Positions 1 through 64,000 of a stretch of DNA of 64,000 nucleotides are shown here, piece after piece; positions within the stretch are counted from its first letter, which is position 1; every line of letters begins with the position of its first letter. The notes under the pieces are model-generated. The model had not been told where the DNA came from. It was given only the letters and a program-made list of their open reading frames with translations, and did not search any database. Source of the DNA: Methanococcus vannielii SB (GTDB lineage: Archaea; AGJL01; Methanococci; Methanococcales; Methanococcaceae); contig NC_009634.1 in NCBI RefSeq assembly GCF_000017165.1, forward strand, positions 1,612,001 through 1,676,000. Direction: 5' to 3'. The translations under genes and the position numbers were made by a program.

Positions 1-1
1 T

Positions 2-673
2 GTAACAGGGGTTGTTGGATATCCTGATGTTAAAACCATACCTGTAAATGAAGACGGTACAAAAGACTTTTCAAAAGTCATAGAACATGCAAAATTATGT
101 AAACCTCCAAAGGAGCTTGAAACCGGAAAAATTGTAGGGGGGTTTGCACATAATCAGGTTTTGGCATTGGCAGATAAGGTTATAGATGCGGTAAAGTCTG
201 GAGCAATAAAAAAATTTGTAGTAATGGCAGGTTGTGATGGAAGACACAAGACTAGAGAATATTATACTGATTTTGCAAAAAAATTACCAAAAGATGCGGT
301 TATATTGACAGCAGGATGTGCAAAATACCGGTATAATAAGCTTGATTTAGGCGATATTGGCGGAATTCCAAGAATACTTGATGCAGGACAGTGCAATGAC
401 TGTTATTCTTTAGCAGTAATTGCTCTTAAGTTAAAAGAAGCATTTGGTTTAAACGACGTAAATGAACTCCCAATTGTATATAATATTGCATGGTACGAGC
501 AAAAGGCGGTAGCAGTGTTACTTGCACTCCTTTACTTAGGCATACAGAATATTCATTTGGGCCCTACACTACCTGACTTTATTTCGCCAAACGTTGCAAA
601 GTTACTAGTTGAAAAATTCAAATTAAACGGAATAACGACTGTAAATGAAGACATGAATCTCTTATTAGAATAA
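2..673 (+). CDS. hcp: Hydroxylamine reductase (hybrid-cluster protein), 3' part
   Basis: The reading frame is open from the left edge ([13 protein letters not shown]...) to the TAA at 671-673, so the 5' part of the gene lies outside the window. The visible about 223 residues match the C-terminal domain of hybrid-cluster protein: [37 protein letters not shown] and NIHLGPTLP. These segments supply cysteine and glutamate ligands of the hybrid Fe-S-O cluster. The family reduces hydroxylamine or NO-derived species in anaerobes and acts in the cytoplasm. A ferredoxin-like gene follows 79 bases downstream and may be its electron partner (inference). An internal TTG at 161 gives an apparent shorter gene, but homology clearly continues upstream of it. 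Confidence 0.93.
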
Positions 674-752
674 TTCCTTTAAATTCTAATTTTTTAAAGT
701 TACTATATAATTGACTCTATTGATTCAACATTTAAGATTTTTGGTGATTATT

Positions 753-1442
753 TTGGGAAACTTTAAAATTGATATCGATATTGAAAAATGTCTTGGATTT
801 AAAGAATGTGGATTATGTATTTCTGCTTGTGAAGAGAGCATAATTATCCCTGATGAAAAAACGGGTAAAGTTATAGTGGATAAAACTCGTGAAATACACT
901 GTGATGGACTTGGGGCCTGTTTAGACGTATGTCCTGTTGATGCATTAAAAGTAACTGGAAAGGAAAATACCCATAAGGGCTGTAAAGGACATGGAATGTC
1001 ATGCCCAAGTGCGTCTGAAATAAGTTTCAAACGGCCAGAAAAACGTATGGAAACATTTAATAATAAAGAAACAGAATCTGAACTTTTGAACTGGCCAATT
1101 CAGCTTCATCTTTTAAGTCCAAATGCTTCGTATTTTAAAAATGCGGATTTAATAATTTCAGCAGATTGCGTACCGTTTTCGTACCCTTATTTTCATGAAA
1201 ACCTCTTAAAAGGGAAAGTTCTTATAATAGCCTGTCCAAAACTCGATGAAACTGATGAATACGCATCAAAAATAAGGCAAATCGTTGAAAAAAACAATAT
1301 AACGAACGTAACTGTTGCAATAATGTCAGTGCCCTGTTGTAATTCGCTATATACTCTCGTAACACAGGCACTATCTGGTTTAGATGTAAACATTACTAAA
1401 AAAATTATTTCAATAGATGGTAACTTAATTGAACATTCTTAA
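753..1442 (+). CDS. 4Fe-4S ferredoxin-domain protein, partner of Hcp
   Basis: About 229 residues. The N-terminal third has two cysteine clusters of ferredoxin type (CLGFKECGLCISACEES and CDGLGACLDVCPVDAL), then a third cysteine-containing segment, HKGCKGHGMSC. The C-terminal half (about residues 95-229) has conserved-looking cysteines (ISADCVPF, IIACPKLDE, SVPCCNSL) of a type seen in iron-sulfur proteins that accompany hcp in anaerobes. I chose the TTG at 753 because GGTGAT sits at 743-748; the longer form starting at 711 has no ribosome binding site. It probably delivers electrons to Hcp, which is an inference from adjacency on the same strand. Confidence 0.8.
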   Translation: MGNFKIDIDIEKCLGFKECGLCISACEESIIIPDEKTGKVIVDKTREIHCDGLGACLDVCPVDALKVTGKENTHKGCKGHGMSCPSASEISFKRPEKRMETFNNKETESELLNWPIQLHLLSPNASYFKNADLIISADCVPFSYPYFHENLLKGKVLIIACPKLDETDEYASKIRQIVEKNNITNVTVAIMSVPCCNSLYTLVTQALSGLDVNITKKIISIDGNLIEHS

Positions 1443-1580
1443 AAATTTTCACTACCTTTTCATTCATGGCATTGTAATTTTACTAAGTAACTTTTCAAAA
1501 TACGGTTTTAAAATCAAATGAAAAAAATGCCTGAAAAATGAAATATATTATGGAAATTATAATTTTTGAAGGTGATGAAA

Positions 1581-1925
1581 ATGATTGAAAAAGTTTCAAA
1601 ATTTGGTAACTCAAATGAAAAATTAGTTGAAATGCCTGTAAATACGGACGATATTCAGATAAGGCATGTAATTTTACCAAAAGGGGATTTCATGCCAAAA
1701 CACATTTCAAATTCAAATGTAAACTTGGTTATAGTAAGTGGGGAAATGTCAATCACGCTTGAAGAGCAAGAACAGATAAATTATGGGGAAGGAACAATAT
1801 TAAGTATTCCAATAAACACCAAAATGCTGATACAAAACTTAAATTCTGATTTGTTGGAATTTTTTGTATTAAAAGCACCCCACCCAAAGAAATTAGGGGC
1901 TCCTGAAGAAGCAATAAAATGTTAA
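1581..1925 (+). CDS. Small cupin-domain protein
   Basis: A 114-residue single-domain protein. The pattern RHVILPKGDFMPKHISN, a short strand, LVIVSGEMSITLEEQE, INYGEGTILSIPINT and LEFFVLKAPHP is the six-strand jelly roll of a cupin. One metal-ligand-like His (PKH) is visible, but the usual HxH pair is incomplete. The ATG at 1581 is preceded by GGTGAT at 1571-1576, which decides it over the upstream in-frame TTG, GTG and ATG codons. The substrate is unknown. A T-rich run after the stop could end transcription. Confidence 0.72.
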   Translation: MIEKVSKFGNSNEKLVEMPVNTDDIQIRHVILPKGDFMPKHISNSNVNLVIVSGEMSITLEEQEQINYGEGTILSIPINTKMLIQNLNSDLLEFFVLKAPHPKKLGAPEEAIKC

Positions 1926-2144
1926 AATTATAAAAATTATAGAAATTATAAAAGTTTTACTTTTTTTTACATAAAATTATTTTACACAATTTAAATTTTT
2001 TTAAAATTTTCCCGAAATAGTAAACTTTTTATTTAAAAAATAAGATAAATTACTAATAATGGTGTTTAATTTCCGATTAAAATTTTTTACTGTATGTATC
2101 TAACTTTTAAAGTAAAAAAATAGTTAATTATCAAGGTGGGCATT

Positions 2145-2588
2145 TTGGAAAAATACGATCATGAATACAGCTTTGAACTGTACTTGATTGAAAATTCGAA
2201 TAGTTTTCGAGATTGTATCGAAAAAAATCCTTCAATAGTTCAAAAAATTCCTGAAATACTTACTATAATCCATCAAGAAGTTTATGTTTTGGAAAAAATT
2301 CTTTACATGTATCAAAAATTAAATTTTGAATTTAAAATATTTAAGAATCAAAAGTACGCCAATAATTATCTTGAATACATTATAAAGGGGGAATTAAATG
2401 AATTACTTATAAAAAACTATTTAATGGTATCAAAAGAGGAATTTCAAGATTACTACCTTTTTCGAACCAACCTAGATATGAATATCCCAAAAGAATTTCA
2501 AGACATTGTACTATCTAATATTGAGTCTGAAATTAACAGGCATGTAAAAATACTTTTAAATTTAAATAAAATTCATGAAGAGTTTTAA
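2145..2588 (+). CDS. Hypothetical protein, mostly helical
   Basis: About 147 residues, rich in Leu, Ile, Lys and Glu, with no signal peptide or membrane segment. I do not recognise a family. The start is the TTG at 2145, preceded by AAGGTGGG at 2133-2140. The gene ends just before the 3' end of the convergent uvrB gene (23 bases apart), so the two transcripts meet tail to tail. The helical character (long amphipathic stretches such as IPEILTIIHQEVYVLEKIL) suggests a small protein-binding or regulatory protein, but nothing more can be claimed. Confidence 0.6.
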   Translation: MEKYDHEYSFELYLIENSNSFRDCIEKNPSIVQKIPEILTIIHQEVYVLEKILYMYQKLNFEFKIFKNQKYANNYLEYIIKGELNELLIKNYLMVSKEEFQDYYLFRTNLDMNIPKEFQDIVLSNIESEINRHVKILLNLNKIHEEF

Positions 2589-2611
2589 TTAACAGTTGGA
2601 ACCAAATACAT

Positions 2612-4561
2612 TTAAAGCTCAATACCTGCCTTTTTCTTCAATTTTGCAATTTTATCCCTTATTTGGATTGCCCTTTCAAATTCCAGTGCTTCTGCTGCAA
2701 GGTACATTTCAGATTCAAGTTCTACAATTACATTTGGAATTTCAGATTTTGGAATGTGTTTTATATCCACTATATCGACTACTTTATCTCTAATTGGCTT
2801 TACAATTGTTTTAGGAGTAATATCATGCTTTATATTATACTCTTCCTGAATTTTTCGCCTTCTTTTAGTTTCAAAAACTGCTTTTTGAATTGAATCAGTA
2901 ATTTTATCTGCATAAAGAACGACTTTTGAATTTGCATTTCTTGCAGCACGGCCAATTGTCTGAATCAAACTTTTATCGTTTCTTAAAAATCCCTCCTTAT
3001 CTGCATCAAGTATTCCTACAAAACCGACTTCTGGAATGTCAAGTCCTTCTCTTAATAGATTTATCCCAACAAGGCAATCAAATTTTCCAAGTCTTAAATT
3101 TCTTATAATTTCCGTTCTTTCAATTGTATCAATGTCAGAATGTAAGTACCTTGCTTTTACATTTTTTTGAGCCAAATATTCTGTTAATTCCTCAGATAAC
3201 CGTTTTGTAAGTGTTGTAATTAGGACTCTTTCTCCTCTTTTTACCATCTTTTCAGTTTCATTTATAATGTCTTCAACTTGTCCTTTAATAGGCCTAATTT
3301 CTACTTTTGGGTCAAGTAATCCTGTGGGCCTAATAATCTGTTCAACGATTTGATTTGACTTTTCAAGTTCATATTCACCCGGAGTTGCAGACACAAAAAT
3401 TACATTGTTCATATATTTTTTAAATTCTTCAAATTTTAAAGGGCGGTTATCGTATGCACTTGGGAGTCTAAACCCATAATCTATTAAAGATTTTTTTCGT
3501 GAACGGTCTCCTTTATACATCCCTCTAATTTGAGGTATTGTCTGATGGCTTTCATCAATTACGATTAAAAAGTCATCTGGAAAATAATCTAAAAGGCAAT
3601 AAGCAGGTTCATTTTCACCCCTATTTTCAAAATGTCGGGAATAGTTTTCAATGCCCTTACAGCTTCCCGTTTCTTCAATCATTTCAATATCATATAATGT
3701 TTTCTGTTTTAAACGGTTTGCTTTTAGCATTTCAAGGTGGGGTAGCCATTCATCAAGTTCTTTTAAAATAGATTTTATCGCATTTTTCTTACTTTCTTCC
3801 GTTGTAACAAAATGCTTTGCAGGATACATATAAAAAGAAGCTAATTCATGTTTTTTAGTCATATTTTTTGAGTCGAGCTCGTAAATTCTATCAATTTCAT
3901 CGCCAAAAAGTTCAAGTCTTATAGTTTCATCTTGGTATCCCGGAATAATATCTATTGTATCCCCTTTTACCCTAAATCTTCCAGAAACAAGTTCTGTATC
4001 GTTTCTCTCATATTGGATATCTACTAATTTTTCAATAATTTCTGCTCGTTTGATTTTACTGCCTTTTTTTAACTCAAAACCCATTTCTTTAAAGAGTTTT
4101 GGACTACCTAGGCCATAAATACAGGAAACAGATGCTACTATAATTACATCTCGCCTTGATAAAATAGCAGAACTTGCACGAAGCCTCATTTGTTCAATTT
4201 TTGGGTTTATTTGTGCATCCTTTTCGATATACTGATCTTTTTGTGGAATATATGATTCAGGTTGATAGTAGTCATAGTAAGATACAAAGTATTCTACACG
4301 GTTTTCAGGAAAGAATTCCTTAAACTCATTGTAGAGCTGTGCTGCAAGTGTTTTATTATGTGCAATTACAAGAGTTGGTTTTTTAACTTTTTCAATAACA
4401 TTTGCAATTGTAAATGTTTTTCCAGAACCTGTCACTCCAAGAAGAGTTTGCTTACTATTTTCTGGATTTTTAGTTAAATCAAAAACAAGTTTATCAATTG
4501 CACTTGGTTGAGACCCCTTTGGCTCAAAATCTGATTTTAATCTAAATTCTGGAAAGCTCAT
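2612..4561 (-). CDS. uvrB: Excinuclease ABC subunit B
   Basis: 649 residues, close to the bacterial length. Visible features are the Walker A motif GVTGSGKTFTI (about residues 43-53), the DNA-gripping beta-hairpin region YYDYYQPESYIPQKD, the helicase motif DESHQTIPQ, SATPGEYE, the conserved LLREGLDIPEVG, and QTIGRAARN. The C-terminal UVR domain (about 610-645) contacts UvrC. UvrB verifies damage after loading by UvrA and then recruits UvrC for dual incision. Its start overlaps the uvrC stop by 4 bases (4558-4561), so the two are translationally coupled. This is a bacterial-type pathway in an archaeon, presumably acquired by ancient transfer. Confidence 0.97.
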   Translation of the reverse strand: MSFPEFRLKSDFEPKGSQPSAIDKLVFDLTKNPENSKQTLLGVTGSGKTFTIANVIEKVKKPTLVIAHNKTLAAQLYNEFKEFFPENRVEYFVSYYDYYQPESYIPQKDQYIEKDAQINPKIEQMRLRASSAILSRRDVIIVASVSCIYGLGSPKLFKEMGFELKKGSKIKRAEIIEKLVDIQYERNDTELVSGRFRVKGDTIDIIPGYQDETIRLELFGDEIDRIYELDSKNMTKKHELASFYMYPAKHFVTTEESKKNAIKSILKELDEWLPHLEMLKANRLKQKTLYDIEMIEETGSCKGIENYSRHFENRGENEPAYCLLDYFPDDFLIVIDESHQTIPQIRGMYKGDRSRKKSLIDYGFRLPSAYDNRPLKFEEFKKYMNNVIFVSATPGEYELEKSNQIVEQIIRPTGLLDPKVEIRPIKGQVEDIINETEKMVKRGERVLITTLTKRLSEELTEYLAQKNVKARYLHSDIDTIERTEIIRNLRLGKFDCLVGINLLREGLDIPEVGFVGILDADKEGFLRNDKSLIQTIGRAARNANSKVVLYADKITDSIQKAVFETKRRRKIQEEYNIKHDITPKTIVKPIRDKVVDIVDIKHIPKSEIPNVIVELESEMYLAAEALEFERAIQIRDKIAKLKKKAGIEL

Positions 4562-6141
4562 TTTATCAAATCCTTTTTCCTTAAAAGTTTGTTATATGTT
4601 ATTGCAAACCGGTGTGCCTCATCACGGATCTCCTGAATGAATAATGACGCTTTTTCATTTTTGGTTATTGGAAGGGCGTTTTCAGTTCCTGGAGCGTAAA
4701 TTTCTTCTTCCCTCTTTGCAATGGATACTACGGGTATTTTTAAGTTTAACTTTTTTAATTCATAAAATGCAGAGGATAATTGGCCCTTTCCCCCATCAAT
4801 GATTATTAAATCAGGCATTTTTGAATTTTCTTTTAATAATTTACTGTAGCGCCTAAAAACAACTTCAGAAATTGATTTAAAGTCATCAATTCCAGTAACT
4901 GTTTTAATTTTATATCTCCGGTAATTTTTTTTGTCCGCTTTTCCATCCCTAAACTGCACCATCGATGCAACAGTAAAATTTCCGGAAAGATGGGATATAT
5001 CAAAACATTCAATAACTTTTGGAGGATTTTCTAGCATTAATTTGTTTTTTAAGGCTTCAACTTTTAAATCATTTCCTAAAACCAAGATTTCAAGATTTTT
5101 CATTGCAAGATTTAACAATTCTTTTTTTTCTCCCTTTTTAGGTACTTTAAATGAAACTTTTGATTCCCTTTTTTTTGATAAAAATTCTAAAAGTGCATTT
5201 GGATTGTATTCCTTTGAAAAGTCTTCAAAATCTTTTGGAAAACCTGAAATTATTATTTCAGAAGGCGGGCGGTTTTCGGAATAATATTGTATTAAAAATT
5301 CTTCAAAGAAATTTTCTACGTATTCAAATTTAAAATATTTTTTATCATATAATGTTCCTTTTAACACGTTAAATACAATAATATGGATATTCCCATCTTT
5401 TTCAATATATGCAATAATATCTTCATCATAATTTTTCTGCCTGTTAATGTTCTGCTTAGTTTTCAGATTTTCAATAGCAGATATTTCTTCCCGTATTAAT
5501 ATTGCTTCCTCAAACTGGAGATTTTTTGATTTAATAATCATTTCATCTTTTAATTTTGAAATTAAAGATTCTATATTTCCTTTTAATATATATTCTGCCT
5601 TTTTTATCTGATCCAAGTATTTTTTAGACGCAATATTTCCCGTACACGGTGCAGTACAATTTTTTATATGGTGCCTTAGACATGGTCGTTTCTGCATATT
5701 TTTGCATGACCTTATTTTAAAAGTTTTTTTTAAAATATCAAGAACATAATCTCTTTCCTTTGCAGAAATAAATGGCCCATAAAACTTTCCTTTTTCTGAT
5801 TTATTTCTTGATATCCCAATTCTTGGAAAATTCTCTTCGCTTATGTAAATATAAGCATAATTTTTTGAGTCCTTTAAATCTATATTATATTTGGGAGAGT
5901 GTTTTTTAATCAAAATGCTTTCTAAAAGCAATGCTTCAATTTCGTTATTTGTAACAATAAATTCTATGTCAAAAATAGATTTTACCAAGTTTTGAGTTTT
6001 TGTGTCGTGATTTTTTTTGCTAAAATAACTACTGATTCGCTTTTTTAGATTTTTTGCTTTTCCAACATATATTATATTTTTTTCAATATCCCTATATATG
6101 TAGCATCCTGGTTCTTTTGGAATAACTGATAGATTAATCAT
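4558..6141 (-). CDS. uvrC: Excinuclease ABC subunit C, without C-terminal HhH domain
   Basis: 527 residues. The N-terminal GIY-YIG nuclease is visible as GCYIYRDIEKNIIYVGKAKN (about residues 11-30). Four cysteines in CKNMQKRPC...NCTAPC (about 150-170) match the iron-sulfur site described for UvrC. A UVR helix pair follows near residue 200. The RNase H-like endonuclease domain has FDISHLSG and IIDGGKGQL, ending in RDEAHRFAITYNKLLRKK. Bacterial UvrC (about 600 residues) continues from this point into a (HhH)2 DNA-binding domain, which is absent here. The protein makes both incisions around a lesion together with UvrB. The gene overlaps uvrB by 4 bases. Confidence 0.96.
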   Translation of the reverse strand: MINLSVIPKEPGCYIYRDIEKNIIYVGKAKNLKKRISSYFSKKNHDTKTQNLVKSIFDIEFIVTNNEIEALLLESILIKKHSPKYNIDLKDSKNYAYIYISEENFPRIGISRNKSEKGKFYGPFISAKERDYVLDILKKTFKIRSCKNMQKRPCLRHHIKNCTAPCTGNIASKKYLDQIKKAEYILKGNIESLISKLKDEMIIKSKNLQFEEAILIREEISAIENLKTKQNINRQKNYDEDIIAYIEKDGNIHIIVFNVLKGTLYDKKYFKFEYVENFFEEFLIQYYSENRPPSEIIISGFPKDFEDFSKEYNPNALLEFLSKKRESKVSFKVPKKGEKKELLNLAMKNLEILVLGNDLKVEALKNKLMLENPPKVIECFDISHLSGNFTVASMVQFRDGKADKKNYRRYKIKTVTGIDDFKSISEVVFRRYSKLLKENSKMPDLIIIDGGKGQLSSAFYELKKLNLKIPVVSIAKREEEIYAPGTENALPITKNEKASLFIQEIRDEAHRFAITYNKLLRKKDLIK

Positions 6142-6273
6142 CTTAACACTTTAAGCTTTTTTTAGTGAAATTAAAGTTTAAAATAACTTTAAAATAACTT
6201 CAAATAATTTTTAAATTAAAAATCAAGTATTTTAAATTTAAATAATTAACAATAAGAATAATAATTAATAATT

Positions 6274-9156
6274 TTATTTTGAATTTTCAAATATTCGTTT
6301 TAAGAATTTTCCAGTATGGCTTTTTTTACAGTTAGATACTTCTTCAGGAGTTCCTTCTGCAATTATCTGCCCCCCAAAATCCCCGCCTTCGGGCCCAAGG
6401 TCAATTATATGATCCGCACACTTTATAACATCCAAATTATGTTCAATTATAACTACAGTATTTCCTTTTTCAACTAAGCTGTTAATTACATCAATTAATT
6501 TCTTGACGTCGTGAAAATGAAGCCCGGTAGTTGGTTCGTCAAGCAAATAAATAGTTTTTCCAGTAGCTCTTTTTGAAAGCTCACGTGTTAATTTTATTCT
6601 CTGTGCTTCCCCGCCAGAAAGTGTTGTTGAACTCTGACCCAATTTTATATAGCCAAGTCCTACATCATAAAGAGTTTTTAATTTATTTGAGATTTGTGGA
6701 ATATTTTGAAAATGCAAAATGGCTTCTTCAACGCTCATATTAAGCACATCTGAAATTGATATGCCTTTGAATTTTATTTCCAATGTTTCTTTATTGTATC
6801 TTGCACCTTTACATTCCTCACACTCGACAAAAACATCGGGTAAAAAATTCATTTCTATTTTTATGACTCCATCCCCCTGACAGTTTTCACATCTTCCGCC
6901 TTTTACATTAAAAGAAAATCTGCCGGGTCCGTATCCTTTTATCTTTGCTTCTTTGGTTTCCGCAAAAACTTCCCTTATTTTATCAAATATTTTCGTGTAA
7001 GTTGCAGGGTTTGACCTAGGGGTTCTTCCAATCGGACTTTGGTCGATTACAACTACTTTATCGAGTTCTGCATTAATTTCAAGGTTACATTTTTCCTTAT
7101 CATGAAATGTTTCATAAAGCTGGTCTTCAATGTCAAAGTCTCCTGAAACTGGTTCTTCAGACTTTATTTTTTCTTTTAAGGCAGGATATAGATTATCATA
7201 TATAAGGGTAGATTTTCCACTTCCGGAAACTCCCGTAATTACCGATAAAACGCCGGTTGGAATTTTAACCGACACATTTTTTAAGTTGTTTTGATTACAG
7301 TTTGAAAGCTTAATATTTCCCTTGCTATTTCTTCTTTTCTTTGGAATTTCAATTTTTAATTCGCCAGAAAGGTATTTTCCAGTTAAAGAATCTTTATTTT
7401 TTGATATTTCAAGAGGCGTACCGACTGCAACGACTTCTCCACCGTGAACCCCTGCACCGGGGCCCATATCAACTACATAATCAGCATTAAGTATTGTATC
7501 TTCGTCATGTTCAACAACAACGAGCGTATTATCTAATGATTTTAGTTTTTTAAGTGTTTCAATTAATTTTTGATTGTCTCGCTGGTGAAGGCCTATTGAA
7601 GGCTCATCTAACACATATAGTACTCCAGTTAAATTTGACCCAATTTGTGTTGCAAGCCGAATTCTCTGTGCTTCCCCGCCAGAAAGTGTTCCAGAACGTC
7701 TAGAAAGTGTTAAATATCCTAAACCTACATCATTTAAGAATTTTAACCGGGATTTAATTTCTTTAATTACTTGTTTTGCAATTTCGTGTTCTTTATCGGT
7801 TAAACCTAAATTTTCAAAGAATTTTTGTAAATTGGAAATTGAAAGGTCAGTTAAATCAATTATGGAATTATTTTCAATTTTTACTGAAAGTGATTTATCT
7901 TTTAAACGTTTTCCACTGCATTTAGGGCACAATGTTACCCTCATGAACTTTTCAAGTTCTTTTCTACGGTATTCCGACTTAGTTTCATTATATAAGCGGA
8001 TAGACTGGGGTATTAGCCCTTCCCATGGCTTATTTTGTGTCCATTCTGATTCACCACTACTTCCAGTTACCTTAAAGTGAATCTTTTCAGGACTTCCATA
8101 CATTAAAATATCGTACTGTTCTTTTGTAATGTCATGTATGGGCGTTAATACGCTAAATCCAAAATGGTTCGCAACTGATGCAAGTTGTTGTGACCTATAA
8201 CCATCTAAAAAGTTTCGATAAAGTGAAATTGCATTATCCGCAATACATTTTGTTTTATCAGGTATTATCAATTCTGAATCAAATTCCATCTTAATTCCAA
8301 GGCCACTACAGTATTCACAAGCTCCAAAAGGGCTGTTAAATGAAAACATTCTTGGCTGGAGCTCTTCAAAAGAAATTCCGCATATTGGACAGGCTAAATT
8401 AGTTGAATAAATTCTTTCTAACGGCTTTTGGTCTTTTGAATATCCAGATATAATTATTAGGCCCCCTGAACGCCCAACTGCTCTTTCGCATGCTTCAACT
8501 AGTCTTGAACGGTCATCTTTTGGATTTAAACGGTCAATTACAACTTCAATGTCATGTTTTTTATATCTTTCAAGACTAATTTCTTCATCAGTTCGATAAA
8601 TATCTCCATTAACTCTTACACGAGTAAATCCTTCTGAATTTAGGTCTTTAATTAGTTTTTGATACGTTCCCTTCTTCTGCCGTACAATTGGGGAAAGTAT
8701 TGTAGTGTTTTCAAAAAACTCTTCTTCTATTTTTTCAGCGATTTTTTCAGGACTTTGTGATTCTATTTTTATATTATGTATTGGGCAATGAGGGATGCCT
8801 ATTCTTGCATAAAGCAACCTTAAATAGTCGTAAATTTCAGTAACTGTTCCAACAGTACTTCTTGGATTTTTACTGGTTGTTTTCTGCTGTATTGCAATTG
8901 CAGGAGATAATCCTTCAATGCTATCTACATCAGGTTTATTCATGAGCCCTAAAAACTGCCTAGCGTATGCAGAAAGCGATTCAACATATCTTCTTTGACC
9001 TTCCGCATATATCGTATCAAAAGCTATTGTAGATTTTCCAGAGCCTGAAACACCCGTTACTACGATTAAATTATTCCTTGGGAGATTTAAAGAAATATTT
9101 TTTAAATTATGCTCTCTAGCGCCTTTAATTACGATGCTTTTCATACTATCCATCAT
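6274..9156 (-). CDS. uvrA: Excinuclease ABC subunit A
   Basis: 960 residues, full length. There are two ABC modules: Walker A GVSGSGKSTIAF (about 36-47) and GVSGSGKSTLIYD (second half), and signature LSGGEAQRI twice, each followed by LDEP. Zinc sites are CPIC...CEYC in the first module and CENC...CEEC in the second. UvrA dimers recognise DNA damage and load UvrB. I kept the first ATG; the ATG at 9144 (MKSIVIKGAREHNLKN) fits the usual N-terminus of the family equally well. It lies upstream of uvrC, separated by 132 AT-rich bases, so it may have its own promoter or share one. Confidence 0.97.
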   Translation of the reverse strand: MMDSMKSIVIKGAREHNLKNISLNLPRNNLIVVTGVSGSGKSTIAFDTIYAEGQRRYVESLSAYARQFLGLMNKPDVDSIEGLSPAIAIQQKTTSKNPRSTVGTVTEIYDYLRLLYARIGIPHCPIHNIKIESQSPEKIAEKIEEEFFENTTILSPIVRQKKGTYQKLIKDLNSEGFTRVRVNGDIYRTDEEISLERYKKHDIEVVIDRLNPKDDRSRLVEACERAVGRSGGLIIISGYSKDQKPLERIYSTNLACPICGISFEELQPRMFSFNSPFGACEYCSGLGIKMEFDSELIIPDKTKCIADNAISLYRNFLDGYRSQQLASVANHFGFSVLTPIHDITKEQYDILMYGSPEKIHFKVTGSSGESEWTQNKPWEGLIPQSIRLYNETKSEYRRKELEKFMRVTLCPKCSGKRLKDKSLSVKIENNSIIDLTDLSISNLQKFFENLGLTDKEHEIAKQVIKEIKSRLKFLNDVGLGYLTLSRRSGTLSGGEAQRIRLATQIGSNLTGVLYVLDEPSIGLHQRDNQKLIETLKKLKSLDNTLVVVEHDEDTILNADYVVDMGPGAGVHGGEVVAVGTPLEISKNKDSLTGKYLSGELKIEIPKKRRNSKGNIKLSNCNQNNLKNVSVKIPTGVLSVITGVSGSGKSTLIYDNLYPALKEKIKSEEPVSGDFDIEDQLYETFHDKEKCNLEINAELDKVVVIDQSPIGRTPRSNPATYTKIFDKIREVFAETKEAKIKGYGPGRFSFNVKGGRCENCQGDGVIKIEMNFLPDVFVECEECKGARYNKETLEIKFKGISISDVLNMSVEEAILHFQNIPQISNKLKTLYDVGLGYIKLGQSSTTLSGGEAQRIKLTRELSKRATGKTIYLLDEPTTGLHFHDVKKLIDVINSLVEKGNTVVIIEHNLDVIKCADHIIDLGPEGGDFGGQIIAEGTPEEVSNCKKSHTGKFLKRIFENSK

Positions 9157-9477
9157 TTCAATCTTTTTATTAAATCATGTTAATTATATTAAATCATGTT
9201 AATAAATAGGAAATAGTCTTTAATTATAACTTAATCCTTTAAACCTTAATAAAATATATGTGCTAGGGTATAAAATAATGCGTTTAAAAATCATATTAAA
9301 ATTAAGTGTAAATTAAAAAAGTGATTATAAAAAATCTTTTAGAAATTTAGTTTAACAATCGTTTTACGGCTCTTTTAATCTTTTTAATGCATAATGTAGT
9401 TAAACTTGATAAAAAAATAATTACTGACAAATAATATAGTTATATTTATATTTAATATAATGTAGTTAGCTGTCAAA
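9157..9477. other. Intergenic stretch, no gene seen
   Basis: A 321-base AT-rich gap between uvrA and xseB. I see no ORF with a ribosome binding site. A 15-base direct repeat (TTAAATCATGTTAAT and a near copy) lies at about 9171-9202, near the uvrA start, and could be part of the uvrA promoter. A TATA-like run sits near 9267. Nothing else is supported. Confidence 0.5.
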
Positions 9478-9681
9478 TTATTCGTCTAAAAAATCTACTT
9501 CAAAAGATTTTGAAAGTATTTTTATTTTTCCATCAGCTTCATTCAACATTTTATATAGTTTGTTGCATAAAATTATTCCTTTTTCATAGTTTTTCATTGC
9601 TTCTTCAAGAGATAATTCTTCATTTTCCATTAAATTTACAATATTTTCGAGGTTTTCGATCAAATCTTCGTATTTTTCCAT
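9478..9681 (-). CDS. xseB: Exodeoxyribonuclease VII small subunit
   Basis: 67 residues, the usual size. It shows the two-helix pattern of XseB: YEDLIENLENIVNLMENEELSLEEAMKNYEKG followed by LCNKLYKMLNEADGKI. The subunit packs around the large subunit XseA to form exonuclease VII, which degrades single-stranded DNA from both ends. Its ATG overlaps the xseA TAA by one base (TAATG), so it is translationally coupled. Exo VII is mainly bacterial, so its presence beside uvrABC suggests that this part of the archaeal chromosome gathers bacterial repair genes. Confidence 0.93.
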   Translation of the reverse strand: MEKYEDLIENLENIVNLMENEELSLEEAMKNYEKGIILCNKLYKMLNEADGKIKILSKSFEVDFLDE

Positions 9682-10913
9682 TATCTCACCCTATCTTTTA
9701 AAGTAATATTTACATCTACAATTCCATCTTTAAATATTATTTTTAATTCTTTTTTTGACTTTAATAATTCTTTAGAGCTTATTATTCTTCCATCAGGATT
9801 TTGAATTATCGTGTACCCTTTATTAAGTACATTTAATGGATTATACGCATTTAAAAGAGAATGGGCCTTTTCAAAACGCTTTAACTCGTATGCAAATTTA
9901 TTTTTAATTTCGTGAGTTATTAATGCATTGTAACGTTCAAGAATTGCTTTTTGTTTTTCAATTTTTGAGTTAGGGCTGTTTTTTTCAAACTTTGAATACA
10001 AAAAATCTACTTCATAAGCTTTCTTTGAAATGTCAGTTAAAATTTTCGTACTTAGGTTTTTTTCAAGATTTTTCAATTTTGAAATTAATTCAAATTCATT
10101 AAATACTGAAATTTCAGCAGCATTTGAAGGAGTTGCTGCCCTTAAATCGCTTACAAAATCTGCTATTGTAAAGTCTATTTCATGCCCTATTCCTGTAACT
10201 ATTGGTTTTTCTGATTTAAAAATGGCTCTTGCAAGTGATTCATCGTTAAAACACCATAAATCTTCAATTGCACCCCCTCCTCGTGCTAGAATTATTAAAT
10301 CGATATCTTTATGATTATTAAGCTTGGAAATTCCGTTTATTATCTCAGAAGGCGCATTTTCACCCTGAACTGATGCAGGATATATCAATAAATTAACTGA
10401 CCGATTTCTAAGTCTTGTAACCTTTATAATATCCGTTAATGCAGCTCCGGTTGGTGATGTTATTATTCCAATATTTTTTGCATATCTTGGAATTTTTTTC
10501 TTTTTTAATTCATCAAAAAGTCCTTCTTTTTCAAGTTTTTCCTTTAATTTTTCAAATTTTATGTATAACTCGCCGATTCCCTCCTTTTCCATAGAATTAC
10601 AGTAAACTTGGTACTTTCCAGTTTTAGCATATATTGAAACCTTTCCTGTAACTATTACTTTTATTCCATCTTTTGGAATAAAATTAAGGAGCCGTGCATC
10701 CCCTTTAAACATTACGCAGTCAATTGCGCCTTCTTCATCTTTTAGTGTAAAATAAATATGTCCTGACCGATGTAGTATGCAATTGGAAATTTCTCCTTTG
10801 ATTGAAGCACGTTTTAATATTAAATCATTTTCTAAAGTGTTTTTCACGTATAAATTTAATTCTGAAACAGACAATGTGTTTGAAAAAGCACTTTCTAATG
10901 TTAGTTGGAGCAT
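9681..10913 (-). CDS. xseA: Exodeoxyribonuclease VII large subunit
   Basis: 410 residues. The N-terminal OB fold (VKNTLENDLILKRASIKGEISNCILHRSGHIYFTLKDEEGAIDCVMF) is followed by the catalytic Exonuc_VII_L domain with GIITSPTGAALTDI, LIILARGGGAIEDLWCFNDE, PIVTGIGHEIDFTIADFVSDLRAATPSNAAE, and a helical C-terminal part ending in GYTIIQNPDGRIISS. It is the nuclease subunit for single-stranded DNA, acting in repair or recombination. It forms a two-gene operon with xseB. Confidence 0.96.
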   Translation of the reverse strand: MLQLTLESAFSNTLSVSELNLYVKNTLENDLILKRASIKGEISNCILHRSGHIYFTLKDEEGAIDCVMFKGDARLLNFIPKDGIKVIVTGKVSIYAKTGKYQVYCNSMEKEGIGELYIKFEKLKEKLEKEGLFDELKKKKIPRYAKNIGIITSPTGAALTDIIKVTRLRNRSVNLLIYPASVQGENAPSEIINGISKLNNHKDIDLIILARGGGAIEDLWCFNDESLARAIFKSEKPIVTGIGHEIDFTIADFVSDLRAATPSNAAEISVFNEFELISKLKNLEKNLSTKILTDISKKAYEVDFLYSKFEKNSPNSKIEKQKAILERYNALITHEIKNKFAYELKRFEKAHSLLNAYNPLNVLNKGYTIIQNPDGRIISSKELLKSKKELKIIFKDGIVDVNITLKDRVR

Positions 10914-11062
10914 AATTATTACCGTGACATTTACCTTGGTTTTAATTTTTTCTTTTTTAACTATTTAAATAATAAACACAAGGAGTATTACTATTAAAAA
11001 TGTATTAATTTATAAATTAAGTATTATTAATTTAACTTTATTATTGTACTAAGGGTTCATTT

Positions 11063-12415
11063 TTAAATATCTTTTTTTGCCCAGATATTTTTTTTAACAC
11101 TTCTAAAGAAAAAAAATAACCCAAATAAAAGACATAAGTATTCTGAAAATACCGTTGAAAGCCATATTCCGCTAACTCCAAGATACTTTGGAAAAATAAG
11201 CAGAGCTGGTATAATAAATAAAATGCTTCGCCCTAATGAGAGAAAACCTGCAATTTTTGAGTTTTCTGTTGCTTGAAAGTACAGTATTATAATCATTGAA
11301 ATTCCAAGGATTAAAAGTGAAAAATTATGAATAATAAGACCATGCACTGTTTGGGTAACTAATAATGCATCATATGGGTTAAATACATGTATAATTTTTT
11401 TTGGATACCTTAAAATTAAAATAAACGATATTATCCCCATTAAAAAATTTATAAATATCGCCTTTTTTAAAACTTCAAAAACTCTTTTAAATTTCTTTGC
11501 ACCATAATTATAACTAATTAGCGGTTGGATGCCATCAGATATTCCTAAATATCCCATATATAAAAAAGAGGTAACATATATCACGATACCATATGCAGAA
11601 ACGTCAATGGAACTTCCGTAACGTAAAAATTGAATATTATGAATAAGCATTAAAAATCCAAAAGCCAATTCCATTATAAACGGCGAAAAACCTGTTTTTA
11701 AGATTTTTACTATTGTTATATATTCTAAATGTATTTTATTTTTTTGAAAAACAAGGTTTGACGTTCCAAATATAAAGTGGTGTAGATATATCAAAGAACC
11801 TAATGTTTGTGCAATAATTGTTGCAAATGCGGCACCAAGTACTCCGAAATTAAGTATTGCAATTAAAATATAATCTAAAACAATGTTAGATATTGACACT
11901 ATTATTAAAATATACATGGATTTTTTCGGAAAGCCATCATTTCTTAAAATTGCATCAAGGGAATATGCAGTAATTGTTGCAAGGCTTCCAAAAATAATTA
12001 CTCTAGAATAATTTAAAACGTAAGATTCAAGGTTTTTTGGAATATTCATAATTTCTATTAAATTATTCAATAGTAATGAACCAAAAAATGTAATAAATGT
12101 TCCAAATATTAAAATATAGATTAAAGAAACACTTAATATTGCATTTGCTCCGTTAAAATCTCTTTTCCCAAGCTTAACGGATATATTTGCACAAGCTCCG
12201 TAACCAATCATTAGTCCAATAGATCCTACTGCAACAGAAATGGGAAATGCAAGTGTTACTCCTGCAAGGCCGTCAGTACCAACGTATCTACCGATAAAAA
12301 TGCCGTCAATAATGCTGTAAATTCCAATTATTGTAGTTCCAAGAACTGATGGAACTAAATACCTAGCCAATAATTTATTAATGTTTTCAAGTCCTAAATC
12401 GTAAACTTGTTTCAT
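11063..12415 (-). CDS. MATE family multidrug/Na+ antiporter
   Basis: 450 residues with about 12 hydrophobic segments. Family signatures include PSVLGTTIIGIYSIIDGIFIGRYVGTDGLAGVTLAFP at the N-terminus, a repeated second half (SFLYMGYLGISDGIQPLISYNYGAKKFKRV) and GISGIW-like C-terminal loops. MATE proteins export cationic compounds in exchange for Na+ or H+ across the cytoplasmic membrane. The substrate cannot be read from the sequence. It stands alone, with no linked regulator. Confidence 0.9.
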   Translation of the reverse strand: MKQVYDLGLENINKLLARYLVPSVLGTTIIGIYSIIDGIFIGRYVGTDGLAGVTLAFPISVAVGSIGLMIGYGACANISVKLGKRDFNGANAILSVSLIYILIFGTFITFFGSLLLNNLIEIMNIPKNLESYVLNYSRVIIFGSLATITAYSLDAILRNDGFPKKSMYILIIVSISNIVLDYILIAILNFGVLGAAFATIIAQTLGSLIYLHHFIFGTSNLVFQKNKIHLEYITIVKILKTGFSPFIMELAFGFLMLIHNIQFLRYGSSIDVSAYGIVIYVTSFLYMGYLGISDGIQPLISYNYGAKKFKRVFEVLKKAIFINFLMGIISFILILRYPKKIIHVFNPYDALLVTQTVHGLIIHNFSLLILGISMIIILYFQATENSKIAGFLSLGRSILFIIPALLIFPKYLGVSGIWLSTVFSEYLCLLFGLFFFFRSVKKNIWAKKDI

Positions 12416-12550
12416 AAAAAACCTTATAATTTGGCTTTACTTTTGGCACATACTAAGATTAATATCTATTTTTGTTAGATAATAAATATATACTTCTTTT
12501 AATAAATTTTATTTAGGTGTCGGACATGGAACAATTATATGGGGGATACC

Positions 12551-12868
12551 ATGATAAAATATTTGGGCACAATTTCTGAAAATGAAGTAATTCTTAGAAA
12601 TATTGAGTATTTAACTAATAAAAATCATAAATATACTTCTGAACTGTTGCCTGATGCTATTAAAAAAATATTATTTGGAATAGAAGCTGTAACAATGGCT
12701 GAAAAACTCCTGCCTGAAATTGAAAATGATAGAATTAAAAAAGACCTTGAAAAAATACTATTTTCCGAGAAAGAAAGTTTGATTGACCATGTTACAGTTT
12801 TACTAAACTACGAATATACTCGAAGCGGACATAATTTATCAAACTGTAAATTAATTTATTTAGAATAA
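12551..12868 (+). CDS. Hypothetical protein, 105 residues
   Basis: Start at the ATG at 12551, which follows GGGGGATA at 12541-12548; the longer form from 12539 has no such site. The protein is helical, with acidic and basic residues mixed (DAIKKILFGIEAVTMAEKLLPEIENDRIKKDLEKIL). No membrane segment or known motif is visible. The family is not recognised. Confidence 0.6.
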   Translation: MIKYLGTISENEVILRNIEYLTNKNHKYTSELLPDAIKKILFGIEAVTMAEKLLPEIENDRIKKDLEKILFSEKESLIDHVTVLLNYEYTRSGHNLSNCKLIYLE

Positions 12869-12980
12869 TTGCCGTAAAATATAAACTTATCTTTAAAAAG
12901 CTGTTTTAAAATTAATAATCTATTTAATTACTTTAAGTAGCAAAAACTTAAACATGCAACTATGAAATTTAAAATTGAAA

Positions 12981-13151
12981 TTAAATCTTTTTTTCAGAAA
13001 TCCATTCTTCCCATTTTATAAGCTTATATCCTTCAACCATGACGGCATTTCTTATTATTCCAAGTATTTCAGCAGAATTTTTATCATGAACGATTTTTTC
13101 CCAAATATCCCCGTCCTTTTCAAAATAAAATTTAGTATAGTTAATAGGCAT
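12981..13151 (-). CDS. Small hypothetical protein, 56 residues
   Basis: On the minus strand an ATG at 13149-13151 follows AAGGTGAAA at the right distance, and the frame stays open to TAA at 12981-12983. The product begins MPINYTKFYFEKDGDIWEK and ends KLIKWEEWISEKKI. The codon choice and the strong ribosome binding site support a real gene. No family is recognised. The aromatic and charged composition suggests a small folded cytoplasmic protein. Confidence 0.65.
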   Translation of the reverse strand: MPINYTKFYFEKDGDIWEKIVHDKNSAEILGIIRNAVMVEGYKLIKWEEWISEKKI

Positions 13152-13274
13152 AACTTTCACCTTGAAAACAATTAATAAAACATATAAACTAAGTACATTA
13201 AAAATATTATAGATTAATAAATGTTTATATAATATTGTTTATATTATGAAAATGAGTTTAAAAGGAGGAATAAT

Positions 13275-13529
13275 ATGGCAATCAAAATTAGCGACTTATT
13301 AAACAAAAAAATATACACAACTGAGGCTATTTATGTTGGAAAGGTATACGATGCAATGGTTGATACCGATAAGGCTGCAATAAGTGGTATTGTTATTACT
13401 GATGTTTCAAGCGGATGCTTAAATGAAACTATTGATGATCCTACAAAGAAAATAGTACTGCCATTTAATCTAATCTCCGCAATTGGGAACATTATTTTAA
13501 TAAAACCTCCTATTACAGGTAAATTTTAA
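13275..13529 (+). CDS. PRC-barrel domain protein
   Basis: 84 residues with the PRC-barrel pattern: [37 protein letters not shown], then [17 protein letters not shown]. Single PRC-barrel proteins are common in methanogens and are thought to act in RNA- or division-related assemblies (family knowledge; the exact role is open). AAAGGAGGA precedes the ATG. The next gene, nadX, starts 26 bases downstream and is probably cotranscribed. Confidence 0.85.
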
Positions 13530-13555
13530 TTTATCAAACGCCCTTGGGGTTAAAA

Positions 13556-14359
13556 ATGTTAAAAGTCGGGATTGTAGGCTGTGGTGCAGTAGCATCACTT
13601 ATAACAAAAGCACTGCTTTCGGAAAGAATACCTAAAGCAAGGGTTTTGGCGTTTTATGATGTAAATTATGAAAAAGCAAAAAAACTTTCAGAAGAAACTG
13701 GGGCAGAATCCTGTGTTTCAATTGACGAACTTGTATCAAAAGATCTCGATTTAATTTTGGAATGTGCATCAGTAAGTGCAGTCGAAGAAACTGTATTAAA
13801 ATCTATCTTAAGTGGAAAAGATGTTATAATAATGAGTGTAGGGGCTTTTGCTAATAAAAAATTGTTTTTGAATCTTTATAAGCTTGCTGAAGAAAAAAAC
13901 CAAAAAATATATGTTCCATCAGGTGCAGTTGCAGGAATTGATGCAATTAAGGCAGGATCATTAGGTCAAATATCTGATGTTACCTTAACAACAACAAAAC
14001 CAGTTATGGGATTAAAAGATGCAATACTAGATTTGGGGCTGAAACCTGAGGAAATAACGGAACCAAAAGTGGTTTTCGAAGGAAATGTTTTCGAAGCTAT
14101 TTCAAAATTTCCCCAAAACATAAATGTTTCAGTAGTACTTTCACTAGCTTCTAAATATCCCGCAAAGGTTAAAATTATTGCAGACCCCAATTTAATTGTA
14201 AACCGGCACGAAATATTAGTTAAGGGCTCAATTGGAACAATTAAAACATGTGTTGAAAATAACCCTTGTAAGGATAATCCAAAAACGTCTGCACTTGCTG
14301 CATTTTCAGTTATGCGGTTGATAAAAGATTTATCTGAACCTATTCGAATAGGGACGTAA
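13556..14359 (+). CDS. nadX: L-aspartate dehydrogenase
   Basis: 267 residues. A Rossmann nucleotide-binding start, [14 protein letters not shown] (about 3-16), and the aspartate dehydrogenase segments [21 protein letters not shown] and [15 protein letters not shown] (with the catalytic-type His) are visible. The enzyme oxidises L-aspartate to iminoaspartate with NAD(P)+, the first step of NAD synthesis in organisms that lack aspartate oxidase. Start chosen at ATG 13556, after CTTGGGGTTA, rather than at 13544. Confidence 0.9.
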
Positions 14360-14495
14360 AATTAGGAATAGGGGGCTAAAAATATAAGGTATGTACGTAA
14401 AAAACAATTAAAACATATTATTTTTATATCTTAAACATAATTTAATATTTAATCTTATTAATTTTAATAAATATTTAAAAACGTTTTCAAGGGCA

Positions 14496-15422
14496 TTATA
14501 TCTTAGAAACACCCAAAACTCTTACTTTTGCACTTCCATCCAATAGCACAAATATATCGCCTGATTCATAACATACGGGTTTTAAAAGGCTTAATTTTAA
14601 TCTGTTACCATTCTTTGAATCGACTTTACAGCTTACCGTCTGTAATCCAACGACTATCTGGTATCCTTCTCCAGAAATAATTTCTTTAGTCATGTACGGA
14701 TTCCAAGTCATTTCTAGTTCAACTTTATCTGAGACGCTTAAATTTCCGTTTGAAAGAACAAGGCCTCTTTCTAAATCGTCAACATCAATTCCTTTTAATG
14801 CAAGACCGACTCTTGAATTTGTTTTAGCTTCTTTAACATCCCTATCATGGACTTGAATACTCTTTACCATGGCTTTAGCGGTTTTAGGATAAATTCTTAA
14901 ATTATCATGAACAGAAACATTTCCTTTTTCTACCTTTCCCAATATTACTGTTCCAACGCTTCTTACCGAAAAAAAATGGTCAATCGGGATTTTTACGTAT
15001 TCGCTACTTTTTTCAACTTCTGGAAGCTTCACCATTTTTTCCCTTATTTTTATGTAGTCCTTTTCTAAAATTTCAAAGTTTTTCATAGATGTGTTTGAAA
15101 TAATAGATTTTAGCTGGTTTATATCAACGTATTCCCCTACAACAAAAAAACCCCTTTCAACACCAAATAAATTAAGTGTTAAAAGTGTTTCCCCAATTTC
15201 GGGCTTTATTTCATCAATAAATACTAGAGCGTAGTCCATCATATTAATAGCATATATTAATGGATGAATTCTCTCAGGATACCTCGTAGGTTCAATAAAT
15301 ACTGCTGAATCATCGCCATTTTTGTAATTATAAAGCGTAATATCCGTAGAAGTTCCTTTTTTTGCAATATTTTTACCTGCATCTTCAAAGTCACCAAAAA
15401 TTCCAATTGCGACATCCGTCAT
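14496..15422 (-). CDS. SelB-like elongation factor paralogue with a degenerate GTPase domain
   Basis: 308 residues. The C-terminal two thirds are EF-Tu domains II and III as in archaeal SelB (YVKIPIDHFFSVRSVGTVILGKVEKGNVSVHDNLRIYP, VKSIQVHDRDVKEAKTNSRVGLALKGID, RGLVLSN). The N-terminal part keeps the fold outline of the G domain but not its chemistry: the P-loop is GDFEDAGKN, switch I is KKGTSTDITLY, DxxGH is replaced by EPTRYPERI, and no NKxD is seen. GTP binding is therefore unlikely. Inactive SelB-like proteins are known from methanogens; the role is unknown, perhaps tRNA or ribosome binding. It is a single gene. Confidence 0.78.
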   Translation of the reverse strand: MTDVAIGIFGDFEDAGKNIAKKGTSTDITLYNYKNGDDSAVFIEPTRYPERIHPLIYAINMMDYALVFIDEIKPEIGETLLTLNLFGVERGFFVVGEYVDINQLKSIISNTSMKNFEILEKDYIKIREKMVKLPEVEKSSEYVKIPIDHFFSVRSVGTVILGKVEKGNVSVHDNLRIYPKTAKAMVKSIQVHDRDVKEAKTNSRVGLALKGIDVDDLERGLVLSNGNLSVSDKVELEMTWNPYMTKEIISGEGYQIVVGLQTVSCKVDSKNGNRLKLSLLKPVCYESGDIFVLLDGSAKVRVLGVSKI

Positions 15423-15573
15423 AATTTCACCATGTTTCGATTAAACGTGTAGTTTTAAATTACCGTTTTTAAATATAAATATATACACCACGAATTTTAA
15501 AATCCTTTAAAATCAATATTAAATTAACGTATTTTAAACTTCAAAAAATAACTAGTGGCTAAAGGGATTTACG

Positions 15574-16683
15574 ATGAAAAAAATCGTTATATGCTGTATT
15601 ATACTTTTTACAGGGCTATGTGGATGTATTTTGGACTTGAATGATTTTTTTGACTACCAAAATAATGTTTCAAGTGAAATTTTAGTTCCAATAGATTTAA
15701 ATTCCTTTGAAAGAAGCGAAGAATTAGGCAATGAAGTTAAAAATCAAGAAATTAACGAAATTGATGAGTATTATATTCGTACATACGTATGGAATTATAA
15801 TGGGGATGAGTGGTCATGGGACTTAAAAATCCCAAAATCGGCTTTTGAATATTATTCTAATAAACCTCATAATCGTGAAGACAACTATGCACAATATGCA
15901 CTTTCTGACTACGATAAAACGTATTTAAACTACATGGTTCAAAGTTTTAAGGAAGTTTCAAAACAAAAAAATTATTCTGACTACGATACTGTCTTATTCA
16001 TAATTTCATTTGTGCAATCCCTTGAATACGCCTCAGATGACGTTACAACAGGTTATGATGAGTACCCTAGATATCCGATAGAAACACTCGTAAATATAGG
16101 TGGAGACTGTGAAGATACATCAATACTGGCTGCTGCACTTTTAAATGAACTCGGATATGATGTAGTACTACTTGAACTTCCAAGACACATGGCTATCGGG
16201 ATTAGGGGGGGTAAGGGTATTTATGGTACTTATTACCAGTATAATGGTAATAACTACTACTATCTTGAAACAACCGGTAAAAATTGGGATATCGGGGAAA
16301 TTCCTGAAGAATACTTTGGAAAAAATGCTATAGTACGACCTTTAATTCAAATTCCTAGGATGCATATGGAATTTTACGCCCAAAAAATAGGTCAAGATAG
16401 ATTTTATGAATACTACAATGTACGGTGCAATATTGAACACATCGGTTCAGGAATTGCAAAAGACTTGAAATTAGATATTTATGCAACAAAACTTGAAAAT
16501 GTAGAAAATTATATGTGGACATCATACCAGACATTAAATCTTGGAGATTATTCTGAAGGGAGTACTTTAGAAGTAGAAACAGTTTTAAAAATTCCTAAAA
16601 ATACTCGTACTAAAATTTACTGCACGTTATATGGTGAAAACATTAAAGAAATAGAAATTTCAACTAAAGAATTTTATACCTAG
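15574..16683 (+). CDS. Transglutaminase-like lipoprotein
   Basis: 369 residues. A signal peptide (MKKIVICCIILFTGL) ends in a lipobox-like LCGC, so the protein is probably lipid-anchored outside the membrane. The middle holds a transglutaminase-like cysteine protease fold: catalytic Cys in GGDCEDTSILAAALLNELG, His in LPRHMAIGI and an acidic residue in YYYLETTGKNWDIG. The C-terminal about 110 residues look like a beta-rich domain. The family can cleave or crosslink peptides. Start at the ATG after AAAGGGATT. The next gene is also exported. Confidence 0.82.
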   Translation: MKKIVICCIILFTGLCGCILDLNDFFDYQNNVSSEILVPIDLNSFERSEELGNEVKNQEINEIDEYYIRTYVWNYNGDEWSWDLKIPKSAFEYYSNKPHNREDNYAQYALSDYDKTYLNYMVQSFKEVSKQKNYSDYDTVLFIISFVQSLEYASDDVTTGYDEYPRYPIETLVNIGGDCEDTSILAAALLNELGYDVVLLELPRHMAIGIRGGKGIYGTYYQYNGNNYYYLETTGKNWDIGEIPEEYFGKNAIVRPLIQIPRMHMEFYAQKIGQDRFYEYYNVRCNIEHIGSGIAKDLKLDIYATKLENVENYMWTSYQTLNLGDYSEGSTLEVETVLKIPKNTRTKIYCTLYGENIKEIEISTKEFYT

Positions 16684-16837
16684 ATACTATTTTTATTTAA
16701 AAATATTTTTTAATCGTATTATTAATGAAATTTAAATTGATTTAAACATTGTTCGGCGTATCTCGAACAAAATCCTTATTTTTATATTGTTTTAAGTAGG
16801 AATTTAACTTGAACACAAGATAATTTTGAGGTATATC

Positions 16838-17440
16838 ATGAAAAAAAATAATATGTTAATTGGCGTACTTTTAGCATTTTGCTGCTGCTTGATTGTAGCA
16901 AGCTTTGCATTTTTTCCAAAAGATGCTAATTTAGATAATAACGTACTTGAAAATGGTGAAAAAAACCACGAAAAAATTGTTGGAGTTATAGAATTCATAG
17001 AATCTTTTGAAAAGTACGAAAGATTACATATAATTGGCGGTAATGGTAATAAATATGTAGTAAACGTACAAAATGATACCAAAATTGAATTTTTGGAGTT
17101 TTCAAAATCAGAAATTTCAGTTGGCGGGTTAATTGAGGTTAAATATAATGGGGTAATGACAAAGTCTCTTCCACCAATATTAAATGCGGATTCATTAATA
17201 TACTATCCAAAAGAGATCGTAACTACTGGAAAAGTACTTGAAATTGGGGAAATGAATGGATATAAACGATTTTTAATTGAAGGGGAAAACAGTCTTTGTT
17301 ATGTGACTGTTACTAACGATACAATTATTTCTGGAAATCTAAGTGACGTAAAAATAGACGATATTGTTACATACACTTCAATAATCCAGCTTTTAAGTTA
17401 CCCTGGACAGTGTGCTGCAATACACTTTATAGTATGGTAA
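16838..17440 (+). CDS. Exported or membrane-anchored hypothetical protein
   Basis: About 200 residues from the ATG at 16838, preceded by GAGGTATATC. One N-terminal hydrophobic segment (MLIGVLLAFCCCLIVASFAFF), with three adjacent cysteines, is followed by two repeats of about 75 residues of OB-like beta character (VGVIEFIESFEKYERLHIIGGNGNKYVVNV... and TGKVLEIGEMNGYKRFLIEGENSLCYVTV...). The repeat suggests a duplicated small beta-barrel facing outside. No enzyme motif is seen. Confidence 0.65.
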   Translation: MKKNNMLIGVLLAFCCCLIVASFAFFPKDANLDNNVLENGEKNHEKIVGVIEFIESFEKYERLHIIGGNGNKYVVNVQNDTKIEFLEFSKSEISVGGLIEVKYNGVMTKSLPPILNADSLIYYPKEIVTTGKVLEIGEMNGYKRFLIEGENSLCYVTVTNDTIISGNLSDVKIDDIVTYTSIIQLLSYPGQCAAIHFIVW

Positions 17441-17574
17441 GGTAGGCTGACTAAAAATATTATCAAAAACGAGTAACTTATGTTTGAAATATATTCTTTA
17501 TTTTTAAATTAATTTTTATTTTTACGATATTTACAATAATATTGTTTTATTTTTACAATAATATCGCTATTATA

Positions 17575-18198
17575 TTACCGTTCAAAAAATGCTAATTTAA
17601 TTCCCAATATTCCAAAAACGCTTGCTTTTAATGGGCAGACATATTTTTGGAATTTTTTATTTTCAAATACTTTTAAACTAACAGCATTTGAAAGAATTGA
17701 AACGGCTGAAAAAATTAAAATTGCTTGAATCGTAAAAATAATTCCCAATATTATCATTTGAATGGGTATATTGCCATAATCAGAATTTACAAACTGCGGG
17801 AGGAATGCTAAAAAGAAAAGTGAAACTTTTGGGTTTAATAAATTCATGAAAATTCCTTTTCTATATAAATTTACTGGCTCTTTAACTACTGTTTTTTCAA
17901 AATTAGAACCATTTTTTTCAAAAAGTGCATTAATTGAAAGGTAAATTAAGTATGCTGCTCCAACGTACTTAACTAAACTAAATCCAAGTGCAGAATTATA
18001 TATTATTGCTGAAATTCCAACTGATGCAGCAATAGTATGCATAATTAATCCCGTACATAGTCCAAATGCAGTTAAAATACCTGCTTTTTTTCCATTTGAA
18101 ATGCTTTGAACGGTTACAAACAAAATGTCAGGGCCGGGTAAAAGGGTCAACACAATTGATGTACTTATAAAATAAAATAAGTTTGAATATTCTATCAA
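17575..18198 (-). CDS. LysE/RhtB family amino-acid exporter
   Basis: About 207 residues with five to six membrane spans. Family marks are LLPGPDILFVTVQSISNGKKAGILTAFGLCTGLIMHT near the N-terminus and the FMNLLNPKVSLFFLAFLPQFV segment in the middle. It exports amino acids or similar metabolites. I prefer the TTG at 18198 because GGGTGA lies just upstream; the longer start at 18210 would place the ribosome site inside the gene. It stands alone on the minus strand. Confidence 0.88.
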   Translation of the reverse strand: MIEYSNLFYFISTSIVLTLLPGPDILFVTVQSISNGKKAGILTAFGLCTGLIMHTIAASVGISAIIYNSALGFSLVKYVGAAYLIYLSINALFEKNGSNFEKTVVKEPVNLYRKGIFMNLLNPKVSLFFLAFLPQFVNSDYGNIPIQMIILGIIFTIQAILIFSAVSILSNAVSLKVFENKKFQKYVCPLKASVFGILGIKLAFFER

Positions 18199-18464
18199 AA
18201 TTTCACCCAAACGTCATATTCTTTAATTTTAAATTTAATTAGCTTTAAACGTAAATTAAACAAAAAATTTAACGCTAAAAGATTTTACCGTATGAACAAT
18301 ACTTAAATAGTCCAAATTTTGGGCTGTTTTTACATAATATCCCTTTTAATAATATTTAAAAGTAATGAAAAACTAAAAAATAATTTATACTGATAAATTT
18401 ATAAATTAATTTAAGAATCTTAAAATCGATTTGGTGTTACAATATATAACTTGGAGTTATAACT

Positions 18465-18857
18465 ATGAAAAAGGTTAATAAATCTGAAAAAGAATGGGAA
18501 GAGATTTTAACGCCTGAACAATTTTTAGTTACTCGAAAAAAAGGAACTGAACCTCCATTTTCTGGAAAATACTATAATAATAAAGAAAAAGGAACATATT
18601 TATGTTCAAACTGTAAATCTGAATTATTTAGCCCTAACACAAAATATGATAGTAGTTCAGGTTGGCCAAGCTTTTATGCACCAATATTAAAAGAAAGTAT
18701 AATATGCATTCAAGATAATTCATGCAATATTAAAAGAACTGAAGTAGTATGTGCAGTATGCAACGCACATTTAGGACATGTTTTTGACGATGGGCCAAAA
18801 CCCACTGGAAAAAGATACTGTATTAATTCCATTTCACTTGAATTTTTAAAACTATAG
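18465..18857 (+). CDS. msrB: Peptide-methionine (R)-S-oxide reductase
   Basis: 130 residues, full length. Two CxxC zinc pairs are visible (CSNC, CAVC), together with SSGWPSFY, the substrate-binding HLGHVFDDGP and the catalytic Cys in GKRYCINSISLEF. The enzyme repairs the R form of methionine sulfoxide in proteins. Its upstream Shine-Dalgarno is TTGGAG. The resolving cysteine typical of some forms is not evident, so recycling may depend on thioredoxin directly (inference). Confidence 0.95.
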   Translation: MKKVNKSEKEWEEILTPEQFLVTRKKGTEPPFSGKYYNNKEKGTYLCSNCKSELFSPNTKYDSSSGWPSFYAPILKESIICIQDNSCNIKRTEVVCAVCNAHLGHVFDDGPKPTGKRYCINSISLEFLKL

Positions 18858-18927
18858 TAAAAAAATGGTATTTAAATAAGTTATGGGGTTAATTTTAATT
18901 TAAATTTTAAATTCTATGGATGATAAG

Positions 18928-19527
18928 ATGACTATCAAAAAACTAACAGGTTTTTTTGTTATACTTTTAGTATTTACTGGATTTACCGTTTATTATTCTG
19001 AAAAAATTTCTGGGCACGTTCAAAAATCAAATCCTGCAACTTTTGAAGTTCGAGGAAGTGAGGCTATAATGGTTGGAGTTATAAATGAAGATATAGTGGA
19101 AAAAGTAAGTACTCTAATACATGACTATCCAAAAGTAAATAAAATCGTTCTTTTAAATGTTCCGGGATCTAAAAATAGCTGGAAAACAATTGAAGCCGGA
19201 AAAATTGTCCGTAAAAATGGATTAAATACTCATGTTCCCAAAAATGGCTACATTGCATCTGGAGGAACGGTATTTTTCTGTGCAGGGATAAATCGGACGG
19301 TTGAATCCGGTGCAATAGTTGGGGTTCATTCTTGGAGCAATAATATAATTGACGATGCATCAATACTCCCAAAAAACCACCCTTATCACAAGGTATATTT
19401 AGACTACTTTGAAGAAATGGGCATATCTGATGAATTTTACTGGTTTATGATAGAATCTGCCCCGTCATTTAGAATGCATTATATGACAGAATATGAACTA
19501 AAAAAATATGGGTTAATTACTAATTAA
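18928..19527 (+). CDS. Membrane-anchored ClpP/crotonase-like protein
   Basis: About 199 residues. The N-terminus has a signal anchor (LTGFFVILLVFTGFTVYY). The rest resembles the predicted periplasmic ClpP-like family: VNKIVLLNVPGSKNSWKTIEAGKIVRKNGLNTHVPKNGYIASGGTVFFCAGINRTVESGAIVGVHSW. A nucleophile within the IASGG turn and the HSW histidine would match a Ser-His arrangement. A role as a surface protease or peptidase is an inference. ATG 18928, with GGATGAT upstream, is favoured over 18916. Confidence 0.68.
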   Translation: MTIKKLTGFFVILLVFTGFTVYYSEKISGHVQKSNPATFEVRGSEAIMVGVINEDIVEKVSTLIHDYPKVNKIVLLNVPGSKNSWKTIEAGKIVRKNGLNTHVPKNGYIASGGTVFFCAGINRTVESGAIVGVHSWSNNIIDDASILPKNHPYHKVYLDYFEEMGISDEFYWFMIESAPSFRMHYMTEYELKKYGLITN

Positions 19528-19551
19528 AGAATTTTACCATTAACAATTTAA

Positions 19552-20283
19552 TTAATCCCTACTTCTTAATTTAGATAGGAGCCTTAATATTTCCAAGTAA
19601 AGCCATATTAAAGTTACCATAAGGCCAAATGCCCCGTACCATTCCATGTATTTTGGTGCGCCGTATCTTTCGCCCCGCTCTATAAAATCGAAGTCTAAAA
19701 CAAGATTTAAAGCAGCGATTATTACAACAAAAAGGCTGAATAGTATTCCAACTGGCCCGCTACCAAAGATTAACGGTATGGAAATTCCAAAAAATCCTAA
19801 AATCATGGATATTATATAAGTTAGTGCAATTCCGCCTGTTGCAGCAACAATACCGAGCTTAAAATTTTCAGTTGCACGAACTATTCTTAATTTATATGCA
19901 AAGAGTAGGCTAAACAATACTCCAAAAGTCGCTAAAACTGCTTGAAATACAATTCCTGGGTAAGATAACTCAAAAAATCCAGATATTAGCCCTAAAAAAA
20001 TCCCCTGAAAAATAGAATAAATAGGAACTGTTATACCTGACCATTCTTTTTTAAATATGGTTATAATTGCAATAACAAATCCCATTATTGGGGCCAGTAT
20101 CATGATAAGTCCAGAATATGCACTTAAAAATATCATATCCCATGCAAAAAATGCAGAAATTGAAACTATTGCTAGCGAAATCAATGTTTTATTAACGGTC
20201 CCATTAATAGTCATTGATTCATTCCCATAGTTATTAAATTCTCTAAAAACACTTTCAGATAGTGCTGGATTACTTGTTCTCAC
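19552..20283 (-). CDS. Bax inhibitor-1/YccA family membrane protein
   Basis: About 243 residues with seven hydrophobic spans. The family outline is visible as FFAWDMIFLSAYSGLIMILAPIMGFVIAIITIF, YSIFQGIFLGLISGFFELSYPGIVFQAVLATFGVLFSLLFAYKL and LDFDFIERGERYGAPKYMEWYGAFGLMVTLIWLYLEILRLL. Relatives are pH-sensitive cation or Ca2+ channels, or modulators of membrane proteases. The GTG at 20283 follows AAGGTGAT and is preferred over the GTG at 20292. It is a single gene. Confidence 0.87.
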   Translation of the reverse strand: MRTSNPALSESVFREFNNYGNESMTINGTVNKTLISLAIVSISAFFAWDMIFLSAYSGLIMILAPIMGFVIAIITIFKKEWSGITVPIYSIFQGIFLGLISGFFELSYPGIVFQAVLATFGVLFSLLFAYKLRIVRATENFKLGIVAATGGIALTYIISMILGFFGISIPLIFGSGPVGILFSLFVVIIAALNLVLDFDFIERGERYGAPKYMEWYGAFGLMVTLIWLYLEILRLLSKLRSRD

Positions 20284-20405
20284 GTAAATCACCTTGATAA
20301 TGCGTTAAAATATTTAAGATTATACTTATAAAGAATAATCTATACGTATAAAAATATGTCCACTATAAACTTAGAAAATAGTAAGAAATAAAAAATTATA
20401 AAAAA

Positions 20406-20633
20406 CTACTTATTGTTAAAAAGTTTTAAAATTCGTCTACCTTCGTCTGAAATGTTAAATAGCACGGTTTTATCATTTACTGTAACTTCAATTATATTAA
20501 AATTGATAAGTTTTGCAATATCCTCAGAACTTATTTTGGTATTTTCTTTTGTTGAAATGACTTCGGAAAACCCCTTACTACCAATATACTCTAAAGCTTC
20601 AATTATTCCTTTTTTAGCTAAAAGTTCATCCAA
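20406..20633 (-). CDS. Small winged-helix-like hypothetical protein
   Basis: About 75 residues from the TTG at 20633, preceded by GGTGAT. The order of predicted elements (LLAKKGIIEALEYIGSKGFSEVIST, SSEDIAKLINFNIIEVTVNDKTVLFNISDEGRRILKLF) is that of a small winged helix in which a short helix-turn-helix is followed by a two-strand wing. It may be a small transcription regulator, but no DNA target is evident nearby. Confidence 0.6.
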   Translation of the reverse strand: MDELLAKKGIIEALEYIGSKGFSEVISTKENTKISSEDIAKLINFNIIEVTVNDKTVLFNISDEGRRILKLFNNK

Positions 20634-20642
20634 AAAAATCAC

Positions 20643-21053
20643 CGGATTTGATAATTACTAATAAACTAATGGATTAACTAATATTTCACGTTTTTATTTT
20701 TAAACTTTTTTATCGTTAACAAATCAATAATGTATTAAAAGGTGAATTACATGATTTTAAATTATGTTTAAAGTCAAGACCTAAAATTAATGAAACAATT
20801 TTTAAAATTTTACTAGTAGTTAAATTACCCGAAAACAAGTTATTTTAAAAAGAAATTTTGGAAAGTATAATAGTATTTATATTTTCATCAACTGCAAAAA
20901 CTAAAACATAATTTTTTATCCATATGTACTTTTTTTAAATTATTAAGGGGCTTTTTTAAATTTTTGTAGTGATTTTGGATTTTAGATAGTTTCGATAAAA
21001 CATTGTCTAAATTTTTTGTAATTTTTGATAACTACATTAATTATTCCATTACT
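20643..21053. other. Intergenic stretch, 411 bases, no supported gene
   Basis: AT-rich DNA between a small regulator and the ABC operon. At about 20740-20770 a ribosome-binding sequence AAAAGGTGA stands before an ATG, but the frame closes after six codons. It could be a leader peptide or a decayed gene. T runs near 20930-20960 and 21008-21020 could be terminators read on the plus strand. No RNA gene is evident. Confidence 0.45.
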
Positions 21054-22088
21054 TTAAAAATTACCCCCTATTATTGAATATGATTCAATGTAAAAATTTA
21101 TCGAATCCCCCTTTTTAAACGGATTTTTGATAATTTTCGTATTCGAAACTTCTGAAATAATGTCTACACCGTTAAATTCAATTGTTATTTTGGAATTGAA
21201 TGGTTCTTCAAAAATATTTTTTATTTTTCCATTATGTGTATTAAATGGTACTAAAACATTTTTTGGTAGGATTTTAACGTCTTTTGAAAATATTCCTATT
21301 AAAGAATTTTCAGATAAATTTTCAATTTCATTTTTTATGGTTTTTAATGTATTTGAAGTGTTATTCTCTTTTAATTTACCAATTGGCAAAATATTTTTAA
21401 CTCCTAAAAATTGGGCAACAAATATATTTTTTGGATTTTTAATAATATTTTTTAATGTCCCAGACTGCTCAATTATCCCGTTTTTAACAATTGCCATATT
21501 TTTTGAGAGGACAACTGCTTCTAAAAAGTCATGGGTAACATGAATGAAGGTAACACTTGAAGACGTATGTATTTCCTTTAAATCATAAAGTAATTTTTCG
21601 TGAATTAACCTATCAAGTGAAGAAAGCGGTTCATCAAGCAGTATTATCTTTGGTTCCATTATAAGTGCCATTCCAAGTGCAACCCGTTGCTGTTCGCCAC
21701 TACTTATTTTTTTAGGGTTTTTATCGAGTAAATGTGAAATGTTTAACAGATTAGAAATTTTATTTACTTTAACGTCTCTTTCAGATTTTTTTAAATTTTT
21801 TATGCCGTATTCAATGTTTTTTCTGACCGATAGATGGGGGAAAAGATATTTTCCATTACAAAGAACAATTTTTCGTTCGTGAAGTGGTTTATTCGTAATA
21901 TCTTCACCATCAAGCAGTATTTTACCGGAATCTGGTTTTTTATATCCTGCAATCATTTCTAAAATTGTTGTTTTACCGCTACCACTTAAACCAAGTATTA
22001 CAAAGTAATCATTATCTTTGATATCTAAGTTTTCAAGGTTAATTTCAAAATTACTAAGTTTCTTTTTTAAATTCCTAATCGAAAGCAT
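21054..22088 (-). CDS. modC: Molybdate/tungstate ABC transporter, ATP-binding protein
   Basis: 344 residues. Walker A GLSGSGKTTILEM (about 33-45), Q-loop region, signature ISSGEQQRVALGMAL (a Ser-Gly-Glu variant of LSGGQ), Walker B IILLDEPLSSLD and the switch histidine FIHVTHD are present. The C-terminal about 110 residues form the TOBE-like domain that binds or senses oxyanion in this family. It powers uptake by the permease and binding protein encoded upstream on the same strand. The choice between molybdate and tungstate cannot be made from sequence alone. Confidence 0.85.
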   Translation of the reverse strand: MLSIRNLKKKLSNFEINLENLDIKDNDYFVILGLSGSGKTTILEMIAGYKKPDSGKILLDGEDITNKPLHERKIVLCNGKYLFPHLSVRKNIEYGIKNLKKSERDVKVNKISNLLNISHLLDKNPKKISSGEQQRVALGMALIMEPKIILLDEPLSSLDRLIHEKLLYDLKEIHTSSSVTFIHVTHDFLEAVVLSKNMAIVKNGIIEQSGTLKNIIKNPKNIFVAQFLGVKNILPIGKLKENNTSNTLKTIKNEIENLSENSLIGIFSKDVKILPKNVLVPFNTHNGKIKNIFEEPFNSKITIEFNGVDIISEVSNTKIIKNPFKKGDSINFYIESYSIIGGNF

Positions 22089-22156
22089 AATTTTTCCTTT
22101 TTTTTATTATAATTTAGTAAAATAAAGTTTAAAACCCCTAATAATTCTTTAAAGAT

Positions 22157-22870
22157 TTATTTACCAAGTGCACAAAATCTTTCTAAACCCAGTATTTCTG
22201 CAGCACATGCAATAGTGGTTCCATAAAAAATTATTTTTTTACCGTATTTTTTTGAAAAATTTAAAATTTCAAAAAGCGTCTCGTTAGCTACGGTACTTCC
22301 AGTAGACAGTATAATGTCAGAATTTTCTACCAGATATTCGTTCATTTCGCCATGCATTATAAAAATACCCTGTTTAATTCTACCAATGTTTTCAAGATCC
22401 ATATCTGTTGCAATTACATTCTCTTTTCCAAAAGTTAAAACCATCTGTTTTATTATTGCAGGGTGATACCCAATAATGCCAATTTTAACGTCTTTACCAA
22501 CTGAGTTTAAAAGATAAGTTTCAAGTTCCTTTGCACAGAGCTCTGGTTCATCTTTGTTACAATGTTCAGTTTTTTCTATAATTTTTAAATGCCTCATCAC
22601 CGCATTTAGCGTTGCTATTATCATAGGATTGTTTTTTGATGAGATTACATCTGAAATTTTACCTTTAAATTCGGCCAAATTATCTGTAAATGCATCTCCG
22701 ACCGAATTTTTAAAGAAAGCACGTAATAAAAATTCTTTCCCATTCATTAGTGGATAATCATTAATTGTTTTTGATTTTAAATCTATATTAATAGGTTTTA
22801 TTTCGACAGTTTCGTTTAAAAAGTTATTTTCTTTTGCAATTTTTTCCAATTCTAATTTAAAATCTATCAT
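22157..22870 (-). CDS. DUF364 (putative heavy-metal chelation) protein in a Mo/W operon
   Basis: About 237 residues. The C-terminal half is the Rossmann-like DUF364 domain: VKIGIIGYHPAIIKQMVLTFGKENVIATDMDLENIG, IILSTGSTVANETLFEIL and KKIIFYGTTIACAAEILGLERFC. The family often neighbours metal transporters. ATG 22870 has GGTGA in front and overlaps the end of the permease gene by 14 bases, so it is part of the transport operon. A role in handling the oxyanion or its cofactor after uptake is an inference. Confidence 0.8.
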   Translation of the reverse strand: MIDFKLELEKIAKENNFLNETVEIKPINIDLKSKTINDYPLMNGKEFLLRAFFKNSVGDAFTDNLAEFKGKISDVISSKNNPMIIATLNAVMRHLKIIEKTEHCNKDEPELCAKELETYLLNSVGKDVKIGIIGYHPAIIKQMVLTFGKENVIATDMDLENIGRIKQGIFIMHGEMNEYLVENSDIILSTGSTVANETLFEILNFSKKYGKKIIFYGTTIACAAEILGLERFCALGK

Positions 22871-23657
22871 TTTTTTCACCATTATTAAAAATCATCTTTA
22901 GAATACTTAATATTGTTATTGCAACAACTAAAAATATAAATGAAACAGCAAGTGCCTTTTCAAAGTTTCCAAGAGAAATGTTTAGAAAAACCGCTATTGG
23001 AAGAGTTTCTGTTTTCATTTTTGTAGCCCCTGCAAGCATTACTGTTGCACCAAATTCTCCGATACTCCTTGCCCAAGCCAAAATTAGGCCCGTAAATATT
23101 CCATTTTTTGCCATTGGAAGTATTACATTTATAAAACTTTCATGACGTTTTGACCCAAGGCTTTGTGCAATTAGTTCATATTTTTCATCAATGCTTTCAA
23201 AAACCGACTTTGAAGTCCTAACTATAAATGGCGTTGCAACAAAAAATTGTGCAACAACGATTCCCTTTGGTGTAAATAAAACATCAATGATATTTTCAGA
23301 AATAAATCTTCCAAATTCAGTACTTCCAAAAAATACCAAAAGTGCAAAACCGGTAATTAACGGTGGAAGAATTATTGGAAGTTCTACAAGGCTATCTATT
23401 AGGAATTTCCCCTTAAATTCATATCTTGCAAGTGCATATGCTGTAGGGATGCCCAAAATACCGCCAAAAATTGTTGCAATACTTGCAGTTAATACACTTA
23501 ATTTTATTGCAAAGTGTATTTCTTTGGATAATATTGCTGAAAAAAGTGTTTCAGCAGTTATATTTGAAATAATTGCCATTATAATTGAAATTATCAATAA
23601 ACTGAAAATAAGAAGTGAGGAAAATGAAAAAAACTTTAAAAAATCATTGTTTTTCAT
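22857..23657 (-). CDS. modB: Molybdate/tungstate ABC transporter, permease
   Basis: About 266 residues with five to six spans. The EAA-type loop for contact with the ATPase is ELIAQSLGSKRHESFINVILPMAKNGIFTGLILAWARSIGEFGATVMLAGA, in which the motif GEFGAT is typical of ModB/CysT/WtpB permeases. The N-terminal part (LSVLTASIATIFGGILGIPTAYALARYEF) is also typical. ATG 23657 follows TTGGGGCG and is preferred to the TTG at 23669. Confidence 0.9.
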   Translation of the reverse strand: MKNNDFLKFFSFSSLLIFSLLIISIIMAIISNITAETLFSAILSKEIHFAIKLSVLTASIATIFGGILGIPTAYALARYEFKGKFLIDSLVELPIILPPLITGFALLVFFGSTEFGRFISENIIDVLFTPKGIVVAQFFVATPFIVRTSKSVFESIDEKYELIAQSLGSKRHESFINVILPMAKNGIFTGLILAWARSIGEFGATVMLAGATKMKTETLPIAVFLNISLGNFEKALAVSFIFLVVAITILSILKMIFNNGEKNDRF

Positions 23658-23669
23658 AATACGCCCCAA

Positions 23670-24443
23670 CTATTCAATTACCATAAATCCATGTTTTTTG
23701 AATATAGCTTTTCCTTCATTATTTACGTAATCGTAGAATAATTTTGAACTATCATAGTCTTTTGTTGTACCCAATATTGAAATGGGTACGGTTTTTATTA
23801 TATTATATTCACTTTCGATTGGCACTATATCTACTGATTCGGGTAAGGTAAGTGCATCGGCTCTCCAAATTATTGCACAGTCAACTGTCTTTTCTGAAAC
23901 ATAGAATAAAACCTGTTTTACAGTTATGCCTTTTACAACAACGTTACTTTTTACATTTTTAGATATATTCCCATTTTTATCTGCTTTTTCAAGTATTTTT
24001 GGAAACACTGCACCAATAGCAATACTTTCTTCGCCAACTGCAATTTTTAAACCTTCTTTTTCTAAATCTCTTATTCCCTGAATATTTTTTGGATTCCCTT
24101 TTTGGACAATAATAACTGGAATATGCTTTGTAACGTTTGAATATTCTTTAATCATTTCTTTTTCTTGAAGCCGGTAAATTGTAGAATAGTCTCCAGGCAT
24201 GAATATGTCGCCTTTATTTGACATGATAATTTTTGATAAAAGTGCTCCACTTCCTGAATAATCGTATTCTACTTTGATTCCGTATTTTTTTTCAAATTCT
24301 ACGCCTATTTCATCCATTGGCCCTTGCATTCCTGCTCCAACATATGCATGAATTACTTTATCATTACTTAAATTACCAATACAGCCTGAAAATATGGCGC
24401 ACAGGAATATTAACGACAATATTCCAAATAGTTGTTTTTTCAT
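23670..24443 (-). CDS. modA: Molybdate/tungstate-binding lipoprotein
   Basis: About 257 residues. A signal peptide with lipobox-like FSGC (MKKQLFGILSLIFLCAIFSGC) anchors it outside the membrane. The ModA-type periplasmic binding fold is evident from EIGVEFEKKYGIKVEYDYSGSGALLSKII, GDIFMPGDYSTI, IAVGEESIAIGAVFPKILEKA and VDCAIIWRADAL. It captures the oxyanion and passes it to the permease. ATG 24443 follows AGGTGAAAA. It is the first gene of a four-gene minus-strand operon; its promoter should lie in the 500-base gap upstream. Confidence 0.88.
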   Translation of the reverse strand: MKKQLFGILSLIFLCAIFSGCIGNLSNDKVIHAYVGAGMQGPMDEIGVEFEKKYGIKVEYDYSGSGALLSKIIMSNKGDIFMPGDYSTIYRLQEKEMIKEYSNVTKHIPVIIVQKGNPKNIQGIRDLEKEGLKIAVGEESIAIGAVFPKILEKADKNGNISKNVKSNVVVKGITVKQVLFYVSEKTVDCAIIWRADALTLPESVDIVPIESEYNIIKTVPISILGTTKDYDSSKLFYDYVNNEGKAIFKKHGFMVIE

Positions 24444-24452
24444 GATTTTCAC

Positions 24453-24973
24453 CTGATATATCGGAATGTTATTTCCTTTTAAAATAAAATATACGGAAGT
24501 ATCATTCTGTTTTAGTGTTCAATGTATTTATACTTTATCTAAAAAGCTATATTAAAATATATTTTTATAAATATGTAATTATTATTAATTAATTTTATGA
24601 CAAAATAGTAATTAATAATATTTACATATATAAAAAGATATTTGTAAAGAAATTAAAACTAAACATAAAAAACTTTAAAAATGGAGTAAAATATCGTTAA
24701 AAAAGGGGGGAGTTAAAGGTTACCAGGGGTGGTTTTGATATTAAAAACAATATCCCTTTAACAATATATCCCCCATATTACTATTTTATTCAAACGATTT
24801 AATGTTTCCTATAACATTTTATTGTTAATATGAAATTATTGTTAATATGAAATTGTGATATCAATAAAGTAATTTATCTTCAAGATTATTTTTAAGTTAG
24901 GTATTCGAAAAATAAAACCAAAATTTATTTTAATAAGTATCGATGAAGTAACTACGGAACATGGGGTAAAAAA
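24453..24973. other. Divergent promoter region, Mo/W operon and TetR gene
   Basis: About 520 bases with no gene. It separates the minus-strand transport operon from the plus-strand TetR gene, so it must hold both promoters. A GATATT/AATATC inverted repeat (24737-24742 and 24749-24754, six-base spacer) could be an operator. A G-rich patch (GGGGGGAG, about 24703-24712) is unusual for this AT-rich DNA. No ORF has a ribosome binding site. Confidence 0.45.
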
Positions 24974-25564
24974 ATGGTAACTCGTGAAATGATTTTAGAA
25001 AAATCAAGGGAGATTTTTTTTAAAAAGGGGTATTTTGAAACGTCTCTTTTAGAAATTGCAAATGAATGCAAAATTTCAAAGGGCGGGCTTTACCATCATT
25101 TTGAACGAAAAGAGGATTTGTTTATAGAAACAATGATTTTAGTCCTGCGTGAAAATGAAAGAATTGTAATGTCTTGCATTGAAAAAGATGGGCCGTTTAA
25201 AGAGGCAATAAAAGAATTTGCAGAAAAAATGTTATTTCTTCGAAATAGATATTTTGAAGAAGGTGTTGAAAAACATTCTAATTCATTATATTTGGGCCCC
25301 CTTTCAAATGCCATAAAAAGTTTCCCACAAATTGGGGAAGAAAACAGAAAATTGTATGGGAATATCTTTGAAAAAGTAGTAATCCGGATTAAAAAAGCAC
25401 AAAAATTAGGGGAAATTCGAAAAGAAATAAATCCCGAAATTCTAGCAATTCAATTTTGTGCAATATTTGAGGGCCTTCCAATAGCTTCATATTATGCAGG
25501 TAAAGATTTTGATGAAGTATCTAAGTCACTTTTTAAGTCGTTATGGGATCTTATAAAAATTTAA
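24974..25564 (+). CDS. TetR family transcription regulator
   Basis: 196 residues. The N-terminal HTH is clear: REMILEKSREIFFKKGYFETSLLEIANECKISKGGLYHHFERKEDLF (about 4-50). The rest is a helical ligand-binding domain ending in QFCAIFEGLPIASYYAGKDFDEVSKSLFKSLWDLI. It usually represses a nearby exporter or its own gene. The gene is followed after 52 bases by an unknown gene on the same strand, a possible target (inference). Start ATG after GGGGTAAA. Confidence 0.93.
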   Translation: MVTREMILEKSREIFFKKGYFETSLLEIANECKISKGGLYHHFERKEDLFIETMILVLRENERIVMSCIEKDGPFKEAIKEFAEKMLFLRNRYFEEGVEKHSNSLYLGPLSNAIKSFPQIGEENRKLYGNIFEKVVIRIKKAQKLGEIRKEINPEILAIQFCAIFEGLPIASYYAGKDFDEVSKSLFKSLWDLIKI

Positions 25565-25616
25565 TTTTAAATAAAAATCCGGCTGGCCGGTATATAATAA
25601 TTATACGGTGAAAAAA

Positions 25617-26084
25617 ATGGAGCAGTTATTCGAATTTAATTTTTCAGTCCTTACGGATAATTCAAATAATTCTATACTAAGATGTCTTTCAAAATATGAA
25701 AAGGTGGAGAAAATTGGTTTTCAAAACATATCTCCAAGAGATGTAATGGAACTTTTTTATGAAACAATGTTTATCATGCAGATTTTTAAAAAAGAACTTT
25801 CTGAATTAAAATTCGAAGGTTTTGAAAAATGGGCTCTTGATATTATTGAAAAATTTAAAGATAGAGATTATGTTTCTCCAATTGATAAAAATTATCAAAT
25901 ATTTACAATATGGAAAAATAGGGAAGGTTTTTTAAAATACACTCTTGAAGATGTTAATTTACAGCTTGAAACTATCGAAGGTTTTGAAAAATCAGATAGC
26001 TATTTATTTCCATCTACTAAAATTTTCCCACATATTAAAAATGTACTTTTAAAAGTTATTGAAATTAATGGACTGTTTAATTAA
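25617..26084 (+). CDS. Hypothetical protein downstream of the TetR gene
   Basis: About 155 residues from the ATG at 25617, which follows CGGTGAAAA. It is rich in Phe, Lys and Glu, with no membrane segment (LRCLSKYEKVEKIGFQNISPRDVMELFYETMFIMQIFKKEL). The family is not recognised. Just upstream (25578-25590) is a GGCTGGCCGG patch, an unusual GC-rich palindrome-like site that may be an operator for the preceding TetR protein. Confidence 0.6.
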   Translation: MEQLFEFNFSVLTDNSNNSILRCLSKYEKVEKIGFQNISPRDVMELFYETMFIMQIFKKELSELKFEGFEKWALDIIEKFKDRDYVSPIDKNYQIFTIWKNREGFLKYTLEDVNLQLETIEGFEKSDSYLFPSTKIFPHIKNVLLKVIEINGLFN

Positions 26085-26158
26085 TATTTATTTAAGTTTT
26101 ACGAATAACGTTAAAATTCATTTATTCCTCACTTTATTAATTTTCAAACTTTAAATAT

Positions 26159-26350
26159 TTATTTCTTCATTTTTTGAAGTTTTAACTGTAAAATTATCCC
26201 GATTAATAAAAATAAAATTCCGAGATTTCGTAAAATCATGTATGTACTATAAAAACTGTTTTTAGGTTCATTTAATAATAATTCAAATAACATTGCAGAT
26301 AAAAAGAATAAAAACGATATTAAAAACGATTTAAATGGATTAATTTTCAA
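26159..26350 (-). CDS. Small two-span membrane protein
   Basis: 63 residues starting at the TTG at 26350, with AAGGTGAT upstream. It has two hydrophobic helices (FLISFLFFLSAMLFELLL and ILRNLGILFLLIGIILQL) joined by a short polar loop and ends in KLQKMKK. No function can be assigned. It is a single gene between two plus-strand genes. Confidence 0.6.
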   Translation of the reverse strand: MKINPFKSFLISFLFFLSAMLFELLLNEPKNSFYSTYMILRNLGILFLLIGIILQLKLQKMKK

Positions 26351-26494
26351 AATATCACCTTCAAAGATAATTTTTAAATTTAGTAGTATACGTTTATTAA
26401 ATTAAATGTATTATACAGGGCTACTAGAATATACTTTAGTGTAAAATACACAACTTATATAATTATCAGTATCAAAAAAGGAGCATATATAAAA

Positions 26495-27124
26495 ATGGCA
26501 AAAATTTATGCAGTAAGGAACGGTAGAAAAACTGGAATTTTTGATACATTTGAAGAATGTGAAAAACAGGTGAAAGGTTTTTCAGGTGCAGAATTTAAGA
26601 GTTTTAATTTAAAATCTGATGCAGAGAAGTATTTGGATATAAATAATCTTTCAAGTTCAACTAAACTAGAAAATCTTAATCAAAACAGGATTTTGTATAC
26701 AAATGAGGATTTAGACACCATGCACGCCTTTGTTGACGGGAGTTTTAATTTAAAGACTGGATTTTATGGCGCAGGCGTTTATATAATACATAATGATTTA
26801 AAAACTGAAATTAAACAAAAAGGGAATAATCCTGCTTTTTCAAAAATGAGAAATGTAGCAGGCGAAATTTTGGCAGCCGAGTTAGCAATTAAACATGCTT
26901 CATCTAAAAATGTGAAAAATTTGATAATATATTATGACTATTTTGGGATTGAAAAATGGTGCACTGGAGAATGGAAGACAAAAATGTTAGGTACTGCCAA
27001 ATACCGTGAAATTTACTTAGAACATAGTGTAAAAATAAACATTAAATTTATAAAAATAAAAGCACATTCTAAAGAAAAGAATAATGAAATAGCCGATAGA
27101 CTTGCAAAAGAATCGCTAATTTAA
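26495..27124 (+). CDS. rnhA: Ribonuclease HI with N-terminal viroplasmin domain
   Basis: 209 residues. Residues about 1-47 form the caulimovirus viroplasmin domain that binds RNA/DNA hybrids (KIYAVRNGRKTGIFDTFEECEKQVKGFSGAEFKSF). The RNase HI domain follows, with the four acidic catalytic positions in FVDGSFN, VAGEILAAELA, YYDYFGIEKW and NEIADRLAKE. It cuts RNA in RNA/DNA hybrids. Archaea mainly use RNase HII, so this bacterial/eukaryote-like enzyme is probably of transferred origin. AAAAGGAG precedes the start. Confidence 0.93.
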   Translation: MAKIYAVRNGRKTGIFDTFEECEKQVKGFSGAEFKSFNLKSDAEKYLDINNLSSSTKLENLNQNRILYTNEDLDTMHAFVDGSFNLKTGFYGAGVYIIHNDLKTEIKQKGNNPAFSKMRNVAGEILAAELAIKHASSKNVKNLIIYYDYFGIEKWCTGEWKTKMLGTAKYREIYLEHSVKINIKFIKIKAHSKEKNNEIADRLAKESLI

Positions 27125-27229
27125 AATGTTAACTTTTACTTCTATCCCATTTTTGGTTTATAAAAGCTTTTTAAATGCTTAAAATTTGAAAACTGCCGAA
27201 AACTTACAGGGATTAAAATATTTTAAAAA

Positions 27230-28351
27230 TTAAATCATTTCTAAAAAGGCCTCAAGCCTAGTTCGTAACTGTTCAATGTCATTCTCAGAATAATCGGTTT
27301 CTATCCTAATAATTGGAATGCCTTCTTTTTTTAGTTCTTTTTCAATTAAAACGCCTTCGATATTAAATGTATGGCAGTATTGTAGTGTATAGTATATAAC
27401 GCCGTCAGCATTTTGTTCATTTACAAGTTCTTTAATTCTTTCCATCCTGATTTTATTGTTAAATCCTGAAGCACAAGATATTTTAAAATACCTTTTTGCA
27501 AGGTCTTCAATACTGTACCCATTAACCAAATTTTCAAATTTTCTTGTTCCAGTACATGTTTCTTCGCCAACAACAATTCCGCCAACTTCTTCAATTAAAT
27601 CAACGATTTTAGTATTTCCAAAAACCATCGGGCACCCTGAAATCATAATTCTTTTCCCGTAATATCCGTAATTATTCTCAACTCTTTTTTCGAGTTCCAA
27701 TATTAGTTCTTTTAATAGTTTAATTCGATCTTGTATTTTAAGTAGGGATAACTTTTGGAATAATTTTAATGAATCCATTCCATTTATTGGTGTAGGTATA
27801 TTTTTCCTTAATTCATAAACTCGGTAATATAATTTTCTTTCTTCGTTTTCCCTGTCAATTACTTCTTTTAATTTTTCATCTGTAATCTTATTTCCAGTTA
27901 TTTTTTCAACATATTCTTTAAAATCATGTACTTCTTTTAACCATAGTTCGTATGATCGTTCATCTTTAAAATGGGGAAGGTGTATAATATACAAATTTGA
28001 AAGTTCCATTAAGTGCTCAAACATTTTTTTCTTCCCATCACACGTGGTTTCGCCGACAATAACGTCTGCTAATTCAAAGTAAGGGCAATTTTTTTCTTTT
28101 ATAAACCCGTAAGAAGACTTGATTAGTGGACAGATGTTTCTTGGTAAGTCTTCTTCTGCAGTAGCTATCGTAGACTCTTTTCCACCACAAAGTCCAACTG
28201 AAATTCCTCCCGACGCTTCAATAATTTCGGTTGGAACAAAAACACAAAATTTACCAAAAATTTTTTTTCCGCCTTTCTTTTCAAAAATTAGCTCTTTTTT
28301 TCTTGTAAAATAAAAGTCATCAATTTTTTTAATGCTTTTTAATTCATCCAT
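27230..28351 (-). CDS. Double-cubane-type 2-hydroxyacyl-CoA dehydratase family reductase
   Basis: About 373 residues. The HgdB-like fold shows cysteines in [43 protein letters not shown], then [26 protein letters not shown] and [10 protein letters not shown]. Proteins of this family that lack the CoA partner subunits carry a double-cubane [8Fe-9S] cluster and carry out low-potential reductions (family knowledge). The substrate here is unknown. ATG 28351 is chosen because GGAGGTGGG lies just upstream. No activating ATPase gene is next to it. Confidence 0.82.
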
Positions 28352-28559
28352 TTTGCCCACCTCCTTTTTTTAACTATTTAAAAATTTACAAAGCATTAAT
28401 GTATTTAAAATCATTTTTTAAAATTTTTTGTTAAAAGTATTCTGTATAAAACATGTTTTGTATAACTTATTTTATATAACATGTATTCTAAATATAATAA
28501 TAATTTTTTAATTAATAGTAATGTTAAATTCTAATAACGTTATAAAAAGGTGATTTTAC

Positions 28560-28877
28560 GTGTTAACTACAACTCAGGATAAATTTGAAGATTTTGAAAT
28601 CGAAAAAACAATTGGCCTTGTGCGTGGAAATACCATTAGGACAAAAAATATTGGCTACGATTTAGTTGCATCGTTAAGAACAATTGTTGGTGGAGAAATT
28701 CCCGAATATACAAAAATGATGAATGAATCAAGAGAAGAAGCATTTAAAAGAATGATTCAAGAAGCACAAATGTTAGGTGCTGATGCAGTTGTCGGACTTA
28801 GGTTTGGAACTTCTTCAGTACTTCCCGGGTCAGCAGAATTTTTATGTTATGGTACTGCTGTAACACTTAAAAAATAA
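28560..28877 (+). CDS. YbjQ family (UPF0145) protein
   Basis: 105 residues. Family pattern: EIEKTIGLVRGNTIRTKNIGYDLVASLRTIVGGEIPEYTKMMNESREEAFKRMIQEAQMLGADAVVGLRFGTS. These proteins assemble into small beta-rich oligomers (family structures). The function is not settled. The GTG start at 28560 has AAAGGTGAT upstream. Confidence 0.9.
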   Translation: MLTTTQDKFEDFEIEKTIGLVRGNTIRTKNIGYDLVASLRTIVGGEIPEYTKMMNESREEAFKRMIQEAQMLGADAVVGLRFGTSSVLPGSAEFLCYGTAVTLKK

Positions 28878-29098
28878 TTCTTTTTTATATAATTTTATAT
28901 AGTTTTACTTGCTGTTCATCTATTCTTTACCTATTCCAAAAAATATTTTATCTATTATTTTTATTCACATGTTTTTTTATATTATTGTCCATTTGAAGAT
29001 TTTTTTAAGGTTTTTTTTAAAAATTTCCATTAAATAGTTTTTAATTAACAAAATTCCTTATATACTTCTTTGAAAATACTTTTAATGGGGGGAGATAT

Positions 29099-29665
29099 AT
29101 GGCAGACCAAAATAGAATATATTTTGAATCTAAACGAAAAGTTCACGAAAGCGTTCCAAAAATAATTGTAAATTTGGTAGTGGCGTTTGTTGTATGGCTT
29201 TTAGCAATTTTGGTATTTCAGCCACTAGGTGATTTCTTAGGAAATCCATTTATTTTTGGATTGGTTGGAATGAAGGCCTTAATTTCAGGAGTAGTGCTAA
29301 TTGCACTTGTAATAATTCTTTTGAAAATTCTAAAAAATATATTGATGCTAACTGACGGTATTTCAGATATGATTGCAGTAAAATTCATGAAAGATAAGAT
29401 TGATGAAGAAAAACTAAAGCATTATAGGTCTGGATTTAGGGGTTTAGGGTATGTACTTCTTGCAATAATTGCGTACATGTTTTTCCTACCGCTACTTGCA
29501 GGAATATTTACTGCACTTGCAGGAATTGTTTTAGTACTGCTTGTAATATGGGCAATATTCGTAGTGGTGCGTGTTGGAAATATTTTTTCAGAAGATATTG
29601 AGCAAAAGGCCGCAGAACTTACAAAAAAATTTGAAAAAACCGAACATACGGTTGATGAAGAGTAG
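29099..29665 (+). CDS. Multi-span membrane protein, function unknown
   Basis: 188 residues with four hydrophobic helices (about 20-40, 60-82, 118-137 and 140-160) and a charged C-terminal tail (EQKAAELTKKFEKTEHTVDEE). Start ATG after GGGGGGAGATAT, a very strong ribosome site. The next small membrane gene starts 6 bases downstream, so the two are cotranscribed and may form a complex. No transporter signature is visible. Confidence 0.72.
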   Translation: MADQNRIYFESKRKVHESVPKIIVNLVVAFVVWLLAILVFQPLGDFLGNPFIFGLVGMKALISGVVLIALVIILLKILKNILMLTDGISDMIAVKFMKDKIDEEKLKHYRSGFRGLGYVLLAIIAYMFFLPLLAGIFTALAGIVLVLLVIWAIFVVVRVGNIFSEDIEQKAAELTKKFEKTEHTVDEE

Positions 29666-29670
29666 TTATT

Positions 29671-29901
29671 ATGCGAAAAGAACTATTATTACTACTTTCA
29701 ATATTTTTTTGGGTATCTCTTGCGTATTTGATTGGGTTAAACCCCAATTTACTGTTATTTTTAACCAAGTATGCCCAAATAAGCACATGTGATGCATCAT
29801 TACTTTTTGTGATATTGATGGTGGTTTTTTCAATAATTTCGGCCTGGAAACTAATATATGTAATTAAAAATTCATTAAAAGACTATTCAAAAGACTTTTA
29901 A
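29671..29901 (+). CDS. Small two-span membrane protein
   Basis: 76 residues with hydrophobic helices at about 5-25 and 40-60 (LLLLLSIFFWVSLAYLIGL; ASLLFVILMVVFSIISAWKLIYV). It follows the preceding membrane gene by 6 bases and is likely its partner. Not recognised. Confidence 0.62.
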   Translation: MRKELLLLLSIFFWVSLAYLIGLNPNLLLFLTKYAQISTCDASLLFVILMVVFSIISAWKLIYVIKNSLKDYSKDF

Positions 29902-30034
29902 ATTACTTATTTATTTTAAATATTTATATAATATCTTATTTTTGTTATTTAATTATTATTAAATATTATTTTATATGATAAAATTAATATTTAGCATGGT
30001 TACGTAAACCTTATATACTCGAATTTTAAGAATA

Positions 30035-30170
30035 TTTATTACCTCGGAACTAATAATTCCGGGGGTGTTGGGGGATATTAACGGTTAGAAACACGAAAAA
30101 CTGTTCAAACGACTGTAAATTCAAACTAGCTTTTTATATGGGCGCTGATTTTCACCCCCATATAAAAACA
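30035..30170 (+). ncRNA. Candidate structured small RNA
   Basis: A GC-richer island in a 415-base gap between genes. A TATA-like element (TTATATAC, about 30011-30018) lies 25-30 bases upstream of the first stem. Stem 1 pairs CCTCGGAA (30042-30049) with TTCCGGGG (30057-30064) around a 7-base loop. Stem 2 pairs TTTTTATATGGG (30131-30142) with CCCATATAAAAA (30157-30168), 12 perfect pairs. No ORF fits. GC-rich islands in AT-rich archaeal genomes are often RNA genes. Strand and exact ends are tentative; a regulatory leader is unlikely because no plus-strand gene follows. Confidence 0.4.
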
Positions 30171-30316
30171 TGATTTAAAAATGCCCGAAATTATTTTTTA
30201 TTTTTTTAAACAATTTTTTTAATATATAATAGAGTTATTTTTAACATTGCTTTTTTTATCCCTTTCTTTGCCCCTTTTCCTATTCATTTCCCATAAAAGT
30301 GAAGTTAATTTTTTAT
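30171..30316. other. AT-rich gap, nothing supported
   Basis: The remainder of the gap between the candidate RNA and the next minus-strand gene. It is T-rich, with a C-rich patch near 30264-30282, and shows no ORF or clear repeat. Confidence 0.4.
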
Positions 30317-30580
30317 TTAAATTTTTTTTAATAACGGGTCTATCTCATCCCATATTTTTGAACATGGAACGTAAAAGCTTTTATCTGTTACAATAACTCT
30401 TAAAACTGAATTTCCATCCCATTCAGCCTTTAATTTTATTCCGTGCTGATTTGGGTCAATTACCCAAGGATTATTTCCACTAACTGCAATATTATGTTCC
30501 TTTAACGTTTTCATCATTACTTCAATTTTTGGTTCAGTAATGCCTGAATATTCATGGATTCCACACTTCCCATCTTCCAT
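30317..30580 (-). CDS. Hypothetical protein, 87 residues
   Basis: The ATG at 30580 follows AAAGGGGATA. The product begins MEDGKCGIHEYSGITEPKI and has alternating strands and helices (VMMKTLKEHNIAVSGNNPWVIDPNQHGIKLKAEWDGNSVLRVIVTDKSFYVPCSKIWDEIDPLLKKI). It looks like a small alpha/beta protein. The family is not recognised. Confidence 0.62.
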   Translation of the reverse strand: MEDGKCGIHEYSGITEPKIEVMMKTLKEHNIAVSGNNPWVIDPNQHGIKLKAEWDGNSVLRVIVTDKSFYVPCSKIWDEIDPLLKKI

Positions 30581-30684
30581 AATATCCCCTTTAAAATTTT
30601 TATATTCTATTAATTATAACTGGTTTTTTCAATTATATATATGTTGTCAATTAAATTACACAGATTTTTATTATTCTTAAATAT

Positions 30685-31212
30685 TTAAACATTAATTTTC
30701 TTTTTTGAGTATTCTATTATTTTTAAAAGTACCTTTTCTGCCTTTTTTAGTTCATTATTTGATAGGTAAATTTCAAGTTCTAAAAAAAGCGTTTCAATAT
30801 ATTCACTGTATTTTTCCTTTTGTATTAATAACTCTTTATATTCATAAATCATTTTTCTAAACCGTTCCTGTTTTATTTTTTCCATTTCATCTTTTACATT
30901 ATCCCAGATAGTTGATTTTTTTAAATCGTGTTCTTCTGCAATTTTTCGAATGCTTTTTCCATTTACAATTTCTTCAATAATTTTATTTTTAAGGTCTTTT
31001 TCAACCTTTTTTGGACGGCCAACAGCATCTGTAATGGATATATCAACACCAAAAATTAATAATCTGTTTAACGCCCCTTTATTTTTTCGTCCCATGTATT
31101 CATAAACGGATTTTGGCATTGTTATTTCGTCATAACCTTGTTTTATTATTAAATCTACTTCTTTTTTTGAAAGGTATTTTACAGTATGTATGGTTTTATA
31201 ATTTTTTTCCAT
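30685..31212 (-). CDS. Hin-type helix-turn-helix DNA-binding protein
   Basis: 175 residues. After an N-terminal about 60-residue part comes GRPKKVEKDLKNKIIEEIVNGKSIRKIAEEHDLKKSTIWD, the HTH of resolvase/invertase type, followed by a long amphipathic helix region. It has no serine recombinase catalytic domain, so it is a DNA-binding protein and not a complete invertase. It lies 77 bases downstream of a short tyrosine recombinase gene on the same strand; together they look like a small recombination cassette. AGGGGGCAAT precedes the ATG. Confidence 0.68.
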   Translation of the reverse strand: MEKNYKTIHTVKYLSKKEVDLIIKQGYDEITMPKSVYEYMGRKNKGALNRLLIFGVDISITDAVGRPKKVEKDLKNKIIEEIVNGKSIRKIAEEHDLKKSTIWDNVKDEMEKIKQERFRKMIYEYKELLIQKEKYSEYIETLFLELEIYLSNNELKKAEKVLLKIIEYSKKKINV

Positions 31213-31289
31213 ATTGCCCCCTATTAAGCTATAACTGATATTTACGTAAATTTAACCTCTAATATTTTATTTTTAATAGTGTTATTAGG

Positions 31290-31838
31290 CTATAAATCGT
31301 ACCAATCCCCAATTTTATTAAGTTCTTTTTTAATATCTTCAACGGTAATTTTTAGATAGTGCATTGTAGTGTTTATTGATTTATGACGTAAGTATTTACT
31401 CACTTTTTCAAGCGGTACGCCGTCATTTAATAAGTGTAACGCCCTACTTCTCCTAAATGTATGGGTAGAAAATTCTTTATTTATTTTTGCAACTTTAGTG
31501 TATTTTTTAACTAACTCCCATGCATAAGTCCTGTTTTTAAATTTAAAAAGGGGGTCTTCATCATTTAAATTATTGTCTAAAATATGTCCGAAAATATCTG
31601 AATAAAGCCATTCAGGAATTACCGTTATTTCAAATCTTTCTGTTTTAGTATCTAATAGCTTACAAACACCTTCCTTTAGATTGATGTTTTTGACAGTTAT
31701 AGTTAACAATTCTGAAACCCTTAATGCCATCCCGTATAGCATTTTAAAAAATAACTTATGTTCTTTAGAATCTATATTGTCTATGAATTTTTTTAATTCA
31801 TCCTTAGTAAGCCAGTCCTTACAATAGTGTCTTACCAT
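31290..31838 (-). CDS. Short tyrosine recombinase (integrase family)
   Basis: About 182 residues from the ATG at 31838 (MVRHYCKDWLTKDELKKFI). Catalytic signature residues are visible: Arg in MALRVSELL, HTFRRSRALHLL (His-x-x-Arg), HKSINTTMHYLK (His and the nucleophile Tyr). Only a short piece precedes the catalytic domain, so the core-binding SAM-like domain of XerC/XerA enzymes is missing or very reduced. No tRNA fragment lies next to it. It could be a remnant of an older element or a dedicated small recombinase working with the neighbouring HTH protein. Confidence 0.8.
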   Translation of the reverse strand: MVRHYCKDWLTKDELKKFIDNIDSKEHKLFFKMLYGMALRVSELLTITVKNINLKEGVCKLLDTKTERFEITVIPEWLYSDIFGHILDNNLNDEDPLFKFKNRTYAWELVKKYTKVAKINKEFSTHTFRRSRALHLLNDGVPLEKVSKYLRHKSINTTMHYLKITVEDIKKELNKIGDWYDL

Positions 31839-31913
31839 TTTTACCAACCAAACGCACCTAACGTATCTTAAAAAAAACTTAAAATTTAAAGACCAATAAA
31901 ATAATCTACTCAA

Positions 31914-32759
31914 AATTTTATTCTTAACATATTATCATTTTTAAACTTTTTTTATCTATCTAATTCATTGTTTATATACGTTGATAGATCCAATTCCTAG
32001 TTTAAAGGCTTTTTTATATTTAATTAAATAAGTATATATTTAAATACGTAAATACCTATACATTTAAATATTTTTGTTAATTTATATACATTATATATAA
32101 AATAAATTATTTAAATATTTAAGAATTTAGTTATATAAATATTTAAGAATTTAATTATTTAAATTATTTGATTAATTAATTACCTTATTTTGTCCGGAAA
32201 TTTTAAACCAACAAAATATTTAAATTGTTAGTTATATTAAAAAGTAAATTAGGACGAATTAAAACAAGGTATTTAGAATCGTTTTTAAATTTAAGAATTA
32301 AACCAAGTTAAAAAGAAGATTTTTTAATTTCAAGAAATCTAATGTTTTAATTTACTAATATTTTTAATTATATTTTGAATGGCCATAATATTGTAGTTAT
32401 TCAAATATTCAAAAACTATATATTGTACTAAATAGAAAAATATAAGTGTAATTTACTTTTAACAAACGCCAGATAGCAATATGTCATTTTATCACACTGT
32501 TAATAATATGCATTTTAGCTGTTTAAGATAGTATTTAGGGAAGGGAAACACGGTGTTATCTAAATGAATATATATTAAAAATTTGAGATTAATAATTCGG
32601 GGGTCTTGTTAATCTTACTTTTAAAATTTTGCCTTTAAAATCACACTTTTTTACTTTTAAAATTTTTTACTTTTAATAACCGTTTAATATATTTTTAAGG
32701 TACTTTTAAGATATTTTTTAACAACGTAATTTTTGCAGTAGATAAGTAGATATATTAGT
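31914..32759. other. Long AT-rich non-coding stretch
   Basis: No gene is supported in about 850 bases upstream of the recombinase and helicase genes. A near-perfect direct repeat (AAATATTTAAGAATTTA, two copies about 30 bases apart, near 32,113-32,160) stands out. A short G-rich patch (GGGAAGGGAAACACGG) lies near 32,540. The stretch could hold promoters for both flanking genes, an attachment site, or an undetected RNA. Confidence 0.4.
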
Positions 32760-33110
32760 TTGTAATAGTGATATTGTTGGCGATGGATTGAATGTAAAAT
32801 CCTTTTGGTCGGATATTAGTCAAAGCCCAAATTTTCTCCATGTCGTTATGAGTTCGGGGGTTTGACGTTTGCCCTTAAGAATCATAATTTGGAGTATGTT
32901 ACTCTTTTTAAACAATTATGATTTTTTTGAAAAGGCCAGGCGAAACAGGTGTTTCGTGGGTTTTGCAAAATGTATCATACAAAAATCACGGGTTTGGTGA
33001 TGGTTTTTACTTAACCTTGAATTTGTAAGGTTTTGCAAAATTATTAGAGTTTATATTCAAGCTCATTTTCTCAATGCAAATTTAAACAATAATTCTAAGA
33101 GGAATAAATT
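32760..33110 (+). promoter_or_regulatory. Long structured leader of the DEAD-box helicase gene
   Basis: Upstream of the helicase the DNA becomes GC-richer and packed with inverted repeats: GGATT/AATCC (32785-32789 with 32798-32802), GTCAAA/TTTGAC (32819-32824 with 32861-32866), a ten-pair stem AATCATAATT/AATTATGATT (32880-32889 with 32914-32923) followed by T7 and enclosing a GAGTA/TACTC hairpin, and a CGAAACA/TGTTTCG hairpin near 32,940-32,957. The T-run after the ten-pair stem resembles an intrinsic terminator. Two copies of GGTTTTGCAAAA follow. Cold-responsive helicase genes often have long 5' UTRs, so an attenuation or cold-sensing leader is a reasonable inference. Confidence 0.45.
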
Positions 33111-34727
33111 ATGGACAGTTTTAGAAATTTAGGCTTATCTGAGGATATAATCAACGCTTTGGAGAAAAAAGGTTTTACTGAACCTACTCCTATTCAAGAA
33201 AAAGCAATTCCAATATTAATAAAAGGTGAAATGGATATTGTAGGTCAGGCACAAACCGGTACTGGAAAAACCGCCGCTTTTGGACTTCCAATTATCGAAA
33301 CAATTGATACTAACTCTAGAAATACCCAAGCACTTATTTTGACACCTACAAGGGAATTAGCAATACAGGTTGCAGAAGAAATCGATTCTTTAAAGGGTTC
33401 AAGAAGATTAAATATATTCCCAGTTTATGGCGGTCAATCAATTGACAGGCAAATAAAAGAGTTAAAAAGGGGAGTTCAGATAGTTGTAGGAACCCCTGGA
33501 AGAATACTCGACCACATTTCAAGAAGAACAATAAAGCTTGAAAATGTTTCATACGTTGTTTTAGACGAAGCTGATGAAATGCTAAACATGGGTTTTATTG
33601 ACGACGTTGAAGAAATTCTAAAATCCGTAAATACTGAAAAAAGAATGCTCTTATTTTCTGCAACACTTCCAGACAGCATTATGAAGCTTGCTGAAAACTA
33701 CATGAGGGACTACGAAACAATTAAAGTTAAAAAGCAACAACTTACAACAAATTTAACTGATCAATCATTCTACGAAATTTCTCCAAGAGATAAATTTGAA
33801 TTACTTTCAAGAATAATGGATACTGAAAAAGAGTTTTACGGTTTAATATTCTGTAAAACAAAAGCAGATGTAGATGACCTTTCAGCAAGATTAGTTGAAA
33901 GGGGCTACCCTGCAGAAGGTCTTCACGGTGACATGACCCAAGCACAAAGGGAAAAAACACTTGATAAATTTAAAAGAAGAAGAACAACAGTACTTGTAGC
34001 AACAGACGTTGCAGCAAGAGGAATTGATATTAACGAATTAACACACGTTGTAAATTATGATCTCCCGCAAAACCCTGAATCTTACGTTCACAGAATTGGG
34101 AGAACTGGAAGAGCTGGAAAACAAGGATATGCAATTACATTTGTAGAACCTTCAGAATTTAGAAAATTCAAATACATCTTAAAAATTGCAAAAACGGAAA
34201 TTAGAAGAGAAGAAGTCCCAGATATAAAAGATGTTATCGGAGCTAAAAGGAGAAAAATAAAAACCGATATCAAAACCCTAATGGAATCTGGGAAATTCGG
34301 CGAATATGAAAAAATGGCTGAAGAATTATTGGAAGAGGGCGAAGCAAAGGATATAATTGCAGCGATTTTAAAACATGCATTTAAAGATGAATTTTTGGCT
34401 GAAAACTACAAAAAAATTGGAAAAAGTTCAAGTCAATCAAGTCAAAGGTCTGATTCCCAAAGTAACCGGAAAAGACAATCATTTGACGGGGAAAACATAA
34501 GACTCTTTGTTGCATTAGGAAAACTCGATAAAATGAATCCTAAAAAACTTGTAGAGTACATTTCTAAAAAGTCAGAAGTTAAAGGAAGAGATATTGACGA
34601 AGTAAAAGTCTTTGAAAAATTCTCATTTGTAACCGTTTCTTCTGAAAATGCAGAAACAATTATAGATTCGTTCAAAAACGAAAAAAGAGGAAGAAGAGCA
34701 ATTATTGAAGTTGCATCAGCTAACTAA
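33111..34727 (+). CDS. DEAD-box RNA helicase with DbpA-type RNA-binding domain
   Basis: 538 residues. Motifs in order: F...LGLSEDIINALEKKGFTEPTPIQ (Q motif), AQTGTGKTAAF (I), PTRELAIQV (Ia), GTPGRILDH (Ib), DEAD (II), SATLP (III), LIFCKTKADV (IV), TDVAARGIDI (V), HRIGRTGRAG (VI). After a charged, Ser/Gln-rich linker (about residues 430-460) comes a DbpA/CsdA-like RNA-binding domain (IRLFVALGKLDKMNPKKLVEYISKKSEV). It unwinds RNA in ribosome assembly or at low temperature. The leader upstream is unusually long. Confidence 0.95.
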   Translation: MDSFRNLGLSEDIINALEKKGFTEPTPIQEKAIPILIKGEMDIVGQAQTGTGKTAAFGLPIIETIDTNSRNTQALILTPTRELAIQVAEEIDSLKGSRRLNIFPVYGGQSIDRQIKELKRGVQIVVGTPGRILDHISRRTIKLENVSYVVLDEADEMLNMGFIDDVEEILKSVNTEKRMLLFSATLPDSIMKLAENYMRDYETIKVKKQQLTTNLTDQSFYEISPRDKFELLSRIMDTEKEFYGLIFCKTKADVDDLSARLVERGYPAEGLHGDMTQAQREKTLDKFKRRRTTVLVATDVAARGIDINELTHVVNYDLPQNPESYVHRIGRTGRAGKQGYAITFVEPSEFRKFKYILKIAKTEIRREEVPDIKDVIGAKRRKIKTDIKTLMESGKFGEYEKMAEELLEEGEAKDIIAAILKHAFKDEFLAENYKKIGKSSSQSSQRSDSQSNRKRQSFDGENIRLFVALGKLDKMNPKKLVEYISKKSEVKGRDIDEVKVFEKFSFVTVSSENAETIIDSFKNEKRGRRAIIEVASAN

Positions 34728-34898
34728 TTAAACTCTTTTTTTACTTTAAATTATTTTAAAATTCTTTTTTTTCAAAATTTTACGTTATATAATATTCTTT
34801 TCAAATTTTAAAAAAAATTTACTATAAAATTCTTTTCGGAAATTTTATATTTTTGTTGAGCCTATTTTGAGGTAATTATATTTTATCGAGGGGATTTT

Positions 34899-35813
34899 AT
34901 GGATTTAGGTACTAAACCTGCAGCAATCTTGGGATTTTTATCTATTGGCTGTTTTTTAGTTGTAATTTTTCTAAGTATCTGGTTATATCCTGAATTAAAG
35001 TTTTACGAACTTTTTCTAAACGGTTTAACAGGTTATGGCACGTTTGTCGCAGCAATCATGGCTGCTGTTGTACTTTATGAGATGGTTGATCAAAATGCAA
35101 TGAATGAACAACTTACTGAAATGAAAAAACAGTATGCATTTAGTATCTCTCCAGATATTGTACCTCAAACCGATAATTTTTATTTTTTACATGCCCCTAA
35201 TGGCGATTTTAAATGGTTCACTAAAGCGACTGCCTCAGAAATTGCGTATTTTTTTAGCATTAAAAATGCAAATATTAACTCTAATGAACGAAATCATATA
35301 TCATTACAGGATTATGAAAAGAGAATTTCAATATTGCATAAAGAGGTCACCGATACAACTGCAAAATATTGGCCAACACCTTATTTGAGTTTTATCAATG
35401 TAGGACGTGGCCCCGCGTTTAATTTTATTGTAAAATATGATTTAGAACACTTAAAAAATCAGATAGAAAGCAAATTTAAAAACGAAGAAGTAACAATTAC
35501 GGATTCAAAAATAAAAATTAACAATACGGAATATAACGTAGCCAATGAATCCCCTAAAATACTAACGCCATATTATTCAGAAGAAAATATCTTGAAACAT
35601 GAATTTCCAAACTTTATAAATGAAATTTTTAAAATACTAATAAAAAACACATCAAATCAATATGACATTTCCCTAAAACTAAACATTGAATACTACGATA
35701 TATATAACAAAACCCCCATTAAATCACCAAAATCATCTTTTGAATTGAAAATTTCTCCAGTTTTAAAAAATGACAATACAAGTATATATTCCGTAAATTT
35801 CAACACTATTTAA
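34899..35813 (+). CDS. Membrane-anchored hypothetical protein
   Basis: 304 residues. Two hydrophobic helices at the N-terminus (about 8-30 and 42-64) are followed by a short coiled stretch (DQNAMNEQLTEMKKQYAFSISPDIV) and a beta-rich soluble domain of about 210 residues. This layout is common in membrane-tethered proteins of accessory regions. The family is not recognised. TCGAGGGGATT precedes the ATG. Confidence 0.6.
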   Translation: MDLGTKPAAILGFLSIGCFLVVIFLSIWLYPELKFYELFLNGLTGYGTFVAAIMAAVVLYEMVDQNAMNEQLTEMKKQYAFSISPDIVPQTDNFYFLHAPNGDFKWFTKATASEIAYFFSIKNANINSNERNHISLQDYEKRISILHKEVTDTTAKYWPTPYLSFINVGRGPAFNFIVKYDLEHLKNQIESKFKNEEVTITDSKIKINNTEYNVANESPKILTPYYSEENILKHEFPNFINEIFKILIKNTSNQYDISLKLNIEYYDIYNKTPIKSPKSSFELKISPVLKNDNTSIYSVNFNTI

Positions 35814-35952
35814 CCACTTTACCTAAATTTTAAACCTAAAACTTTTTTTAAAATTTTAAAGGGTATTTTTAAAATAATTTTTTAATCGTAATATTTCGAA
35901 AATGAGATATACCTTTTTAAACATAGTTTTATCTATTTTAGGAGGGGATATT

Positions 35953-37590
35953 TTGAACACATATGATTTTGATTTAAACCTTCAAAAGGTATTTTACGAC
36001 TACTTTAAAAATATCAAGGGCCAGAATTGGAAAAAATGGCTCGATATTTCTTCAAGTGAGGAATACGAAGAAGCAATTTTTAAAAATTCAGGGCTTTCAA
36101 GAGATATTTTAGATGAAATTTATACAAAAAAAACTGATCCAAAAGAATTTTCATTAAATCCTCAGATTTTTTTAAAGGAAAAACTTGAAAGTGACAATAT
36201 TTCAAATTTATTTTCAAAAAATACTTCAATAGTATGCCATACATCAGGAACTTCAGGGGGAGATATTACTAAATTAAAGTGGTTTTTAATTTCAGACGAA
36301 TTTTTAAATAGGGTATGGGTTCCCGGAATGCAAGCTATATTTGAATCAAGCGGACTATGTAACAATAAATCTGCGGTAATTTTTGTTCCAAGTAGAATTA
36401 AAGTTGACGGTTTAACTAAAATCGATGAATTAAATCTTATTCGTCTTTATACTTCTGAATTTTCTCAAAGAGTTGTTTTATCCCATATAAAACCACGTTC
36501 TTACTTAATTGATGAGTATAAAAATGCGACAGATATTGCAACAATTGCAAAAATACTTGCTCTTGACAATATTTCAGTGATATCCGCACCTGCTGCAACA
36601 ATTATTAAATGGGCAGATATTGATAAATTAAAAGCAGGCCTTGAAAAGTCAATGAACAATAAAAATTGGAATAATATTGAAAATGAATTTTTTGAAACAA
36701 TTGAATTTAAAAAACTTTATGAACGAATAGGAATTGATAATTTTGCAATAGAAATTCAAAAAAGGCTTTCAGAAGCATTAAAAGATTCAACTTTAATATT
36801 TAGCATAACTTCGCTTTCAAAGGATGAATGGGGAAAAATAAGAAATTTTATGGGCTGGAACGTCGGTGAAGAAAAGTTTACAAATCTCTATGTGGGGAGT
36901 GAAATCGGCCCTTTTTCAGGAGGAATAAATAAAGAGGATATGTATAGGATGTATGTATTCCCTTTAGTGTATCCAATAATTGAGCGAAAAGGAATAAAAG
37001 AGTTTATTTCAAAAACTAATGATAAATACGGTGTTTTACTTGTATCACGGCCTGACGTAACACCTTTGATAAATATTGATACGGGTGACGTTCTAACAAT
37101 ATTGGATAAGGAAGGTTTGCCAAAAATATCTGGTGAAATTTTACGTTCAGGATTTAAATTAAAATTAGAAATGAAATTAGAAGGCTTTCCAAATACTACG
37201 GAATTTTTTGCAGGAGATTATTTTGATATAAATGGAATAGAGGTATTCAATCCCCGAAAAATGGTTTCGTGCATGGGTCAAAGATTCGGAATTGAGAAAG
37301 ATAACCCTGTTCTTTTAGTTGCAGGCGATTCCTACAAAATGATACTGCCACTTGAAAATAATAAAAATGCATTAATCGACAAAATAAAAGAAGAAATGCC
37401 ATCATGTAATGTTGGATTGGATATTGAAGAAGCTATAAGAAATAAAAAATTATTAGTGGAATCTGGAAAAACGAATGTTACGTCATCAATTAGCCATTTA
37501 GAACTTTTAGAAAAGGTTAGACAGGGTAATTTGCCAAAAGGAGTTCTTAAAAAATGGCCTTTTTATGTTTTAAATATTCCGCAAGAATAA
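35953..37590 (+). CDS. Adenylate-forming (ANL) enzyme, PaaK-like
   Basis: About 545 residues. The phosphate-binding motif CHTSGTSGGDITKLKWF (about 95-111), GSEIGPFSGG and LINIDTGDVLTILDKEGLP place it in the acyl-/aryl-CoA ligase superfamily, closest in layout to phenylacetate-CoA ligase and coenzyme F390 synthetase-type proteins. It would activate a carboxylate with ATP; the substrate is unknown. TTG 35953 is chosen because GGAGGGGAT (35941-35949) lies just upstream; the longer form has no site. It ends about 90 bases before tRNA-Ser, so it is the last chromosomal gene before the integrated element. Confidence 0.72.
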   Translation: MNTYDFDLNLQKVFYDYFKNIKGQNWKKWLDISSSEEYEEAIFKNSGLSRDILDEIYTKKTDPKEFSLNPQIFLKEKLESDNISNLFSKNTSIVCHTSGTSGGDITKLKWFLISDEFLNRVWVPGMQAIFESSGLCNNKSAVIFVPSRIKVDGLTKIDELNLIRLYTSEFSQRVVLSHIKPRSYLIDEYKNATDIATIAKILALDNISVISAPAATIIKWADIDKLKAGLEKSMNNKNWNNIENEFFETIEFKKLYERIGIDNFAIEIQKRLSEALKDSTLIFSITSLSKDEWGKIRNFMGWNVGEEKFTNLYVGSEIGPFSGGINKEDMYRMYVFPLVYPIIERKGIKEFISKTNDKYGVLLVSRPDVTPLINIDTGDVLTILDKEGLPKISGEILRSGFKLKLEMKLEGFPNTTEFFAGDYFDINGIEVFNPRKMVSCMGQRFGIEKDNPVLLVAGDSYKMILPLENNKNALIDKIKEEMPSCNVGLDIEEAIRNKKLLVESGKTNVTSSISHLELLEKVRQGNLPKGVLKKWPFYVLNIPQE

Positions 37591-37644
37591 ATATTATTAA
37601 AAATAATATTGAACCAATTTTATTTATTAAAAAATATAGAAAAG

Positions 37645-37654
37645 TATATATATA
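37645..37654 (+). promoter_or_regulatory. TATA box of tRNA-Ser
   Basis: TATATATATA lies about 27-36 bases upstream of the tRNA 5' end, the usual archaeal spacing for a stable RNA promoter. No other gene on this strand needs it. Confidence 0.7.
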
Positions 37655-37680
37655 ATAATTACCTTTATTATGTTGTTCGT

Positions 37681-37765
37681 GCGGAGATGGCCCAGTCTGG
37701 TACGGCGCGGGACTGCTAATCCCGTTACGCTCTGCGTAACCCGAGTTCAAATCTCGGTCTCCGCG
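37681..37765 (+). tRNA. tRNA-Ser(GCU)
   Basis: An 85-base type II tRNA. The acceptor arm GCGGAGA pairs with TCTCCGC; anticodon stem CGGGA/TCCCG holds loop CTGCTAA with anticodon GCT, reading AGC/AGU serine codons. A long variable arm (TTACGCTCTGCGTAA) and a T-arm CCGAG-TTCAAAT-CTCGG follow. The discriminator is G and CCA is not encoded. A T7 run follows as terminator. The 3' part serves as the integration site of the element to its right and is restored intact by the inserted copy. Confidence 0.97.
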
Positions 37766-37769
37766 TTTT
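37713..37769 (+). repeat. attL core, 57-bp direct repeat in tRNA-Ser
   Basis: From the anticodon loop (CTGCTAATCCCG) to GTTTT past the tRNA end, these 57 bases recur without mismatch at 52216-52272. This is the mark of tyrosine-integrase insertion into a tRNA 3' half. Two 10-bp direct repeats CGAACTGTTA (37847-37856 and 37860-37869) just inside the element may be arm sites. Confidence 0.93.
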
Positions 37770-37772
37770 TTT
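37766..37772 (+). terminator. T-run terminator of tRNA-Ser
   Basis: Seven T residues directly after the discriminator base, the common archaeal signal for ending stable RNA transcripts. The first four T are part of the duplicated attachment core. Confidence 0.6.
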
Positions 37773-37914
37773 AACTTTGCGAAATTTTAGTGAAATAAAG
37801 CTTTTTTGTGGTTTTTTAAGATAAGTTACATTACAGGATTTAGTCCCGAACTGTTATTACGAACTGTTACGGGGCAACTTTCAGGACTTATGAACTTTGC
37901 TATCGGGGGTAACT

Positions 37915-39033
37915 ATGGCAGATATAAAAACACATTTGAGGGAACTTAGTGTTATTGCAGGCATATTGTATACAATATCTGAAAAGAATATTAATGAGCT
38001 GTATCAAATGCACCCCAAAGACTTTTTTAAATATTTATCCTCAAAAATTTCAAATGACATTTCAAATGCATCAAATATTACCTATCTACCAGATTTTAAC
38101 AATTACAAGTCTATAATGTGTAACGGTATAAATTTGGGGAAAAAAATAGTTGATTTGGGCATCGTTGATGATTATACTAAGATATATTGGTTGGGATCCG
38201 ACTCACAAAAAAATGACCCTGTTGACCTTAAAGTTGGAAACACTGGTTTTTCATTAAAAGAGGAGAGTTATATTCTTGAAAACATGGGGTTATATAAATA
38301 TTTGAATACGATGACAAATTCCAAGTTTGAGCGAGGTTTACATATTTTTGAAAATTTTGCAGAAGCAGAATATGCAAAATGGTTTGAATATACGTGGAAT
38401 AGTATGTTAGGATGGTTAAAAACAAATAACAATATTTGGTCGTTAACAAAGAATGATAAAACTTCAGAAATTAAAATAGTGAATTCGGAAGTACAATTTA
38501 TTATCAACGGTACCGTAATTTCAAAGTTACCTAATAGAAATATATCTGTTAAAGAATATATTGAACACACTGATTCCAAAAGCCGGGAAAAAGTGTTTTC
38601 AAAGTGGATTAATTCAAAATTTAAAAAAGACAAAAAATATATTGATTTAAAGAATATCTGTTCTCAAAAAGCAGGTTCTGAACTTTGCAACTATATATCT
38701 CGTAATTATAATCCCGTAGGCCTTGCTAGATTTCTACAAATTTATGAAAATGGATATTATTATGCAAAAACTACTGAAAAAGATATTGAAATATATTATG
38801 TGCCCAGCATATCGGAATTTGAAAAAGATATTGAAATTGATAAAATAGAATATAGTATTCCTAAATCACAGTTAAATATCATAACAACAGTTAAAAATAA
38901 AATTACTGGAAATTCTTTAGAATTTAGAAATGAATGTAGATTTAGCCACGGTCAATTCAATGGAACACCCGAAGCAAAAATGTATTATGGAAGGAATACG
39001 GATTTATCAGATATTTATGAAAAAAAATATTAA
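37915..39033 (+). CDS. Type II restriction endonuclease (predicted)
   Basis: About 372 residues from the ATG at 37915, preceded by CGGGGGTAA. A PD-(D/E)xK-like arrangement is suggested by DPVDLKVGNTGFSLKEES (about residues 101-118). The strongest evidence is context: the gene ends one base before the 3' end of a convergent cytosine-5 methyltransferase gene. The outline resembles HaeIII-type enzymes of methanogens, but I cannot assign the recognition site. It would cut unmethylated foreign DNA. Confidence 0.7.
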   Translation: MADIKTHLRELSVIAGILYTISEKNINELYQMHPKDFFKYLSSKISNDISNASNITYLPDFNNYKSIMCNGINLGKKIVDLGIVDDYTKIYWLGSDSQKNDPVDLKVGNTGFSLKEESYILENMGLYKYLNTMTNSKFERGLHIFENFAEAEYAKWFEYTWNSMLGWLKTNNNIWSLTKNDKTSEIKIVNSEVQFIINGTVISKLPNRNISVKEYIEHTDSKSREKVFSKWINSKFKKDKKYIDLKNICSQKAGSELCNYISRNYNPVGLARFLQIYENGYYYAKTTEKDIEIYYVPSISEFEKDIEIDKIEYSIPKSQLNIITTVKNKITGNSLEFRNECRFSHGQFNGTPEAKMYYGRNTDLSDIYEKKY

Positions 39034-39034
39034 A

Positions 39035-40141
39035 TTAGCTTTTTTTATTTTTCGTCAAAGTATGGTACAATGCCCTTGCAATATGCCACCCTAGTATCGG
39101 TGGAACAGCATTACCAATTTGTTTATATGCTTCAGATGCAGAAAATGGAAAATTAAAATCATCCGGAAACGACTGCAATCTTGCACATTCTCTAACACTT
39201 AATCTTCTCCAATACCCCATATCTTCAGGATCTTCATTATTATATGACCTATAGTGGGCTTCGATGTTTCCATGATGTTCAGCCCGTATTGTGATTGAGG
39301 GGCGATCTGCCAATATTTTATAATTACCTTGCATTTTTTTACCGGGGTAAAATTTAGCTTTAGAATAATCTTTTGAAGAATGATTAAATACCTCTTTTGA
39401 GTCTATTTTATCCCATAAATCGTCAATGGCTTCTTTTGACGTCATCCATTCAAAAAGTCCTTCATTACCCCTAACGGGTTTAGGATACATTATGTCCCCA
39501 ACATAATCATTCCTGATGCCCATTATTATTACCCTTATTCTAGTTTGGGGTACTCCATAATCTGCAGTATTAAGTACTTTATAGGCTACTTGGTAGCCCG
39601 AGTCCATAAAATCTTTTAGGATAATGTCTAAGGCAGTAGTATCTTTTCCTTTAGAATTCGTTCTAATTCCGTCTACATTTTCAGCTACAAAAGCAATAGG
39701 TTTAATATAATCAATTACTCTTTTCATTTCTAAGTAAAGTCTACCTCTTTCAGCAGAAAGTCCTTTTCTTTTTCCAGCATGACTAAAATCTTGGCAAGGG
39801 AATCCCCCTATTACAATGTCTGCATTAGGGATATCTTCATTTTTTATATCCTTTATGTCTGCACAAACTGAAGAATGGCAAAAATTACTTTCATAAGTTC
39901 TGCATGCTTTATCCGATATATCATTAGAAAATATTATTTCATAGGGGTTATGTTCATAATGTTGTTTAAATATTTCAAAACCGCCTTTAAAACCCAAATC
40001 CATTCCACCACAACCACTAAATAACGAAATAACTTTAAATTTTTTGGCATAGTTAATGGGTTTCATAGTGTCAACTAATTTAATATTTTCTGTACTTATT
40101 AATTTGCCTTGATTTTTATGTATTTCATGGGATTTTTTCAT
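39035..40141 (-). CDS. DNA (cytosine-5)-methyltransferase
   Basis: About 368 residues from the ATG at 40141, with GGTGA upstream. All main motifs are present: ISLFSGCGGMDLGF (I), GGFPCQDFSHAGKRKGL (IV, catalytic Cys), VAENVDG (VI), RIRVIIMGIR (VIII), and QIGNAVPPILGWHIAR (X). The target recognition region lies between VIII and X. It methylates the sequence cut by the convergent endonuclease and so protects the host. The integrase gene is 43 bases upstream on the same strand. Confidence 0.95.
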   Translation of the reverse strand: MKKSHEIHKNQGKLISTENIKLVDTMKPINYAKKFKVISLFSGCGGMDLGFKGGFEIFKQHYEHNPYEIIFSNDISDKACRTYESNFCHSSVCADIKDIKNEDIPNADIVIGGFPCQDFSHAGKRKGLSAERGRLYLEMKRVIDYIKPIAFVAENVDGIRTNSKGKDTTALDIILKDFMDSGYQVAYKVLNTADYGVPQTRIRVIIMGIRNDYVGDIMYPKPVRGNEGLFEWMTSKEAIDDLWDKIDSKEVFNHSSKDYSKAKFYPGKKMQGNYKILADRPSITIRAEHHGNIEAHYRSYNNEDPEDMGYWRRLSVRECARLQSFPDDFNFPFSASEAYKQIGNAVPPILGWHIARALYHTLTKNKKS

Positions 40142-40198
40142 CAAATTATTCACCAAAAATTATTCTAAATATGCTCATTACTGTATAGTACATTTTAA

Positions 40199-41167
40199 TT
40201 ATAATATTTTTTGAATATTTTTAATCATTTTTTCCTTTCTTTCCTTTGAATGAGAATAGAAAAGAGTTGTATCAAGTGATTTATGACCTAAATATTCTTT
40301 TACAATATCTATTGGTTGCCCCTTTTCAAGTAAATCAACAGCTCTGCCGTGTCTCAATGAATGAACAACGACTTTTTTGTTTGCTGGAATCCTTCCTTCT
40401 TTTTTCAATCTATCGACAGCTTTTCTAAAAATTTCCCCAATCCATCCCCTTCCGATAGGTTCTCCATCAGAATTTTGAAATAGCTTATCTTTAGATCCTT
40501 TTTTGACATTGTACTGGACGTAGTAGTTTATTACATCCAATGTATCTCTTGAACATACAACTGTTCTTTCAGCATTCCCTTTAGTATTTCTTAAAACGAA
40601 TGTTCCTTCTTCAAGGTCTGAATCCCCGTATGTTAAATTTAGAGCTTCAGAAATTCTACATCCTGAATCCCAAAGAAATCGGATAATTGTTGCATCCCGG
40701 ATTTTGGTTCTGCTTTTACTTTCAACAACGATATTTATTATGTCGTTTAAAAGTTCTGACGAAACCGCATCGTAGTGCTTTATTTCAAAACCTGAGAACC
40801 GTTTTCGCTCTTGGCTTTCTTCTTTAAAGTCTTTAAAGTTTTCAAGTCGCATGAGCCTGTAAAAGACCTTTAAAAGTTGGTAGTATCTATTTTGGGTATT
40901 TCTTGAAAGTTTTCTTTCCCGTTCCAAAAAGTTAAAAAATTTTACAAAGTCGGCATTTGTAAGTTCGTTAGGGGACTTTTCAAGCCGTTCAAGTACGAAG
41001 TTTAAAAATACTTTCAATCGGGTTATATCGTTTCCAATTGTTGATGTTTTAATTCCGTCAAATTCTCTTTCTTCTTTAAACTTGTTGAGCCATTTTTTAA
41101 GCTCAGGCGGTTCTTTTGAAACTTCTTTTCGAGGTTTTAAGAGCAGTTTATTTTTTAGGTCATTCAT
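40199..41167 (-). CDS. Tyrosine recombinase, E1 integrase
   Basis: 322 residues. A core-binding SAM-like domain (about 20-115) precedes the catalytic domain. The catalytic set is visible: R171 (CRISEAL), K196 (NTKG), H269 and R272 (HSLRHGRA), H295 (LGHKS), Y304 (FYSHS). It is expected to act on the 57-bp tRNA-Ser core. It has the same length as, and about 65% identity by my hand count to, the enzyme at 55373-56341. Its start overlaps the preceding small gene by 8 bases. Confidence 0.95.
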   Translation of the reverse strand: MNDLKNKLLLKPRKEVSKEPPELKKWLNKFKEEREFDGIKTSTIGNDITRLKVFLNFVLERLEKSPNELTNADFVKFFNFLERERKLSRNTQNRYYQLLKVFYRLMRLENFKDFKEESQERKRFSGFEIKHYDAVSSELLNDIINIVVESKSRTKIRDATIIRFLWDSGCRISEALNLTYGDSDLEEGTFVLRNTKGNAERTVVCSRDTLDVINYYVQYNVKKGSKDKLFQNSDGEPIGRGWIGEIFRKAVDRLKKEGRIPANKKVVVHSLRHGRAVDLLEKGQPIDIVKEYLGHKSLDTTLFYSHSKERKEKMIKNIQKIL

Positions 41168-41405
41168 TCTGCTCAGCCTCGATGATTAAATAATTTACAA
41201 GAATGTTTGTTGCTTTTCCGAATTTGTCGGTAATGCCTTGTTCTTGTTTTGATAATTTAATTGTTCTTTTGTAGTTCTTTTTTGATTCAACAAGATTTTT
41301 TAGTTTTTCAGGATTTACGGATGTTAAACTTTCGAGTTTGTGAAGGTAGTACCTTAAAGCTCTTGAATCAACATCCTTTACTAAATAGAATTGTTGTTGT
41401 GTCAT
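41160..41405 (-). CDS. Small protein cotranscribed with the E1 integrase
   Basis: 81 residues, helical (VKDVDSRALRYYLHKLESLTSVNPEKLKNLVESKKNYKRTIKL). GGTGGG precedes the ATG. Its 3' end overlaps the integrase start by 8 bases. Position and size fit an accessory factor for integration or copy control, but no known motif is seen. Confidence 0.62.
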   Translation of the reverse strand: MTQQQFYLVKDVDSRALRYYLHKLESLTSVNPEKLKNLVESKKNYKRTIKLSKQEQGITDKFGKATNILVNYLIIEAEQNE

Positions 41406-41432
41406 AATCCCACCAAAAGGGATTTCGAAGAC

Positions 41433-42125
41433 TTATTTCTTGAAAAACTTTTTAAGTAATTTTTTTGCTATTTCGTCTAAATAGTATGCTTCATCATCTG
41501 CCCATTCGATGTTTAAAATGTCGATTTTACTAAAATGACCCGAATGAGTTATGGTATATACCAATCCTGAATCAGTTTTTCGTACTTTAAAGCACAAAAA
41601 AACTTTTTTAAATGGAATATCTAATGAGATAGTAATTCTTTCATGTTCATCCAAGAAATTTTCAAGACTTCGAAGTCCATCCTCCTCTTTTTCGCTATTT
41701 AAGAATTGCAAAGCCCGTTGTTTTGCAAGATTTAATTTTTTTTCATCAAGTACTTCATCTAAACTGTCTTCAAATTCGATATAGAATTCAGAATTTCCGT
41801 CATCCCATTCTTTTTCAGGTATTTTGAATTGAACTTCATTTTCATGTATTGAAATTATCCAATATTCGTATCCTACTTTAATTTTTTTAATTTTTAGGGC
41901 TAAACAATTGCCTTTTCTAGTCATTATTCCCAGTGATACGACAATTTCGCATTCGTCGTCATTTTCGCATTTTTGATCCAATATTTTTAAAACACTGCTT
42001 TCTTTTATTACCTTTAACGCCCTATTTTCAGCAATAATTAATTTATCTTCTTTAATTCTTGTAACTGAGAAGTGTCTTTTGAATAATACTTCACTGTCTG
42101 ATTTTTTAACTTCAATTAATTCCAT
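41433..42125 (-). CDS. Hypothetical protein of the E1 replication-like operon
   Basis: 230 residues with two similar alpha/beta halves (KLIIAENRALKVIKESSVLKILDQK... and KLNLAKQRALQFLNSEKEEDGLRSLENFL...), which suggests an internal duplication. No catalytic motif is recognised. It lies between the Rep-like gene and the integrase genes in one minus-strand operon. Confidence 0.6.
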   Translation of the reverse strand: MELIEVKKSDSEVLFKRHFSVTRIKEDKLIIAENRALKVIKESSVLKILDQKCENDDECEIVVSLGIMTRKGNCLALKIKKIKVGYEYWIISIHENEVQFKIPEKEWDDGNSEFYIEFEDSLDEVLDEKKLNLAKQRALQFLNSEKEEDGLRSLENFLDEHERITISLDIPFKKVFLCFKVRKTDSGLVYTITHSGHFSKIDILNIEWADDEAYYLDEIAKKLLKKFFKK

Positions 42126-42232
42126 GTTATTACCCCATATTCAAAAATTCATGAATTGATGCATATATCATTTTGATTATTAAATATTGATGCTTTCAAT
42201 CTTTATAGCTTTTTGTTATGGGGTTCATTTAA

Positions 42233-43468
42233 TTACTCTTTTTTGGATAATTCAGTTCCGCTTAATCTAATTTCACCACATTTTGGACAGGTAATTTCAA
42301 AGTTAAGCGAATTTTCTTCCATTAATGTACCGCAAATGCATATTTCGTACTGTTTGAATGCAAGTCTTAGAAATTCAAGTTTTGAAGTTCTTACATATCC
42401 CTTTCCAAGTCTGTCTTTTTCTATAAATCCTTTACTAACTAGTTTTCTTCTCAAAGAACTGTTATCTCTGTTGAATGTGATATCTAATGATGGAGCAAAG
42501 ATAAGTGCTTTCATTAGGCTTTCATCAACGTTGTAATCTCTTGCAAATTCGGAAATCAATTCGTCATTTGAAAGTTTTATCGGCTGAATTCCGTCAAGGC
42601 TTAAGCCGTAGTCATTTAAAACAACATCAATAAGCCTTCTAATTTCCCCTTGGAGATATCCCGGAGTTCCATTTTCATCAAAAGATTTTGCAAATTCTTT
42701 ATGAAACGTTAGTTCCATTCTGGCAATTCCGGGAGCTTTTTGGTAGAATTTTAACTGGGATTTATACGACTTTAATTTTTTGTTAATATACGTAGTTCTT
42801 GTAAAGTCGTTATATTTTACAATGGTAGTTCCTTTGGCTTTATCCGTTAGATATTCGTATTCTGCAATATCCCGGTGTAAAAATTCCACTGGAACTTCAA
42901 TCGAATCTGCTTTTATCGAGATATCGAACACATTAATATCTTCAGGACACAATTCAAGCTTTTTTAGAATATTAATATAAGATTTTTTCAATCCCCAAGT
43001 TATTTCGGGATAAAGTATTGAGAAATCTCGAAGGATCTTTTCATTGTCATTCATGTGAAGTGGGAGAAAGTTCGTATCGAAAAACCCATAGTCCGGTTTT
43101 GGAATATTATTTTCCATTCGGTACCATTTTATGAAGTTTACGTATGTTTTTGCGATGTGGGGTTCCCTTAAAGAAATTTTAATCCATGCAATTTCTTCGC
43201 CTTCAAATTTCATCAATGGAAAATGTAGGCCATGGGTAGCCCCCTTGTCATCGTACATTTGAACGACATATTTTTTCCATTTTTCAAAGAGTTCCTTTTT
43301 AAACTCCCTTTTATTCCCCATAATATTTTTTAATAGAGTTTCACTATGCAGGGTAAAGGAACAGCGGTCAATACAGATTCTGGGATTTGAACAAATCCCG
43401 TATTTTTTTGGGGTTATGTCGAGCCTCCTTTTTTCTCTCGATTTCCAAACTTTCATGGGTATTGCCAA
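42233..43468 (-). CDS. Putative replication initiator-like protein with C-terminal zinc ribbon
   Basis: 411 residues from the TTG at 43468, which follows AGGTGG. The middle (YINKKLKSYKSQLKFYQKAPGIARMELTFHKEFA) recalls the gpII/X-type replication initiators of phages and plasmids, where a K-Y...R-E core surrounds the nicking site. A winged-helix-like part follows (SSLRRKLVSKGFIEKDRLGKGYVRT). The end is a zinc ribbon (CICGTLMEENSLNFEITCPKCGE). I cannot identify the catalytic Tyr with certainty. Position beside an inverted-repeat-rich region supports a role in replication. Confidence 0.5.
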   Translation of the reverse strand: MAIPMKVWKSREKRRLDITPKKYGICSNPRICIDRCSFTLHSETLLKNIMGNKREFKKELFEKWKKYVVQMYDDKGATHGLHFPLMKFEGEEIAWIKISLREPHIAKTYVNFIKWYRMENNIPKPDYGFFDTNFLPLHMNDNEKILRDFSILYPEITWGLKKSYINILKKLELCPEDINVFDISIKADSIEVPVEFLHRDIAEYEYLTDKAKGTTIVKYNDFTRTTYINKKLKSYKSQLKFYQKAPGIARMELTFHKEFAKSFDENGTPGYLQGEIRRLIDVVLNDYGLSLDGIQPIKLSNDELISEFARDYNVDESLMKALIFAPSLDITFNRDNSSLRRKLVSKGFIEKDRLGKGYVRTSKLEFLRLAFKQYEICICGTLMEENSLNFEITCPKCGEIRLSGTELSKKE

Positions 43469-43476
43469 GTTCCCAC

Positions 43477-43968
43477 CTAATTTTTATTTCTTTCAGACAT
43501 TTTGGAAAATACTCTATCCACATAGTCTTTAGAAATGCTCTTTCGTTCAGCAAGTAAGTATATGTCTTCCATCGAGTAATTTAGATTGCTATGTAAGTTT
43601 TTTAGTTCTGCAAGGGTTTCTAAATTAGTATTATGGTTTAAAAATGCCTCGTTTGACTGTATGAATTTATAAACGGACATTGCATCTGTAAACGATAGCA
43701 TGATCTTTCCATTGTTGATTCCGCCCTTAATGAAAACTTTTCCGGGAATATCTAGATCCGGAATGTATTCATATTTTTGGACTTCTTTTCCATTTTTTTC
43801 TTCTTTTATCGGATTTCCAAACTCATCTTTCAATGAAACTGCAATACTTCCGGGTTGAAGCATAACATAAGCTTTTCCGCAAGTTCCAGATATCATTTTT
43901 TCAAGTTCTGCGAGTTCAGGTTCATCAAAGCCGATTTTTGGCTTTTTCAGTTCTTCAATTTTTGACAA
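43477..43968 (-). CDS. Hypothetical protein, first gene of the E1 operon
   Basis: 163 residues from the TTG at 43968, with GAGGTGA in front. It is beta-rich in the first half (GKAYVMLQPGSIAVSLKDEFGNPI) and helical in the second (SFTDAMSVYKFIQSNEAFLNHNTNLETLAELKNL). Not recognised. Its stop is 8 bases before the Rep-like gene start. Confidence 0.6.
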   Translation of the reverse strand: MSKIEELKKPKIGFDEPELAELEKMISGTCGKAYVMLQPGSIAVSLKDEFGNPIKEEKNGKEVQKYEYIPDLDIPGKVFIKGGINNGKIMLSFTDAMSVYKFIQSNEAFLNHNTNLETLAELKNLHSNLNYSMEDIYLLAERKSISKDYVDRVFSKMSERNKN

Positions 43969-44607
43969 TTGTTCACCTCAATTATTTTTAATGCAATATG
44001 GTTTTAATGTTATACTGCATTACTACATTCATGATTAGTATTCATGCTTTAAAGTATTTAAAGTTAACTATAAAATCGATGGAAACAACGTAAAAGTAAA
44101 AAATATCGATAAAACGAGATTTCTTAAAACAAAGGACGTAAATCAATATTCTTAATCTAAATCCTATGCGTTGCAAAAAACTGCTCACGAATTTACGATA
44201 TAAAATGTTGAAAAAACAGTTAAAAATCAGTAAAATTAAAACGAGTAATTCGGGGTTATTTTGTTAAAAATAAGGCCAGTTACAAAAAATTGTTCACGAA
44301 GTTACTGTTACTACTATAAGCACTGCCGTGCAGATTTTGAAAAATATCTTCGAAAGGTTGTACGCTCGGCAAGAACTGTTGCCGAGCTACTGCTTGAAAA
44401 TAAACATTTGTGCCTAGGGCAGTATGAATTGGTTTTGGCAGGTTTACATCCTAAACCACCAAAAGGAGTCGAATTTCATTGCATATGGAGTTTTCGCCCT
44501 TTCGGGGCGCTTCGCTCGAAAACATCCTAAGCAATGAAATTCATAGGTTTTCGTGTGGTCGTTGGTCGGATAGGATATAAATTAGGGTTTGGCGTTAGTG
44601 CCGGTGC
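43969..44607. other. Inverted-repeat-rich non-coding region, candidate E1 origin or RNA
   Basis: A 640-base region, GC-richer than its surroundings from about 44,310. Perfect inverted repeats: GCTCGGCAA/TTGCCGAGC (44364-44372 with 44379-44387), and a nested set GAATTTCATTGC/GCAATGAAATTC (44471-44482 with 44531-44542), GTTTTCG/CGAAAAC (44490-44496 with 44517-44523), and CGCCC/GGGCG inside. A 26-base imperfect direct repeat lies at 44171-44196 and 44280-44305. An ORF at 44261-44530 crosses these repeats and is probably not a gene. Confidence 0.55.
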
Positions 44608-47196
44608 TCACTTTAAAGCGGGATTTTTATAATAATATGTATTTTCAATAAATAGATTAATTTTTTCAATAGAAATCTCGTCAAGTTGAGTAAATGCTCT
44701 TAGTTTCGGGATTCTAGTTATTTTTTCATATAGTTTCGGGCCTTCTCCAGACGGCAGGTGTGAAGCTATTTCTTTTATTAGTAATTCACTGAGTCCACTA
44801 ATTAAAAATCCACATTCGGGCTCATTTAACTCAGATATTATTTTTGAAATTTGGAGGAAATTACCGTGATGTATATTTAATATTTCATGTTTGATATTGT
44901 CATACTTGATTTCTTTGAATTTTTGATATGTATTAAATGGGGCAATGGACGCTAGATACTGTTCAACAAGTAAACTATATTTTTCAAGTATGTTTTTGTT
45001 AATATCATGCAAATATTTTGCATTTTGATTAATATATGGGTCAGATTTATCATCTATGCCTGTTAATATCGTTAAATGTTCTGGAGGAGTAATTTCACGA
45101 AGGTTGAGTTCAGCATATACATTTTTCATGTCTTTTTTTAACAATGTTAACGTTGCACCAATATTGACTCCCGAAAGATCCTTTACATTTTTCATACAGT
45201 CCAAAATGAGGTCATGGTCAATATTTTCCAATATAAAAAGCATCTGTTCTTTGTTAATTCCCGAAAGAATGGCTTCAATCGTCTCAAAATGTTTAACCTC
45301 ATCAAAAGTATAGAGTTCATTGATAATTTCTACCAATTTGTTATTTTCAAGATATTCAAAATCTAAATTTATTAATTCGTCAGGGGAATAAACATCAGTT
45401 AACCGATCATTTTTATTTTTAGATCTTCTAATTATTTCGTCAATAACCAGATATGAATCATTACTTTTTTTCAAAGAATTTATTAAAATATGAGTATTCA
45501 TTATGAGGTCATCGCTAGTTGGTGAAAATAAGTCATGTAATCCCCTAACGATTTGTCCTGAAATATACTTTTTTGAATAGTGTTTTACATGTTCTAATGA
45601 ATAAATAAGCCCATTTGCAATTATTGTTCTATTTTTCGGAGGTACTCGATATAGTGAGTTGCCGTTATTTTGTAATTTTAGGATATACCGTTCTAGACGA
45701 TCACTTTTTGATAATTTGTGCAAAAAACCTTCAAAATCTTTTTCAGTGAGTCCTTGTTTTTTATATAATTCTAATTCATACGTCTGAAATTCATGTTCTG
45801 ATTTACAATACATAAAATAATTGTTGAATGAGTTTTCCCCGTAAATCCTGTTTTCAGGGTTTCCGTCACGTGTATCAAGTATTGCAAATTCTTTAATTGC
45901 AGAATTAGGAAATAAAACGGTTAATAATTGATAAACATCATCTGCATCGATCGAACGGTAATTTTTCAAGTATTCGTTGATTTTATTTTTGTAATATTTA
46001 TGATCGTATCCCGAACCACCTAATACGCACGTTCCATCAAATACAGAATAACCTACAAAAAGTTCTTTATTATGTTTTACCCAATCGTAAATTTCGGGCG
46101 TAAAAACTTGCAAAGCAGTTAAAACAATTAAATCTATTTTATTAACTTGATTTTTTAGAAGATTCCAATTAAAATTAAAAATAGAGATATATCTATTCAC
46201 ATCTCGAATATTTTTGATCATGTTGCTAAAGCACAAGGGATAAAATTCAAAGTATTGGGGTATATCTCGAGGATTTTCTCCAATTATATTTTTTATTTCT
46301 TCTTCCAAAATGTTTTCTAAATCTAATGTATGGGGTTCAGGCATTTTTATTGGAAATTGTATAATTTTTTCAAGATAGTGCATCCCATATCCATTTTGAT
46401 GATTTTCTAAAGCATTAGATACAATTTTTTCATCAAATGATAGGACGTAAGTTATATTTTTAAAATCAGCAAGGCATTTTACAAGATGGAGTATTTGACC
46501 GATTTCTCTGTCATTCAGTCTATCCATGTCATCCATAATAACCAAGATTCTGAATGGCAAGTTTTCGAATTTTTTGTCTAATTTCTTTTTTACGGTTACG
46601 ATGTCGGTAGGTTGTCTGTATCCCTTCAATATTACGGATAAACATTTAGTGATTATTTTTCCAATTGTGACCGTAATTGTAAGGATTGGATTCAGTGTAA
46701 TGAATTCAGGACTCATTTTTTCTAAATATTTATCAATACTAGATACCAATCCCCACATAACCCCAAAAATTTTTCCAATCCAATCTTTTATATTTTCTAA
46801 TATGGATTGACGTGTTTTCAATGATTCCGAAAGACATTTAAAGAAATTTAATATTAAATCATCAGTTTCCGTAAAATACCACGGATTAAATTTTATAGTA
46901 AGCATATTACATTTTTCAATTCTTTTGAGTTTTATAAATCTTTTAATTCGGTTTTGTTTAGAATTTTTGCATTCATTAATTTTTTCTTTAAAATCATTTT
47001 CTAGAATTTCCAAAGATTTATCAATCGAAAAGGATTTCCCTGAACCCCATGATCCATAAAGTCCAACAACAAATCCATTTTTTTCATTATCTTGCCAGTT
47101 CATTATTTCTGCAAGACTTTTATGAAATCCTTCTCTTTCAAGAAGGTCTTTTTTTTCAGGATTGTTTATCTCCATTAAAATATTGTTATTTCCCAA
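44608..47196 (-). CDS. KAP-family P-loop NTPase
   Basis: 862 residues. Walker A GLYGSWGSGKS (about 45-55), then hydrophobic segments between the A and B motifs (FGVMWGLVSSI, LTITVTIGKIITKCLSVIL), as in KAP NTPases, and Walker B RILVIMDDMDRL (about 215-226). The C-terminal 450 residues are helical and not recognised. KAP proteins are membrane-associated and several are linked to exclusion of phages. The TTG start follows GAGGGGGGGG. The gene starts 27 bases after the MCM-N gene ends, so the two form an operon. Confidence 0.88.
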   Translation of the reverse strand: MGNNNILMEINNPEKKDLLEREGFHKSLAEIMNWQDNEKNGFVVGLYGSWGSGKSFSIDKSLEILENDFKEKINECKNSKQNRIKRFIKLKRIEKCNMLTIKFNPWYFTETDDLILNFFKCLSESLKTRQSILENIKDWIGKIFGVMWGLVSSIDKYLEKMSPEFITLNPILTITVTIGKIITKCLSVILKGYRQPTDIVTVKKKLDKKFENLPFRILVIMDDMDRLNDREIGQILHLVKCLADFKNITYVLSFDEKIVSNALENHQNGYGMHYLEKIIQFPIKMPEPHTLDLENILEEEIKNIIGENPRDIPQYFEFYPLCFSNMIKNIRDVNRYISIFNFNWNLLKNQVNKIDLIVLTALQVFTPEIYDWVKHNKELFVGYSVFDGTCVLGGSGYDHKYYKNKINEYLKNYRSIDADDVYQLLTVLFPNSAIKEFAILDTRDGNPENRIYGENSFNNYFMYCKSEHEFQTYELELYKKQGLTEKDFEGFLHKLSKSDRLERYILKLQNNGNSLYRVPPKNRTIIANGLIYSLEHVKHYSKKYISGQIVRGLHDLFSPTSDDLIMNTHILINSLKKSNDSYLVIDEIIRRSKNKNDRLTDVYSPDELINLDFEYLENNKLVEIINELYTFDEVKHFETIEAILSGINKEQMLFILENIDHDLILDCMKNVKDLSGVNIGATLTLLKKDMKNVYAELNLREITPPEHLTILTGIDDKSDPYINQNAKYLHDINKNILEKYSLLVEQYLASIAPFNTYQKFKEIKYDNIKHEILNIHHGNFLQISKIISELNEPECGFLISGLSELLIKEIASHLPSGEGPKLYEKITRIPKLRAFTQLDEISIEKINLFIENTYYYKNPALK

Positions 47197-47223
47197 AATT
47201 CCCCCCCCTCTTTATGTAAGTCT

Positions 47224-47964
47224 TTATTTTTCATCTTCAATTTTTTCTGCATATATTCCTTTGATTATGATATCAAATACGCCAGTTTTTTTATTCGGTC
47301 TTAAATACGGGATCCCAATGATTCGGAAAATTCCGTTATATATCCCAGGTGAATTTTTTAATATTATTTCTTGTTCTATATTCGAAGTACTTTTTGATAA
47401 AAACTCTTTATTAATTGATATTAAGGTTAATTCTTGAAAATCTTCGTATTTAGATTCACTCTGCATAAGAAACATTTTTTGACTACATTTTGGACAAGTT
47501 CTTTCCAAACTGGTTTCAAAAGGATTTTCAATTTTAAATATGGCCGAGTTTCCACAAGTTGTACATGTCAATGCTAAATTTGTAATTCCAGAAACAATTT
47601 TCTTTGTACTTTTAATTTTTCCGTCAATTTCAATTAATTTTCCAACATGGCAGGTATTAATTTCGTGAATCTCTATTTTGGATAGTAATTCTTTAGGAAT
47701 ATTTTTTATACTGGCCGTTATATTTATTCTTTCACAGTTATAGTCCCAAAATGCTTCATTGTAACATTTTTCAAGTAGGCAAATCCCTTCATCAGGGTAA
47801 TTTATAATATATTCTAAAATGGCATTACCTAACGGAGATTTATGGAATAAATCGTTTAAATCCATAGTAACTATGTTTTTTTCTTTTGTTAAGTTTTCAA
47901 AATGAAATTCTTTTAAATAACTGATAATTTCCGGTTCAAAATTTAAAGTTTGACTATTCCGCAC
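47224..47964 (-). CDS. Orphan MCM N-terminal domain protein, no ATPase domain
   Basis: 246 residues that match the complete MCM N-terminal region: an alpha-helical A subdomain (MDLNDLFHKSPLGNAILEYIINYPDEGICLLEKCYNEA), the OB fold entry HVGKLIEIDGKIKSTKK, a zinc ribbon CTTC...CPKC, SKYEDFQELTLISI, and the closing strands (FRIIGIPYLRP, FDIIIKGIYAEKIE). Normal archaeal MCM helicases then run about 400 residues more into an AAA+ motor; here the gene stops, and a KAP NTPase follows instead. The GTG start has ATGGTGAGAA upstream. It may bind DNA or the host MCM hexamer. Confidence 0.78.
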   Translation of the reverse strand: MRNSQTLNFEPEIISYLKEFHFENLTKEKNIVTMDLNDLFHKSPLGNAILEYIINYPDEGICLLEKCYNEAFWDYNCERINITASIKNIPKELLSKIEIHEINTCHVGKLIEIDGKIKSTKKIVSGITNLALTCTTCGNSAIFKIENPFETSLERTCPKCSQKMFLMQSESKYEDFQELTLISINKEFLSKSTSNIEQEIILKNSPGIYNGIFRIIGIPYLRPNKKTGVFDIIIKGIYAEKIEDEK

Positions 47965-48093
47965 ATTCTCACCATAAAAATAATAGTTAAAATAGTGGCG
48001 ATTTATATATTAATTATTATCTAAATTTAAAAAAGAGTAATTTCAATAAAAAATATTTTAAAATAGTTTATTTTGGGGTAGTTAAATGGTATT

Positions 48094-49038
48094 TTAATCA
48101 ATATATCCCAACGCTACAAGATTTAATAATAAATTTTCAACTTCTTCTCCACTATTTAATTGGATAAACGTATATTGGTAATATGGATAAGGTTCCGAGT
48201 TTGGGTACAATTCCCTACAAAATTCAATTCCTGATGGCATTTTTATATTGTATTTTTTAATATCTTCATGACTGTATAATATATCTATAAATTCATTAAT
48301 TCGAATACTTTCTTCCTTATAAATTGCGGTTTTTAAAACCCATTTTCCAGCACTATCCTTAAAATATATCTTTTTCAGCTTTAGTGCCTCTATCATCCAT
48401 TTTAATCGATTATCTTTAATAAATTTTAAATAATTTTTGTATTTGGTCTGATCCGGTTTTTTCGGCATTTTTTCTATTTTTGAGTCGATTATATCTTTTA
48501 ATTTTTCAAAATATTTGTTTTCTAAATTTTTAAATTCCTCACGGTACGAAAACATTTTTGCCATGTCCCGGGAGTAATCGCTCCATTTTGGTGTTACGAC
48601 TGATTCAGCCGTTTCATTTTTAATAATTTTTGCAATTTTTAACATGTCCCTATGATACAGGTCTAGTGATTTTGAAGTGTTTCCTAGTGTTCCAATTCCA
48701 TTTTTTGCTAAAAAGTATAAAATATACCATTTAGAAATTTTAGCGGAGTTATCGAGTATTTTTTTCAAATTTAATTCAATATCTTCAAGAGTTTTCCAGG
48801 GGCCCGTTATATCTTGAACGACGTCAAAAATTTTAAGTCTTTTTTCAAAAAATGTTTCATCATCAAAAAAATAATAATATAATTTATTCATTAAATAATT
48901 AAATTCCTCAGCATCCTTATTTCTGCCATTATTAACAGATTCCTTGTAATGTATTTCCCAATAAGATTTTGGGGTCCAAATATCATTTAGGTCTGTTTTT
49001 TTAATTTCTTCAAGGTACTTAAGATATTTTTTCTCCAA
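48094..49038 (-). CDS. Hypothetical protein in the E1 cargo block
   Basis: About 314 residues, helical and rich in Lys, Tyr and Trp. I chose the TTG at 49038 because GGGGGAGG lies just upstream; the ATG at 49077 has no ribosome site. The C-terminus (EEVENLLLNLVALGYID) is helical. No motif is recognised. It lies upstream of the MCM-N/KAP pair on the same strand and could be a third member of that unit. Confidence 0.6.
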   Translation of the reverse strand: MEKKYLKYLEEIKKTDLNDIWTPKSYWEIHYKESVNNGRNKDAEEFNYLMNKLYYYFFDDETFFEKRLKIFDVVQDITGPWKTLEDIELNLKKILDNSAKISKWYILYFLAKNGIGTLGNTSKSLDLYHRDMLKIAKIIKNETAESVVTPKWSDYSRDMAKMFSYREEFKNLENKYFEKLKDIIDSKIEKMPKKPDQTKYKNYLKFIKDNRLKWMIEALKLKKIYFKDSAGKWVLKTAIYKEESIRINEFIDILYSHEDIKKYNIKMPSGIEFCRELYPNSEPYPYYQYTFIQLNSGEEVENLLLNLVALGYID

Positions 49039-49236
49039 ATTATCCTCCCCCACACTATCCGCTAATAAAATGAACATTGTATATTAATAAAACTTATTTT
49101 TGGTGCATTTAATATTATTGGTTAAGTTACAACATAACCGGACTAACAAAAAGAAATCATTACTTAAAAATATATATTGTAGAGTAAATAGTTCAAAGAC
49201 TGACAAAAATATGCCGAATACCGCAGGGGTGGAATT

Positions 49237-49737
49237 ATTCTATTCAAAGTAAAAAAGAATACTGATCTAGAATATGCAATTAAAAAAGCATTTTATGCGA
49301 AAGATTTGTTATTGGAACGAATTAGATATGCGGTGGATGACTATATCCCTAATGGGGATTTTTTATATTTGCATGGTGGGGAGGATAGTTTAGACTATAC
49401 TGATTATATGCCCATCTCATTGGATAGTTTTGGATCGAAATATAAAAAAGATATTCCAAAAGGTGTTGAATGGGACTATAGTGCAGGAATGTACTGGTGG
49501 AGTATTAATAAAGGGAAAAAGAGCAGTGAAATATTAAAACAGATCGGAGATCGTACACAAAAAAAAGAGATGTTTGAAATATTGGATATTATCGGCATAC
49601 CTACCGATGAAAAATCTTGGAAATTTGGCTGTTTTAAGGTTTTACGTAATGAGGATGGATATACCTTGGATGTATATGGTGGCGAGGAATATATTTCTGA
49701 AGATAAGCTTGCAGGTAAACTGGAAAAAATATCTTGA
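49237..49737 (+). CDS. Hypothetical protein, possible ATT start
   Basis: The canonical-start form begins at the TTG at 49306, but it has no ribosome site. The same frame continues upstream with good protein-like sequence (KVKKNTDLEYAIKKAFYAKD) to an AGGGGTGG at about 49226-49232, where the only possible start is ATT (49234 or 49237). The product, about 166 residues, is rich in aromatic residues (YSAGMYWWSINKGKK, DVYGGEEYI). Either an ATT start is used or the 5' end has been lost. It is the only plus-strand gene in the cargo block besides the endonuclease. Not recognised. Confidence 0.5.
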   Translation: MLFKVKKNTDLEYAIKKAFYAKDLLLERIRYAVDDYIPNGDFLYLHGGEDSLDYTDYMPISLDSFGSKYKKDIPKGVEWDYSAGMYWWSINKGKKSSEILKQIGDRTQKKEMFEILDIIGIPTDEKSWKFGCFKVLRNEDGYTLDVYGGEEYISEDKLAGKLEKIS

Positions 49738-49872
49738 AATTTCTATTCATAACTTTTAAATAAATTCTTTTTAGCAGTATGTTTCAAGAGACTACAATTT
49801 ATATTTTTTATCCAGATCTTGAATTGATATATGATTTAAAATTTTATTTTGAAAACAGTCTTAATTTAAAAA

Positions 49873-51159
49873 TCATTTTAAATGTTTATTTCTAAATTCT
49901 TCATAAATTATGGGCCTTATTTTTCTAAATTCGTCTAAATTTTGCCTGTTTTCAATATCCCAATTTCCGGCAGTAATATATCTTAACCATTCCGGAGTAC
50001 TGGCTTTAACTTTTCTTACTCTTAAATCGTATTCAAAAGGTTCAAAGAGTTTAATTTTTGAATCAGAAGGATCAACTATCCAAACTTTTAAATTTTCATT
50101 TCTAACCATCGCATTATACAATCGGATATTAACATGTTCATCGCAGAAGCTGTATCCTACAACTATTATTTCGTCTAAATTATCTAATATCTGGTCGATC
50201 AAAGCTAATTTTTCTTCGCCCGGTTTTGGATTTACTGTTTTACTAAATTTATGACCGCCCATTTTAATTGAATTTCTTAAAAACTGGATTTCCCCGTCCA
50301 TACCACTTACAGATAATTCATTAAGGGTATTTATTTTCAATCCATTAAAAAAATATTTCATTTCAGTTTTCTTGGATACTATTTTAAGGTAATCAAGGGC
50401 AGTATCTGAATTTTTAATGTCCAACTGAATTATAGTTTTACCCTCTTCAATATTATCAAAATCTCCATAAGAAAATTCGTTAATTGCACCATGTAATTTG
50501 ATAAGATTTACCCCTTTACCACTTTTTATAAAGTTCATGTTTTCTAAACTTAAATCTTTACGGTCAACTGATCCAAATTCGAGTGTATTTTCAAAGTTTA
50601 AATTTGAAATTGGAAATTTTACTTTTGAAACAGACCCAAAACTAAGGGGGATCTTATTATCAATACACAAAAATTCAATTATGAGGTCATGATTTAATGA
50701 TATAACCCATAATGGATCTTCACCAATAAACTTGCTAAAATCTTTGTAAAAATGCTTGTTTAGATGGTAAATTGGAAAATAGTGTATATGGTAAGCATAA
50801 AATAGATATGAAATAATGTCTAAAATCTTTCCACGTGTATATTCACAAGTAAGCCGGTATTCTTTAGAAATGTCATGTGAACGGATTATATCTTCAATGT
50901 CTTTTAAAAATTCTTCGTAATTTAATGAATTGTTACATTTATGTTTTTTAAATAGTTCTGCAATGTCAAATAGTGCTTTTGAATCAGTTGGATTATCTTC
51001 GCCGTAAGGCTCATGTTTAGACCATGAATTAATATGATCTTTTAAACGAGTATTGTTATAAAAAAAGAAAAAATCTTTTGATACGTCATTAGCAAGGGGT
51101 ATTCCTAAATCATATGAAAAACCCGCCCCTATCAACAATCCTTTTCGAATTTTAACCAC
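49873..51159 (-). CDS. SIR2-like domain protein, probable defence effector
   Basis: 428 residues. The SIR2-like NAD-binding outline is clear: GLLIGAGFSYDLGIPLAND (about 7-25), WVISLNHDLIIEFLC, LIKLHGAINEFSYG, IIVVGYSFCDEHVNIRL, and VWIVDPSDS. Proteins of this type in defence islands deplete NAD+ on phage infection (Thoeris ThsA, DSR and short-Ago systems). No partner of those systems is adjacent. GTG 51159 lacks a spaced ribosome site; AGGGTGG stands 5 bases before an in-frame ATT, so the true start may be that ATT. Confidence 0.85.
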   Translation of the reverse strand: MVKIRKGLLIGAGFSYDLGIPLANDVSKDFFFFYNNTRLKDHINSWSKHEPYGEDNPTDSKALFDIAELFKKHKCNNSLNYEEFLKDIEDIIRSHDISKEYRLTCEYTRGKILDIISYLFYAYHIHYFPIYHLNKHFYKDFSKFIGEDPLWVISLNHDLIIEFLCIDNKIPLSFGSVSKVKFPISNLNFENTLEFGSVDRKDLSLENMNFIKSGKGVNLIKLHGAINEFSYGDFDNIEEGKTIIQLDIKNSDTALDYLKIVSKKTEMKYFFNGLKINTLNELSVSGMDGEIQFLRNSIKMGGHKFSKTVNPKPGEEKLALIDQILDNLDEIIVVGYSFCDEHVNIRLYNAMVRNENLKVWIVDPSDSKIKLFEPFEYDLRVRKVKASTPEWLRYITAGNWDIENRQNLDEFRKIRPIIYEEFRNKHLK

Positions 51160-51225
51160 CCTATAAAGAAATAACTAAAAAAATGTTAAAAATTAAAATA
51201 AAAAATCTAAAAAAATAAAAAAGAT

Positions 51226-51627
51226 TTAAGCAACTGCACTTGTCGCTTGAATGTTAAATGATTCATTTGAGAGTCCGTATTCATTAAGTGTTTTTGCGTT
51301 TATTGATTTTTCAAAGTGTTTGTTTCTTTTTAAAACGTCTAAAATTATGTTTATCTGAACAGTTTCCTTATAAACTTCTATAAGTCCGCTAGTTCCAACA
51401 ATATTACTTAAATCAAATTTATTTAATCCAAAAGTTTCCGAAGCATCAATTATTTCAACGCCAGTAATTAATTTTTCCCCTGTTTTAGTTATTCCCATGT
51501 CTAAATAGATGTTATCTACTTCAATTGTGTGGTCGTATTCTGCTTCAATATTTTTTCTTTTAATATACATTGCATCAGCTAGAGGATCATAGTCTAAAGT
51601 TACATCCTTACCTTCGAATTTACTCAT
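51226..51627 (-). CDS. DUF2283 protein, probable antitoxin
   Basis: About 133 residues from the ATG at 51627, with GGAGGA upstream. The DUF2283 pattern is visible: VTLDYDPLADAMYIKRK, IYLDMGITKTGEKLITGVEIIDASETFGL. In bacteria and archaea this family sits beside DUF4258 toxins as the antitoxin-like partner. Its start overlaps the DUF4258 gene end by 8 bases. The tail of about 65 residues is longer than usual. A relative is found at 61603. Confidence 0.78.
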   Translation of the reverse strand: MSKFEGKDVTLDYDPLADAMYIKRKNIEAEYDHTIEVDNIYLDMGITKTGEKLITGVEIIDASETFGLNKFDLSNIVGTSGLIEVYKETVQINIILDVLKRNKHFEKSINAKTLNEYGLSNESFNIQATSAVA

Positions 51628-51916
51628 GTTTTGTCCTCCGTTTAGTTTCTTGGGGAATTGGCGAAATAAAGTAGAATTTGTTAAATCTGTATGAAATAAC
51701 AAGTATAATGTCTTTTTTTAAATCGTACTCGTAGTATAATTTAAATGTATCAAAATTTTGATTAATTATTCCTTTACACTTTTTAGTTTTAAGTATATTA
51801 TAAAGTTCATCGAATTTAAAATTTCTTTCTTTTAACCTTTGAACAAAGTGATCAGTTAGTTCATAGTTGTTTTCAGAAAGTGTTTTTAAAATTTCTAAAA
51901 ATTCTTCAATTTCCAT
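51620..51916 (-). CDS. DUF4258 protein, probable RelE-like toxin
   Basis: 98 residues. Family pattern: YELTDHFVQRLKERNFKFDELYNILKTKKCKGII, FKLYYEYDLKKDIILVISYRFNKFYFISPI. DUF4258 proteins have a RelE-like fold and occur with DUF2283 in toxin-antitoxin modules. The gene is the last one before the attachment repeat, a position where such modules help keep an element in the genome. The start is the ATG at 51916. Confidence 0.75.
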   Translation of the reverse strand: MEIEEFLEILKTLSENNYELTDHFVQRLKERNFKFDELYNILKTKKCKGIINQNFDTFKLYYEYDLKKDIILVISYRFNKFYFISPIPQETKRRTKHE

Positions 51917-52215
51917 TTTTTCACGAATAATTAGTACTTATCTATCATATTATTTTTTTAGTATATTAAAATAGTTGTTTTTATTTTAAAAATGTTTTTT
52001 GAACTATTTTTAACTTTTTAATTAATTTAACCTTTCAAAACACAAATCCTGTAAGGTATGACTAAAATTTAACTCGTCCTCGTGCATTTCCTTCGTTATT
52101 TTTAGTAAATGGCATAAACTTTTAAATCGGTTTTTTTAACTAAGTTATTTTAAGTTAATATGGCTTAAAATAAGCTTATTTTTATTAAATTTTAATGTGG
52201 GGTCATATTTCCGGT
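51917..52215. other. E1 right-end non-coding DNA
   Basis: Between the last E1 gene and the attachment repeat. A 10-bp perfect inverted repeat TTATTTTAAG/CTTAAAATAA (52145-52154 with 52164-52173) sits about 45 bases from the core and may be an integrase or excisionase site. No ORF is supported. Confidence 0.5.
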
Positions 52216-52272
52216 CTGCTAATCCCGTTACGCTCTGCGTAACCCGAGTTCAAATCTCGGTCTCCGCGTTTT
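52216..52272 (+). repeat. attR core, truncated tRNA-Ser copy
   Basis: A perfect 57-base copy of the 3' part of tRNA-Ser(GCU), from the anticodon loop to the T-run. The 5' half of a tRNA is absent, so it is not a working tRNA gene. It marks the right junction of E1 and at the same time the left edge of the next element-like region. Confidence 0.95.
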
Positions 52273-52503
52273 CTTTTTTGAGTAATAAATTAAGTTAGAA
52301 AACTTAACTTTTATCAAAATTTTTTCGGTTTAACGACGGGACTAAATACTGTCTTTATTTTAGTCCTATGTATTTTTGAAATACAGTATTAGTTTTTGAA
52401 AAAATTAAAGTATTTTTTTAAAATATTCACGTTTGTAAATACTGGTTTTTAAAACTCGTGAGGTTTTCAGACTTTTTATTCCAAAGGAATATTTTGGTAG
52501 GCC

Positions 52504-52613
52504 CGTAATAATACAATCAAAACATAGTAATAATATTTGTAACCAAGATGTAACCAGAATGTTTAAAATACGTTAAATCACGTATAAAAAATAGGCAAAA
52601 TACGACAGTCAAA
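52504..52613 (+). repeat. 110-bp imperfect direct repeat, left copy (R1)
   Basis: This aligns without net length change to 62059-62168. The last 50 bases differ at only four positions by my count, and the first 17 at one; the middle needs small shifts. It contains AAATACGTTAAATCACGTAT and ATACGACAG segments shared by both copies. It lies about 230 bases right of the attachment copy. Confidence 0.75.
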
Positions 52614-52740
52614 TTTGATAACTGACTTTATGAATACCGCTAATATAAACACAGCTAAATAAAATACCAATATTAAATGCGTATTTTTCATAATTTTTTT
52701 ACAAATTTTTTTCTTTTACTCACGCTTACTGATTTTTTTG

Positions 52741-53036
52741 GTTACAAAGTTACACCAAAAAAACAAGGAAAAATATTAATTTAAAATCAATTTAAATCGT
52801 TGTGTGGTCTTAAAAATGTAACCGTTACATCAGGTTACAAAGTTACAAATTTTTCGCTTCAAAATAATACTAAATAATACAAATCCGGAAAAACAGTACA
52901 AAAAGATTAGAAAAATATTTTTAATTTCTAAAAATAGAAATGTAACTTTGTAACTTTTCATTAGAAGTTACAAAGTAACATGGTTTATAGGGTTTGTTTA
53001 ATAATCTAAGGAGTTTTAGCAATGTAACTTTGTAAC
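52741..53036. repeat. Iteron cluster GTTACAAAGTTAC, candidate E2 origin
   Basis: Five 13-base copies: 52741-52753 (+), 52834-52846 (+), 52942-52954 (-), 52967-52979 (+, one change, giving GTTAC-AAA-GTAAC) and 53024-53036 (-). A related palindrome GTAAC-C-GTTAC is at 52818-52828, and half sites occur outside. The cluster lies in a long non-coding stretch just past the 3' end of the replication-type ATPase gene. Repeats in both orientations are typical of initiator-binding sites at plasmid origins. Confidence 0.72.
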
Positions 53037-53164
53037 CATGAAAAACTTAATTTTTCTTAAACAAAAATAGTTTTTAGAAAAAAATAATGGATCCGAAAAA
53101 ATCGGGATTAAAAGTTACTAAAAATTGGTTACAAAATACCAGGATTTGAAAAGTGTTAAAAAAG

Positions 53165-55363
53165 TTATTCTAATTTTTCCTGGATTGGTCTTTCAATTAG
53201 TTTATACAGGTACTCTTTTGGTTTTACAACAATCTTTCCAACCATGTTTTCAAGTAATTCGAGAGATTTTTCTTTAGGTATTCCATGTGCGAGTTCTAAT
53301 TTTAATGTAATTTCTGCTTCATGAACATGATCTTTTTCTTCCTGGAATTCCTTCATCGTATCAACAATGATTTCACTTATGATCTGGTCATCGGGATGTT
53401 CAGTAAATTCTTCAGTTATTGGAATCCAAACTGCTTTTTGTGGTTTCTTTGTTCCAAGAACCCTTGTTGCTTTAACTTCAAAACCATGCGCGTTAAATTC
53501 AGAAAGCGTTTTTATTCCCGTATCGCCAAGTTCAATAAAATTCAATCCTTTTGCAGTTAAAACAATGTGATAATTCTCAATTTTATCTTTTTTAATGTAA
53601 ATTCCGTATTTTTCAAGCTGCTTTACTCCAACAAAATAATTGGCTCCTTCTGGCTCTGCAATGTAGTCTAAAATGTTGTATTTGATACCTGATTCAACCC
53701 ATTCAGATAATTTTAAAACTTCTTTAATGACTGATTTCTTAACTGAGTCTTTTGAAGTGTAGATATTGCTGTTTCCATAAACTATCGTTTTTGATGGTTC
53801 ATATTCAAGTTCAAACTCTTTAAAGATAAATTTTGCAATCTCTCGTCCAATCATTATGACGTTATCGTTTGCATTTTCCCTTGAAGAATCAAATTCCAAT
53901 GTATCAACATGTTCTTTGATTTTTTCAATATTTTTGTAGATATACGCCCCTAAAAGTGGCATTTTATCTAATAATTTGTTTCCAATCTGTTCATTATTAA
54001 CTAAATCATAATCATAAGCACTTAAAACAATAAACCTGTCAACGAGTGCAGGATCAAACTCTCTAAACTGGTTTGTTGATATAATAAATGGCCTTCTTAA
54101 AAGGAAGTTATAGTCTTCTTTTTCGGTTTCCTTATTTCCCCTTGTAATTATTGCTTCGTCTTTTGTACCAATCTGTTTTAAAATATCAACAAGTCTTTCT
54201 GGAAATTCTTTTAATTCATCAAACCACATTGGCAAGTTTACATACTGCTCTTTTGCAAGTTTTGCAATACTTCCCTTTAAATCGTCATTTGAATAGGTAT
54301 CTGTTGTATTTAGGAGTAATTTATTAAATACAATGTTCATTCTCGCAGTTTTTCCAATTCCCTGTTTTCCAATAATTAAAAGATATGGAAATTTGTCAAG
54401 TCTTTTTGTCTTTCCAGTTTCTTTGTTTAAGAGATCATACCTAAAGAGTGATGACAACGAATATTCAAAAATTATTTTTGTAAAGTCTTCAGCTCCAAAG
54501 TATTCTTTAAGAAGCTCTAAAGTATCTTTAATTTCATCTCGTTTGTATTTCATTGAAAGCATTTTTTTAAAATCTCTTGCTCTCAAACTTTCTTTTTGTA
54601 ATTCCCAACCGTTTAATATAATCTTATCTTTTCCGTAGTATCCATAAGCTACGGTTCGTTTGATAACTTTCTTTGTGTCATCATAACGCTTTATAATGTA
54701 GTCGTAAATCCTTCCGTATTCATTTAAAAATTTGATATAGTTGAAATTCCCTGAAGGTTTTACTGCAGTAATAAAATTATCAAAATAACTTATTTCGTCG
54801 TTTAAATCGATTTCATTATCCTTAATAATTAATTTCTTCTGGGTTTCGAATGTTCTTCCGTTAAAGTATGTAACGTTTTCAATTTTTGGTTTTGTATATG
54901 CTGCAATTGCTTTAGAATCTTTAATTCTGTCTCCTTCATCTCGAATTAAATATTCTATTGCGTAAAGATTTTTTATTTCATTAAATTCTAAATTCCTTGA
55001 TTCTTCACAGATTTCTTTAAAGAGGCTTCTTTCGCTTATTTCTACAGTTCCTTCGAGTCCTTTGAATTCAACTTTCACTCCAGGTATTTTCAAAGTTTTG
55101 TAAACACGATGATAGATTGATGTAAGATCACTACCTTTTGGGAAAACTTCTAAAATATGTTCTTTTTTAAGCTCGTATTTTTCTGAAAATTCGTCCAAAT
55201 CAAAGATAAATATATTATCAACGACTTTCTTTTCAGCTGCGTATTTTTCAGATAAGTCCCAAACTTTTTCTATTAATTCTATACGTTTTGCACTTTTTTC
55301 TGCTAGTTCCTTTTGGGCTTCTTTGATAAGTACATCTTTTTGCACCTGGCTTATGCTCCTCAT
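53165..55363 (-). CDS. Large AAA+ ATPase, probable element replication helicase
   Basis: 732 residues. Helical N-terminus, then an ATPase core: Walker A LLIIGKQGIGKTARMNIVF (about residue 330), Walker B LPMWFDELKEFPERL, sensor-type IISTNQF, and an arginine-finger-like ALVDRFIVL. The C-terminal 250 residues include winged-helix-like parts. The layout resembles superfamily 3/primase-associated helicases of plasmids and viruses, but I see no primase active site. It is the last gene of an eleven-gene operon and ends next to the iterons. Confidence 0.7.
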   Translation of the reverse strand: MRSISQVQKDVLIKEAQKELAEKSAKRIELIEKVWDLSEKYAAEKKVVDNIFIFDLDEFSEKYELKKEHILEVFPKGSDLTSIYHRVYKTLKIPGVKVEFKGLEGTVEISERSLFKEICEESRNLEFNEIKNLYAIEYLIRDEGDRIKDSKAIAAYTKPKIENVTYFNGRTFETQKKLIIKDNEIDLNDEISYFDNFITAVKPSGNFNYIKFLNEYGRIYDYIIKRYDDTKKVIKRTVAYGYYGKDKIILNGWELQKESLRARDFKKMLSMKYKRDEIKDTLELLKEYFGAEDFTKIIFEYSLSSLFRYDLLNKETGKTKRLDKFPYLLIIGKQGIGKTARMNIVFNKLLLNTTDTYSNDDLKGSIAKLAKEQYVNLPMWFDELKEFPERLVDILKQIGTKDEAIITRGNKETEKEDYNFLLRRPFIISTNQFREFDPALVDRFIVLSAYDYDLVNNEQIGNKLLDKMPLLGAYIYKNIEKIKEHVDTLEFDSSRENANDNVIMIGREIAKFIFKEFELEYEPSKTIVYGNSNIYTSKDSVKKSVIKEVLKLSEWVESGIKYNILDYIAEPEGANYFVGVKQLEKYGIYIKKDKIENYHIVLTAKGLNFIELGDTGIKTLSEFNAHGFEVKATRVLGTKKPQKAVWIPITEEFTEHPDDQIISEIIVDTMKEFQEEKDHVHEAEITLKLELAHGIPKEKSLELLENMVGKIVVKPKEYLYKLIERPIQEKLE

Positions 55364-55372
55364 TTTCCCACC

Positions 55373-56341
55373 CTATAAAATCTTTTTAATTTGATTTAGC
55401 ATTTTTTGCTGTCTTTCCTTAGAGTGGGAGTAGTATAGCGTAGTTTCAATGGACTTGTGACCGAGGTACTCTTTTACAATATCAATTGGCATACCTTTGT
55501 CCAGGAGATCTACTGCTCGACCATGTCTTAAACTGTGGATTACTACTCTTTTGTTATCCTGAAGTTTTCCCTTTTTCTTTAATTCTTTGACCGCATTTCG
55601 AAAAACATCGCTCGGACGGTTTCTTTTTAATGGTTCGCCCCTATAGGTTTGGAATAAGTTGTCTCCAGGGTTTTTCTTAATATTTGCTTTTAAACAGTAA
55701 TTTACAAAATCTAACGTGTCTTTTGAGCAGGTAACGATTCTTTCTTCTTTTCCTTTGGTGTCTCTTAATCTGAATTCCCCTTTTTCTAAATCACTGTCCC
55801 CATATTTTAGATTCAAGGCTTCAGAAACTCTTGCACCCGTATCCCATAAAAACCGGATTATCATTGCATCTCTAACTTTTGTAGTGCTTCTTGATTCTAG
55901 AACTTCCATTAAAATCAAGTTTAAAATGTCTGCGCCTAATGAATCGTAATGCTTTATTTCAAAACTCGAAAATCTTTTCCTATCTTCACTTTCATTTTTA
56001 AAGTCGTTTAGGTTTTCGAGTCTCATTAGTTTGTAAAACACTTTTAAAACGTCGTAGTATCTTTTTTGGGTATTTCTTGAAAGTTTCCTTTCGTTTTCAA
56101 GGTAATTGAAGAATCTGACAAAGTCCGAGTTTTCCATATCATTCGGTTCTTTTTCGAGCCGTTCGTATCCAAAATTTAAGAATACTTTTAAACGGTTGAG
56201 GTCCCCTTCGATAGTACTTTCTTTTATTCCGTCAAATTCTCGTTCTGAAACGTATTTATCAATCCATTTTTTTAATTTGGGCGTTTCTTTGATTTCTTCT
56301 TTTTTCGGATTTAATAAGATAAGATTTTTAATATTTTGCAT
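55373..56341 (-). CDS. Tyrosine recombinase, E2 integrase
   Basis: 322 residues, same length as the E1 integrase. By hand, 210 of 322 positions are identical in an ungapped alignment. The catalytic set is conserved at the same numbers: R171, K196, H269, R272, H295, Y304. It probably uses the same tRNA-Ser core, which would explain two elements side by side. It lies 9 bases upstream of the ATPase gene in one operon. Confidence 0.95.
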   Translation of the reverse strand: MQNIKNLILLNPKKEEIKETPKLKKWIDKYVSEREFDGIKESTIEGDLNRLKVFLNFGYERLEKEPNDMENSDFVRFFNYLENERKLSRNTQKRYYDVLKVFYKLMRLENLNDFKNESEDRKRFSSFEIKHYDSLGADILNLILMEVLESRSTTKVRDAMIIRFLWDTGARVSEALNLKYGDSDLEKGEFRLRDTKGKEERIVTCSKDTLDFVNYCLKANIKKNPGDNLFQTYRGEPLKRNRPSDVFRNAVKELKKKGKLQDNKRVVIHSLRHGRAVDLLDKGMPIDIVKEYLGHKSIETTLYYSHSKERQQKMLNQIKKIL

Positions 56342-56374
56342 GATAATTCCCCGTTAGCTAATTTTGTAGTGTTT

Positions 56375-56533
56375 TTAGTAGGATAGGCGCTTTCCGCCGT
56401 CCTCATCTTCGAAAATTGTTATTTTAAGTTTACAAAAATTACAGAATACTTCATAACGTGCCCCTAATGGCCACTTTTCCAGTTTAGTTCCTTCATGTTC
56501 GATCCATGTTCCGCACACGGGACATTTTATCAT
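56375..56533 (-). CDS. Small zinc-ribbon protein
   Basis: 52 residues from the ATG at 56533 (GGGGGAATA upstream). Two cysteine pairs (CPVC and CNFC) about 28 residues apart form a treble-clef or zinc-ribbon site. Such small zinc proteins are common in archaeal viruses and plasmids. It starts 2 bases after the preceding gene ends. Confidence 0.7.
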   Translation of the reverse strand: MIKCPVCGTWIEHEGTKLEKWPLGARYEVFCNFCKLKITIFEDEDGGKRLSY

Positions 56534-56535
56534 AA

Positions 56536-56712
56536 TTATTCCCCCTCTGGAAGTTTCCACTTGTGGATTGCGTCAGGAACAAAAACTAATGCTGTTGATA
56601 TGCTTTTTAAGTCCTCAGACCAATAGCATGTCTTTATAACCCAACCTCCTGGAACGTTCATTCTATGGGTAGCTGAACCTTGACAGATTTCGATTTTTTC
56701 CCAGATGTTCAT
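56536..56712 (-). CDS. Small hypothetical protein, 58 residues
   Basis: The ATG at 56712 overlaps the stop of the upstream gene (ATGA), and the frame closes at TAA 56536-56538. The product begins MNIWEKIEICQGSATHRMN and ends AIHKWKLPEGE. Translational coupling and tight packing support it as real. No family is recognised. Confidence 0.68.
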   Translation of the reverse strand: MNIWEKIEICQGSATHRMNVPGGWVIKTCYWSEDLKSISTALVFVPDAIHKWKLPEGE

Positions 56713-56873
56713 TCTTTCACTTTTCGAGATTCTATGAATTTGTCAGCAACAGCATAGCAGTTTTCCGGAATGTCGCCTAAACTATCGAGTTCTATTAAAC
56801 CAGTTTCAGAAAACCTCAGTTTATCTATCTGATTTATAAAAATAAGTCCTGCAAAAAAATCTCTAGCTTCCAT
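56709..56873 (-). CDS. Small hypothetical protein, 54 residues
   Basis: The ATG at 56873 follows GAAGGGTGGT, and the frame ends at TGA 56709-56711, overlapping the next start by 4 bases. The product begins MEARDFFAGLIFINQIDKLR. It is acidic, with no motif. It is one link in a chain of coupled genes. Confidence 0.68.
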   Translation of the reverse strand: MEARDFFAGLIFINQIDKLRFSETGLIELDSLGDIPENCYAVADKFIESRKVKE

Positions 56874-56874
56874 T

Positions 56875-57090
56875 TTACCACCCTTCAATTCGTTTTAATA
56901 AGTTTTCGTATTCTTCTTTAACTTCCAACATTGCTGAAGCTTCGGGGGCATCTCCCGACCATTCACAAGATTTAATCTCTTTAAAAATCCTTTCAATCTT
57001 TTCAGTTAATGCTGTAATCAACATCTTTTTTTCTTCAGCAGTTATTTTTCCAGGGCAGTAACTGCAGGGTGTAGGTTGAATTACATCCAT
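56875..57090 (-). CDS. Small protein with N-terminal CxxC
   Basis: 71 residues: a CSYC pair near residue 9, then two helices rich in Glu and Lys that could form a coiled-coil hairpin (KITAEEKKMLITALTEKIERIFKEI and EASAMLEVKEEYENLLKRIE). The stop is followed after one base by the next ATG. GAGGGGAAAAT precedes the start. Confidence 0.66.
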   Translation of the reverse strand: MDVIQPTPCSYCPGKITAEEKKMLITALTEKIERIFKEIKSCEWSGDAPEASAMLEVKEEYENLLKRIEGW

Positions 57091-57099
57091 ATTTTCCCC

Positions 57100-57249
57100 T
57101 CATTTCTGTTCGTATTTTTTAAAAATTTCTTCTAATTCCACTTTGAACTTATCAAAGTCTTTTCCTTTTACGTTAAATTCACGAAAGATTATTCCTTTAA
57201 TGTCTGCATTTCCAGTTTCGTAATTTTCGACTTTTAAAATGTCAATCAC
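57100..57249 (-). CDS. Small hypothetical protein, 49 residues
   Basis: The GTG at 57249 overlaps the stop of the preceding gene (GTGA), and the frame ends at TGA 57100-57102. The product begins MIDILKVENYETGNADIKG and ends EEIFKKYEQK. Its reality is supported by coupling on both sides. Confidence 0.62.
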   Translation of the reverse strand: MIDILKVENYETGNADIKGIIFREFNVKGKDFDKFKVELEEIFKKYEQK

Positions 57250-57455
57250 GCTTTCACACCCATTACTTTTCTAAGAAGATTTAACGTCTTATTTTCCATT
57301 TTATCGATAATTTTGTAAGTTTTAACATCGTAACTCGAAAACCTTTCAGGTCCCGAACAGTTGTTTGCAAGTGCTACAAAATCCCCGTTTCTAAACTTTC
57401 GAAGAATCAAGTAGAACACTCCATTTTCCGCTTCTAAAAAATCACCTTCATTCAC
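57246..57455 (-). CDS. Small hypothetical protein, 69 residues
   Basis: Starts MNEGDFLEAENGVFYLILRKF; beta-rich first half, helical end (KMENKTLNLLRKVMGVKA). GAAGGTGAT-like sequence overlaps its start. Not recognised. Confidence 0.62.
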   Translation of the reverse strand: MNEGDFLEAENGVFYLILRKFRNGDFVALANNCSGPERFSSYDVKTYKIIDKMENKTLNLLRKVMGVKA

Positions 57456-57468
57456 ACCAATCCCTCGT

Positions 57469-57699
57469 TTAAGTGGTTAAATAGTCGTGTCTAATTGTTT
57501 TGTAAAATTTCTGTCTTCTTTTAACAGTTTTAGAATCGATCTTTCGCTTTGCAATTTGGTATTCGTCACGTCTTACAAGCCTTAACTCGTAGCCTTCATC
57601 TTTTAAAAATCTTGAAAGGTTTTCAATTTCTCTTTTACTTTGTTTAACGCCGTAGCTTTCTGGAATTTCCCCTTTGTAGATTAAATATTGAAATTTCAT
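57469..57699 (-). CDS. Small basic hypothetical protein, 76 residues
   Basis: Very basic C-terminal half (LRLVRRDEYQIAKRKIDSKTVKRRQKFYKTIRHDY), which suggests nucleic-acid binding. ACGGGGGAA precedes the ATG. The family is not recognised. Confidence 0.62.
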   Translation of the reverse strand: MKFQYLIYKGEIPESYGVKQSKREIENLSRFLKDEGYELRLVRRDEYQIAKRKIDSKTVKRRQKFYKTIRHDYLTT

Positions 57700-57718
57700 G
57701 TTTTTCCCCCGTAAAACC

Positions 57719-58204
57719 TTAAAAAATATCCCTCTTTACTTCTTCTCCGGTACTGCCCAAACAAAGTTTATACTTCTGGTTTGCAGCTTTTTTCGTCAAA
57801 GAATGCTCTTTCCCACATTTTTCACAAACATAGTTTTCACGATGTTCTGAATTGATTAAATCTGATCCGCAACTTTCACAGGTCAGCCTTGCATTATTAA
57901 CGAGGTCTGTCGAAAGTTCAATAATTTCATATCTTTCAGGTCTTATTCTTGCGTAAAAATTCGGATCGTCTGCATAAATCGTTTTGTTTGCCCAGTCTGC
58001 AAGCCTTGCAGCTTCCCCACTGTTTTCACATATCGCAAGTGTTCTCCTGTCAATGTAGTGTTTGGTTTCCAAAAACGATTCAAAGCCGTTTTCTTTTAAA
58101 AACTCTAAAACTTCCTTTCCATCTATTTCCTGTTCTAAAATTTCCCCTAATGTTGTAGATTCTACTTGAATCACCGTGTAAGGCTGTAAGTTTTTTAAAA
58201 TCAA
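57719..58204 (-). CDS. Zinc-ribbon protein of the E2 early operon
   Basis: 161 residues from the TTG at 58204 with GGGTGA upstream. The first about 105 residues are alpha/beta (LEFLKENGFESFLETKHYIDRRTLAICENSGEAARLADWA). A zinc ribbon follows: LTCESCGSDLINSEHRENYVCEKCGKEH. It may be a regulator or a nucleic-acid-binding accessory protein. Confidence 0.66.
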   Translation of the reverse strand: MILKNLQPYTVIQVESTTLGEILEQEIDGKEVLEFLKENGFESFLETKHYIDRRTLAICENSGEAARLADWANKTIYADDPNFYARIRPERYEIIELSTDLVNNARLTCESCGSDLINSEHRENYVCEKCGKEHSLTKKAANQKYKLCLGSTGEEVKRDIF

Positions 58205-58230
58205 TTTTTCACCCGTAAAACTTTAAAAAA

Positions 58231-58434
58231 TTAATTTTTTTCAAGTCCTAATTCTTCAGCAAGTTCGCTGTCCGGTTCAACGACCGTTACGATTAAGGTT
58301 TTTCCAATGTAGTCCTTTGGAAGTGACGGGTACATTGTTGCAGCGTTCCCATGAGCTACCGCGTAGCATACGAAGGACGGTAAAACTTCCCTTTCCTTTC
58401 TCCAACCTTTTTTGGTTATTTGAATAGCAATCAC
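58231..58434 (-). CDS. Small protein, possible AbrB/DUF2080-like, first gene of the E2 operon
   Basis: 67 residues. The segment MYPSLPKDYIGKTLIVTVVEPD resembles the SLPK-x-x-IGK pattern of DUF2080/AbrB-like DNA-binding proteins of archaeal elements, a weak match. The GTG at 58434 lies inside its own ribosome site AAAGGTGAT; an in-frame ATT at 58425 is at the proper distance. It is the promoter-proximal gene of the operon facing the palindromic operator. Confidence 0.55.
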   Translation of the reverse strand: MIAIQITKKGWRKEREVLPSFVCYAVAHGNAATMYPSLPKDYIGKTLIVTVVEPDSELAEELGLEKN

Positions 58435-58491
58435 CTTTAAATTTTAAGTTAAATTTTGAATTTTAAAATTAATTTCTTTTATGAAGTAAAT

Positions 58492-58519
58492 CACTATTGT
58501 GACTTATTTCACAATAGTG
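58492..58519. promoter_or_regulatory. Perfect 11-bp palindromic operator between divergent genes
   Basis: CACTATTGTGA (58492-58502) and TCACAATAGTG (58509-58519) are perfect inverted copies with a 6-base spacer CTTATT. The site lies between the minus-strand operon start (58434) and the plus-strand winged-helix gene (58634), next to TATA-like sequence (58522-58541). The divergent regulator is the natural ligand. Confidence 0.75.
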
Positions 58520-58633
58520 TATAATTATATAGCTATTTATAGTTTATGCTTTTTTGCACAATGTTGAAAAAAAAGACAATACTATTAAAATACCCAATCA
58601 TTACACTTTTATTTAAAAGCAAAAAAAGGCAAG

Positions 58634-59008
58634 ATGATGTTATTAAAACTCTTAACGAAAAAGAACGTTAGAGAAGTCTTAGAACTCTTGGCAAATCACG
58701 GGGAACTTTATTTTAGCGAGATATTTAAGACTTTAGAGATAAATCAAGGAACTTTAAACAAATTAATGACGGAACTTATTGAAAATGACATAGTTAAAAA
58801 AAGAACGGAAGAAGAAGAAGTTGCTCTTCCAAAAGCATACTATAGTTTAACTGATTATGGAAAGGACGTTCTTGAAGTTTACGACCTCGAAAAGAAATTG
58901 GAGGGTAAAAAATCTTCAGGAAATTCAAAAGAATCTTTAAAAATCAATATAGAAAACGTTGGCAGTAATAGCTTGAATAACAGTTTTAATTTCAGTTCAA
59001 AAAAGTAA
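58634..59008 (+). CDS. Winged-helix transcription regulator
   Basis: 124 residues. Residues about 8-85 form a winged helix: KNVREVLELLANHGELYFSEIFKTLEINQGTLNKLMTELIENDIVKKR, then the wing KAYYSLTDYGKDVLEVYDLEKKLEG. The tail is Ser/Asn-rich (NVGSNSLNNSFNFSSKK). It is the only plus-strand gene of E2 and is divergent from the eleven-gene operon, the usual arrangement for a copy-number or maintenance repressor of an element. Confidence 0.85.
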   Translation: MMLLKLLTKKNVREVLELLANHGELYFSEIFKTLEINQGTLNKLMTELIENDIVKKRTEEEEVALPKAYYSLTDYGKDVLEVYDLEKKLEGKKSSGNSKESLKINIENVGSNSLNNSFNFSSKK

Positions 59009-59156
59009 TAGCGCCAGTTTATGTTTTTATTTTTAAACGAGATTGTGTTTGTGAGTTTAAAAAGAGATTGTAATTAATATATTTAAGTGTTTGGTTGGGG
59101 AGTAAAAATTAGTTGTTTTTGGTGGGGGTATGGATTTTACGTGGCTTTAAGGAATA

Positions 59157-60806
59157 TTATTCTTTCGATTGATTTTCTTTTAACTTTTTTAAAATTACTT
59201 CGAGATTTGCTATTTTTGAAATTTCAAGTTCAGATAAATCAAAATGTTTTACCGGATCAGATTTTTCTGAACTTTCTGAATTGCTGAAAAATACGCTGTC
59301 ATAGGTAAATTCTATTTTTTTAGATTTTAAAATATCATTCAGTACTGAATGAACTGCATTATCGTCTAAATTATATAATTTTAATAAATATGCCACCACA
59401 GAACTATTATCGGATAAATCAAATATTAATAAAGATAAATAAAACTTTGTGGCTTCATAAATGTTTTTCCAAGCATATGATTTATTTTTGCCATTAGAAT
59501 GGTGATATACTAATTTAAACAAATAAAGCTTATGAGTATTTATTATTAAATTTAAATCACGTTTTTCAACAGTTTCTTTTAAATTTAACGTCAAGTAGTT
59601 TATTCTAGACATATATGGATTTATAAAGTAAATATGATCGTTATTTGGGATCATTAAATTATCAAAAAGAACGTATAATGTATTTGCCATTTGGCTAATT
59701 ATTCTCTTTAATTGATTTGGATTTTTTAGTGAATAATTTATTATATATTCGTAATAACTCAATACTATGAACAATAGTCCGTTTTTATTAAGGCTTTGTT
59801 TTTCATCCCTACCATCTAAATCTATTTCTAACGTGAATTTGTGAAATAGATCTATAAACTCATCCAATTCATTATCTGATAACACAAAGTTTCTATCTTG
59901 AATTTTTTTAAACATTTTGGATATTTTTTTAGATATTAACCGCATAGCCCATTTTGAATCCCCAATATCGAATCCTACATAACTTAAATTATAATATTTG
60001 TTTAAATAATACTTAAAAAATGATAAATAGGTTTTAAAATCTATTTTCTTAGCAATGTATAATTTATAAAATAAATTTTCAATTTCAGAATATTTATATT
60101 CTAATTTTGGTGAAACAGAAGTTAAATTGAAATCTTTTTTTAAAACGAGGTGGTCACACATACTGAATAGTACATTTATCGGAAAAAATGAAGTTTGATA
60201 CATAAAATCGTTATTATATTTTAACACATCTTTTTCTATTTTTCTAACGTTTATTTTGTTAACAACATACTTTGAAAATGAGTATATGTCTATACTTGAA
60301 ATGGCTACCAAAATAAAACTAATTAAAAGGAAAGTAGTGAATATAAAAAGAAAAATGGGTACGAGAACTAACAATGTACCAAATGGAAATAAATAACCCC
60401 AAAAATTTATAAAAACTAAGTTAACAAGTATCTCGCCATGATTTGACATTAAATACAATGCCAGCACATCCATTGAAAGTGCAAAAAAGTAAACTGCCAA
60501 TATACTTTTAAACCTGCTATCATTTAAAAAAAGAAGTATGGAATCCATCCCGTATTTTGAAAGAATCGTTTGAAGAAGTATGAGTATAAAAGGAATCAAT
60601 ATTCCCAAAAATCCTGCCTGTATTTGTGTAATTATCGCAATTAACTCATAATAATCACCTAATGTACTTTCTGGAGTTAGTGCATACATCATTAATTTTA
60701 TCGTTAAAATTGACACTATGAGCAAGTAAGAAAAACCTAAGAATGAATAATTTTTTAAAATTAAATCCCAAAATGAATCATTAAGTTTTTTGCCAAACCC
60801 GCCCAT
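59157..60806 (-). CDS. Large membrane protein, function unknown
   Basis: 549 residues. The N-terminal about 180 residues contain four or five hydrophobic helices (FLGFSYLLIVSILTIKLMMYAL, IQAGFLGILIPFILILLQTIL, ILAVYFFALSMDVLALYLM, LLVLVPIFLFIFTTFLLISFILVAI). The rest is a soluble, helical, Tyr/Asn/Lys-rich domain. This layout (membrane anchor plus long cytoplasmic region) is frequent among defence or exclusion proteins, but no family is recognised. GAGGGGAG precedes the start. Confidence 0.65.
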   Translation of the reverse strand: MGGFGKKLNDSFWDLILKNYSFLGFSYLLIVSILTIKLMMYALTPESTLGDYYELIAIITQIQAGFLGILIPFILILLQTILSKYGMDSILLFLNDSRFKSILAVYFFALSMDVLALYLMSNHGEILVNLVFINFWGYLFPFGTLLVLVPIFLFIFTTFLLISFILVAISSIDIYSFSKYVVNKINVRKIEKDVLKYNNDFMYQTSFFPINVLFSMCDHLVLKKDFNLTSVSPKLEYKYSEIENLFYKLYIAKKIDFKTYLSFFKYYLNKYYNLSYVGFDIGDSKWAMRLISKKISKMFKKIQDRNFVLSDNELDEFIDLFHKFTLEIDLDGRDEKQSLNKNGLLFIVLSYYEYIINYSLKNPNQLKRIISQMANTLYVLFDNLMIPNNDHIYFINPYMSRINYLTLNLKETVEKRDLNLIINTHKLYLFKLVYHHSNGKNKSYAWKNIYEATKFYLSLLIFDLSDNSSVVAYLLKLYNLDDNAVHSVLNDILKSKKIEFTYDSVFFSNSESSEKSDPVKHFDLSELEISKIANLEVILKKLKENQSKE

Positions 60807-60908
60807 AAACTCCCCTCGATAAATATAATTAAATTTAATTTAAAGCGACTAAGATATTAAATTTTCGAATTGGGTTTTTTGAAAATGTGGGAAAAAAAGT
60901 AAAAAGAG

Positions 60909-61211
60909 TTATTTTTTTGATTTTTTCATCTTGTCATTCCATGAATACATTTCATCATGGTGACCGTAGTTGTCGATGTATATTACATTATTAACTTCAT
61001 CAACAAAATAGAGAATAACAAAAGAATCATGAACATGCATATGCCTAAAACCGGCGAGTTCACCAGTCATTGGAATACCACGATTAGGATATTCAAGGAT
61101 TTTATCAAGCGCGGAATCAATAGCATCTCCATGAACTTTATCTTTTTTAAAAATTTTTTGAAGTTTTTTCTGGACCCGTTTATCACGAATTGCTAATTTC
61201 ATATCACTCAT
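60909..61211 (-). CDS. RelE/YafQ-type toxin
   Basis: 100 residues. Pattern of the RelE fold: KLAIRDKRVQKKLQKIFKKD, MTGELAGFRHMHVHDSFVILYFVDEVNNVIYIDNYGHHDEMY. The paired basic/His residues fit a ribosome-dependent mRNA endonuclease. Its ATG overlaps the antitoxin stop (ATGA, 61208-61211). Confidence 0.82.
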   Translation of the reverse strand: MSDMKLAIRDKRVQKKLQKIFKKDKVHGDAIDSALDKILEYPNRGIPMTGELAGFRHMHVHDSFVILYFVDEVNNVIYIDNYGHHDEMYSWNDKMKKSKK

Positions 61212-61456
61212 TCTAATCCCAAATGTTTTCTTCTGGATTTTTTATCCGTTATATCGATAAATTCAGTACTTTTACTGTGTTCTATTGTTTCTTTTACAAA
61301 TGCAGGGTTATATTCTAAAGCTTCTTTACCGTAGCTTGCAAATTGAGAAATAAACATATCTATTGCGATAGATTTTTTAGGAATTGAATGTTGGGCCTTA
61401 AATATTTCAATAATCCTGTTTGAATCGTCGCTTAAATCGACCTGAACCTGAACCAT
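61208..61456 (-). CDS. Antitoxin of the RelE/YafQ-type module
   Basis: About 82 residues from the ATG at 61456 with GGTGAT upstream. The N-terminus (MVQVQVDLSDDSNRIIEIFKAQHSIPKKSIAIDMFI) has the strand-helix-helix outline of a ribbon-helix-helix DNA-binding domain; the tail (KSTEFIDITDKKSRRKHLGLE) would wrap the toxin. Four operator half-sites lie directly upstream. Confidence 0.75.
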   Translation of the reverse strand: MVQVQVDLSDDSNRIIEIFKAQHSIPKKSIAIDMFISQFASYGKEALEYNPAFVKETIEHSKSTEFIDITDKKSRRKHLGLE

Positions 61457-61467
61457 ATGTATCACCG

Positions 61468-61504
61468 TGATATACCTTATATCATTATGATATAGAGTAT
61501 ATCA
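61468..61504. promoter_or_regulatory. Phased operator of the toxin-antitoxin operon
   Basis: Alternating heptamers TGATATA (61468-61474), TATATCA (61478-61484), TGATATA (61488-61494), TATATCA (61498-61504), each starting exactly 10 bases after the last, one helical turn. Ribbon-helix-helix antitoxins bind such arrays. The array overlaps the ribosome site and probable TATA region of the antitoxin gene, which suits autorepression. Confidence 0.72.
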
Positions 61505-61602
61505 TCAGAGTATATAAAACTTGCAGATCATTGAAGCTAGGGAAAAAAGTTTTTTTATAACATTAGTTTGATTTTTGGATTTAAATGTTTTTTTGGTACA
61601 AA

Positions 61603-62055
61603 CTACTCGGAAAATCTATAATGTGCTGAAAATTCAACAGTTTTTTCAAAAAGACTGTAGTCATTTATTTTAGATAATTTAAGCGACAAAAGACGTATTT
61701 TATCGTTTTTTAACACGTTTAAAGTAATATATACCTCAATATTTTCTTCAGTTATTTTAAAAAGAACATTCAAAGACTTAATCTCTTTTAAATCTGATTT
61801 TTCAACATCAAAGACTTTTGAAGCATCAGGAATCTCTATTCCTCGTAAATCCTGATTCTTTGAAATATCAATAAGAACATTCGAAAAATCCAAAGTTTGT
61901 TCATAAATTGAAGTCGAAAAAAATCTTAAGTAAAGTAGGTCCAAGAACGGATCATAAGAAAATGAAAATCTGTCTCGCATAGTTTCGCCTGATTTTTTAG
62001 GTTTAAGTAAAATCTGTTTTGTAAAATTTATAAAGTTATGGTAAACTTTTTTCAA
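61603..62055 (-). CDS. DUF2283 protein
   Basis: 150 residues at most. The DUF2283 pattern is FSFSYDPFLDLLYLRFF, VLIDISKNQDLRGIEIPDASKVFDV. It is a relative of the protein at 51226, but no DUF4258 toxin gene lies next to it. The true start may be the ATG at 61980 (MRDRFSFSYDP), since no good ribosome site precedes the TTG at 62055. The extra N-terminal frame may be a remnant of a lost partner. The right copy of the 110-bp repeat begins 4 bases upstream. Confidence 0.6.
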   Translation of the reverse strand: MKKVYHNFINFTKQILLKPKKSGETMRDRFSFSYDPFLDLLYLRFFSTSIYEQTLDFSNVLIDISKNQDLRGIEIPDASKVFDVEKSDLKEIKSLNVLFKITEENIEVYITLNVLKNDKIRLLSLKLSKINDYSLFEKTVEFSAHYRFSE

Positions 62056-62058
62056 CTC

Positions 62059-62168
62059 CGTAATAATTCAATCAAGTATGGATAATAACTATATGACTAA
62101 AATGTGACCAAGATGTTAAAAAATACGTTAAATCACGTATGAAAAATAGGTAAAATACGACAGCCAAA
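62059..62168 (+). repeat. 110-bp imperfect direct repeat, right copy (R2)
   Basis: Counterpart of 52504-52613, offset 9,555 bases. See the left copy for the alignment. Being just outside the DUF2283 gene, it may hold that gene's promoter or mark the right edge of E2. Confidence 0.72.
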
Positions 62169-62289
62169 ATTTTGTTAAATACGGATAAAATGAATAGTAT
62201 TAAATAAAATCTTTATGTTACGTGCTTGTTTTACATAAGTCTTCTATCATTTTAATTACCTCAAGATGAAAATATTAAAAAAGAAATAA

Positions 62290-64000
62290 TTACTTTCTTT
62301 TTAAGAACTTTAAAATTTCAGGATTATTTTTAAAGTATCCAAATCCAATAAGTCCTGTCATTCCTAATGCTGCAATAATTGCAATTATTGTAGTACTTGA
62401 TGATGAAGAAGAAACAGGTTCATTTACTGTAACTTCATATGCTTTTTTAGATGAGTCTAATGTATTGGAATCTTGATTTAATGTATTTTTATTATTATTA
62501 TCTGAACCTACCAAACTACTAGAATCCGTTTTTGTAGTGTTTACCTTTACTGTTTCGTTTACCTTTACTTCTTTAACTTCTTCAATTTCTTCATTACTGT
62601 ATAATTTTTGACTTGAACTACTACTTTTAGAAGTTTTAGGATTACTTTCTAAATCTGGTTTTATATTAGTATTTGTTGCAGTTTCATATTTTTCCATGAA
62701 TTCATTTAATGTAGTTTTATCTAAGTTTGAATTAGCAAGTGCCCATTTATTAAGTTCAACATTTGCACAAGTGTGATGACAGCATGTAACTCCGTATTCA
62801 ACTACTGACTTAATGTATTCATTTGCTAAGTTTTGTAGTGTTTCGTCAGATGCGTCCCAGTAGTCTTTACGAGCTGTTTCAAGCATTCTTGATGTCATTG
62901 ATTGATATGCGTAAGGATTAGCATCTTTCATGAATTCGTTTACCCCTATACCATATTTATCCTCAACATAAATTTTATGGAGTTCATTCCAGTCGTTGTC
63001 GGATATTAAATCAGGGGTAACTACATTCCAGCCCCACATATATTCTGTGAATTTCATGAATTCACGTGCACCTGCATAGTCGTGTTCCATCATTCCTTCA
63101 ATCCATTTTGGGTTAAGGTATCTTGAACGTAATTCAGTTCTTAATGCCTCTTGTAGGGTATTTACTTTCATATCATTTGGATTTGCAAGGTTTGCAATAT
63201 ATAGGTCAATATTTTCTCCAGTAAGTGACCGTTTAGTAAGCTGCAATGCCCCTAAATATTGAAATACATCGTCATTATCCATCAGTCCATAAAGATTGGA
63301 ACTTCTACTATGCACTGCTGCATCCATGTTTAATATATTTAACCTGAACACGTCTTTATATCCTTCCCCCCACGTTCCTTTCCCATATACGTGAGACATT
63401 CTTGATAAATATAGTTCAGCAAGTTTATCTTCATTATCCCAGGTATTACTTGCAGAAATTGCTTCAGATAATCCAGTGCCGTATGAACCGGGCGCTTCAC
63501 TAAATATTCTAGCTCTTGAAAGTTCAAAGGCTAAAGTTTCATTGTACCCCATTTCAAGAAGCGCTTGTTCTATTTTTAATGAATTCCATTTTACATAATT
63601 TGTTTCATTTGTTTCATTTAGTTGAGCAACCATTCGTATAGCGTCATCAATTAATTCGAGCTGGTAAGGATAAGTATCCCGGTAAAGGCCAGAAGGGGTA
63701 ACAGTTACATCTACCCTTGGATATCCATTCATTTCATCTAAAGGAATTACTTTAAATCCCGTTACCCTACCACTACTTCGAACTGGTTTAACACCCAATA
63801 GTGCATGGATTTGTGCTTCCATTAAACCTTGATGCCTCATTGTTTCAACAGACCAAAGAACAAATGCGACATTTTTAGGATATTCACCATGTGTTTCATA
63901 GTATCGATCCAACATTTGACGGGCTAAAATAGTACCCATTGCCTCAGTTTCCTCATTTGGAATTAGACGCTGATCAAAACTGTAAAAGTTTTTACCTGTC
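62290..64000 (-). CDS. cobN: CobN-like cobaltochelatase subunit with C-terminal membrane anchor, 5' part missing
   Basis: The frame is open to the right edge (TGKNFYSFDQRLIPNEE...), so the N-terminal part lies outside. CobN signatures: FVLWSVETMRHQGLMEAQIHALLGVKPV, RVTGFKVIPLDEMNGYPRVDVTVTPSGLYRDTYP, FSEAPGSYGTGLSEAI, WGWNVVTPDLIS. CobN is the large subunit that inserts cobalt in corrin synthesis; archaeal relatives may serve other tetrapyrroles. Unusually, the end is a Ser/Thr/Asn-rich linker, a membrane helix (TTIIAIIAALGMTGLIGFGYF) and KRK, as in surface-anchored proteins. The function of the anchored form is not known. Confidence 0.85.
   Translation of the reverse strand, partial: TGKNFYSFDQRLIPNEETEAMGTILARQMLDRYYETHGEYPKNVAFVLWSVETMRHQGLMEAQIHALLGVKPVRSSGRVTGFKVIPLDEMNGYPRVDVTVTPSGLYRDTYPYQLELIDDAIRMVAQLNETNETNYVKWNSLKIEQALLEMGYNETLAFELSRARIFSEAPGSYGTGLSEAISASNTWDNEDKLAELYLSRMSHVYGKGTWGEGYKDVFRLNILNMDAAVHSRSSNLYGLMDNDDVFQYLGALQLTKRSLTGENIDLYIANLANPNDMKVNTLQEALRTELRSRYLNPKWIEGMMEHDYAGAREFMKFTEYMWGWNVVTPDLISDNDWNELHKIYVEDKYGIGVNEFMKDANPYAYQSMTSRMLETARKDYWDASDETLQNLANEYIKSVVEYGVTCCHHTCANVELNKWALANSNLDKTTLNEFMEKYETATNTNIKPDLESNPKTSKSSSSSQKLYSNEEIEEVKEVKVNETVKVNTTKTDSSSLVGSDNNNKNTLNQDSNTLDSSKKAYEVTVNEPVSSSSSSTTIIAIIAALGMTGLIGFGYFKNNPEILKFLKRK

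What the first reader, a model, noticed from the sequence alone, without database searches (positions are those of the whole stretch)
44608..47964. Orphan MCM N-terminal domain paired with a KAP NTPase: candidate new defence or replication-control system
The 246-residue protein has the complete MCM N-terminal region (helical subdomain, zinc ribbon, OB fold and closing strand) but stops where the AAA+ motor should begin. The next gene, 27 bases on, is a membrane-type KAP P-loop NTPase. KAP proteins are associated with phage exclusion (family knowledge). A decoy or sensor that binds ssDNA, or joins the host or viral MCM hexamer, and signals to a membrane NTPase would be a new design (inference). 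The pair lies in the cargo block of an integrated element with a SIR2-like gene and R-M genes.
Basis: partly seen in the sequence, partly recalled or inferred. Interest (0 to 1): 0.85.

Follow-up and report, generated by a model that had tools for sequence, protein, structure and literature searches.

The report
Motorless helicase piece beside KAP ATPase
A mobile DNA element in a methane-making archaeon carries a DNA-helicase subunit that has lost its motor, next to a phage-exclusion-type ATPase gene; the helicase piece is real and belongs to a scattered class of motorless MCM proteins, but its partnership with the ATPase was found only once, so a dedicated defence system is not shown.

Summary
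Window 47224-47964(-) encodes a complete MCM N-terminal domain with no motor. A PifA-like KAP NTPase gene starts 27 bp downstream. Both lie inside a 14.5-kb integrated element bounded by a 63-nt tRNA-Ser repeat.

It is not a fresh truncation. The protein is only 33-37% identical to its closest full MCM clade and keeps all four zinc cysteines. It has lost every conserved residue of the loop that talks to the motor (0/17, against 45/74 elsewhere, p=2.5e-6), while equally divergent full MCMs keep that loop. It has also lost MCM's ssDNA-binding residues, which argues against an ssDNA sensor.

It is unique among 36 Methanococcales genomes, was not found elsewhere, and the KAP orthologue in a sister genome stands alone.

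Motorless MCM-N proteins are themselves a recurrent kind. Four haloarchaeal ones are published. I found a haloarchaeal plasmid family co-located with another ATPase-like gene, a 245-residue Halorussus family, fusions to NucS and HsdR nucleases, and two more.

Most likely it is an element-borne MCM-ring competitor or adaptor, co-expressed with an exclusion ATPase. The mechanism is inferred, not shown. New variant of a known kind.

The parts
47224..47964 (-). Motorless MCM: helical subdomain, C2-C2 zinc ribbon and OB fold; 246 aa, GTG start
44608..47196 (-). KAP-family P-loop NTPase, PifA-like, 862 aa, TTG start (start supported by the aligned G019 homologue)
   Evidence: Pfam KAP_NTPase 8e-40, PADLOC PifA 5.2e-52, 54-56% identical homologue L040
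47197..47223 (-). 27-bp intergenic gap; holds the G8 run (47201-47208) that is the likely ribosome-binding site of KAP
   Evidence: Sequence; homopolymer
47997..48015 (-). TATA-like box (AATTAATATATAAATCG) upstream of MCM-N, suggesting a two-gene transcript; weak in this AT-rich DNA
   Evidence: Read directly; inference
37710..37772 (+). Left attachment repeat, 3' part of tRNA-Ser(GCT)
52213..52275 (+). Right attachment repeat, 97% identical, 63 nt
40199..41167 (-). Tyrosine integrase of the element
   Evidence: Pfam Phage_integrase 7.9e-31
39035..40156 (-). C5 cytosine DNA methyltransferase of the element
   Evidence: Pfam 3.2e-78
49873..51159 (-). SIR2-like gene of the element
   Evidence: PADLOC Aga_SIR2 2.5e-11 over a short C-terminal stretch
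48094..49077 (-). 327-aa protein of unknown family upstream of MCM-N, 130 bp away and probably a separate transcript
   Evidence: No hits in Pfam, PADLOC or NCBIfam

Best explanation
An element-borne MCM subunit without a motor acts through protein contacts. It enters or competes for MCM N-tier rings (host, or MCM brought by rival elements and viruses) and marks or blocks MCM-driven replication. The PifA-like KAP ATPase made from the same transcript is the exclusion effector, which can also work alone. SHOWN: domain content, loss of motor, specific loss of the motor-coupling loop, loss of ssDNA-binding residues, retention of the zinc site and of the aromatic at the hexamer interface, location in an integrated element, 27-bp spacing. 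INFERRED: co-transcription, ring entry, any contact between MCM-N and KAP, and the exclusion phenotype.
For: 1) ACL loop (residues 182-201): 0/17 conserved residues kept, against 45/74 elsewhere. The equally divergent full-length paralogues L008 and L009 keep 9/15 and 10/16 there. 2) All four zinc cysteines and the core QE...SPGIYxG are kept; Y173 stands at the PfMCM F179 hexamer-interface position. 3) Basic positions at PfMCM K129 and R186, kept as K/R in nearly all Methanococcales MCMs, are V124 and T180 here; R124 is S119 (PMC3970758). 4) All four M. maripaludis MCMs co-purify, and element MCMs have been proposed to enter host rings (PMC3984812). 5) MCM-carrying invaders are common in archaea: M. 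fervens plasmid and MFTV1, haloviruses, and a viral contig with MCM beside a related integrase. 6) KAP matches PifA, an F-plasmid exclusion protein triggered by phage proteins (PMC8594841).
Against: The pairing occurs once; the G019 KAP orthologue stands alone. No complex prediction or experiment was possible. No second copy of the orphan exists, so selection on it could not be measured directly. Its tree placement rests on a very long branch (3.12).
Confidence: 0.42

Rival explanations
1. The MCM-N belongs to the element's own replication or copy control (dominant-negative subunit or recruiter of host MCM) and is beside KAP only because both are cargo; KAP is an independent PifA-like exclusion gene.
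For: KAP orthologue stands alone in G019. Haloarchaeal plasmids carry MCM-N-only genes directly behind a different P-loop-like ATPase gene, with a topoisomerase-like gene downstream in the one locus scanned. No full MCM gene was seen in the element.
Against: 27-bp spacing with its own upstream TATA-like box fits one transcript with KAP.
Confidence: 0.33
2. A decaying relic of an element-encoded MCM with no present function.
For: Single copy; very long branch; loss of ACL and ssDNA-binding residues.
Against: Intact ORF with a good ribosome-binding site. Zinc cysteines and OB core are kept while only the motor-facing loop is erased. The same pattern occurs in families kept across several genera. 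The protein ends exactly at the domain border.
Confidence: 0.15
3. A ssDNA sensor that signals to a membrane KAP NTPase.
For: OB fold is present and the NT-hairpin keeps lysines.
Against: Residues at the ssDNA-binding motif positions are not basic (PMC3970758). KAP has at most one weak membrane segment.
Confidence: 0.07

Closest known systems
Haloarchaeal MCM N-domain-only 'outlier' proteins (Kristensen et al. 2014, PMC3972481)
   Same: MCM N-domain without AAA+; those examined here are plasmid-borne; motor-coupling loop shortened or eroded; function unknown
   Different: 312-315 aa with a C-terminal tail that may be the MCM winged helix (hhalign E 5e-5); directly behind an ~800-aa ATPase-like gene, not KAP
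PifA of the F plasmid (KAP NTPase; T7 exclusion)
   Same: KAP P-loop domain; PADLOC PifA model 5.2e-52; carried by a mobile element
   Different: PifA has no MCM-N partner; exclusion not tested for this protein
Mobile-element MCM helicases of Methanococcales (Krupovic 2010; Walters and Chong 2010, cited in PMC3984812)
   Same: Closest sequence relatives are Methanococcus MCMs; element-borne
   Different: Those are full helicases with a motor
MCM-N/nuclease fusions found here (L074 NucS_C; L110 HSDR_N)
   Same: MCM N-domain coupled to something other than its own motor
   Different: Fusion to a nuclease rather than a neighbouring NTPase gene; L074 partly keeps the ACL loop

Membership tests
MCM replicative helicase | N-domain with helical, zinc and OB subdomains | tested here: met
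MCM replicative helicase | AAA+ motor with Walker A/B and arginine finger | tested here: not met
   ORF ends before the motor; 27-bp gap, then KAP
MCM replicative helicase | Allosteric communication loop | tested here: not met
   0/17 conserved positions kept
MCM replicative helicase | Basic ssDNA-binding (MSSB) positions | tested here: not met
   S119/V124/T180 at PfMCM R124/K129/R186
MCM N-domain-only proteins | MCM-N without motor, intact ORF, on a mobile replicon | tested here: met
MCM N-domain-only proteins | Neighbourhood of the haloarchaeal plasmid family (ATPase-like gene directly upstream) | tested here: not met
KAP/PifA exclusion ATPase | KAP P-loop domain with Walker A (GSWGSGKS) and Walker B (IMDDMDRL) | tested here: met
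KAP/PifA exclusion ATPase | Transmembrane segments within the P-loop domain | tested here: inconclusive
   One borderline segment 171-189; AF2 model poor there
KAP/PifA exclusion ATPase | Excludes phage or plasmid | not testable with these tools
   Needs an infection or transformation assay
Dedicated MCM-N/KAP two-gene system | Pair conserved in more than one lineage | tested here: not met
   One of 36 Methanococcales; no other adjacency in 46 genomes checked for KAP and MCM; none in the plasmid regions read

The most novel reading that the evidence does not exclude
The MCM N-tier is a detachable module that archaeal mobile elements repeatedly separate from its motor and couple to other effectors (KAP ATPase here, an ATPase-like gene on haloarchaeal plasmids, NucS and HsdR nucleases in fusions) to recognise and interfere with MCM-driven replication. 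The KAP pair would be an MCM-sensing exclusion system.
Probability: 0.2. Interest if true: 0.85.

Novelty: new variant of a known kind. Interest (0 to 1): 0.52.

Why it matters
Motorless MCM proteins are a neglected class of unknown function. The loop-loss signature gives a sequence test for 'MCM N-tier used without its motor', and the nuclease fusions and ATPase neighbours suggest concrete partners. If they act on MCM rings, they would be a way for archaeal elements to control or attack replication by the archaeal/eukaryotic-type helicase.

Tried and rejected
Recent truncation of a host MCM: rejected (33-37% identity at best, no motor remnant). Conserved MCM-N/KAP pair in Methanococcales, other archaea, plasmids, phages, viral contigs: not found. 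Six KAP relatives from the genome collection (L044-L049) had no MCM-N nearby. Apparent short MCM-N ORFs in G562, G454 and G405 end at contig edges and G031 is a broken full MCM; set aside. KAP structure prediction was too poor to use (pLDDT 63). The ATPase-like partner on haloarchaeal plasmids has no Pfam or PDB match; its P-loop (PRxGKDST) is read by eye only. Genomes with only one MCM_OB match were not checked for short ORFs one by one, because weak matches were cut from the list.

Full report
WHERE IT IS. The window lies in a single-contig genome of 1,720,048 bp. From memory this is the length of the Methanococcus vannielii SB genome. The searches place it in an order with 36 held genomes and multiple MCMs in most of them, consistent with Methanococcales.

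OBSERVATION. The 246-aa ORF at 47224-47964(-) is a complete MCM N-domain: MCM_OB 4.6e-12, aligned to 1LTL over residues 17-245. AlphaFold2 gives pLDDT 83.8 with the helical bundle, zinc subdomain and OB strands. Foldseek's best PDB matches are PfMCM and MthMCM N-domains (1.4e-17). In alignment with 30 full-length Methanococcales MCMs it stops right after the last OB strand, where full MCMs run on through a linker into the AAA+ motor. The KAP gene begins 27 bp downstream. Its TTG start is supported by alignment with the G019 homologue. A GGTGA motif precedes the MCM-N start and a TATA-like box lies about 40 bp upstream (read by eye), so the two genes are probably one transcript; this is inference.

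THE ELEMENT. A 63-nt, 97% identical repeat of the 3' part of tRNA-Ser(GCT) lies at 37710-37772 and 52213-52275. It bounds a 14.5-kb element with an integrase, a C5 methyltransferase, KAP, MCM-N and a SIR2-like gene. A second element with its own integrase (55373-56341) follows directly.

NOT A RECENT TRUNCATION, AND NOT SIMPLE DECAY. Identity to any full MCM is at most 37%. The tree puts it with the Methanococcus L007/L010-L012 clade (97/98) on a very long branch of 3.12, so placement is tentative. All four zinc cysteines and the core QE...SPGIYxG survive. The block called the allosteric communication loop (ACL), which projects from the N-domain towards the ATPase domain (PMC3970758), is erased: 0 of 17 conserved positions kept, against 45 of 74 elsewhere (Fisher p=2.5e-6). 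Two full-length paralogues of the same genome with the same overall divergence, L008 and L009, keep 9/15 and 10/16 in the loop and 42/72 and 43/70 elsewhere. The loss is therefore specific, as expected for a protein that no longer serves a motor.

DNA BINDING. PfMCM binds ssDNA mainly through R124 and R186, with K129 contributing; these are the MSSB motif. The orphan has S119, T180 and V124 at these places. Methanococcales MCMs keep a basic residue at the K129 and R186 positions nearly throughout. The ssDNA-sensor idea is therefore unlikely. The aromatic at the PfMCM F179 hexamer interface is kept as Y173, so ring entry remains possible.

KAP. The KAP protein hits Pfam KAP_NTPase (8e-40) and the PADLOC PifA model (5.2e-52), and more weakly QatA. 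PifA of F is an exclusion protein; T7 sensitivity to it depends on phage Gp1.2, with some role for Gp10 (PMC8594841). Only one borderline hydrophobic segment was found, so 'membrane' is not established.

IS THE PAIR CONSERVED? No. Among 36 Methanococcales genomes only this one has an intact MCM-N-only ORF. A 54-56% identical KAP in G019 has its own start and no MCM-N nearby. Among 46 genomes checked for both domains, no other KAP lies next to an MCM domain; the nearest are about 30 kb apart, in G218 and G023. More than 1,000 plasmids carry related KAP genes; the two KAP plasmid regions read had no annotated MCM. Phage and viral collections gave no pair.

MOTORLESS MCM IS A RECURRENT KIND. Kristensen et al. 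2014 (PMC3972481) list four haloarchaeal MCMs of 312-315 aa made of the N-domain only, function unknown. I found: (i) their family on eight haloarchaeal plasmids. In seven it lies 0-6 bp behind (or overlapping by 1 bp) a conserved ~800-aa protein with a P-loop-like PRxGKDST motif, and in the locus scanned a topoisomerase-like gene follows. The C-terminal tail resembles the MCM winged helix weakly (hhalign E 5e-5, probability 67%). (ii) A 244-248-aa family on Halorussus megaplasmids before a PadR-type regulator. (iii) MCM-N fused to NucS_C (407 aa, G216), the only such fusion listed among 227 genomes of its phylum, and MCM-N fused to an HSDR_N nuclease domain in Haloglomus. (iv) A 260-aa copy directly upstream of a full MCM in G218, whose ACL is eroded while its neighbour's is intact. 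(v) A 266-aa ORF in G415. In most of these the ACL is shortened or eroded; the NucS fusion and G415 partly keep it, and most full MCMs, including divergent element-borne ones, keep it. Loop loss after motor loss therefore looks convergent, though I did not test it with a formal model.

MECHANISM. I commit to a motorless ring subunit that competes with or tags MCM rings, co-expressed with an exclusion ATPase (0.42). In M. maripaludis all four MCMs co-purify, and element MCMs have been proposed to take over replication through mixed complexes (PMC3984812). Invaders in archaea often bring MCM. The nearest rival is that MCM-N serves the element's own replication control and KAP is independent cargo (0.33). 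No interaction has been shown.

NOVELTY. The protein type is known from haloarchaea. What is new is the KAP neighbour, the 246-aa form ending at the OB fold outside haloarchaea, the specific loop loss, and the fusions. I did not find these in the papers searched, which are only part of the literature.

Noticed in passing
L112 1628-4924, also L113, L115, L116, L118, L121, L124 (haloarchaeal plasmids): Conserved operon: ~800-aa protein with a P-loop-like PRxGKDST motif, no Pfam family, ending 0-6 bp before or overlapping an MCM-N-only gene.
   Followed up: partly
L074 991-2214 (-): MCM_N + MCM_OB fused to a NucS_C endonuclease domain (407 aa), the only such fusion listed among 227 genomes of its phylum.
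   Followed up: partly
L110 3968-5461: MCM-N fused to an HSDR_N nuclease domain on a Haloglomus plasmid, annotated only as a restriction enzyme domain protein.
   Followed up: partly
L079 1405-2187 (-) / L101 3467-6327 (-): 260-aa MCM-N copy directly upstream of a full MCM; first ~70 residues nearly identical to the neighbour (gene conversion?), motor-coupling loop eroded only in the short copy.
   Followed up: partly
L114, L120, L123, L126: Halorussus megaplasmids share a 244-248-aa MCM-N-only gene before a PadR-type regulator.
   Followed up: partly
window 47201-47208: G8 run (one of 9 separate tracts in the genome) forms the likely ribosome-binding site of KAP; possible slippage control of its expression.
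   Followed up: partly
window 52565-52616 and 62120-62171: 52-nt direct repeat (92%) flanking a second element with integrase 55373-56341 and an AAA ATPase gene 53165-55363.
   Followed up: no
L128 4764-8221: Viral contig with a full MCM beside an integrase resembling that of the window's element.
   Followed up: no
window 37897-39033: 378-aa ORF without Pfam match beside the C5 methyltransferase; candidate restriction enzyme.
   Followed up: no
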